From positions 1 to 33,482 of the forward strand of contig CAMBQF010000018.1 in the NCBI GenBank assembly GCA_945869825.1: a stretch of DNA of 33,482 bases, written 5' to 3'. The position numbers and the translations under genes were made by a program. This DNA comes from Chitinophaga pinensis (GTDB lineage Bacteria > Bacteroidota > Bacteroidia > CAMBQF01). A model generated the notes under the pieces. The model had not been told where the DNA came from and ran no database searches. It was given only the letters and a program-made list of their open reading frames with translations. The stretch's first letter is position 1; the number at the start of each line of letters is the position of its first letter. Shown here piece after piece: positions 1 to 33,482 of the stretch.

Positions 1-31
1 AAAATATACTTGGCATTACAGATACTATAAA

Positions 32-1237
32 GTGAATCTTCCGTTTTTCATAGCTCGCCGCTACCTCTTCTCTAAGAAGTCGCACAATATTATTAATATA
101 ATATCGGCTATTTCCACCTTTACAGTAGCGGTGGTTACAGCGGCTATGGTTATTGTTATCTCAGCGTTTGATGGGTTGGAGAAAACCATTACCGACCTTT
201 ACAATGCCTTTGATGCCGATATAGTTATTAGTCCTGCCAAAGGAAAAACCTTTGTAGCCAATAGCCTCTTTGATAAGAAGTTACAAGGCTTGGGGTATGT
301 TGAGCAAACATCTTACGCGCTGGAAGAAAGCGTGCTGCTACGCTACGGCGAAAAGCAGACCATTGCTACTATTAAAGGTGTGAGCCCTAATTATGCTAAG
401 GTATCGGGTATTGATACGCTGGTGGTTGATGGTGACTATTACCTGGGGAATGATTCGCTGGCGGCATCGGTAGTAGGGTATGGGGTTGCTGTAAAACTGG
501 GGGTAGCTATAAACGATATTATGACACCCATTAGTGTGTATTCGGCCAAACGGAATGCAAAGAATACCATTAACCCTGAAGATGCTTTTGCTACACGTAC
601 GCTCTATGCATCGGGGGTGTTTAGCGTGCAAAACCAGCCCGAGTATGACGATAAATATGTTATAACCCCGCTGTGGTTTGCACAAGAGTTGTTTCAGCGC
701 GATAGCGACATCAGTTCTATTGAGCTGAAGCTAAAGCCGGGCACTAATGTGGAGAAGGCACGCACCGATATTCAAAACCTTGTGGGGCTGGGGTACACGG
801 TTAAAAATCGTTTCCAGATACACGAGGTGCTGTATAAGGTAATTAATAGCGAGAAATGGGCGCTGTTCCTTATCCTGTCGCTGATAATGCTGATAGCGAT
901 ATTCAACATTATGGGTTCGCTAACTATGCTGATAGTAGAGAAGAATAATGATGCCATGACCCTGAAAGCTCTTGGGGCCGATAGCGCCATGCTGCATAAG
1001 ATATTCCGCAACGAAGGTTTTTTGATTGTGTTTATAGGAACACTATCGGGCGTTTTAGCCGGTTTGGCCTTATGCTTTGCACAGCTGCAGTTTAAATGGA
1101 TATTGATGGCAGGAGAAGGGTCTATGCCTTACCCCATTGTAGTTAAATCACTTGATGTGGCAGGGATATTTGTAATAGTAATGGCTGTGGGTAGCCTGGT
1201 TGGTTGGCTCACCACACGAAGGACGGTTCAGGCTTAG
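32..1237 (+). CDS. LolC/LolE-type lipoprotein-releasing ABC transporter permease (FtsX/MacB family)
   Basis: This is an inner-membrane permease of the FtsX/MacB family, most like LolC/LolE, which with an ATPase extracts lipoproteins from the inner membrane for transfer to the outer membrane. It has 401 residues with the classic layout: one membrane segment at about 21-46, a periplasmic domain at about 47-270, and three further segments at about 276-302, 329-352 and 376-395. The stretch after segment 2 (EKNNDAMTLKALGA) is the family's cytoplasmic coupling helix contacting the ATPase. The opening MNLPFFIARRYLFSKK is typical for this family in Bacteroidota, so the GTG at 32 is a good start, but the frame stays open to the window edge and an earlier start cannot be excluded. 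A near-consensus -7 box (TATACTTG, 5-12) lies 19 nt upstream. No LolD-type ATPase is present here. The stop codon overlaps that of the convergent murQ. Confidence 0.88.
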   Translation: MNLPFFIARRYLFSKKSHNIINIISAISTFTVAVVTAAMVIVISAFDGLEKTITDLYNAFDADIVISPAKGKTFVANSLFDKKLQGLGYVEQTSYALEESVLLRYGEKQTIATIKGVSPNYAKVSGIDTLVVDGDYYLGNDSLAASVVGYGVAVKLGVAINDIMTPISVYSAKRNAKNTINPEDAFATRTLYASGVFSVQNQPEYDDKYVITPLWFAQELFQRDSDISSIELKLKPGTNVEKARTDIQNLVGLGYTVKNRFQIHEVLYKVINSEKWALFLILSLIMLIAIFNIMGSLTMLIVEKNNDAMTLKALGADSAMLHKIFRNEGFLIVFIGTLSGVLAGLALCFAQLQFKWILMAGEGSMPYPIVVKSLDVAGIFVIVMAVGSLVGWLTTRRTVQA

Positions 1238-2040
1238 CCTTTAGCTGCATCAACTGCTTTCCGAACACTGCCGTGGGTTTTAAGTAATTTGGCTGCCTGG
1301 TCGTAGTCTATGTTTAAGGCCTCCATAACCATGCGGGTACCACGGTCAATAAGCTTATTGTTAGATAGTTGCATATCAACCATTCGGTTACCTTTTACCC
1401 GGCCCAGCTTTATCATTAGCGATGTGGAGAGCATATTCAGCGCCAGCTTTTGGGCCGTACCCGATTTCATGCGGGTGCTACCTGTAACAAACTCAGGGCC
1501 TACCACAATCTCCACTGGGAACTCCGCAGCTTGGGCTACAGGGCTGCCAGTGTTACATACTATGCATCCGGTACCAATACCTAGCTCTCGGGCTTTGTTT
1601 AAAGCGCCTACCACATAAGGCGTAGAGCCCGATGCTGCAATGCCAATCAAAAAGTCATATTCGTTTATGTTGTGCTCAGTCAGGTCAATCCAGCCTTGTT
1701 CGGTGCTGTCTTCGGCAAACTCCACCGCTTTGCGTATGGCGGCATCTCCACCAGCAATAAGGCCTATAACCAGTCCGTGGGGCACACCAAAGGTTGGGGG
1801 GCATTCAGATGCATCAACAATACCCAGCCTGCCGCTGGTGCCTGCACCAATATAAAACAAGCGGCCACCGTTACTAAGGCGTTCAAAGGCAGCATTAACA
1901 AGGGCCTCCAGTTGGGGCATGGCAGCTTCTACCGCAAGGGGTACAGTTTTGTCTTCGGTATTCATGTTGGTAAGCAACTCTTGGGTGCTCATCAACTCCA
2001 GGTTGTTGTAGTTCGACTGTGATTCTGTGGTCCTTATCAT
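1234..2040 (-). CDS. murQ: N-acetylmuramic acid 6-phosphate etherase MurQ
   Basis: MurQ removes the D-lactyl ether from MurNAc-6-phosphate to give GlcNAc-6-phosphate, a cytoplasmic step of peptidoglycan recycling. The 268-residue protein carries the SIS-domain sugar-phosphate motif GAGTSGRLG (65-73) followed by DASECPPTFG. Glu79 and Glu110 sit where E. coli MurQ has its catalytic Glu83 and Glu114 (constant offset of four). The length is slightly short of the usual 270-300 but nothing appears missing. It is a single gene convergent with the Lol permease. No MurNAc kinase or MurP transporter is adjacent, so the source of MurNAc-6-phosphate is encoded elsewhere. The NagZ-like fusion at 25405-28401 belongs to the same recycling theme. 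No exact TAnnTTTG box is visible upstream. Confidence 0.96.
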   Translation of the reverse strand: MIRTTESQSNYNNLELMSTQELLTNMNTEDKTVPLAVEAAMPQLEALVNAAFERLSNGGRLFYIGAGTSGRLGIVDASECPPTFGVPHGLVIGLIAGGDAAIRKAVEFAEDSTEQGWIDLTEHNINEYDFLIGIAASGSTPYVVGALNKARELGIGTGCIVCNTGSPVAQAAEFPVEIVVGPEFVTGSTRMKSGTAQKLALNMLSTSLMIKLGRVKGNRMVDMQLSNNKLIDRGTRMVMEALNIDYDQAAKLLKTHGSVRKAVDAAKG

Positions 2041-2178
2041 AACGTAAAATTAAACCTGTAACAGCTATTAGTACAAGTATGCGCGCTATATTTATAAACG
2101 GCTTTTTAAAACGGGCAATTGTTAAAATCTGTGTTGATAGCCATAATGAAACCCTTAATTATGATGCCCTTACTTGGA

Positions 2179-2186
2179 TATTTTTG
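2179..2186 (+). promoter_or_regulatory. Bacteroidota -7 box for the thioesterase gene
   Basis: TATTTTTG matches the Bacteroidota -7 consensus TAnnTTTG exactly and ends 21 nt before the ATG at 2208. I do not see a clear TTG -33 element at the expected distance. Confidence 0.6.
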
Positions 2187-2207
2187 TATGTATGAATAGC
2201 ACAAACT

Positions 2208-2645
2208 ATGGAAAAGCAAGAAGATAATTTTAAGCATAAAACCCCGGTACAAATCCGCTTTGTTGATACCGATATGTTGGGCCATGTAAACAACTCTATA
2301 TACCTGAGCTTTATGGAGTATGCCCGTATAAATTATTTTCGTGCGGTGCTGGGTGCCAATGTAAATTGGAACTCGCGCGGTATCATTGTAGCCAAGGCTG
2401 TTATCGATTATAAAATCCCCATTTTCTTCCGCGATAACCTTATCGTAAAAACCCGAGTATCAAGGCTTGGCAAAAAAAGCTTTGACATGGAATACCAGCT
2501 TATCCACATCACCCCTGAAAAAAAGGAAGTGCTTAAAGCTACGGGTGTTACTGTTATGGTTTGCTATAACTACGAGGAGAATAAGACCATTGAAATTCCA
2601 GCTGAGTGGCGCGAAAAAATCGCCAAGCTAGAGGGCTTGGATTAG
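2208..2645 (+). CDS. Acyl-CoA thioesterase, YbgC/FadM-like 4HBT hotdog family
   Basis: This 145-residue protein is a single-domain hotdog thioesterase that probably hydrolyses acyl-CoA or acyl-carrier thioesters in the cytoplasm. The signature is VDTDMLGHVNN at 19-29 followed by Y32 and E37. Asp22 is the second Asp of the DTD motif and aligns with catalytic Asp18 of E. coli YbgC. The length is typical. An exact -7 box 21 nt upstream supports the ATG at 2208. The gene is divergent from murQ and its stop overlaps the stop of the convergent DedA gene. The physiological substrate cannot be read from the sequence. Confidence 0.85.
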   Translation: MEKQEDNFKHKTPVQIRFVDTDMLGHVNNSIYLSFMEYARINYFRAVLGANVNWNSRGIIVAKAVIDYKIPIFFRDNLIVKTRVSRLGKKSFDMEYQLIHITPEKKEVLKATGVTVMVCYNYEENKTIEIPAEWREKIAKLEGLD

Positions 2646-3295
2646 TCTTTCACTTTCTTTCTGCTATCTACCCAGCCTTTAATTATTTGGTATACCATAG
2701 GTAATACTGATACAAATACAATACCTATGGCAATTAGGTCTATGTGCTCTTTTACCCATTTAATATTGCCAAGTAGGTAGCCTGCAACGGTAATGCTTGT
2801 AATCCATACAATGCCGCCCAGTATATCATAAGGTAAAAAGCGGCGATATTTCATTTCGCCGACACCGGCAACAAATGGCGCAATGGTGCGTACTATAGGC
2901 ACAAAACGGGCAACAATAATAGTGCGGGTACCATACTTTTCGTAAAAGGCATGTGTTTTATCCAGCCACTCCTTTTTTACAATGGGCTTACCTCTAAACT
3001 TCCAACCAACAACCTTGTGCCCAAAATATTTTCCTATAAAGTAGTTAGTGTTATCGCCTACTACAGCGGCTATAATCAGCAGTATTATTAGCAAAGGCAG
3101 GTTTAACCCACCTCCGGCAGCTACTACGCCTGCGCAAAACAATAGTGAGTCGCCTGGTAAAAAAGGCCATATAACAAGCCCGGTTTCAATAAATATGATG
3201 GCAAATAATATGGCATATACCCAATAGTCATAAATGGCTATTAGTTCCCAAATTTTAACATCTATATTCTTAAAGTAATCTAAATATTCGTGCAT
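2642..3295 (-). CDS. DedA family membrane protein
   Basis: This 217-residue protein belongs to the DedA/SNARE-associated (VTT) family of polytopic inner-membrane proteins, members of which are implicated in undecaprenyl-phosphate or phospholipid translocation. Hydrophobic segments cover roughly 20-45, 50-80, 130-155 and 175-205. The conserved ETGLVIWPFLPGDSLLF stretch (37-53) and the region around FRGKPIVKKEWL and RFVPIVRTIAPFVAGVG are hallmarks of the family. The start at 3295 is the only in-frame Met near the N-terminus. A terminator-like hairpin on the same strand ends 8 nt before this start, so the gene is probably not simply the tail of the upstream operon. The 3' end overlaps the thioesterase stop by 4 nt. 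The transported lipid is unknown. Confidence 0.9.
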   Translation of the reverse strand: MHEYLDYFKNIDVKIWELIAIYDYWVYAILFAIIFIETGLVIWPFLPGDSLLFCAGVVAAGGGLNLPLLIILLIIAAVVGDNTNYFIGKYFGHKVVGWKFRGKPIVKKEWLDKTHAFYEKYGTRTIIVARFVPIVRTIAPFVAGVGEMKYRRFLPYDILGGIVWITSITVAGYLLGNIKWVKEHIDLIAIGIVFVSVLPMVYQIIKGWVDSRKKVKD

Positions 3296-3303
3296 GCTAT
3301 ACG

Positions 3304-3326
3304 TTAAAAAAGCCCATGCAGGGCTT
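3304..3326 (-). terminator. Intrinsic terminator after the TPR-comA-rhodanese operon
   Basis: On the minus strand a 6-bp stem AAGCCC / GGGCTT with loop TGCAT is followed by a run of T residues. It lies 43 nt beyond the rhodanese stop and only 8 nt before the DedA start codon, so it could also act as an attenuator or block initiation of dedA. Confidence 0.65.
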
Positions 3327-3369
3327 GATGTGTAATTCTTTTAATTCCCCTTGGGGTAGACTTTTTGGG

Positions 3370-3687
3370 TTATGATACAGTTATCGATTGGTCAATTTCT
3401 TTGCTCCATGCTATAATACCGCCTTTAAGGTTGTAAAGGTTTGTAAAACCATATTGCCTCTCCAGTGCGTCAACAATTGCCCCACTGCGGCCACCGCTGC
3501 GGCAATGGATAATTACTGGCAAATCGCGCGATATGTTATCAATATTAGCAACTACAAGGCCCATAGGTATATGCTCGCCACCAATAGAAGCGGCATCAAC
3601 TTCGGCTTGCTCGCGCACATCAATCAACTGGTGTGGCTCATTATTATCGCGCATGGTTTTTAATTCCGCTACGGTTACTTCTTTCAT
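3370..3687 (-). CDS. Single-domain rhodanese-like sulfurtransferase
   Basis: This 105-residue protein is one rhodanese domain without a signal peptide, so it is likely cytoplasmic. The active-site loop HCRSGGRSG places the persulfide-forming Cys at 62, and the upstream LIDVRE (21-26) is the usual strand and Asp-Val-Arg motif. Single-domain rhodaneses of this kind (GlpE/PspE-like) move sulfane sulfur from thiosulfate or other donors to thiophilic acceptors. It starts 11 nt after the stop of the ComA-like gene and is the last gene of the operon before a terminator. Its partner is unknown. Co-transcription with an enzyme that consumes sulfite suggests, but does not show, a sulfur-related role. 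Confidence 0.87.
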   Translation of the reverse strand: MKEVTVAELKTMRDNNEPHQLIDVREQAEVDAASIGGEHIPMGLVVANIDNISRDLPVIIHCRSGGRSGAIVDALERQYGFTNLYNLKGGIIAWSKEIDQSITVS

Positions 3688-3698
3688 ATCAAACTGTA

Positions 3699-4532
3699 TT
3701 ATACTTTTTCTTTTGATTTCTTAGTAGTTTTTTCATCTACAGACTCAGCTGTTATCTTCAGCTTTTTAAGGTTATCTGGCAAATAGCTGAAGAAGGTATC
3801 GCCGCGTAAACCTAAACGAAGGGTTTCTAAAGGAATTACCTCTTCAGGCGATATGTTGCCAAGGTTAACCTCAGCGCCCAATAGTTTAATAAACCATGCT
3901 TGCTGGGCTTTAATCGGAGCTTCCCAAATAATATTTTCAGCCTTTACCTTATCAATAATTTTATTTACTAACTGAACGTGAGCATTTCCATTAGGGCGGT
4001 AAATTCCAACATTGCCACTTTCGCGAGCTTCAGCAATCACTTTCCAGGACCCCGCTTGCAGCTCTGTTAACATCATGCTAATCCACATCTTCGGGGCAAT
4101 TAATATACCAGCTTCTTTAGAACCTACCTCGCTAACTACTGTAAATTCTTTAGATAGGCGATGGATGTAATCACATTTAATATCGTGCGGTAATATTATT
4201 GATCCATCTGATACTTCTGCCGTATCCAGCTTAAGGTCTGTTATCAGCTTACGGTATTCGTCAAACTTCTTGCGCACAACAAAAGCCTCAAATAAGGTGC
4301 CGCCAAGATATACCTTAAAGCCCGCATCTTTATATAAGGCTATTTTATCTTTTACCCTTGGGGTAACCATAGAGGTGCCAAAACCTAACTTCACAATATC
4401 TATCAATTCGCCCGATATGCTAATCATATCTTCTGCCTGGCGCAGGCTTAAGCCCTTATCCATTACCATGGTAAGGCCTTGCTTACGCGGTCGCTTGCTG
4501 CGAGCCGGTATAAAGTCTAATTTATCTAACAT
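3699..4532 (-). CDS. ComA-like (2R)-phospho-3-sulfolactate synthase
   Basis: This is a 277-residue protein of the phosphosulfolactate synthase (ComA) family, TIM-barrel enzymes that add sulfite to phosphoenolpyruvate to give phosphosulfolactate, the first step of coenzyme M synthesis in methanogens. Family features in order are KPRKQG-like TMVMDKGL near the N-terminus, IDIVKLGFGTS, VYLGGTLFEAF, EVSDGSI, EVGSKE, EARESGNVGIYR, WEAPIKAQQ and LGLRGDTF near the C-terminus. Bacteroidota do not make coenzyme M, so the product probably feeds another sulfonate such as sulfolactate or a lipid precursor; that is inference. It starts 3 nt after the stop of the TPR gene and is followed at 11 nt by the rhodanese gene. 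The last 15 residues are a Lys/Thr-rich tail beyond the barrel. Confidence 0.86.
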   Translation of the reverse strand: MLDKLDFIPARSKRPRKQGLTMVMDKGLSLRQAEDMISISGELIDIVKLGFGTSMVTPRVKDKIALYKDAGFKVYLGGTLFEAFVVRKKFDEYRKLITDLKLDTAEVSDGSIILPHDIKCDYIHRLSKEFTVVSEVGSKEAGILIAPKMWISMMLTELQAGSWKVIAEARESGNVGIYRPNGNAHVQLVNKIIDKVKAENIIWEAPIKAQQAWFIKLLGAEVNLGNISPEEVIPLETLRLGLRGDTFFSYLPDNLKKLKITAESVDEKTTKKSKEKV

Positions 4533-4535
4533 AAC

Positions 4536-5939
4536 TTACTGTTTGTATACTTCAAGCATTTCTAACAATGCCTGATTATTTTGCAGCGAAGGTACAATTT
4601 CAAATGCTTCAATGTACTTTTCGTAGTCGTTTGCAAGGGCTTCTTCAAATACCTGCATCCCCTGTTTCTCGCTACCTGCCTCAATTAGCAGGGCTGCAAG
4701 CTTAAAATAAATTGTTGTGTTATGGGGTTGCACTTTTATCCCTTCAAGGCAGCTTTCTATAGCTTCCTCCAGTTTTTCGTTCCTAAATAATATGGTTACA
4801 TAGTCGCCCCAAATATCTTCATTATCAGGCTCAAACTCAGTTACTAGGCGGTATGCTTTTTCTCCTTCTTCAAAAAAGTCGTTTTTAAGGTATAAGTCAC
4901 CAAGTATGTACCAGTATTCAGCATTTTCTGGGTCAATAGCTACAGCCTTTTGCAGGTGGTGTATTGCCTCGGTATTGCGGTTAAGCCCGTCTAAAACCAC
5001 GCCCATTCCACACCATGCCTCTGCCAGCGCGGGGTCGGCTTTTATTGCCTTATGGAAGTATTTTAATGCCCTGTCGGTGTCGTTAAGGTTTTCATAGCAT
5101 TCTGCTATATATTGGAATGATATTGGGTCGGGTTCCTCATATTTAAAGGTTTCCTGATACGTTTCTATTGCGTCGTTAAACCGCTCAAGATTAGCCAAGG
5201 CATTTGCCTTGTTAAAATAGGCTGATGAGAACTCTTCGTTTATCAGTATAGCATAATCGTAAGCCTGTATGGCAGTTTCGTATTTTTCCTGCTTGCTGTA
5301 AAACAATCCAAGGTTATACCATGCCGCGGCAGAGTAGGGTTTATCGTCGGTAAGCATTGTGTAGTATTCAACCCCTGCCTGGTATTGCTCTGTCAAATCA
5401 AAGCAAAAGGCAATTTCGTACATGGCCGCCTCGTTATCAGGGTTTAGGCTTACCGCTTTCTTAAGGTGCTCTACGGCTTTATCATACCGCCCCAGGTTTT
5501 CATACTCAAATGCTATGTATAAGTGAACCTCGTCGGCATCATCGCCTGCTCGGTCTATGGCTTTGTTATAATAAACAATAGCTTCGCCAGTCCTGTCCAT
5601 CTGGCTTAGTATGCTGCCTTTTGTCAGGTACACCTCATAATTGTCAGGCTCTATAGCTTCCAGGGTATTTATTAATTCCAAAGCCTGCACATTTTTGCCT
5701 GTGGCCGCAAATAACTGCGCCTTACGCATTTGCAGTATTGATGTGTAAGGGTGCTGCTCTTCAGCAACCAATATAGTATCTAAGGCTTCGTAAGGTTTGT
5801 TCTGCCGTATGTAATATTCTACAATGCTTTCAAATGTTTCTACATCGTAATAAGGCACCCGCCCTTCTTTCATCCTCTTTTCAAAGTCTTTAATGCGCTC
5901 CGCATCAAATTCTTCAGGTTGTTCATATTCTTCGCCCAT
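4536..5939 (-). CDS. Cytoplasmic tetratricopeptide repeat protein (about 12 TPRs)
   Basis: The 467-residue protein consists almost entirely of TPR units with the repeating pattern W/Y-x2-L/I-G-x2-Y ... A-x3-Y/F-x2-A-x4-P, for example around AWYNLGLFYSKQEKYETAIQAYDYA and AEYWYILGDLYLKND. A very acidic N-terminal leader (MGEEYEQPEEFDAERIKDFE) precedes the first repeat, and there is no signal peptide or membrane segment. Such solenoids are protein-binding scaffolds; the partner cannot be deduced. It is the first gene of the operon with the ComA-like synthase and rhodanese. Its upstream region holds a promoter-like pair and two inverted repeats, so the regulation of the whole operon probably acts here. 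Confidence 0.87.
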   Translation of the reverse strand: MGEEYEQPEEFDAERIKDFEKRMKEGRVPYYDVETFESIVEYYIRQNKPYEALDTILVAEEQHPYTSILQMRKAQLFAATGKNVQALELINTLEAIEPDNYEVYLTKGSILSQMDRTGEAIVYYNKAIDRAGDDADEVHLYIAFEYENLGRYDKAVEHLKKAVSLNPDNEAAMYEIAFCFDLTEQYQAGVEYYTMLTDDKPYSAAAWYNLGLFYSKQEKYETAIQAYDYAILINEEFSSAYFNKANALANLERFNDAIETYQETFKYEEPDPISFQYIAECYENLNDTDRALKYFHKAIKADPALAEAWCGMGVVLDGLNRNTEAIHHLQKAVAIDPENAEYWYILGDLYLKNDFFEEGEKAYRLVTEFEPDNEDIWGDYVTILFRNEKLEEAIESCLEGIKVQPHNTTIYFKLAALLIEAGSEKQGMQVFEEALANDYEKYIEAFEIVPSLQNNQALLEMLEVYKQ

Positions 5940-5960
5940 TACAGAACTTATTGGTTCTTA

Positions 5961-5991
5961 CAAATTTTATTAAACCACTTGGTTTTCGCAA
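5961..5991 (-). promoter_or_regulatory. Candidate promoter of the TPR-comA-rhodanese operon
   Basis: Read on the minus strand, TTG (5991-5989) is followed after 20 nt by AAAATTTG (5968-5961), a one-mismatch match to TAnnTTTG, ending 21 nt before the ATG at 5939. Spacing and distance equal those at two other promoters in the window. Confidence 0.45.
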
Positions 5992-5996
5992 GTGGT
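5974..5996. promoter_or_regulatory. Inverted repeat overlapping the operon promoter
   Basis: ACCACTT (5974-5980) and AAGTGGT (5990-5996) form a 7-bp inverted repeat with a 9-nt centre. It covers the -33 TTG and most of the spacer of the candidate promoter, a position suited to a repressor site. It could also simply be a weak hairpin. Confidence 0.4.
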
Positions 5997-6010
5997 AGTT
6001 ATCAACGCAC

Positions 6011-6032
6011 ATTGTTGTTTATAAACAACAAT
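6011..6032. promoter_or_regulatory. Perfect 22-bp palindrome upstream of the TPR operon
   Basis: ATTGTTGTTTA (6011-6021) is followed immediately by its exact reverse complement TAAACAACAAT (6022-6032). It lies about 20 bp upstream of the candidate -33 element of the TPR operon. A gapless palindrome is typical of a dimeric regulator site rather than of a terminator. The regulator is unknown. Confidence 0.5.
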
Positions 6033-6067
6033 AATTAAGCCTAATGTGTTCTAACCACGGCAATAAC

Positions 6068-6093
6068 AAAAAAGCCCGACAATTTGTCGGGCT
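6068..6093 (-). terminator. Intrinsic terminator after the CHU_C surface protein
   Basis: An 8-bp perfect stem AGCCCGAC / GTCGGGCT (6073-6080 and 6086-6093) with a 5-nt loop is followed on the minus strand by six T residues (6073-6068). It lies about 70 nt beyond the stop of the surface-protein gene. Confidence 0.85.
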
Positions 6094-6165
6094 CTTCTTA
6101 TATAGTTTTATTGTTTAGATAGCGGTATATTTAATCTTTAAGGTTTTAGATTTAAAATTTTAATA

Positions 6166-7923
6166 TTAGTTATCACTATTATAAAGAACAGTTACAGTGC
6201 CGTTTTTCTCATAGTTGGTAGTGGCCGATTTTGCTTTAAGAACAAAATAGTAAACACCAGCGGGTACTTGTTCGCCAGAGTTTGTTGTTCCATCCCATTT
6301 AACCTGCGGTGCAGTAGTTTCAAATAGTAGTAGGCCCCAACGGTTAAATATTTGCAGGGTGTACTCATCCATACCGCTGTTCTTAACGTTAAACACATCG
6401 TTAATGCCGTCTCCATTTGGCGTAAATACGTTTGGTACTACTAATCCTTCTACTATTTCTATAGTGGAGCAGGTCGTGTCCATACAACCATCGTTGCTGG
6501 TAACCATTAAACATACGTTGTATTGACCCGGTACATCATACATATGAAATGGGTTTTGCTCTGATGTTTCAACACCATCGCCAAAAGACCAATCCCACTG
6601 TGTAGCGCCATCAATACTTGCATCGGTAAATGATATAAGGTCAAAAGCAAATACATTATTAGTGTCAGTAGTAAATATGGCAGTAGGGGCAAGGTATAAC
6701 GATACAGGATAGCTGCTAATGCCCGATGTACAACCATTAGGTGCTGTAACACTTGCGGCTATAACACCAGAACCCGAGTTACCCCAGCCTACTTGTACGT
6801 TTGCTGTTGGTGTACCGCTGCTGATAGAGCCACCGCTTATAGTCCAGTTATAAGTAGCACCCGAAGTAGCAGGGTCAATAGTGTATGAATTACCCGCTGA
6901 GTTTCCACACAACAGGTTAGGCCCTGTAATGGTTGGTGCATCGGGGCGGCGTAAGCCTAAAATATAAGGCTCTTCAGTAAAGATATTCCAACCTGCATGG
7001 GTTAAAACATCTAAGCCCGATTGCACAGAGGCTGTTGTTGGTAACATACCCACCCATTTGTTTGGGCTAACAGTCCAATGAGAAAGGATATCCCACGTTT
7101 GATCCTGGGTAGCATCGTAAAATACGCTTATTGTAGCAGGAACAGTACCTGTTGGGCGGTTTATACGATGGTAAAATTTATCGTTAACACGGCAAACAAG
7201 CGTATCAACCAAAGTGCGGTCGTAACCGTCAGGTGTTGCGTCGTTGTTTACTAAGCGTACACCATACAAACCGGCTTCGGTAGTGCTTGGGGTAATTTCC
7301 ACAGGGCGATAGCGTGTTAAACCTACGCTAGAGCCTGTTGGGAAAATATATGCGTTGTTTACGTTGGTGTTGCGGTATAGTTTGCCGTTTGACAGGCTGC
7401 TAACATAACCTGTTGTGCGGGTTATAGCTGCTGTATTGGCTGTTGTTACCGTCATGTCAAACTGGTCGGTAGCCAACTCACGGTCGTTCAGGTTTAATCT
7501 GTGCGATACTCTTGAATTTAAGGTTTGGGTCTTAATTCCAGATCCTAAACAGGTTAAATCATAAAACCAGGTCAGACTGTCGCCCGTTATTAGCTGGTCG
7601 GCACCTTCAAGGCTAACTTCGCCCGATCCTGCGTTAAAGCGGCGGTTGTTAATCCAGTCGCCCCAAACGTGGTATATACCGTCGCCACCGGCAACAGAAT
7701 CATTCACAAAGTTATTGTCGATAATAAAATCGCCCATGTTAGTCATGTCGGCGTTTATCTTGCTATTGGTAACTGTACCAAGCACACGTACCACAGCACC
7801 GGTGTTTATGTAAACCACAGCGCCTCGGTTGTTAAATAACCCAGCTTGGCCCCATGCAGATGAGGCTATTGTTAAACCCGTTACCAGGCATAAAAGAGTA
7901 CGAAATTGAGTAGAAAATTTCAT
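6166..7923 (-). CDS. T9SS cargo: PKD-domain surface protein with type B (CHU_C) sorting domain
   Basis: This secreted protein of 585 residues is counted from the ATG at 7923, which is followed by a signal peptide (MKFSTQFRTLLCLVTGLTI, cleavage near SSAWGQ). A TTG 24 nt further upstream is open in frame, but the promoter box overlaps it. The N-terminal 300 residues are beta-rich without a family I recognise. A PKD-like segment with PNGCTSG and then a PKD domain (about 412-490, WDWSFGDG) follow. The C-terminal 90 residues begin VPNVFTPNGDGINDVF and contain FNRWGLLLFE and PAGVYYFVLKA, the gliding-motility-associated CHU_C / type B sorting domain that directs export through the type IX system. 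The gene stands alone with its own promoter and terminator. The ligand or role at the cell surface is unknown. Confidence 0.88.
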   Translation of the reverse strand: MKFSTQFRTLLCLVTGLTIASSAWGQAGLFNNRGAVVYINTGAVVRVLGTVTNSKINADMTNMGDFIIDNNFVNDSVAGGDGIYHVWGDWINNRRFNAGSGEVSLEGADQLITGDSLTWFYDLTCLGSGIKTQTLNSRVSHRLNLNDRELATDQFDMTVTTANTAAITRTTGYVSSLSNGKLYRNTNVNNAYIFPTGSSVGLTRYRPVEITPSTTEAGLYGVRLVNNDATPDGYDRTLVDTLVCRVNDKFYHRINRPTGTVPATISVFYDATQDQTWDILSHWTVSPNKWVGMLPTTASVQSGLDVLTHAGWNIFTEEPYILGLRRPDAPTITGPNLLCGNSAGNSYTIDPATSGATYNWTISGGSISSGTPTANVQVGWGNSGSGVIAASVTAPNGCTSGISSYPVSLYLAPTAIFTTDTNNVFAFDLISFTDASIDGATQWDWSFGDGVETSEQNPFHMYDVPGQYNVCLMVTSNDGCMDTTCSTIEIVEGLVVPNVFTPNGDGINDVFNVKNSGMDEYTLQIFNRWGLLLFETTAPQVKWDGTTNSGEQVPAGVYYFVLKAKSATTNYEKNGTVTVLYNSDN

Positions 7924-7944
7924 AGGCAGTATTACGATATATCG

Positions 7945-7975
7945 CAAAGAAAAATAAAAATAACAGAGTATGCAA
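7945..7975 (-). promoter_or_regulatory. Promoter of the CHU_C surface-protein gene
   Basis: On the minus strand TTG (7975-7973) is followed after 20 nt by TTTCTTTG (7952-7945), one mismatch from TAnnTTTG, ending 21 nt before the ATG at 7923. This supports the ATG as the start rather than the TTG at 7947, which lies inside the box. Confidence 0.5.
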
Positions 7976-8015
7976 CAACAAACGCTATTGTTTTTAACAA
8001 TTCAATTCACAAGGG

Positions 8016-8480
8016 CTAAAGTTTACCAAACTTATCTTCTAAAACCTTGTGGCGGTATTCAAATATACCGGCAAGCTGATTCTTTACAATAACCGCGTTG
8101 GCTATGGCTCCCAGCGGGCCAAGAGGAAGTTTGTAGTGTAGCAAATCTTCCATCAAAACCCCACCTTCTACTGCTGTAAAAAAATGTTGGTGGTGCCAAA
8201 AGTTATAAGGCCCAAACCGTTGTTCGTCTACAAAATATTCTTTATCCCTTACATGGGTTATCTCGGTCATCCAAAATAGGGGTACACCCAGCAATGGTTT
8301 TACATGGTAACATATAATTTGCCCGGGGTACATTTTATCAATCTTGTGTTTTGATAAAACATTAAACCCCATATACTTAGGCGTTATTTCTTGTAGGTTT
8401 CGGGGCGATGAAAAATACTCCCATGCCTCATCTAACGTAATGGGCAACAATTGTTTGCGGTAAAGACTGTAATTAAACAT
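8016..8480 (-). CDS. SRPBCC (START-like) ligand-binding protein
   Basis: The 154-residue protein is a compact SRPBCC-fold protein of the polyketide cyclase/dehydrase type, predicted to form a deep hydrophobic pocket for a small ligand. Evidence is the N-terminal strand followed by PITLDEAWEYFSSPRNLQEITP (14-35), a very frequent opening in this superfamily, then MTEITHV, VDEQRFGPYNFWHHQHFF and the C-terminal helix containing RHKVLEDKF. There is no signal peptide. It lies 30 nt downstream of corA on the same strand and is probably co-transcribed. The ligand and reaction are unknown. Homologues are often annotated as cell-division inhibitors, a name I would not trust. Confidence 0.8.
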   Translation of the reverse strand: MFNYSLYRKQLLPITLDEAWEYFSSPRNLQEITPKYMGFNVLSKHKIDKMYPGQIICYHVKPLLGVPLFWMTEITHVRDKEYFVDEQRFGPYNFWHHQHFFTAVEGGVLMEDLLHYKLPLGPLGAIANAVIVKNQLAGIFEYRHKVLEDKFGKL

Positions 8481-8510
8481 CTATATTAAACAGGCCAAAC
8501 CATAAAAGGT

Positions 8511-9413
8511 TTATAACCACTTTTTTCGATTAAACCATTGCCATATTATTAATACAACCAACACCATCAGCCCCCAAACTGCCGGGTAGCCATATTCCCA
8601 GTCTATCTCGGGCATCAGCTTAAAGTTCATCCCATATACACCTACAATAAACGTAAGGGGCATAAAAAATACCGAGAATAGGGTGAGTACTAAAATTACC
8701 TCATTCACCCGTTGGGTTGATACGTTGAAGTGTATAGAGAGTAGTTGGTTTAGGTTGTCTCTTACCAGGTCGCACTCTACATACATCCGGTCTACTGTAT
8801 CCCTAAGGTCTTCCATTACTACGGGGTTTAGCGGCGACTCATCTTTAAATCTGTGTATTAAATCTTTGGTTAGCAGTATCATGCGCCTATAAACATCAAC
8901 TTTACGTTTAAGGTAGTACGAATCTTTAATAATCGTAGGGTGTTTCCTTTTTAAAAATATTTTGGTCTCAAAGGCATCCAGCACCTTATCGGCTTTTGCT
9001 ATAGGTGCTTCGTACGATAGTATGCCCCTGCGTAATATTTGTACAGCGATTTTTTCCAGCGTTACTTTATCGTTTATACAGTAGGTATTTTTAATGTCCA
9101 TTACCAAAGGTTGCTCCCTGCGGTGTATGGTAATTAAGGTTTTGCCTGTAAAAAACATAGCAATTTTCCTTGTCAGCTCCTGAATGCTGTCTGCTTCCTC
9201 CAACGATTCTTCGTCATACACCCTTATGATAACAAACATAATATTTTCCATAAACTCCAGCTTGGGCAGGTGGTTGGGTTGTAGGCAGTCTTCTATAGCA
9301 TGGCGGTGTATACCATACTTGGCTGCAATACTCTCCAGTTCCTGTGGGGTAGGGAAGACAATGTCTATCCACTCAAGCCCCAGCGTTTCGTTTTTATACA
9401 GGGTATTAATCAT
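8511..9413 (-). CDS. corA: CorA-family divalent metal (magnesium/cobalt) transporter
   Basis: The 300-residue protein is a CorA-type pentameric channel for Mg2+ and related ions in the inner membrane. The family signature YGMNF lies at 260-264 at the end of membrane segment 1 (about 238-259), followed by the periplasmic loop with MPEIDWEYG, segment 2 (about 276-294) and a basic tail. The N-terminal 230 residues form the cytoplasmic funnel with the long stalk helix ending RMILLTKDLIHRF and onwards. The length is near the lower end for the family. The start is divergent from the MFS gene, and an SRPBCC gene follows at 30 nt. I saw no Mg2+-sensing leader RNA in the short upstream region. Confidence 0.93.
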   Translation of the reverse strand: MINTLYKNETLGLEWIDIVFPTPQELESIAAKYGIHRHAIEDCLQPNHLPKLEFMENIMFVIIRVYDEESLEEADSIQELTRKIAMFFTGKTLITIHRREQPLVMDIKNTYCINDKVTLEKIAVQILRRGILSYEAPIAKADKVLDAFETKIFLKRKHPTIIKDSYYLKRKVDVYRRMILLTKDLIHRFKDESPLNPVVMEDLRDTVDRMYVECDLVRDNLNQLLSIHFNVSTQRVNEVILVLTLFSVFFMPLTFIVGVYGMNFKLMPEIDWEYGYPAVWGLMVLVVLIIWQWFNRKKWL

Positions 9414-9476
9414 GGGTCTAATTTCTACCTTATTTTTTAAAAATCATTCATTATGTAATATGTGGCGGTTCAATTA

Positions 9477-9484
9477 TATTTTTG
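9477..9484 (+). promoter_or_regulatory. -7 box placed for a leaderless MFS transcript
   Basis: TATTTTTG is an exact TAnnTTTG match that ends only 4 nt before the GTG at 9489. The same 4-nt spacing is seen at nfeD. If real, transcription would begin at or very near the start codon. Confidence 0.45.
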
Positions 9485-9488
9485 GCCC

Positions 9489-10787
9489 GTGCAACCATCA
9501 GGTATACTATCTAATAAAAATGCGCTGCTGTTGGTAACGGTAGCTGCTTTAGGCTATTTTGTGGATATATACGACCTTGTATTGTTCAATGTAGTTAAAA
9601 AAGAAAGCCTGCAACAAATTATGGTTGGGGCCTCTGCCGAAACAATTAAGTCTACTGGTATGTATCTTTTCAATTACCAAATGATTGGTATGTTGATTGG
9701 CGGAATACTTTGGGGTATGCTTGGCGATAAAAAAGGGAGGCTCTCTGTACTGTTTGGTTCTATATTATTATACTCGGTAGCCAATATTGTTAATGCTTTT
9801 GTTGTTGATGTTGATACCTACGCGGTTGTGCGTGTTATTGCAGGCATAGGCCTGGCCGGCGAGTTAGGTGCGGGCATAACACTTGTTTCTGAAACCATGA
9901 GTAAAGAAAACCGTGGCTATGGCACTATGGTTATTGTAACCTTTGGCGCATTGGGTGCTGTAGTGGCTGCCATTGTAGGTGCCGAAGGCCAGATTATTGG
10001 AGCTTTTCTTGAACGTATTTTTGGTGCCCCTTTTGCTAATTGGCAGGTTGCTTACATAGTTGGTGGAGGCTTGGGTGTATTATTATTATTGCTTCGTATA
10101 GGTACAATAGAATCGGGCATGTTTAAATCTATGATTGATGCTAAAGTTGAGCGTGGTAACATATTAATGTTGTTCAACAATAAAGACCGCTTTTTAAAAT
10201 ACCTTAAGTGCATACTGGTTGGGTTGCCTATATGGTATACCATTGGCCTCTTGGTAAACAACTCTCAAGAAATTTTTGCTCCTGCCCTTGATATAAAAGG
10301 CAAAGTGCTAAATGGTGAATGTGTTAAATACACCTACCTGGGCCTTTCAGCGGGCGATTTAGTTAGCGGACTTCTCAGCCAATGGCTTAAAAGTCGTCGT
10401 AAAGTGGTTTTTCTTTACCTTGGAGTAAACCTTTTATTGGTTATTTTCTTTTTATTCTTTGCAAATGGTATTACCGCCAACGCTTTTTATTTACTTTGCT
10501 TTTTGTTAGGCGCTGCAACAGGTTATTGGGCAATATTTGTTACTATTGCTGCAGAGCAGTTTGGCACTAACATACGCAGTACCGTTGCCAACACAGTCCC
10601 AAATTTTGTAAGGGGCTCAGTACCGCTAATCACAATGTTGTTTACAGCATTGCTAACTATAAATATTACAAACACAATAGCCGCCTTTGCTGTTGGTATA
10701 CTCTGCATAGGCCTGGCTTTGTGGGCAACTTTTGGAATTAAAGAAACCTTTGGCAAGGAACTTGATTATGCCGAAGTGGTTTCCTGA
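9489..10787 (+). CDS. Major facilitator superfamily transporter
   Basis: This is a 12-segment MFS transporter of the inner membrane, probably a proton-coupled metabolite symporter. The MFS motif A is present between segments 2 and 3 as GMLGDKKGRLSVL, and a second family stretch is RVIAGIGLAGELGAG. The long central loop contains KSMIDAKVERGNILMLFNNKDR. I place the start at GTG 9489 (about 432 residues), just before the first membrane segment, because an exact -7 box lies between it and the alternative GTG at 9462, which would give 441 residues. The substrate is not readable from the sequence. The gene is divergent from corA, and a phosphopantetheinyl transferase follows 44 nt downstream without a visible promoter of its own. 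Confidence 0.85.
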   Translation: MQPSGILSNKNALLLVTVAALGYFVDIYDLVLFNVVKKESLQQIMVGASAETIKSTGMYLFNYQMIGMLIGGILWGMLGDKKGRLSVLFGSILLYSVANIVNAFVVDVDTYAVVRVIAGIGLAGELGAGITLVSETMSKENRGYGTMVIVTFGALGAVVAAIVGAEGQIIGAFLERIFGAPFANWQVAYIVGGGLGVLLLLLRIGTIESGMFKSMIDAKVERGNILMLFNNKDRFLKYLKCILVGLPIWYTIGLLVNNSQEIFAPALDIKGKVLNGECVKYTYLGLSAGDLVSGLLSQWLKSRRKVVFLYLGVNLLLVIFFLFFANGITANAFYLLCFLLGAATGYWAIFVTIAAEQFGTNIRSTVANTVPNFVRGSVPLITMLFTALLTINITNTIAAFAVGILCIGLALWATFGIKETFGKELDYAEVVS

Positions 10788-10831
10788 ATTGTGCCAGCTT
10801 AAACACGCTAATCAATTAAATAACATATAAA

Positions 10832-11476
10832 ATGGAGTTACCGGTAATTTTAAACCGCACATTAAATGATGGCACACGCCTGTTTGTATTTCTTTATGGC
10901 GATTATTCAGAAGAGGAATTAACAGAACACACTAAATTAACAGATGCTGAAAGGGCTTACCTTGAGTCGGTTCAACACCCTAACCGCCGTAAAGAGTGGG
11001 TTGCAATCCGCACCTTTTTACAAAACAATATGGGCTTTGCCGATTGTTCTGTTGCTTATAATGAAAAGGGCGCCCCTGTACTTAAAAATCCCGATTTGAA
11101 TTTGTCAATTTCACACTCAAGCGGTAAAGCAGCTATCGTATTATCTGAAAACAAAAAAGTAGGCGTAGACATTGAAGTACGCGCAAACAAGGTGTTACGT
11201 GTTGTAAACAAATACCTTTCAGAAGCTGAACAGAATTTCTTAGACCGTAAATTTCGCGATGCGCATGCCCTTGTTTGCTGGTCTGCCAAAGAGTGTGCCT
11301 ATAAAATATTTGACCGCCCAGGCACCTCATTTAAAGAGAATATGCGCGTAAAGCCTTTTAAGCTCGACCGCTATGGGTCTGTAATTGTTAAGTTGTTTAC
11401 TGATGATGGTCTGCGCGATTATGAATTGATGTATGAGCAACATAAAGATTATGTGGTAGCTTACGGCACCAATTAA
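10832..11476 (+). CDS. 4'-phosphopantetheinyl transferase, Sfp-type
   Basis: This 214-residue enzyme transfers the 4'-phosphopantetheine arm of CoA to a carrier-protein serine. The Sfp-type signature is visible as GVDIE (111-115, with Mg2+ ligands Asp113 and Glu115) and WSAKECAYK (150-158, with Glu154 and Lys153-type catalytic residues), preceded by LSISHSSGKA (91-100), the CoA-binding stretch. The length suits the Sfp branch rather than the short AcpS trimers. No carrier protein or polyketide/peptide synthase is nearby, so it may serve fatty-acid ACP or a distant cluster. It lies between an MFS transporter and a PlsC-like acyltransferase, likely in one transcript with the latter (23-nt gap). 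Confidence 0.93.
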   Translation: MELPVILNRTLNDGTRLFVFLYGDYSEEELTEHTKLTDAERAYLESVQHPNRRKEWVAIRTFLQNNMGFADCSVAYNEKGAPVLKNPDLNLSISHSSGKAAIVLSENKKVGVDIEVRANKVLRVVNKYLSEAEQNFLDRKFRDAHALVCWSAKECAYKIFDRPGTSFKENMRVKPFKLDRYGSVIVKLFTDDGLRDYELMYEQHKDYVVAYGTN

Positions 11477-11499
11477 ATTATTATCCTAAAACCAACCTT

Positions 11500-12261
11500 T
11501 TGAAAAAAATACTAATCCGCGTTATACAGTTTCCCTATAGTTTATGGGCGTCTCTGTTTTTCATTATTGTTACCTCGTTAGTTATTTTTCCTATTGCGGT
11601 AATTTTAACATACACGCTACGTAAAAAGGCCATTTTTTCCATCATTCCGGTTTACCGCACATGGGCTAAGATTTACAATTTTTTCATTTTCGTACGCATA
11701 AAATGCTACGGGTATAATGAGAATGTAAAACCTGGAAAAGCCTACCTGTTTGTTGGCAACCATGGCAGTTTTATGGATATTATGGCTTTTGGTTCTACTA
11801 TATTTAATACGTATAAACCCATTGCCAAACGAGAGCTTATTAATATGCCTATTATTGGTTTGGTCTTTAAAATGGCGTGTATAATGGTTGACCGTAGTAG
11901 CGAAGAAAGCCGTAAACGTACCAAAGAGGCTATGCGCCAAAGTATTGAAGACGGTGTTGGTATTGTTGTTTTTGCTGAAGGTACACGAAACAGAACCAAT
12001 GCGCCTCTTATGCCTTTTAAAGACGGCGCTTTTAAAATTGCCGCCGAAACAGGTGCCGAAATTGTTCCTTTTTGCATTATAAACGCTAAGAAAATACTGG
12101 CTCCAAACTCTTTTTGGATGCGCCCGGGAACTATAGAGATTCATTACTTGCCCCCGGTAAAAATTGCTGATTTTCCTACATACGAAGACTTAAAGCAATT
12201 TGTTTATAACCAAATGTATAATACTATCGTTGAAAAAAGTGACAACCATTTTGCTGTATAA
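11500..12261 (+). CDS. 1-acyl-sn-glycerol-3-phosphate acyltransferase (PlsC-like)
   Basis: The 253-residue membrane-associated acyltransferase adds the second acyl chain to lysophosphatidate or a related lysolipid. Motif I NHGSFMD has catalytic His88 and Asp93 (HX4D), and motif III is FAEGTRNR with Glu160-Gly-Thr-Arg163. An N-terminal hydrophobic helix (about 12-39) anchors the protein. The start is TTG at 11500 (TTG AAA AAA), since no ATG or GTG exists upstream in frame before the hydrophobic segment. It follows the phosphopantetheinyl transferase by 23 nt, a coherent pairing for acyl-carrier and lipid metabolism. It could act on ornithine-type or other lysolipids instead of lysophosphatidate, because the substrate range within this family is wide. 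Confidence 0.9.
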   Translation: MKKILIRVIQFPYSLWASLFFIIVTSLVIFPIAVILTYTLRKKAIFSIIPVYRTWAKIYNFFIFVRIKCYGYNENVKPGKAYLFVGNHGSFMDIMAFGSTIFNTYKPIAKRELINMPIIGLVFKMACIMVDRSSEESRKRTKEAMRQSIEDGVGIVVFAEGTRNRTNAPLMPFKDGAFKIAAETGAEIVPFCIINAKKILAPNSFWMRPGTIEIHYLPPVKIADFPTYEDLKQFVYNQMYNTIVEKSDNHFAV

Positions 12262-12319
12262 GTGTTAGGAAGGTAGATTCTTGTTAGTAAAATTATTTTT
12301 AATGGTGGATGCAATCCTA

Positions 12320-12327
12320 TATGTTTG
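12320..12327 (+). promoter_or_regulatory. -7 box for the CBS-domain gene
   Basis: TATGTTTG is an exact TAnnTTTG match ending 24 nt before the ATG at 12352. It overlaps the alternative TTG start at 12325, which it argues against. Confidence 0.5.
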
Positions 12328-12351
12328 TTTACACCGAGTAATAAACTGGCC

Positions 12352-13017
12352 ATGTTAGCTAAAGATTTAATTTTAGATATAGTACCACCGCTTAAAACCA
12401 CCGATACTGGATTAAAAGCCTTGCATTGGATGGATGAGTTTAAAGTATCGCACTTACCTATAGTTAACAGTAGTGAGTTTTTAGGCCTAATATCCGATGC
12501 TGACATACTTGACCTAAATGCCCCCGAAGAATCTATTGGCAATCACCGTCTCTCCTTAATACGCCCTTTTATTGATAAAGATGCCCACGTTTTTGAAGCC
12601 CTTAAAATGGTTACTGAAATGCATCTTAGCCTGGTGCCTGTGGTTGATACCGCTACAAAAGAGTATATAGGTGTTATTACTACACAGTACCTTGCAGAGC
12701 AGGTGGCTCTCATGATTGGCTCTCAAGAACCCGGTGGCATTATTATGCTGGAGGTGGATGAGAAAGATTACACTCTTGCCCAAATAGCCCAAATTGTAGA
12801 AGGCAACGATAGTAAGATACTATCAGTATTTACCTATAAAAACCCCGATGCTAACGATTTGCTGGTGACTATTAAAACCAACCGCGTAGAGCTAAACTCA
12901 GTATTGCAAACCTTTAACCGTTACCAGTACAACGTAGTAGCATCATACCATACCGATGCCTTTGGCGATGACCTTAAAGCCCGCTATGATTTATTTATGA
13001 ATTACATCAATATGTAA
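12352..13017 (+). CDS. CBS-domain pair protein
   Basis: The protein (221 residues from ATG 12352; a TTG at 12325 would add nine) contains two CBS domains forming a Bateman module. The first is MLAKDLILDIVPPLKTTDT to about residue 60, with KVSHLPIVNSSEFLGLISDADIL. The second is PFIDKDAHVFEALKMVTEMHLSLVPVVD followed by GVITTQYL. Such modules sense adenine nucleotides or SAM and regulate attached or partner proteins. The C-terminal 85 residues (from MLEVDEKDYTLAQIAQIVEGND) look like a small ACT-like ligand-binding domain, by pattern only. There is no enzyme domain. The gene has its own -7 box, so it may be transcribed apart from plsC. The partner is unknown. Confidence 0.84.
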   Translation: MLAKDLILDIVPPLKTTDTGLKALHWMDEFKVSHLPIVNSSEFLGLISDADILDLNAPEESIGNHRLSLIRPFIDKDAHVFEALKMVTEMHLSLVPVVDTATKEYIGVITTQYLAEQVALMIGSQEPGGIIMLEVDEKDYTLAQIAQIVEGNDSKILSVFTYKNPDANDLLVTIKTNRVELNSVLQTFNRYQYNVVASYHTDAFGDDLKARYDLFMNYINM

Positions 13018-13138
13018 CTTCTTCTTTATTGATTTCTTTTATTTTTAATATCCCGGCTGCAAAAAAGTTGTGCAAATGACTATAAATAATGTCACTGCCT
13101 GACTTTCAAACAGTGCTTTGGTTAATAGTTTAATACTG

Positions 13139-13846
13139 CTAAGCCCATAAATAAAAATCAGCCACCAAGGCTTTGTATTCTTCGGTGGGATTGCCTTTGT
13201 CGTTATGTAATATAAGGGTGTCTATTTCCAAGTCTTCATTGTACCGGCTAAAGCGTAGTAGGCTTACCGATATAGATTTGTTCTTATTATACTTAATATG
13301 GGTGGTCTTATTCAACAGCAGGCCGTTTTTTTCAGCTTTTAATACAAAAGCTTTAATATTCGCTTCGGGCAATACACAGCAAAAAGCCCCGTCGCTGCTA
13401 AGCAGCCGGCTAACGCTCCACAGTAAATCGTCATAACTCAGGCTAATGCCATGCCGTGCTTGTGCCCTGGCTTGTTTTGGCGATAGTATTTCTTCTGTAA
13501 AATAGGGTGGGTTAGATACAATCAGGTCAAAACGCTTGGGCCTGCGTAGGTCTTTTATGTCAATATGCTCTGCAACCATGCGCCCCGCAAATAGCGATTT
13601 TCTGAAATTTCCTAATGCTTCATTTATTGATGCTTCATCAATATCAATGGCATCTATAGTAGCTTCTGTATACCGTTTGGCCAGCATCAATGCAATAATA
13701 CCGCAACCGGTGCCAATATCTAATATGCGGGCAGGCTCTTCCTGTTCGGCCCAGGCGCCAAGCAATACGGCATCAGTCCCAATGGGCATAGAGGCTTGTT
13801 CATGAACTACCTCAAAATGTTTAAAAGTGAACGTCTTTATAGCCAC
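13139..13846 (-). CDS. tRNA1(Val) (adenine(37)-N6)-methyltransferase TrmN6/YfiC-like
   Basis: This 235-residue SAM-dependent methyltransferase is of the YfiC/TrmN6 type, which methylates N6 of A37 in tRNA1(Val). The opening FTFKHFEVVHEQASMPIGTDAVLLGAWA is the family's distinctive N-terminus. SAM motif I is DIGTGCGI (43-50), and the amino-methyltransferase motif IV is NPPYF (112-116). The start codon is GTG at 13846. It is convergent with the CBS gene and divergent from the secreted TPR gene, with only 38 bp between the two starts. No box-type promoter is visible for this strand. Specificity for tRNA over other RNAs is taken from the family; the protein might have another RNA target. Confidence 0.88.
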   Translation of the reverse strand: MAIKTFTFKHFEVVHEQASMPIGTDAVLLGAWAEQEEPARILDIGTGCGIIALMLAKRYTEATIDAIDIDEASINEALGNFRKSLFAGRMVAEHIDIKDLRRPKRFDLIVSNPPYFTEEILSPKQARAQARHGISLSYDDLLWSVSRLLSSDGAFCCVLPEANIKAFVLKAEKNGLLLNKTTHIKYNKNKSISVSLLRFSRYNEDLEIDTLILHNDKGNPTEEYKALVADFYLWA

Positions 13847-13884
13847 AATTTTTTGCTAATTTGGCGTTTAATTCAATTATCAGG

Positions 13885-14697
13885 ATGAAATATCTTCTTT
13901 CTATTATAACCATTTTGTTAACGATAGGTACCTTGTATGCACAAAGCCCGGCCGAGGCTAAGTTTAACGAAGGGATTAAACACTACCTTGATAGCGATTA
14001 TGATTTAGCTATTGCCTCTTATTCTGAGGCTGTTAAGCTTGATAGTACTTATGCCAGGGCGTATTTTGAAAGGGCTCGTGTATACCATAAACTCAAACAG
14101 CCCGATAATGCCATAGCCGATTATACCCTTTGCCTTCTACACGATAAAAAGAACATTGATGCTCATATGCAACGTGGCAGCATTTTAGTTGAAAAGGAGT
14201 TATATAGTAATGCATTGGTTGACTTTGACCGCGCCATTAAGTTAGATACCAATAATGCAAACGCTTATTTAATGCGTGCCTCGGTAAAAATGGCAATGGG
14301 CATACCTGCTGACGCGATACCTGATTATACCATTTGTATTAAAAAAGGTAAAAAAACACAGGTAATATACTACCAGCGTGGCAAAGCTAAAGAGGCATTG
14401 GGTATGGCACCCGAGGCGTTAGAAGATTATAATTATGCATTAACCATTATGCCTAATTACGATTTAGCCTTATTGTCACGCGGTTTGCTATACTACTCAG
14501 CCCAGGATTATGATAAAGCATTGAAGGATCTCAATGCTTACATTAAGAAAAAGCCTGGCGATGGAAAAGGCTACTTTTACCGCGCCCGCATTTACCAGGC
14601 GCAAAATAATACAGCTGGCGCCTGCGATGATTATAATAAATCCATCAATTATAAGTTTCTTAACCCTAAAGAAAAACCTGCGGGCTTGTGCCCATAA
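13885..14697 (+). CDS. Secreted tetratricopeptide repeat protein
   Basis: The protein (270 residues from ATG 13885) begins with a signal peptide (MKYLLSIITILLTIGTLYAQ) and then carries about six to seven TPR units from EAKFNEGIKHYLDSDYDLAI to the C-terminus, each ending in an Asp/Pro turn such as KLDSTYARAYFERARVY. It is therefore a periplasmic or outer-membrane-associated scaffold. The frame is open to a TTG at 13861, but the signal peptide starts cleanly at the ATG and a degenerate -7 box (TAATTTG, 13857-13863) lies across the TTG. A second secreted-protein gene follows after 9 nt and probably shares the transcript. The C-terminal part (GDGKGYFYRARIYQAQNNTAGACDD) is the usual ending of this protein type in Bacteroidota. 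The partner is unknown. Confidence 0.83.
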   Translation: MKYLLSIITILLTIGTLYAQSPAEAKFNEGIKHYLDSDYDLAIASYSEAVKLDSTYARAYFERARVYHKLKQPDNAIADYTLCLLHDKKNIDAHMQRGSILVEKELYSNALVDFDRAIKLDTNNANAYLMRASVKMAMGIPADAIPDYTICIKKGKKTQVIYYQRGKAKEALGMAPEALEDYNYALTIMPNYDLALLSRGLLYYSAQDYDKALKDLNAYIKKKPGDGKGYFYRARIYQAQNNTAGACDDYNKSINYKFLNPKEKPAGLCP

Positions 14698-14706
14698 GAT
14701 TTTAAT

Positions 14707-15243
14707 ATGATGAAGAGGATAATAGCAATTGTATTATTTGTAAGTGCTTTTGCCATTGCCCATGCACAAACAGGGGGGAAGGTAAGAAATGAGAAAACAC
14801 AGATAAGGCCAAAAATTAAAGACTGCCATAAAATGAGTGCTAACCTAAACTCTGGAACGGTAAACGGGCTTAAGCCAACAGCATTGCCGGCCGATGTAAA
14901 AAAGAAACTGCCTTGCTTTACAGGCGAGTCATCAGAAGGTGGCAACATTAATTGCGGTGGTGGTGTTTTTTACCTGAACAACGATATTTACTTTTATACA
15001 GGTCGCGATTACATTGAAATGCGCGGAAGCTTTAGTGGTACAACATCGCCACCTGTACTTGGATATACCCGAGACGAACTGGTCATTATGTTTGGCACTG
15101 CTGAACGGGTTGTTGACGGGGGGAGGGTATTAATTTATGCCAGGCCTTATGGCTCATTACGTTTGGTATTTAATATGGAAGGCCGTTGTGCCGAGGTGGG
15201 TATACACGCGGTAACGCCTGATAAGATAGAGATGTGCGAATAA
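14707..15243 (+). CDS. Small secreted protein of unknown function, possible BamE/SmpA-like fold
   Basis: I do not recognise a named family. The 178-residue product has a clear signal peptide (MMKRIIAIVLFVSAFAIAHAQ) and five cysteines in the mature part (about 40, 70, 83, 161, 177), compatible with two disulfides. The C-terminal half (about 115-165) shows the pattern LGYTRDELVIMFGTAERV ... GGRVLIYARPYGSLRLVFNMEGRCAEVGI. This resembles the SmpA/OmlA (BamE-like) fold, in which a G-x-T-x-x-E-v motif precedes F-G-x-P/A and two beta strands; that is pattern inference only. There is no lipobox Cys, so it is likely soluble in the periplasm. It follows the secreted TPR gene by 9 nt and precedes the DUF4175 gene by 74 nt. 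Confidence 0.7.
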   Translation: MMKRIIAIVLFVSAFAIAHAQTGGKVRNEKTQIRPKIKDCHKMSANLNSGTVNGLKPTALPADVKKKLPCFTGESSEGGNINCGGGVFYLNNDIYFYTGRDYIEMRGSFSGTTSPPVLGYTRDELVIMFGTAERVVDGGRVLIYARPYGSLRLVFNMEGRCAEVGIHAVTPDKIEMCE

Positions 15244-15317
15244 AGTTGCTTATGGATTGTAAATTTTAATGCATCATTCAGGAAACTAAAAGGGGATTAA
15301 CGCGTAAAAAGGCAACG

Positions 15318-18300
15318 ATGAAAATGACAAATTCAAACTATAACTTTTTAATTGCTAAGATTGATGAGTTTACACGCAAGTACTATAAAAACCTGCTTAT
15401 ACGCGGTGCCTTGTACTTTACGGGCGTGTTTGTATTGTTCTTTTTAACAGTAACCCTGCTTGAATATTTTGGCCGTTTTAATACCACCGGACGCACTATA
15501 CTTTTTTATAGCTTCCTGGTTGTATCGGCCGTAATTACTGTTAGGTTGATTATTATACCCTTACTTAAGCTTTATAACATGGGTAAGGTTATCAGTCACC
15601 GCGATGCAGCCATAATTATTGGTACACATTTTGCCGATGTTAAAGATAAGCTGCTGAATGTATTGCAGTTAAATAGCCTCGCTGCTGATGATACTTCAGG
15701 TAGTTCATCCCTAATTTCTGCTGGTATCGACCAGAAAATTGCTGAGTTAAAACCAGTGCCGTTTACCAATGCTATTAACCTTGGCGATAACCGTAAGTAC
15801 CTAAAATATGCCCTGCCACCAGTTATAGCCTTGCTGGTATTAATGCTTTTCTACCCGGGTATAATTGCCGAGAGTAGTGACCGGTTGGTTAACTACAATT
15901 CATACTTTGCCCCTAAGGCCCCGTTTCAGTTCAACCTTATGAATAAAGACCTGAAGGTTATTCAAAACCAGGATTTTAAAATGGATTTGAAACTAACTGG
16001 CTCTGAAGTTCCGCAAGAAGTGTTTGTTGAGGTGGGTGATGTGCTTTACAAAATGGAACGTGAAAATACCATTGAGTTTACTTACCTGTTCCGCAACGTA
16101 CAAAAGGATATTACCTTTCATTTGGTGGGCGATGGATACGAATCGCAGGAATATACCCTACGGGCACTGCCAAACCCCATTATATTAAACTTTGAGGTTA
16201 AACTGGCATACCCTTCCTACACAGGCAAGCAGGCTGAGGTTATTAAAAATACCGGCGACTTTATTGTTCCAGAAGGTACAGTGGCAACCTGGATATTTGC
16301 TACCCAAAACACACAGAATTTAAAAATGGCCTTTAACGATACCGCACAGGCTGTTAGCGCTGCCGGTGCCGATAAATATTCGCTATCAGCCCGACTATTA
16401 AAAAGCAAAACCTATAGCATTACTACCTCAAACCAATACTTGAGCAACCGCGATTCAGTTCGTTATAACATTAGCGTAGTACCCGACCAGTACCCAACTA
16501 TTGACGCGCAGGAGTTTAAAGATACCCTAAGCCCCAAGCGTTTATATTTTAACGGGGTTACTAAAGATGATTATGGTTTCCGCCGTTTAACATTTAACTA
16601 TGTTTCGGTTGATGAAGGTGGCAACCCCAAAGGGGCTGTTGTTTCTAAAGATGTGCCTTTTACACAAGGCACTACTGCTGCGGAGTTTTATCACCTGTGG
16701 GATTTAAACACAATAGCGCTTAACCCCGGCGATGCATTTGAATATTACTTTGAGGTTTGGGATAATGATGGTGTGCATGGTTCTAAATCGTCGCGCAGCA
16801 CTAAAATGGTATTCCGCGTGCCAACACTGGCTGATATTGCCCAGAATACCGATAAGTCTAACAAAGAAATTAAAGATGATTTAGGCCAAAGTATTAAAGA
16901 TGCAAAAAGCTTGCAGAAAGACCTGGAAGAGTTGAATAAGAAGTTGTTGAACAAAAAAACAATGACTTATGAAGATAAGAAAAAGCTACAGGATATTTTG
17001 AAAAAGCAAAAAGACCTAGAGAAGAAGCTGGACGACATTAAAAAAGAAAATACACAGAAAAACCAAAATAGTAACTCGTTTAGCGAGGAAGACCAGCGCA
17101 TACTTGATAAACAACAGCAACTTGAAAAACTGCTGGACGACATTATGACGCCCGACCTGCAGAAGATGCTGGACGACCTGCAAAAAATGATGGACAACCT
17201 TGATAAAGACAAGGTGCAGAAAATGTTGGACGAGCTTAAAATGACCAATAAGGACATTGAAAAAGAACTTGACCGGTCGTTGGAGATGTTTAAGCGCATG
17301 GAGTTTGACGATAAGCTACAAAAGACCATTGACCGTTTAAAAGACCTTTCTAAAGAACAGGATAAACTATCAGAAGAAACTAAAAAAACTGACACTCCCG
17401 AGGAACAAAAGGATATCCAGGATAAGCAGGATAAGATAAATGACGAGTTTGATAAATTGAAAAAGGAAATGGAAGACCTTGAAAAGAAAAACAAGGAACT
17501 TGAAACCCCTAACGATTTTGAAAACCCTAAAGGCGACCAGGAAGATATTCAAAAAGACCTAAAAGACTCTAAAGAAAATCTGGATAATAAAAAGAACAGC
17601 AAGGCAGCCCAATCGCAAAAAGGAGCATCAGACAAGATGCAGAAGATGAGCGATAAACTGGAGCAGATGCAGGGCGATATGGAAGGCGAGCAAAGCGAAG
17701 AAGATTTAAAATCGTTGCGCCAGCTTTTGGAGAACCTTATTAAACTATCATTTGATCAGGAGGAATTGATTAGCCGTACAGGAACTACAAATATTAATAA
17801 TCCGTTGTATAATAAAATTATGCAGGACCAGAAAAAGTTGAAAGACGATGGCCGCATGATTGAAGACAGCCTGTTGGCCCTGAGTAAACGCGTACCGCAA
17901 ATTAGCGCAATTATTAACCGAGAGATTGCCGATATAAACAGTAACATGGGCAAAGCAATTAATGCCCTTGAAGACCGTATTATCCCACAAGCTACTAACC
18001 GCCAGCAGTTTGTTATGACAGCCGTCAACAACCTGGCATTAATGTTAAGCGATGTGGCCGATCAGATGCAGCAAAGTATGCCATCATCAATGTCGGGCAA
18101 AGGCAGCTGCAAAAAACCTGGTAAAACCGGGCAAAAACCCAGTGCCGGCGATATGCGCAAAATGCAGGAGAAGCTGAATAAGGATATTAAGGACATGAAA
18201 GATGGCATGGAGAACGGCAAAAAACCGGGAGGCCAAAAAGGTATGAGCCAGGGCTTAGCTAAAATGGCTGCCCAGCAAGAGTCTATCCGTCGCCAGCTTC

Positions 18301-18758
18301 AAGGCCTTGCTGACCAAATTGATAAGGACGGTAAAAACGGTAATAAGGGCAACCTTAGCAAAATAATGGAGGATATGGAGAAGACGGAGAAAGACATTGT
18401 AAACAAAAACATAACTGAAGAAACATTAAAACGCCAGCAAGATATTTTAACCCGCCTGTTGGTTGCAGAAAAGTCGGAAAGAGAACGCGATGAAGATGAT
18501 AAACGTGAATCAAAAGAACCAAAAGATTCACCATTAAGTAACCCTTCGCTGTTTTTTGAGTATAACAGGAAAAAATTGAAAGAAACAGAGTTGTTAAAGA
18601 CTGTTCCGCCAGCGTTAAATTTATTTTACCGCAATAAGGTTACCGATTACTTTAACAACTTTGAAAACAAACAACCCGTTGCGCCCCAACCCAAGTCAGT
18701 GCCTTCAACTGAGGCATCGATACCAGGAAATAGAGACAAACGCAACATAAAAAAATAA
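15318..18758 (+). CDS. DUF4175 family giant membrane-anchored coiled-coil protein
   Basis: This 1146-residue protein matches the DUF4175 family known from Bacteroidota and some Alphaproteobacteria; no member's function is known to me. Two hydrophobic helices at about 25-50 and 58-85 and a third at about 165-185 anchor the N-terminus. An extracytoplasmic beta-rich region follows (about 190-505, including repeated Ig-like segments such as LAYPSYTGKQAEV). Residues about 510-810 are a highly charged Lys/Asp/Glu/Gln-rich coiled coil, then a helical part, a Gly/Lys/Pro-rich linker near 925-960 (GKGSCKKPGKTGQKPS) and further helices. Either ATG 15318 or ATG 15324 could be the start. The RsbW-like ATPase gene starts 2 nt after the stop, implying translational coupling. 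It may be a structural or surveillance protein in the envelope; this is inference. Confidence 0.85.
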   Translation: MKMTNSNYNFLIAKIDEFTRKYYKNLLIRGALYFTGVFVLFFLTVTLLEYFGRFNTTGRTILFYSFLVVSAVITVRLIIIPLLKLYNMGKVISHRDAAIIIGTHFADVKDKLLNVLQLNSLAADDTSGSSSLISAGIDQKIAELKPVPFTNAINLGDNRKYLKYALPPVIALLVLMLFYPGIIAESSDRLVNYNSYFAPKAPFQFNLMNKDLKVIQNQDFKMDLKLTGSEVPQEVFVEVGDVLYKMERENTIEFTYLFRNVQKDITFHLVGDGYESQEYTLRALPNPIILNFEVKLAYPSYTGKQAEVIKNTGDFIVPEGTVATWIFATQNTQNLKMAFNDTAQAVSAAGADKYSLSARLLKSKTYSITTSNQYLSNRDSVRYNISVVPDQYPTIDAQEFKDTLSPKRLYFNGVTKDDYGFRRLTFNYVSVDEGGNPKGAVVSKDVPFTQGTTAAEFYHLWDLNTIALNPGDAFEYYFEVWDNDGVHGSKSSRSTKMVFRVPTLADIAQNTDKSNKEIKDDLGQSIKDAKSLQKDLEELNKKLLNKKTMTYEDKKKLQDILKKQKDLEKKLDDIKKENTQKNQNSNSFSEEDQRILDKQQQLEKLLDDIMTPDLQKMLDDLQKMMDNLDKDKVQKMLDELKMTNKDIEKELDRSLEMFKRMEFDDKLQKTIDRLKDLSKEQDKLSEETKKTDTPEEQKDIQDKQDKINDEFDKLKKEMEDLEKKNKELETPNDFENPKGDQEDIQKDLKDSKENLDNKKNSKAAQSQKGASDKMQKMSDKLEQMQGDMEGEQSEEDLKSLRQLLENLIKLSFDQEELISRTGTTNINNPLYNKIMQDQKKLKDDGRMIEDSLLALSKRVPQISAIINREIADINSNMGKAINALEDRIIPQATNRQQFVMTAVNNLALMLSDVADQMQQSMPSSMSGKGSCKKPGKTGQKPSAGDMRKMQEKLNKDIKDMKDGMENGKKPGGQKGMSQGLAKMAAQQESIRRQLQGLADQIDKDGKNGNKGNLSKIMEDMEKTEKDIVNKNITEETLKRQQDILTRLLVAEKSERERDEDDKRESKEPKDSPLSNPSLFFEYNRKKLKETELLKTVPPALNLFYRNKVTDYFNNFENKQPVAPQPKSVPSTEASIPGNRDKRNIKK

Positions 18759-18760
18759 CG

Positions 18761-19216
18761 ATGTCGCCTATGATGCAGACAATTACTCACGCCCAACCCA
18801 CCAACCATCAAGAAGTGCGCATTACATCGTCACAAGAGAGTGTTCTTTTGGTAGAGAAATTGCTTCAGGAACTTAGCGCACCATATTACGTTAACGAAGA
18901 TGTGTATGGCAACATGCTTGTAGCCCTAACAGAAGCAATTACCAATGCTATACAGCATGGTAATAAATTTGATATAGAAAAGCATGTATCTATTAAGTGC
19001 GATGCAATAAATGATGGTATTCGTTTTATTGTAGCCGACGAAGGTGTTGGATTTGATTATAATGATGTTCCCGACCCAACATCGCCAGAAAATATTGAAA
19101 AGCCTAATGGCCGTGGAGTGTTTTTAATGCGTAACCTAGCTGACAATGTTGAGTTTGAAGAGAAGGGCCGTATAGTAATGTTAGATTTTAAACTACACCA
19201 GGAAACGGCAGAATAG
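18761..19216 (+). CDS. RsbW-like serine kinase/anti-sigma ATPase domain protein
   Basis: This 151-residue GHKL (HATPase_c_2) protein is of the RsbW/SpoIIAB type. The N box EAITNAIQHGNK (58-69, Asn62), the G1 box DEGVGFD (93-99) and the G2 stretch NGRGVFLMRNL (116-126) are intact, so ATP binding is expected. Such proteins phosphorylate STAS antagonists and bind sigma factors, but Bacteroidota homologues often lack classical partners. No STAS, PP2C or sigma gene is present in this window. It starts 2 nt after the DUF4175 stop and is followed after 1 nt by ybeY, so it is probably expressed from the same transcript. ATG 18761 is preferred because of this coupling, though in-frame Met codons 4 and 5 also exist. 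Confidence 0.87.
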   Translation: MSPMMQTITHAQPTNHQEVRITSSQESVLLVEKLLQELSAPYYVNEDVYGNMLVALTEAITNAIQHGNKFDIEKHVSIKCDAINDGIRFIVADEGVGFDYNDVPDPTSPENIEKPNGRGVFLMRNLADNVEFEEKGRIVMLDFKLHQETAE

Positions 19217-19217
19217 T

Positions 19218-19643
19218 ATGGTTCGTGATATTTCCTTTCAGGTACAAGACGTTCAATTTACATTAAAAAATAAGCAGGTAATCCGCCAGTGGATTGCAGA
19301 AGTAGCTGCTAAAGAGGAATTCTCCATAGCTCCCATAAATTACATTTTTTGTTCAGATGCGCATTTGCTCGATATGAACAAACAGTTTCTTAACCATAAT
19401 TACTTTACAGATATTATTTCGTTTGATTACACCCAGGGGAAACGTCTTTCTGGTGATATCTTTATTTCAATAGACCGTGTGGCTGATAATGCCCAAACCT
19501 ACAAAACTACTTTTGAGGCAGAGCTGCACAGGGTTATCATCCATGGTGTTTTGCACTTTATGGGTTATAAAGATAAAACCCCTGTCGACGAAAAGAAAAT
19601 GCGCAGTAAAGAGAATAGTGCATTGAAACTACTTGTGATATAA
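19218..19643 (+). CDS. ybeY: Endoribonuclease YbeY (rRNA maturation)
   Basis: YbeY is a metal-dependent endoribonuclease involved in 16S rRNA 3'-end maturation and ribosome quality control. The 141-residue protein has the family's IISFDY and SGDIFISIDRV motifs (67-72 and 78-88) and the metal motif HGVLHFMGYKDK (109-120). His109 and His113 correspond to the first two zinc ligands (H-x3-H-x5-H in E. coli), but the third is Asp119. The Asp form is, to my knowledge, usual in Bacteroidota and can bind zinc. The start is 1 nt after the stop of the RsbW-like gene, so the genes are coupled. A promoter box for nfeD follows the stop. Confidence 0.93.
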   Translation: MVRDISFQVQDVQFTLKNKQVIRQWIAEVAAKEEFSIAPINYIFCSDAHLLDMNKQFLNHNYFTDIISFDYTQGKRLSGDIFISIDRVADNAQTYKTTFEAELHRVIIHGVLHFMGYKDKTPVDEKKMRSKENSALKLLVI

Positions 19644-19658
19644 TAACATTACTTTGCG

Positions 19659-19666
19659 TACTTTTG
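19659..19666 (+). promoter_or_regulatory. -7 box for a leaderless nfeD-floA transcript
   Basis: TACTTTTG is an exact TAnnTTTG match ending 4 nt before the ATG at 19671. A TTG lies 23 nt upstream of the box. Initiation at or near the ATG would give a leaderless mRNA. Confidence 0.5.
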
Positions 19667-19670
19667 GGGT

Positions 19671-20141
19671 ATGACGCTAACAGGTATTGTACTCCTCCTT
19701 CTTTTAGGGTTACTATTTTTAATATTAGAAATATTGGTATTGCCAGGTACAACTGTATTAGGTTTTGCCGGTGGCATACTTATGCTAATAGGTGTATGGG
19801 TATCCTTTTCATTATATGGGCTTACAACAGGTTTGTATGTCTTTGGCGGATCATCGGTTGTAACTGTAGCGGCAGTATTATTGGCATTTAGGGCCGGAAC
19901 TTGGAACCGGTTTACGCTTCATAAAAAACTAACAGGTCAGGTAAATACATTTAATCAGGAGGTATTGCCCGTGGGGTCCAATGGTATCGCAATATCTCGC
20001 TTAGCTCCAATGGGCAAGGGAGAGTTTGACGGAGTGTATTATGAAGTAACAACTAACGGAGAGTTTGTCGATGCTACAACAAAAATCACTATTGTTGCAG
20101 TCTCAAAAAATCAAATAATAGTTAAACCATTAACAGCATAG
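19671..20141 (+). CDS. NfeD-like membrane protein
   Basis: The 156-residue protein is a short NfeD: three hydrophobic helices (about 3-25, 28-48 and 54-72) followed by a small beta-barrel OB-fold domain (about 90-156) with [41 protein letters not shown]. NfeD proteins work with SPFH/flotillin partners in membrane organisation. Here the flotillin-like floA starts 4 nt after the stop, giving a textbook pair. The serine protease domain of long NfeD forms is absent. The -7 box directly upstream leaves almost no 5' untranslated region. Confidence 0.9.
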
Positions 20142-20145
20142 TCAA

Positions 20146-21132
20146 ATGCAAGCAAGTGCAGGTATTTTAATAGCAATTATAGTCGGAGGCCTAATAGGGC
20201 TATGGATTCTTTTTTACTTTATTCCTGTAGGTCTCTGGTTCTCAGCAATTCTTTCGGGTGTTCGTGTTTCGTTATTACAGTTAATATTTATGCGCTGGCG
20301 TAAAGTTCCACCAGGGATTATTGTAACAGCAATGATTAACTCTACTAAGGCAGGCTTAACCATTACCCGCGACGAACTGGAGGCTCATTACCTTGCTGGT
20401 GGACGTGTACAGAGTGTTGTTAATGCCCTAATTTCATCAGACAAGGCAAATATACCTTTAGATTTTAAAACAGCTACAGCAATAGACTTAGCAGGCCGCG
20501 ATGTGTTTGAGGCCGTTCAAATGTCGGTAAACCCCCGCGTTATTAATATACCACCGGTTGCCGCTGTAGCAAAAGATGGTATTCAGCTTATTGCTAAAGC
20601 CAAAGTTACCGTGCGGGCAAACATTAACCGTTTAGTTGGTGGTGCAGGCGAAGAAACTATTATTGCCCGTGTAGGCGAGGGTATTGTTACTTCTATCGGT
20701 TCGGCCGACTCGCATAAACTGGTATTGGAAAACCCTGATTCTATATCAAAAGTAGTGTTGGCAAAAGGCTTAGATAGTGGTACAGCTTTCGAAATTCTTT
20801 CTATTGATATTGCCGACGTTGATGTGGGTATTAATATTGGTGCCAAATTACAAATGGACCAGGCAAATGCAGATAAAAACATTGCCCAGGCAAAAGCAGA
20901 AGAACGCCGCGCCATGGCTATTGCCCTTGAGCAGGAAATGAAAGCCAAGGCACAAGAGGCACGGGCAAAGGTAATTGAGGCTGAGGCTGAAGTACCCAAA
21001 GCCTTGGCAGAAGCCTTTAGGAACGGCAACTTGGGCGTTTTTGATTACTACAAAATGCAAAACATACAAGCCGATACAGATATGCGTAATACTATATCTA
21101 AAGGCACCCCTAAGGATAAAGAAGGAAAATAG
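20146..21132 (+). CDS. floA: Flotillin-like protein FloA
   Basis: This 328-residue protein is of the FloA (UPF0365, formerly YqfA) family, which forms flotillin-like assemblies in functional membrane microdomains. An N-terminal hydrophobic hairpin (about 5-35) inserts in the membrane, followed by the signature [17 protein letters not shown] (about 40-56), the SPFH domain and a C-terminal helical region rich in Ala/Glu (about 240-285, [18 protein letters not shown]). The near-terminal [18 protein letters not shown] is also diagnostic. It is the second gene of the nfeD-floA pair. The gap of 77 nt to the tRNA gene holds no terminator, so floA transcripts may read into tRNA-Arg. Confidence 0.95.
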
Positions 21133-21170
21133 TTTAATTTTTCTTCTAAATAATTATGCTGTTAAAAGAT

Positions 21171-21198
21171 TAATTACTACTTTTGCAGCCCTTAAAAT
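21171..21198 (+). promoter_or_regulatory. Promoter and start of transcript for tRNA-Arg, shared with rpsF
   Basis: This block reads TAATTACTA, two variable bases, then TTTGCAGCCCTTAAAAT. The -7 box TACTTTTG (21178-21185) is inside it. The rpsF promoter at 32352-32379 has the same bases except the two variable ones (26 of 28 identical), and the identity continues well into the likely transcribed region. Confidence 0.75.
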
Positions 21199-21209
21199 AG
21201 GAAATTGTT

Positions 21210-21283
21210 GGTTCCGTAGCTCAATTGGATAGAGCATCTGACTACGGATCAGAAGGTTTGGGGTTCGACTCCCTACGGGACCA
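21210..21283 (+). tRNA. tRNA-Arg, anticodon ACG
   Basis: The 74-nt cloverleaf is complete. Acceptor GGTTCCG pairs with CGGGACC (one T-G wobble), the D arm carries AGCTCAATTGGATAGAGC, the anticodon stem TCTGA/TCAGA encloses loop CTACGGA with anticodon ACG at 21244-21246, and the T arm has loop TTCGACT. The discriminator is A and the CCA end is not encoded. A34 would be read as inosine after TadA deamination to decode CGN codons. A strong promoter lies upstream and a terminator 11 nt downstream. Confidence 0.97.
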
Positions 21284-21294
21284 CAAAAAAAATT

Positions 21295-21324
21295 CCGGTT
21301 TTTCTAATGGGAAACCGGTTTTTT
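21295..21324 (+). terminator. Intrinsic terminator after tRNA-Arg
   Basis: Stem CCGGTTT / AAACCGG (21295-21301 and 21312-21318), extendable by two wobble pairs, is followed by six T residues (21319-21324). It lies 18 nt before the TTG start of prs, for which no separate -7 box is visible. Confidence 0.88.
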
Positions 21325-21342
21325 AATTAAAAAACATAGCTG

Positions 21343-22314
21343 TTGTCAACACTTATTAACCAGCCATTTATACCTTACCGTGTAAAGATCTTTACCGGAA
21401 GGGCTACCCGATACCTCGGCGAACAAATAGCTTCTAGCTATACCGGAGGGGTTGAATTGGGGAAGGCATCGATACTGAGTTTTAGCGACGGCGAATTCCA
21501 ACCTTCATTTGAAGAGTCGGTACGCGGATGCGACGTTTTTATCGTTCAGTCAACTTTTCCTCCTACAGATAACCTGTTTGAGTTATTGCTGATGATAGAT
21601 TCTGCCCGCCGTGCATCGGCCCGCCAGATAGTTGCGGTTATCCCTTACTTTGGTTTTGCCCGCCAAGACCGTAAAGATAAACCCCGTGTTTCTATCGGTG
21701 CTAAAATGGTGGCTAACCTGTTAACTGCAGCCGGGGTTACACGTGTTATGACGATGGACCTGCATGCTGACCAGATACAGGGATTTTTTGATGTTCCGGT
21801 TGATCATTTATATGGTTCAGCCATTTTTATACCGTACCTTAAAGACCTAAACCTTGATAACCTGGTAATTGCAGCCCCCGATATGGGAGGAAGCCGCCGT
21901 GCCAATGCTTACTCTAAGTTTTTAGGTGTAGGTATGGCTATTTGTTACAAGCAACGCAAGGCTGCTAACGTTATAGAGAGCATGACTTTTATTGGCGATG
22001 TGGAAGGCAAGAATGTAGTGCTTATTGACGATCTTATTGATACTGGCGGCACACTTTGTAAAGCAGCCGATATGTTGATGGAAAAGGGTGCCTTAAGTGT
22101 AAGAGCTATCTGTTCACATGCAGTGTTATCGGGCAGCGCTTATGAAAATATAGCAAAGTCTCAGCTTACTGAATTGGTAGTAACAGATACAATACCATTA
22201 AAAGAAGGAAAAGACACCACTAAAATTAAAGTACTATCAGTGGCTGGTTTGTTTGCAGATGTAATTGAGAGGGTACATAATTACGAATCAATTAGTTCTA
22301 CTTTTGTAGTATAA
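21343..22314 (+). CDS. prs: Ribose-phosphate pyrophosphokinase (PRPP synthetase)
   Basis: Prs makes phosphoribosyl pyrophosphate from ribose 5-phosphate and ATP for nucleotide, His and Trp synthesis. The 323-residue cytoplasmic enzyme shows FSDGEFQPSFEESVRGCDVF, IPYFGFARQDRKDKPR (the ATP-binding flexible region), the divalent-metal stretch MDLHADQIQGFFDVPVDHLYG and the PRPP-binding loop VVLIDDLIDTGGT at about 224-236. The length is standard for class I. The start is TTG at 21343, as there is no ATG or GTG in frame before the conserved VKIFTGRATRYLGE. It lies just after the tRNA terminator without a visible promoter, and rplY follows after 42 nt, an association common in Bacteroidota. Confidence 0.96.
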   Translation: MSTLINQPFIPYRVKIFTGRATRYLGEQIASSYTGGVELGKASILSFSDGEFQPSFEESVRGCDVFIVQSTFPPTDNLFELLLMIDSARRASARQIVAVIPYFGFARQDRKDKPRVSIGAKMVANLLTAAGVTRVMTMDLHADQIQGFFDVPVDHLYGSAIFIPYLKDLNLDNLVIAAPDMGGSRRANAYSKFLGVGMAICYKQRKAANVIESMTFIGDVEGKNVVLIDDLIDTGGTLCKAADMLMEKGALSVRAICSHAVLSGSAYENIAKSQLTELVVTDTIPLKEGKDTTKIKVLSVAGLFADVIERVHNYESISSTFVV

Positions 22315-22356
22315 TTTATAACAAGAATACATTATCATTTAGATATAATTTTTAAA

Positions 22357-22941
22357 ATGAAAACAGCAACAATTAGCGGAACGCCCCGCACAGGTTTAGG
22401 TAAAAAAGACACTAAAGGACTACGCAACCAAGGCTTAGTTCCTTGTGTACTTTACGGTGCCGAAGAGCAGGTTCATTTTTCTGCCGACGCTCGTGAGTTT
22501 AAAAAGGTACTTTTTACTCCTGAGGTATTTACTATCGATTTAGCTATTGATGGTAAAAACTACCAGGCTACGCTACAGGATACTCAATTTCACCCTATTA
22601 GCGACGAGTTAATTCATGCCGATTTCCTTGCCATTACTGAGTCTAAACCAATTTCTATTTCAGTTCCTGTTAAAGTTACTGGTAACTCAGTTGGTGTTCG
22701 CGCTGGTGGTAAACTGGTTATTAAAACCCGTAAAGTAAAAGTTAAAGCTGCTTTAGCCAACCTTCCTGATTCAATTAACGTTGATATTTCTGACCTAAAT
22801 ATTGGCCAGTCTGTTAAAATTCAGGATATTAAGCTTGATAACGTTACTATTCTTGCTGCTCCAAACGTTGTATTGGTAAGTGTTAACACTACCCGTGCTG
22901 CTATGGCTGCCGCTACCGAAGCTGCTAAAGCTAAGAAGTAA
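22357..22941 (+). CDS. rplY: 50S ribosomal protein L25, long (CTC/TL5) form
   Basis: This 194-residue protein binds 5S rRNA through its N-terminal L25 domain (about 1-92), recognised by ISGTPRTGLGKKDTKGLRNQG and GLVPCVLYGAEEQVHF. A second beta-rich TL5/CTC domain (about 93-180, including ISVPVKVTGNSVGVRAGG and VKAALANLPDSINVDI) is present, and an Ala-rich tail ends the protein. This is the two-domain form common outside gammaproteobacteria. It lies 42 nt after prs and is followed by a strong terminator, so prs-rplY is a probable operon. Confidence 0.96.
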   Translation: MKTATISGTPRTGLGKKDTKGLRNQGLVPCVLYGAEEQVHFSADAREFKKVLFTPEVFTIDLAIDGKNYQATLQDTQFHPISDELIHADFLAITESKPISISVPVKVTGNSVGVRAGGKLVIKTRKVKVKAALANLPDSINVDISDLNIGQSVKIQDIKLDNVTILAAPNVVLVSVNTTRAAMAAATEAAKAKK

Positions 22942-22965
22942 CAAAACCTGGTTTTTAGATATAGC

Positions 22966-23000
22966 AAGCCCCCGACGTTTTCGTCTGGGGCTTTAGTTTT
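22966..23000 (+). terminator. Intrinsic terminator after rplY
   Basis: A 12-bp stem with one mismatch (22966-22977 with 22982-22993, tetraloop TTTT) is followed by a T-rich run TTAGTTTT. The last base of the 3' arm is in the stop codon of the convergent glycosyltransferase gene, so the hairpin may also serve that gene, although the T run on that strand is poor. Confidence 0.85.
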
Positions 23001-24480
23001 TGAGCCAACTTACACGTACCTGCCATTCCTCAATTTTGAAGTCGTGCGTAGAGTCACTTAGGGCCTTTAAGTCTACACCCCGCTTGGTAAATATATACCC
23101 GGCATCGCGCTCGTCAAACTCTGTTATTATAGCCTGCGGATGGTGTTTTTCCATAAAACCATGGTCGTTAAAGTAGTTTTCCCACACGGGCATAGTGATG
23201 TTCTTGCTTTGCCAACAAGCTGTTGCGGCCCATGTACCTAACATAACCCGTTTGTTATCCGAATGAGCTGCTACATAATCATTCATGCTTTTTATTACGA
23301 AGTTGCGCCTGCCAAAGGCTTGAAAGGTATTTACCGAGCCATTAACTACTATCAGCATTGATAGTATTAGCCCAACTTGTTTTAATCTGGTAAATACTAC
23401 TTGTTCAAACAGTAAAATAGTTAGCATACTAATAGCTAAAAAAGTTGCTACCAAATATCGGCTGGGCAGGTTTAATACGGGTAGTTTATGCAGCTCAACA
23501 ATCAACCATACTAAGCAAAAATATATGGCATGGAGGTTATAATTATACTTGGAAAATGCTTTAAAATAAGTGTTTCGGCTTACTATAAATACTATTAAAG
23601 CCACAACAAGTAACACAATAGAAATCGCTAAAACAGAGTCACCCGTTATCATATTCCAGTTAAAGCCAGCGCGGTCTATCAGCTGGGTAAATGTAGGCTC
23701 AAACTTCCCACTCACTTCCTGGTAGTATATTTTAATGTACAAAGCTTTATTACGAAGGAAAACGGTTAAAAATATGATTGTTGATACTATGATATTTACT
23801 GCTAGCGATACACCTAATGCAGTAGCATTTTTACGAATAGTTGCCTTGTTCTTTAAAGCATCTCTTACCGAGGTAATTCCTAACACAGCAGGCAAAATAG
23901 CCATTACATATAGGTGGTTGGTTTTAACTAAAACCGCAGCCATGCCAAACAAAGTGGCATATGCTATTGCTATGTTACTTCCTGTCTTAACATACACTAG
24001 GTAGTAATTTAAAATCCAGATGATACACGATGCTGCCAGCATCTCGGCCATGGCAAAATGGCTGTAGGTAAACACCATGTACTGCAAGCCAATAATACCT
24101 ATTGCAAAGGGTTGGTATTGTTGGGTTATATGTTTGTAGGTAAACCTGTATAGTGTAATTGCAAAGAATAGTAAAATAGCTAATCGTGCCACCCAAAGGT
24201 GTGTGCCCAATAGTGCAAAAAAGGGTAGGAGGTAGGCTGAAAAGAATGGTGCTTTGGCAACACCGTCAGTTTCATTTATATCAAATTGCCCATGGTTTAT
24301 GTAGTTGCGTACCTGGCTGGTATAAAGGCCTTCATCAGTATAAGCACCGCGGCTGCCCCAGGCTAATAGGCCATCAGGGTCGGCCTGCAAAAAAGGCAGG
24401 TGCATAGCCACCAGCAACACAATACAAATTGGTAATGCAAGCCTTTTTATCATTGCCGAAAGATACATACCTTTCAGCAT
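22993..24480 (-). CDS. Polytopic membrane glycosyltransferase, GT39/PMT (ArnT-like) superfamily
   Basis: The protein (495 residues from ATG 24480) has about 11-12 membrane segments and the layout of the PMT/ArnT superfamily, which transfers a sugar from a polyprenyl-phosphate donor to lipid or protein on the outer side of the inner membrane. In the first extracytoplasmic loop TDEGLY (48-53) carries the Asp49-Glu50 pair expected at the catalytic site, followed by KAPFFSAYLLPFFALLGT. The C-terminal 100 residues are soluble, including MLGTWAATACWQS. The frame stays open to 24600, but that part is antisense to the DUF72 gene and unlikely to be translated. ATG 24468 and ATG 24453 (MIKRLALP) are also possible starts. 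The acceptor is unknown. Confidence 0.8.
   Translation of the reverse strand: MLKGMYLSAMIKRLALPICIVLLVAMHLPFLQADPDGLLAWGSRGAYTDEGLYTSQVRNYINHGQFDINETDGVAKAPFFSAYLLPFFALLGTHLWVARLAILLFFAITLYRFTYKHITQQYQPFAIGIIGLQYMVFTYSHFAMAEMLAASCIIWILNYYLVYVKTGSNIAIAYATLFGMAAVLVKTNHLYVMAILPAVLGITSVRDALKNKATIRKNATALGVSLAVNIIVSTIIFLTVFLRNKALYIKIYYQEVSGKFEPTFTQLIDRAGFNWNMITGDSVLAISIVLLVVALIVFIVSRNTYFKAFSKYNYNLHAIYFCLVWLIVELHKLPVLNLPSRYLVATFLAISMLTILLFEQVVFTRLKQVGLILSMLIVVNGSVNTFQAFGRRNFVIKSMNDYVAAHSDNKRVMLGTWAATACWQSKNITMPVWENYFNDHGFMEKHHPQAIITEFDERDAGYIFTKRGVDLKALSDSTHDFKIEEWQVRVSWLKN
24468..24475 (+). promoter_or_regulatory. Weak -7 box candidate for the DUF72 gene
   Basis: TACCTTTC matches TAnnTTTG at all but the last fixed position and ends 21 nt before the ATG at 24497. 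A mirror candidate TATCTTTC on the other strand (24465-24458) ends 4 nt before the GT39 ATG at 24453. Both are weak. Confidence 0.3.
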
Positions 24481-24496
24481 AATTATAACTGAGCGT

Positions 24497-25408
24497 ATGG
24501 ATTTTGGACGTGTAAGCCCCGTAGAACTTGAAAATGTAGTTTTTAGTTTACCTAAAGACTCAGTAGAAACTTCTCGGGTGCTAAAAGCTGCAAAAAGCAA
24601 AATAAAACCAGTATTTTACTTTGGTTGTGCCAAATGGGGTCGTAAAGACTGGATTGGCAAGCTGTACCCGCCTAAAACAAAAGAGGCCGACTTTTTAAAT
24701 TGGTATGCCAGATATTTCAATTGCTTGGAGCTAAACGCTACTTTTTATAAAATACCCGATGAGAAGACGGTTGCCATTTGGCGAGAAAAAGCAGGTAGCG
24801 GATTTATGTTCAGCCCTAAAATAAGTAGCAGTATATCTATGAATTTAGAAAAAGGTAAGCACTATACCGATGAGTTTTTGAAAGGTATCTCAGCCTTTGG
24901 TAATAGTTTGGGGCCTTGCTTTTTGCAAATGCACCCCAACTTTAGCCCTGCAAAGATTGATATTTTGCAATCGTATTTAGAATGGTTGCCTACCGACCTT
25001 GAATTGTTTGTTGAAGTGCGCCACCCCGATTGGTTTGCAGGCGATAACTTTACCAATTTGTCAGCCATGTTACAGAATGCAGGCAAAGGCTTTGTTATTA
25101 CTGATACGGCAGGCCGCCGCGATGTTTGCCACATGCGTCTTACTACACCTACTGCATTTATTCGCTTTGTAGGCAACTCGCTACATAAAACCGACTATAA
25201 ACGTATTGATGATTGGGTAGAGCGTATTGATAAATGGGTAAATGAAGGCTTAACGCATCTTTACTTTTTTATGCACCAGCACGATGAGCTACACTCACCT
25301 GAGTTGATTAAATATACCATACAACGCATAAACGAACGTTGCGGGGTAGACATACCTGTGCCTGTATATTTATACGAGAAAGAGGGGAGCAGGGGGCTGT
25401 TTGATTAA
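24497..25408 (+). CDS. DUF72 (YecE-like) TIM-barrel protein
   Basis: The 303-residue protein belongs to the DUF72/YecE family, TIM-barrel proteins whose biochemical function is not established to my knowledge. Landmarks are FGCAKWGRKDWIGKLYPP (43-60), CLELNATFYKIP, FLQMHPNF, FVEVRHPDWF and VITDTAGRRD, then RFVGNSLHKTDYKRIDDW and HLYFFMHQHDE. The N-terminal extension MDFGRVSPVELENVVFSLP is a frequent opening in Bacteroidota members and supports the ATG at 24497. The start is only 16 bp from the first ATG of the divergent glycosyltransferase gene. The TAA stop overlaps the stop of the convergent GH3-serine hydrolase gene in a TTAA. Confidence 0.9.
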   Translation: MDFGRVSPVELENVVFSLPKDSVETSRVLKAAKSKIKPVFYFGCAKWGRKDWIGKLYPPKTKEADFLNWYARYFNCLELNATFYKIPDEKTVAIWREKAGSGFMFSPKISSSISMNLEKGKHYTDEFLKGISAFGNSLGPCFLQMHPNFSPAKIDILQSYLEWLPTDLELFVEVRHPDWFAGDNFTNLSAMLQNAGKGFVITDTAGRRDVCHMRLTTPTAFIRFVGNSLHKTDYKRIDDWVERIDKWVNEGLTHLYFFMHQHDELHSPELIKYTIQRINERCGVDIPVPVYLYEKEGSRGLFD

Positions 25409-28401
25409 TTAGTACTGCCCTGTGGTACAAAACTGGGTAGGGCATCATAAATAGCCTCCTGAATGTTGGAGCGCACGCCCAGGCTGTTTATCTTCTTATT
25501 TTCAGCATCAGGGAAAACCCTGTTTGAAAGGAATATGTAAACGGTATTGTTATCAGGGTCGGCCCAAACCTGTGTCCCAGTGAAGCCTTGGTGGCCATAG
25601 CTTGACATCGAAACGCAATCGCAGGTAGGGCCTGGTTCTCCCGGAGGTGATGGCTTGTCAAACCCAATTGCACGGCGGTTGTTTTTGCAAAACTGGCACT
25701 TGGTAAATTCTTTTACCACATCTTCGTTTAAATATCTAACACCACCGTATACACCTTTATTTAAAAGCATTTGCAGAATGATGGCAAGGTCGTTTGCATT
25801 AGAAAATATACCTGCATGCCCGCATACACCGCCCATCATGGCTGCACCCTGATCATGCACATAACCGTGTATTTGCTGGTGGCGGAATATCTTATCGTTT
25901 TCAGTGGGTATTATGCGGTCTTTTTCAAAACGGTCTAATGGGTTAAAGCCCATTGTTTCTAAACCCAATGGCTTATAAAACGTAGTGTTAAGAAAATCTG
26001 GCAAAGCCATACCTGTTTCCTTTTCTATTATTAACTTAAACAGGTAATATCCCATATCGCTATACTTGTAGCCCGATTCTGAAAGCAACGGAGATTCAAT
26101 AATCGCTTTGTAAATAGTATCTACATAGCTTTTACGCATGTACATATCGTTTGCTACCTTAAGCGTAAACTCGCCTGTTTTAGTGGTGCTGTATATACCA
26201 TCCACATAGCCAGAACCATTTAATGTCTTTTTAAAGAACGGTATCCATGGTTGTAGGCGTGCCTGGTGTGTAAGTATGTCAATGTTTTTCAACGGGCCTT
26301 TGTTGGTGCCTTTCAGTTCTGGCAGGTAATCTTCCAGACGCTTATTTACATCAAATTTTCCTTCGCCTGCCAGTTTCATTAGCGATATGGTAGAAGCCAT
26401 AATCTTGGTTACAGAAGCAATATCAAATATGTCATCGGTTTGTTCTTTTATACCTCCGACATATGTGTGATTACCAAAGGCTTTTGAGTAAAATACCTTT
26501 TGGTCTTTAGCTACTAAAACCACACAGCCTGGGAAAGCACCTTGCTTAATATAGCTCTTAGCTAAAGAGTCTATTTTGCTGATGTCTTTGGTTTTGATAT
26601 TTAGCTCTTCGGGTAAAGTGTACTTAAAGCGGATAGGCTTTCCTGTAACTTCGCCTTGGCCCGATTTAAACCAGTTAGATGCTGTTACAGGTAGTTTTCC
26701 ACTAACGCTTATGCCACCAAACAAGGCCTGAGCACTCATGCTTTGAGTAAATTTGCTGTCCTCATAAGCCATAACCACTGCAGCAGTATTTTTGGTAGGG
26801 GTTAGCTTGCTTAAGCTGTATGGGTTTGCAAATACAACAGTAACCACTTTACTTTTCTTCTCAACCTGCTTAATAAAGGCGGCAACGTTATCGGTTATAA
26901 TAGTGTTTTTAGAAAATGAGCGCTTGGGGTTATGCAGGCTAATGATAACGGTGTTGTAATTAGCCAAGTCGGCAATAGTTGGAGATGTAGCCGTTGCAGC
27001 ATCTTCAGCCAAGGTAAAGCACTTTATAGGTGCGTAATTTTTTAGGTTGGTTTGGAATATATTACCTGTAGCGCCATCAATAGCTACCGATGCGATTTTT
27101 AATGTATCTAACCTACGGAAAGGGATAATGCTGTCTTTATTAATAGCCAGAGTTATAGCACCTTCGGCCAGTTTGTAGTTCAGCAATTCGCTGTTTACGT
27201 TGTTAAGGTCGGCATTAAGGTTTTTCAGGCTGATAGGTTTACGCTTATCTAAGCTAAACCATTTTTTAGCCAATAATATTTTCTTGCAACGGTCGTCAAT
27301 ATCCTGTTGGCTTATCTTTTTGTCGGCAATGGCTTTTTTTATCTGGTCTATAGCTGTTGGAACATCTTCAGGATACAAGAGTATATCGTTACCAGCCAAC
27401 AGGGCCTTAACATCAACAAAGCCCGGTGTATTGTTAGAGGCAACACCTCTCATATTTAATGCATCAGTAAAAACAAGCCCTTTAAAACCCAATTCGTTCT
27501 TAAGCAAATCGGTAATTATGGGTTTAGAAATGGATGATGCTGTTTTTGTAGAATCTAACGCAGGAACTGAAAGGTGGGCAACCATTATACTACCTACTCC
27601 AGCGTCAATCATTTTGCGAAAGGTATAAAGCTCAAGGCTATCAAGGTGCTTGCGGTTGTGTGTAATGGTGGGTAGTGATTTATGCGAGTCGCTATCAGTA
27701 TCACCATGTCCGGGAAAATGCTTGGCTGTTGCCATAATGCGGTTATCCTGCAAACCTTTCATGTAAGCAATGCACTTACGGGCTACATTTATTTTATCCT
27801 CACCAAACGATCGTGTATTGATAACAGGGTTGTTGGGGTTATTATTAACATCAGCCACCGGAGAGAAGTTGGCGTGTATACCAATGCGTTTGCATTGACG
27901 GGCAATATCTGCACCCATTTCGTATATAAGGCTGTCGTTTTGTATAGCTCCCAGCATCATTTGGCGGGGGTAGCGCACTGTACTATCCAGGCGCATAGAT
28001 AAGCCCCACTCGCCATCAATAGAAATAAACAAAGGAACTTTTGCCTGCGATTGGTAAAGATTAGTAAGCTTAGCCTGCCTTTCTGGCCCGCCCTGAAAAA
28101 AACACAGGCCTCCAATTTTATAGTTTTTTACAAGGTTTGATATGTGGTTAACATGAGCCTGGTCTTTATTACTAAAGGCAGCAACCATAAACAATTGCCC
28201 AATACGCTCTTCGGGTGTCATGGTTTTTAATGTAGAGTCAGCCCATCTGGCATTTTCAAATAAAAATGCAGGGTCAATCTTATCGGCTATAGCCAGCGGT
28301 CTGCCAGGGCTGCTGGGTAATGGGCCTCCTTCCCAACGTATGGTGGCTTTTATTAATACTATTGTCAGTATAAACGTAACTAAAAGCGCTGCTTTTTTCA
28401 A
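25405..28401 (-). CDS. Fusion of NagZ-like GH3 beta-N-acetylglucosaminidase and class C beta-lactamase-like (S12) hydrolase
   Basis: The 998-residue envelope protein starts with a hydrophobic signal/anchor (about 3-22). Residues about 50-385 are a NagZ-type GH3 domain. KHFPGHGDTDSDSH (227-240) carries the Asp238-Ser-His240 acid/base dyad, as in B. subtilis NagZ, and Asp313 in FTDALNM is the nucleophile. Residues about 410-590 are the GH3 C-terminal alpha/beta domain. Residues about 600-990 form a serine beta-lactamase/S12 domain with S663-V-T-K666, Y780-S-D782 and H937-Q-G939 (the KTG position). In B. subtilis nagZ lies beside an S12-type amidase gene, so this looks like the same two activities in one chain: removing GlcNAc from muropeptides and trimming the peptide. 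The start is TTG. The 3' end overlaps the DUF72 stop. Confidence 0.9.
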   Translation of the reverse strand: MKKAALLVTFILTIVLIKATIRWEGGPLPSSPGRPLAIADKIDPAFLFENARWADSTLKTMTPEERIGQLFMVAAFSNKDQAHVNHISNLVKNYKIGGLCFFQGGPERQAKLTNLYQSQAKVPLFISIDGEWGLSMRLDSTVRYPRQMMLGAIQNDSLIYEMGADIARQCKRIGIHANFSPVADVNNNPNNPVINTRSFGEDKINVARKCIAYMKGLQDNRIMATAKHFPGHGDTDSDSHKSLPTITHNRKHLDSLELYTFRKMIDAGVGSIMVAHLSVPALDSTKTASSISKPIITDLLKNELGFKGLVFTDALNMRGVASNNTPGFVDVKALLAGNDILLYPEDVPTAIDQIKKAIADKKISQQDIDDRCKKILLAKKWFSLDKRKPISLKNLNADLNNVNSELLNYKLAEGAITLAINKDSIIPFRRLDTLKIASVAIDGATGNIFQTNLKNYAPIKCFTLAEDAATATSPTIADLANYNTVIISLHNPKRSFSKNTIITDNVAAFIKQVEKKSKVVTVVFANPYSLSKLTPTKNTAAVVMAYEDSKFTQSMSAQALFGGISVSGKLPVTASNWFKSGQGEVTGKPIRFKYTLPEELNIKTKDISKIDSLAKSYIKQGAFPGCVVLVAKDQKVFYSKAFGNHTYVGGIKEQTDDIFDIASVTKIMASTISLMKLAGEGKFDVNKRLEDYLPELKGTNKGPLKNIDILTHQARLQPWIPFFKKTLNGSGYVDGIYSTTKTGEFTLKVANDMYMRKSYVDTIYKAIIESPLLSESGYKYSDMGYYLFKLIIEKETGMALPDFLNTTFYKPLGLETMGFNPLDRFEKDRIIPTENDKIFRHQQIHGYVHDQGAAMMGGVCGHAGIFSNANDLAIILQMLLNKGVYGGVRYLNEDVVKEFTKCQFCKNNRRAIGFDKPSPPGEPGPTCDCVSMSSYGHQGFTGTQVWADPDNNTVYIFLSNRVFPDAENKKINSLGVRSNIQEAIYDALPSFVPQGSTN

Positions 28402-28569
28402 TGTTTTTTAAAGGCTAAAAATGATTGCTAAAGGGATAGTGCAAATTTTGTGCAATTCGTTTTAGCTTTTATATAGTTAGTGCAGAATTATTAACAATAA
28501 GACCCATGAAAAGATTAATTATTTAAAAGCAACCTTAAGCCATGAGAAAAAAAATAGTGAAATTAAAGA

Positions 28570-29658
28570 TTATACAAATCCCTCGCCCTTTTCAATCTTT
28601 ATCTGATTTACTATCTCTTTTATCTCCTGTTCTTCCTCTTTTTTACAAATCAAGAGTGTACTTTCTGTATCAATAACAATATACCCTTCAAGGCCTTGTA
28701 TTACCACAAGTTTATCGTTATCCATGCGCACCATGTTGTTGCCCGACTCATAAAACATAGCATGCTTGCCAATAACGGCATTGCCGGCTTTGTCTTTTTT
28801 AGTTTGCTCGTAAACAGAGCCCCATGTACCTAAATCGCTCCATCCGAAACCAGCTTCAATTACCAGTACGTTTGTTGCTTTTTCTAATATTCCGTTATCA
28901 ATAGATATTCCGGGGCAAACCAAATAAGTTTGGCGAATATAATCCCACTCTTTGTTGGTGTTGTAAACATTCAGGTTTTCTTTAAACAGGTCGTTAACCT
29001 CAGGCAGGTATTCGTTAAAAGCAGCCAAAATATTTTTTAACGACCAAATAAAAATGCCAGCATTCCAAACAAATTCGCCACTGTCAACAAAGGCTTTAGC
29101 CAGTTCCAGTTCAGGCTTCTCTGTAAAGGTTTTCACTTTTTTTATTGAGCTGTCTAACCCAACAATTGGTTTAGTGCTAAACTGAATGTAGCCATAGCCA
29201 GTATCAGGACGGGTGGGTTTTATTCCAATAGTCATTAAGCTATCGGTAGTGGCAGCACTCTCTAAGCCCAGTTTTACATTGTCAAGAAAAACATCCTCGT
29301 TAAGTATAAGGTGGTCTGACGGGGTAACAACTGTAACTGCATCAGGGTCTATAGAGCTTATTTTGTAGCTGGCATAAGCAATGCAAGGTGCTGTGTTGCG
29401 GCGCGCTGGCTCGCAAATAATATTAGATACTGCCATTTCAGGCAGTTCTTCCTTTACAAGTTCTAAATAATCGTTGTTGGTAACAACATAAATACGCTCA
29501 GCGGGCATAATTTTTACAAACCGATCGTATGTCATGCGCAAAAGCGATTTACCTGTACCCAATATATCTAAAAATTGTTTGGGTTTTTGCGTACGGCTTA
29601 AGGGCCAAAAGCGGCTGCCTACGCCGCCTGCCATTATAATACAATAACTTTTCGGCAT
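28570..29658 (-). CDS. manC: Mannose-1-phosphate guanylyltransferase
   Basis: The enzyme makes GDP-mannose from mannose 1-phosphate and GTP for polysaccharide or glycoprotein synthesis. The 362-residue protein opens with the nucleotidyltransferase signature GGVGSRFWPLSR (11-22) and KPKQFL (25-30), followed by NIICEPARRNTAPCIAYA, VTPSDHLI and TFTEKPELELAKAFV, then VWNAGIFIW and ATNVLVIEAGFGWSDLGTW. The phosphomannose isomerase domain of bifunctional forms is absent, which is usual in Bacteroidota. It starts 5 nt after the aminotransferase stop, so the two are probably co-transcribed. GDP-mannose may supply the nearby PMT-like pathway, but this is inference. Confidence 0.93.
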   Translation of the reverse strand: MPKSYCIIMAGGVGSRFWPLSRTQKPKQFLDILGTGKSLLRMTYDRFVKIMPAERIYVVTNNDYLELVKEELPEMAVSNIICEPARRNTAPCIAYASYKISSIDPDAVTVVTPSDHLILNEDVFLDNVKLGLESAATTDSLMTIGIKPTRPDTGYGYIQFSTKPIVGLDSSIKKVKTFTEKPELELAKAFVDSGEFVWNAGIFIWSLKNILAAFNEYLPEVNDLFKENLNVYNTNKEWDYIRQTYLVCPGISIDNGILEKATNVLVIEAGFGWSDLGTWGSVYEQTKKDKAGNAVIGKHAMFYESGNNMVRMDNDKLVVIQGLEGYIVIDTESTLLICKKEEEQEIKEIVNQIKIEKGEGFV

Positions 29659-29663
29659 TGGGC

Positions 29664-30953
29664 TTAAGATAATTTAGCTAACGCGCTGCGTAGGTTTTCA
29701 ATAATCGAATCTATTTCTTCTTTTTTGCTTACACCAACAGAAATTCGGTACCATGGAGAATTATCGCCAGAACCGAAGGCATAAAAAGGTACAATAGCCA
29801 GTTTAGCCTCGTTTAGCAGGTACGATGTAATATCTTTTGTTGTTTCTAATACTTTACCATCTGCTTTTTTCATGCCGTGTAGGTTAAACTTAACAGTAAG
29901 GTATATTGCAGCTTGTGGTGATATTGCATCTACTTTAAATCCTTCGGCCTTAAGTGCTGAAAAGCCTTTGTAAAACTCAACCAACCTGTAGTTTAGTTCA
30001 TCTTTAAAGTTTTCAAGGTAAGCATCAACCGCTGCATCGTTTTTAAGAAATTTTGCTGTAGCAATTTGCTCAGCCTTAGGCGACCATGCTCCAACGTGGG
30101 TCAGTATCGATTTCATTTTATCGATAATGTATTTGCTGCCGAAAGACCAGCCAACTCTTACGCCAGTAGCGGCAAAGGTTTTAGAAAGTCCATCAATAAA
30201 CACGGTATAATCGCGCAGTTCGGGGCGCAGGCTAATAGGGTCGTAATGTTTAGTTTCACCATAAGTAAGTGCCCAGTAAATCTGGTCGTACATTAGGTAT
30301 AGTGGTTTTTCTTTTGGTCCACGGCGATTATTTTCTTCTACTACCAAATCGCAAATAGCTTCCAGGCCTTCTTTGGTAAAGGTGGTGCCGGTTGGGTTTA
30401 GCGGAGAGCATAATGCCAGCAAAGTAGCTTCTTGTAAGTAAGGCCGTATCTCATCGGCTGTTGGCATAAAATTATTTTCGGCACGTGTCTCAATCATTAT
30501 TGGCCTGGCGCCAGAAAGGTGGCAATAGTGGTTATTGTTCCACGATGGGGTTGGAAATATCACCGCATCTCCCGGGTCAATAACAGCCATGTATAATGAG
30601 TAAATCAGCGGACGGGCTCCAGCTGATATTAAAATCTCTTCAGTATCAAACGTAACACCTTGCACCCTTTGCAAAAAATGGGCAACTGCGGTGCGCAGTT
30701 CTAGCATGCCGTTAGCGGCAGGGTAGTTGGTTTGGTTATTATCTAATGCAAGTTTTATTTCCTCCCTAAGTAATTCAGGTATAGGGAAGATATTCGAATC
30801 AAAGTCGCCAATAGTAAGGTTATACACCTTTTGGCCCTGTTTCATCAGCTCGTTAATTTCTGCGGCTATTCGGATAATTTCCGAGCCGATTAAATTTTCT
30901 GCCATTTGCGAAACCCTCGGCTTCGCTGCTGAGTTAGTACTGGTTAGGGTCAT
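29664..30953 (-). CDS. Class I/II PLP-dependent aminotransferase
   Basis: This fold-type I aminotransferase of the aspartate-aminotransferase family has 429 residues from ATG 30953. The PLP Schiff-base lysine is at about 258 in GLSKTFAATGVRVGW. Other landmarks are NLTIGDFDSNIFP, NNQTNYPAANGMLELRTAVA, ALCSPLNPTGTTF and the final RISVGVSKKEEIDSII. The frame is open to 31097, but an ideal promoter (TTG, 20 nt, TACATTTG) ends 19 nt before ATG 30953. That start gives the usual N-terminus, and the upstream codons overlap the neighbouring gene's end, so the shorter form is preferred. It heads a pair with manC. The amino-acid substrate is not readable. Confidence 0.92.
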   Translation of the reverse strand: MTLTSTNSAAKPRVSQMAENLIGSEIIRIAAEINELMKQGQKVYNLTIGDFDSNIFPIPELLREEIKLALDNNQTNYPAANGMLELRTAVAHFLQRVQGVTFDTEEILISAGARPLIYSLYMAVIDPGDAVIFPTPSWNNNHYCHLSGARPIMIETRAENNFMPTADEIRPYLQEATLLALCSPLNPTGTTFTKEGLEAICDLVVEENNRRGPKEKPLYLMYDQIYWALTYGETKHYDPISLRPELRDYTVFIDGLSKTFAATGVRVGWSFGSKYIIDKMKSILTHVGAWSPKAEQIATAKFLKNDAAVDAYLENFKDELNYRLVEFYKGFSALKAEGFKVDAISPQAAIYLTVKFNLHGMKKADGKVLETTKDITSYLLNEAKLAIVPFYAFGSGDNSPWYRISVGVSKKEEIDSIIENLRSALAKLS

Positions 30954-30972
30954 AAGGCTGTGCAATTTGGCG

Positions 30973-31003
30973 CAAATGTAGCCAAAATTAGCCACTTTGC
31001 CAA
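30973..31003 (-). promoter_or_regulatory. Promoter of the aminotransferase-manC operon
   Basis: On the minus strand TTG (31003-31001), 20 nt, and TACATTTG (30980-30973) form a full match to the Bacteroidota pattern. It ends 19 nt before ATG 30953 and fixes that start. Confidence 0.7.
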
Positions 31004-31044
31004 GCGTGTTAATAAGTATGGTTTTGCCTTTATGGTATTGATAA

Positions 31045-32262
31045 TCAATCCTTAAACGGGTTTCTCTTTTTCCACTCGTAGCCGCGTTCGGTGGCAAAGG
31101 CTTTAAGCATGTACTTTAAACCCAATTGCATGGGTTTGCTTTTTAGTTTGATGTAATTGTCAAGATATACAGGTTTACAGCCTATAATGGCTTTAGCTTC
31201 TAAGGCTGTGCGGCCTAGTTTTAACGTGTTTTTATGCAACAAGATACTGCGTTCAACACCGTGTAATAATATATTTGGGTATATGCAATATGTTTTGTTA
31301 TCAGCTTCAGAGTACCCTATGTAGTAAACTTCATAATCGCCATTTTCTATTACCGATGTGGTAAAAGCCATCATTTTATCCCCTTTAAACCAGCCCCAAA
31401 CCTCAAATTTTTCACCAAGCACGTTTTTCATATTTACGAAGTAATCGCCATTTAGTATTCCTATTTTAACTGACGAGTGGCCGCAAACATCAAGGTAAAG
31501 GCGTTCAATATCGGGCAAGTATGCTTCAATTTCGGATAGGTTTAGCAGGCGCGTAGTTAATTCCCAGCGCCCTACCTGCATTTTTTTTATGCGGGCTACG
31601 TATTTTTTTGTCAGGCTTTTAGTATAGTCGTCAAGTGTTTTCCAACCAGGGTTTAAGGTCATTTGCATAAAAATATCTTCGCCCATATGGGTAAAGCCCC
31701 AGTTCTTTGTTTCCAGTTGTTTTTTTAGCTGCACATCAACATCTTTAAGCATTAAGGCAGATGACTTTGTGGCAGATAGTAACTTATTGATAGCTTGCTT
31801 AAATGCTTTGTAAAATATATCGCTACTAATTGCCTGATTATTGAACCAATATGAAGGAAAACCTGTGTAGAAAAGGTTGCCCGCTACCAACAAGCCATAG
31901 CTTCGTTTTGATACTGTTTTATATACATGCCCCGCTATAGTGCCGGTGTTTGAAAAATCAGGGTAGTGGTCTTTATTAACCGCAAGGCGTTGCAGATACA
32001 TACCGCCAACCATGACTCCATTAACAGTTAAAACTCCGTAATAGTGGGTCAGATTGTCAATTTTACTATCTTCAATATAAGCAAGGTTGGCCGTTTTAAA
32101 TTTATGCCCTGCAGGTAACATCACATCCCAAGCCGTCGGTAATTGCTTATACGACTGAAAAATCTCTACCGATATAGATAAGCTTGGTGCTGGCGAGCAT
32201 ATTATGCTGGCAAAACAACTTTGGGCCTCTATTCTTATCGGATTTAATGATTGTATACTCAC
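31045..32262 (-). CDS. FemAB/GNAT-like acyltransferase
   Basis: The 405-residue soluble protein looks like a FemAB-like double-GNAT protein (peptidoglycan bridge or related acyl/aminoacyl transfer). Supporting stretches are an N-terminal half with SVEIFQSYKQLPTAWDVMLP, the basic KSLTKKYVARIKKMQVGRWE (like the FemAB linker), and a second GNAT half with FEVWGWFKGDKMMAFTTSVIENGDYEVYYIGY and the family-typical TLKLGRTALEAKAIIGCKPV. No Fem-type tRNA-binding coiled coil is obvious. The start is GTG 32262, supported by an exact -7 box 16 nt upstream (TAGCTTTG). It is divergent from the ribosomal protein operon. The substrate is unknown and the family assignment rests on pattern only. Confidence 0.75.
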   Translation of the reverse strand: MSIQSLNPIRIEAQSCFASIICSPAPSLSISVEIFQSYKQLPTAWDVMLPAGHKFKTANLAYIEDSKIDNLTHYYGVLTVNGVMVGGMYLQRLAVNKDHYPDFSNTGTIAGHVYKTVSKRSYGLLVAGNLFYTGFPSYWFNNQAISSDIFYKAFKQAINKLLSATKSSALMLKDVDVQLKKQLETKNWGFTHMGEDIFMQMTLNPGWKTLDDYTKSLTKKYVARIKKMQVGRWELTTRLLNLSEIEAYLPDIERLYLDVCGHSSVKIGILNGDYFVNMKNVLGEKFEVWGWFKGDKMMAFTTSVIENGDYEVYYIGYSEADNKTYCIYPNILLHGVERSILLHKNTLKLGRTALEAKAIIGCKPVYLDNYIKLKSKPMQLGLKYMLKAFATERGYEWKKRNPFKD

Positions 32263-32278
32263 AGTATAAGTAATGACG

Positions 32279-32286
32279 CAAAGCTA
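32279..32286 (-). promoter_or_regulatory. -7 box for the FemAB-like gene
   Basis: On the minus strand TAGCTTTG (32286-32279) is an exact TAnnTTTG match ending 16 nt before the GTG at 32262. No clear -33 TTG was found. Confidence 0.55.
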
Positions 32287-32351
32287 TATTTTATATTGTA
32301 AAATGGGGTAAAAAAGAAAAATGAACAGGTAGTAGTGTTAATATGTTCAAA

Positions 32352-32379
32352 TAATTACTATATTTGCAGCCCTTAAAAT
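32352..32379 (+). promoter_or_regulatory. Promoter and start of transcript for rpsF-rpsR-rplI
   Basis: The block TAATTACTA, two bases, TTTGCAGCCCTTAAAAT contains the -7 box TATATTTG (32359-32366) and is 26 of 28 identical to the tRNA-Arg promoter at 21171-21198. The ATG of rpsF follows the -7 box by 30 nt, so the leader is too short for the S6:S18-binding leader structure known in other bacteria. Confidence 0.75.
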
Positions 32380-32396
32380 TAATCTAAAGTTTAACA

Positions 32397-32777
32397 ATGA
32401 GCAAACAGTACGAAACCGTTTTCATTATGACTCCCGTCTTGTCTGATGATCAGATGAGGGAAACGGTTGGGAAGTTTGAAAACTTCCTTAAAGAAAATGG
32501 TGGCACATTTGTGCACCAAGAAAACTGGGGCTTACGCAAGTTAGCCTATCCTATCAACAAGAAAACAACTGGTTTTTACCATTTGTTTGAGTACACTGCC
32601 GATAATGGCAATCTGGTCCAAAAGCTGGAAGTGGAGTTTATCCGCGACGAGCGCGTTTTACGTTTTTTAACCGTTTCTTTAGACAAATACGCTGTAACAT
32701 ATGCAGAAAAACGTCGCAAAGAAGGCTTCGGTAAAAAGAATAAGAAGAAAAAAGAAGAAACCGTAAACGAACAATAA
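32397..32777 (+). CDS. rpsF: 30S ribosomal protein S6
   Basis: S6 pairs with S18 on the platform of the small subunit. The 126-residue protein opens with [15 protein letters not shown] and contains [24 protein letters not shown] and [13 protein letters not shown], all diagnostic. A Lys-rich tail ([14 protein letters not shown]) is typical of Bacteroidota S6. It is the first gene of the rpsF-rpsR-rplI operon, with rpsR starting 1 nt after its stop. Confidence 0.97.
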
Positions 32778-32778
32778 C

Positions 32779-33045
32779 ATGGCAGCAGATCCACAAATCC
32801 GTTATTTAACCCCTCAGGCATCTGAGGTACGTAAAAAGAAATACTGCCGTTTTAAGAAAAGCGGTATTAAGTATATCGATTACAAAGACCCTGATTTCCT
32901 TTTAAAGTTTGTAAATGAGCAAGGTAAAATTTTACCACGCCGTTTAACAGGTACATCGTTAAAATATCAACGTAAAGTATCGCAAGCTATAAAGCGTTCT
33001 CGCCACCTGGCCTTAATGCCTTACGTAGCCGACTTAATGAAATAA
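32779..33045 (+). CDS. rpsR: 30S ribosomal protein S18
   Basis: The 88-residue protein shows the S18 core [41 protein letters not shown] and [13 protein letters not shown]18 forms a heterodimer with S6 on 16S rRNA. One Cys remains (in KYCRF), so this is a paralogue form without a full zinc-binding set. The start follows rpsF by 1 nt, and rplI begins 27 nt after the stop. Confidence 0.97.
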
Positions 33046-33072
33046 CGTTAAACCCCTAAGCAATTAGTTAAA

Positions 33073-33482
33073 ATGGAAATTATTTTAAAACAAGACGTAA
33101 AAAACCTTGGCTACACAGATGATGTAGTTAAAGTTCGCGACGGCTACGGGGCCAATTTCTTAATTCCCCAAGGTCACGCTATACTAGCTACCGAAAGTGC
33201 AAAAAAAATACATGCTGAAACTTTGCGCCAGCGTGCAGGTAAAGAAACAAAAATACGTGAACAAGCTGCCAAAACAGCCGAAGCATTGAAAGAGGTTACT
33301 CTGCAAATTGGTACTAAAGCTGGCGACAGTGGTAAAATATTTGGTTCGGTTAACACTATCCAAATTGCTGAAGCCCTTAAAAAAGCAGGTTACGATATTG
33401 ACCGTAAAAACATGACTATTGATGAGGACCATATCAAAGCACTTGGTACTTACACTGCTAAAGTTAAAATTTACAAAGACAT
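33073..33482 (+). CDS. rplI: 50S ribosomal protein L9, 3' end beyond the window
   Basis: The frame starts at ATG 33073 and remains open to the last base, giving about 136 residues. The N-terminal domain MEIILKQDVKNLGYTDDVV, then VRDGYGANFLIPQGHA, is the L9 signature for 23S rRNA binding. A helical connector (AKKIHAETLRQRAGKETKIREQA) and the start of the C-terminal domain (KIFGSVNTIQIAEALKKAGYDIDRKNM) follow. L9 is usually about 147-150 residues, so only around a dozen residues are missing. It completes the rpsF-rpsR-rplI order. Confidence 0.96.
   Translation, partial: MEIILKQDVKNLGYTDDVVKVRDGYGANFLIPQGHAILATESAKKIHAETLRQRAGKETKIREQAAKTAEALKEVTLQIGTKAGDSGKIFGSVNTIQIAEALKKAGYDIDRKNMTIDEDHIKALGTYTAKVKIYKD

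Follow-up and report, generated by a model that had tools for sequence, protein, structure and literature searches.

A predicted ComA-type phosphosulfolactate synthase of Chitinophaga pinensis and a possible ComA-ComB route to sulfonolipid cysteate

The middle gene of a three-gene cluster in the window, i.e. the whole 33,482-nt stretch of C. pinensis DNA analysed here, is predicted from its sequence and modelled fold to encode a convincing ComA-type phosphosulfolactate synthase. Gene content indicates that the real partner of this enzyme is ComB, encoded elsewhere in the genome, and not the proteins encoded beside it. We propose, at a little short of even confidence, that the sulfolactate made by ComA and ComB, after oxidation and transamination, supplies the cysteate for sulfonolipids in Bacteroidota that lack CapA.

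The three genes are separated by gaps of 3 nt (TPR/ComA) and 11 nt (ComA/rhodanese), and a Pfam search assigned them to TPR_1 (8.1e-47), ComA (PF02679, 3.3e-87) and Rhodanese (1.4e-13). The features of the locus are:

3304–3326, minus strand: terminator-like hairpin AAGCCC-TGCAT-GGGCTT followed by T's, after the rhodanese gene (read by eye)
3370–3687, minus strand: single-domain rhodanese, 105 aa (PF00581; active-site loop CRSGGRS)
3699–4532, minus strand: predicted ComA-type phosphosulfolactate synthase, 277 aa (PF02679; PDB 1u83 and 1qwg; Z-scores of the model)
4536–5939, minus strand: TPR-repeat protein, 467 aa (TPR Pfam families), a conserved neighbour and probably not a dedicated partner
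5961–5969, minus strand: TAAAATTTG, candidate promoter, a relaxed match to the Bacteroidota -7 element
5974–5981/5989–5996, no strand assigned: 8-bp inverted repeat ACCACTTG/CAAGTGGT with a spacing of 7 nt, upstream of the TPR gene
6011–6032, no strand assigned: 22-bp perfect palindrome in the sequence upstream of the TPR gene
6073–6093, minus strand: hairpin that follows the upstream T9SS gene and sets it apart from the TPR-ComA-rhodanese unit

The three genes, their short gaps, the palindromic sites and a terminator are as the sequence-only reading had described them. The core of the palindrome, TGTTTATAAACA, is retained in both genus relatives (L034 and L035) while its outer arms vary, and the inverted repeat is intact in L035 and has one arm base changed in L034. 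The hairpin and T-run of the terminator, located between the rhodanese gene and dedA, were seen by eye and are present in L035, but they are missing from the pattern-scan output and absent from L034. The pattern scan did detect the strong hairpin after the preceding T9SS gene (6073–6093), and the unit therefore plausibly has its own start region. Sigma-70-type promoter matches (one of them at 5991–5964) were about as frequent as expected by chance, 11 vs. 10.7. Upstream of the TPR gene there was no exact copy of TAnnTTTG, which we take to be the Bacteroidota -7 promoter element, and the relaxed match TAAAATTTG was likewise not above chance, so that the promoter stays a candidate.

The deduced ComA protein matched PF02679 at 292.4 bits (cut-off 25.2) over profile positions 2–243 of 243, and its PDB matches were 1u83 (YitD of Bacillus subtilis, 3.9e-51) and 1qwg (ComA of Methanocaldococcus jannaschii, 5e-43). 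Its predicted model could be superimposed on 1qwg with Z 34.1 (rmsd 1.6, 243 residues aligned) and on 1u83 with Z 32.0 (rmsd 1.4, 225 residues aligned), the next unrelated structure scoring Z 14.7. We found 47 positions that the two solved synthases have in common with 95% or more of 83 type-A Bacteroidota proteins; all are kept in this ComA, including K137, R170, E171, K209 and D246 (M. jannaschii numbering). The full-length domain, the kept residues and the matching predicted fold thus bear out the earlier call of a ComA-like synthase. The protein shares with the solved enzymes their TIM-barrel fold, but over the aligned residues it is 43% identical to the M. jannaschii and 40% to the B. subtilis enzyme, its gene is not linked to ComB, and it probably serves an end other than coenzyme M, which Bacteroidota are not known to make.

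In the source genome, ComB is encoded at G000:C24:8030-8695 (PF04029, 1.4e-78); it matched eight NCBIfam ComB models, each below its cut-off. ComB was present in all 75 ComA-containing genomes of the phylum sample and, in a class sample of 247 genomes, in 200 of 203 with ComA vs. 5 of 44 without it (p 2.7e-36, uncorrected for relatedness). Outside the class, ComB is common without ComA: no ComA above the cut-off was present in 86 of 161 ComB-containing genomes. The comB gene lies immediately after a gcvT-family gene in 11 of 20 loci and is separated from it by a single ORF in another 4 (the gcvT-family label being taken from the locus of the source genome only), and no sulfur gene was recognised near ComB in these 20 loci.

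The proposed route would consist of five steps: i) ComA would form (2R)-phosphosulfolactate from sulfite and phosphoenolpyruvate (PEP), ii) ComB would remove the phosphate to yield sulfolactate, iii) a dehydrogenase, ComC-like in many relatives and with no candidate in the genus, would oxidise sulfolactate to sulfopyruvate, iv) an aminotransferase would convert sulfopyruvate to cysteate, and v) the cysteate fatty acyltransferase (CapB/SulA) would join cysteate and a fatty acyl group, the start of sulfonolipid synthesis. The route would replace CapA, which uses phosphoserine and sulfite, in ComA-carrying Bacteroidota. Genome content supplies ComA, ComB and the acyltransferase, with CapA not found; from it we infer every activity, the oxidation, the transamination and the passage of cysteate to the lipid. 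The link to a sulfonolipid precursor, already suggested by the sequence-only reading, is plausible given that the source genome encodes both ComB and a cysteate fatty acyltransferase, while CapA was not found there.

The acyltransferase, encoded at G000:C130, matched PDB 7u7h (609 bits) and 28eh, an entry named 'Cysteate-C-fatty acyltransferase' (582 bits), vs. 242 bits for serine palmitoyltransferase, and orthologs were present in all 12 ComA-containing genomes tested. No linkage of its gene to comA was detected beyond a proximity of 61 kb in one chromosome. A short-chain dehydrogenase is encoded near the acyltransferase (L225:1794-2564).

The available text of PMC10191378 and PMC12927429 describes a capnine pathway, CapA-CapB-CapC, in Capnocytophaga and Ornithobacterium. 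C. pinensis has the acyltransferase of this pathway, CapB, but the CapA cysteate synthase (NF053679) was not found in the source genome, where both PALP matches are of the ACC-deaminase type, and ComA and ComB are proposed as the cysteate supply instead. Such a substitution would have a parallel in Alistipes and Odoribacter, for which the same source reports an archaeal-type cysteate synthase in place of CapA upstream of the same acyltransferase (PMC10191378, available text); the reaction differs, and the PALP matches of the source genome are, as said, both of the ACC-deaminase type. Among 12 inventoried genomes, CapA-type genes occurred in none of 7 with ComA, in a PALP scan that covered 16 of their 24 matches (the other 8 all at or below 151 bits, the four CapA candidates scoring 258–271), vs. 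4 of 5 without ComA (p 0.010; 0.15 with the 2 of 4 CapA calls over the curated cut-off alone, and 0.045 without G037, whose candidate is 55–59% identical to other CapAs, no closer than CBS-like proteins are). The CapA-type gene is directly upstream of the acyltransferase gene in 3 of the 4 carriers. G002 contains neither ComA nor CapA, and ThrC-like matches in the ComA-containing genomes G080, G049 and G007 lie outside the PALP scan. We tentatively extend the proposal, at a strength that leaves it more doubtful than probable, to many Bacteroidota, in which cysteate would come from PEP and sulfite via ComA, ComB and a sulfolactate dehydrogenase as a third, hitherto unrecognised route, largely exclusive with CapA; Cyclobacteriaceae such as Algoriphagus, a rosette-inducing sulfonolipid maker, would by inference belong to this group.

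The source genome shares ComA and ComB with the methanogen coenzyme M pathway (ComA-ComB-ComC-ComDE) but not the ComC family, which the genus lacks: none of the genomes G000, G296 and G297 contains a PF02615 protein, and hence there is no candidate in them for the oxidation step. In the class sample PF02615 was found in 64 of 203 genomes with ComA vs. 4 of 44 without it (p 0.0025). The best NCBIfam model for the Ldh_2 proteins was L-sulfolactate dehydrogenase in 3 of 3 cases, at 262–264 bits vs. a cut-off of 500, and their nearest PDB entry was malate dehydrogenase, followed by L-sulfolactate dehydrogenase. No functional clue came from the neighbourhoods of ComC-family genes at two loci, where the six neighbouring proteins scanned were UPF0004/radical-SAM, BshC, NHL repeat, RNA polymerase alpha, carbamoyl-phosphate synthase and enolase proteins.

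Sulfolactate itself, which occurs in Bacillus spores, could be the end product of ComA and ComB, serving as a solute, a sulfite sink or an exported sulfonate, with cysteate coming from elsewhere, e.g. from a CBS-like enzyme or by uptake. ComB nearly always accompanies ComA, yet PF02615 is missing from 139 of the 203 ComA-containing genomes as well as from the genus, in favour of this reading. Moreover, 6 of the 7 ComA-containing genomes encode a CBS-like protein of about 460 aa that is 48–59% identical to CapA; its PALP domain alone scored 407–436 bits with the CapA model, slightly above the 387–409 bits with the CBS model, and it might be a cysteate maker. This protein is absent from the source genome, which contains no CBS (only the two ACC-deaminase-type PALP proteins) and yet keeps the acyltransferase. 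That, together with the distribution of CapA-type genes (0/7 vs. 4/5), argues against an end-product role, which we regard as unlikely but deserving serious consideration; we retain the ComA-ComB cysteate route as the working proposal.

The Bacteroidota protein might also have come, by drift, to catalyse a different reaction that depends on PEP or sulfite, and no longer be a phosphosulfolactate synthase. With the equivalog model TIGR03849, which is named for archaeal ComA, it scored 252.7 bits, under the cut-off of 280; W46 of M. jannaschii is replaced by F51, and 18 of 43 class proteins have F at this position; divergent type-B paralogues that have lost residues occur in other families; and plant Hsa32, a relative of ComA, has a different reported role. 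The 47 kept positions, the Z-scores of 34.1 and 32.0 to the solved synthases and the near-strict co-occurrence with ComB make such a drift improbable.

In the class, 37 of 43 loci have the TPR gene immediately before comA. TPR relatives, i.e. best matches at E < 1e-25 that are not proven orthologs and are 23–31% identical in the most distant families, were found in every one of the 52 class genomes tested, also in all 20 that have neither ComA nor ComB, and in 12 of these 20 the relative is directly followed by aroE or DUF368. A dedicated scaffold, as the earlier reading had it, is thereby rejected, and the TPR protein is probably a bystander, left over from an older gene string, TPR-(DUF368/DedA)-aroE. 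With 51.6 bits to PF00581 (cut-off 22.2), the rhodanese keeps its active-site Cys; it fell short of the cut-off with each of the 8 NCBIfam models that it matched. Since it directly follows comA in just 5 of 49 loci, it was rejected as a core partner in general; it could release sulfite locally from thiosulfate but would be optional. Conservation of the gene order holds among close relatives, as all 3 genus members have the trio and so do L038 and L126, but the rhodanese is missing from this position in most other families, and in family f24 (35 loci) comA sits in a string of glycogen genes. The two neighbours are therefore probably not dedicated partners of ComA, and a functional three-gene unit, with TPR as the scaffold of ComA and the rhodanese handling the sulfur for a sulfonate, although in keeping with the short gaps, the local gene order, the TPR-ComA adjacency and the intact rhodanese Cys, is very hard to reconcile with these distributions.

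A ComA route to sulfonolipids is not proposed in any title or abstract opening among the papers listed in our literature searches, although it may stand in Liu 2022, Hou 2022 or Vences-Guzman 2021. Sulfonolipids have been linked with gliding, with effects on the host and with the formation of rosettes by choanoflagellates (PMC10191378, PMC3463246, available text), and the sources of their cysteate are split between CapA and the archaeal-type cysteate synthase, as far as the available text of PMC10191378 goes. Should ComA and ComB prove to be a third source, a single deletion could test where groups without CapA get their cysteate, and a 'coenzyme M' gene that is widespread in Bacteroidota would gain a function.

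The three genes studied in the window are arranged as follows:

4536-5939, minus strand, TPR protein
3699-4532, minus strand, ComA (phosphosulfolactate synthase)
3370-3687, minus strand, rhodanese

The sequence-only reading took them for a functional trio with one candidate promoter and one terminator behind palindromic sites. The close spacing on one strand (gaps of 3 and 11 nt) was confirmed, as were the sites, a 22-bp palindrome and an 8-bp inverted repeat upstream that are partially retained in the two genus relatives. A terminator-like hairpin between the rhodanese gene and dedA is present in the window and in L035 (one relative) but absent from L034 (the other), and promoter pattern matches did not exceed chance.

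The trio did not hold as a functional unit. Among 102 ComA loci (98 readable; some named loci may duplicate other sampled genomes), 49 were of type A, i.e. like that of the window, and outside family f24 of another class, with 43 of them in the class. At these 49 loci, a TPR gene lies directly upstream of ComA in 37 (37/43 in the class) and aroE within four genes in 30, but rhodanese directly downstream in only 5 (the window, its two genus relatives, L038 and L126). A TPR relative (E < 1e-25) was found in all 52 class genomes searched: 31 with ComA, 20 lacking both ComA and ComB, and G261, which has ComB alone. In the stretch examined downstream of TPR in these 20, aroE occurs in 14 genomes and DUF368 in 7, one or the other following immediately (<500 nt) in 12; ComA occurs in none. 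Since the TPR-aroE order persists without ComA, with 12 nt between the two genes in G002, from a family reading TPR-ComA-aroE at L054, L059 and L060, ComA seems to have been inserted into, or deleted from, an older string. Rhodaneses are able to liberate sulfite from thiosulfate, so the one encoded here may contribute, though it is optional.

DUF368 or DedA occurs within three genes of ComA at 20/49 loci; downstream of ComA, DUF368 was found at 11 and DedA at 9, window 2642-3295 included. These unrelated families alternate at one place, never both within three genes. The Pfam name of DUF368 (PF04018) links it to undecaprenyl phosphate transport, a process to which DedA is linked as well. In family f24 (L082:213-11058 and 34 similar loci), ComA lies among glycogen genes (branching enzyme, malQ, ComA, glgA, DUF4270), a glgA-cluster gene following it in 35 loci.

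The partner co-occurring with ComA is ComB (PF04029), also encoded in the genome of the window. By hand count, all 75 genomes with ComA over the cut-off in the phylum sample (n=296; ComB in 161) have ComB; in the class sample (n=247; ComA 203, ComB 205), 200 have both, 39 neither, 3 ComA only (G341, G367, G505) and 5 ComB only (G261, G380, G417, G490, G502), with Fisher p 2.7e-36, relatedness ignored. PF02615, the sulfolactate dehydrogenase family of ComC, occurs in 68/247 class genomes, 64 with ComA and 4 without (p 0.0025); the best copy scores at least 369 bits in the 64 and at most 351 in the four, a divide set after the scores were known. In a smaller class set it occurs in 26/31 ComA genomes, in G261 and in 1/20 lacking ComA and ComB; it was found in 0/3 genomes of the window's genus, the only genus of its order among the genomes covered. 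ComB directly follows gcvT (glycine cleavage) at L139:6007-7817 on contig C24 of the window's genome, and a gene of the same sequence cluster lies immediately upstream of ComB at 11/20 class loci. On the 4.16-Mb chromosome (C1) of the genus relative G296, ComA, the cysteate acyltransferase and ComB span about 62 kb (2.732, 2.763 and 2.793 Mb); in G033 they are not so grouped.

The window ComA gives a full-length match to PF02679, a family already annotated in Bacteroidota, and therefore the gene itself is not new. It matches the solved synthases of Bacillus subtilis (1u83; 3.9e-51, 97/241 aligned residues identical) and Methanocaldococcus jannaschii (1qwg; 5e-43, 99/231), and 47 positions are common to both and to 95% or more of the 83 type-A proteins from Bacteroidota. 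Its AlphaFold2 model (mean pLDDT 91.2) matches 1qwg (Z 34.1) and 1u83 (32.0), followed at rank 3 by 9cm1, a designed particle with a ComA chain, and then by an entry at 14.7. Two results count against this identity: the protein scores too low to pass the archaeal ComA model, and a tryptophan common to the solved enzymes is phenylalanine in 18/43 class proteins, the window's included. A tree places the 43 class proteins on one side of a branch (support 99/98), grouped largely by family, which fits an old gene of mostly vertical descent. A second, divergent paralogue (type B) follows an MmgE/PrpD gene at 7/14 loci (L125, L127, L128, L129, L130, L132 and L133); since the solved synthases' K137, R170, E171, K209 and D246 are missing from most type-B proteins, the reaction of the latter may differ.

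A match to the acyltransferase that starts sulfonolipid synthesis is also encoded in the window's genome, scoring 582 bits to PDB 28eh ('Cysteate-C-fatty acyltransferase') versus 242 to serine palmitoyltransferase; relatives 64-98% identical were found in 12/12 ComA genomes tested, that of G297 as a 305-residue fragment. Its cysteate could come from CapA or an archaeal-type cysteate synthase, the two sources named in the review PMC10191378. Both enzymes are PALP proteins. Seven ComA genomes and five without ComA were inventoried. The seven have 24 PALP matches, and the 16 typed by scan (6 CBS-like, 3 threonine ammonia-lyase, 4 ACC-deaminase type, the rest CysK, CysM, BhcB-like or TrpB) include no CapA; these types fill 17 rows, because the two rows of G000 and those of L263 and L264 overlap in type, and are not meant to be summed. 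The other 8 score at most 151 bits, the four CapA candidates 258-271; three of the 8 resemble ThrC in score and length and might conceivably be synthases of the archaeal type. Among the five, CapA exceeds its 600-bit cut-off in G021 (656) and G029 (617), and candidates under it occur in G012 (547) and G037 (509), 76-223 nt upstream of the acyltransferase gene, that of G029 being likewise upstream; G002 has none (one match scanned, three more by BLAST). The split (0/7 versus 4/5) gives p 0.010, rising to p 0.045 without G037 and p 0.15 with over-cut-off CapA only.

Counting against a ComA route to cysteate, the CBS-like proteins (about 460 aa, 48-59% identical to CapAs, in 6/7 ComA genomes) might make it instead. 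Their PALP domain alone scores slightly higher with the CapA model than with the CBS model; the one full-length protein tested, from G041, favours CBS (475.5 versus 459.3 bits). Such proteins also occur in genomes without ComA. The window's genome (2.98 Mb, 189 contigs, 99.8% complete) has none, just two ACC-deaminase types, though an assembly gap is possible.

TrpB-, ThrC- and IlvA-like matches are absent from the PALP inventories of G000 (the window's genome), G296, G297 and G041, which apparently have reduced amino acid synthesis while retaining ComA, ComB and the acyltransferase. An aminotransferase at window 29664-31097, most like aspartate transaminase (194 bits, cut-off 617), is a possible sulfopyruvate transaminase with no tie to the route.

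No proposal of a third cysteate source appeared among the titles and abstract openings searched, although key capnine papers may contain it. Salinibacter and Algoriphagus are sulfonolipid producers according to PMC5591296. ComA and ComB probably make sulfolactate. The simplest reading is that they would supply the C3 sulfonate, the role of CapA elsewhere, and that sulfolactate would be oxidized and transaminated to cysteate; that this route feeds sulfonolipids in these bacteria is a tentative suggestion, with chances slightly short of even.
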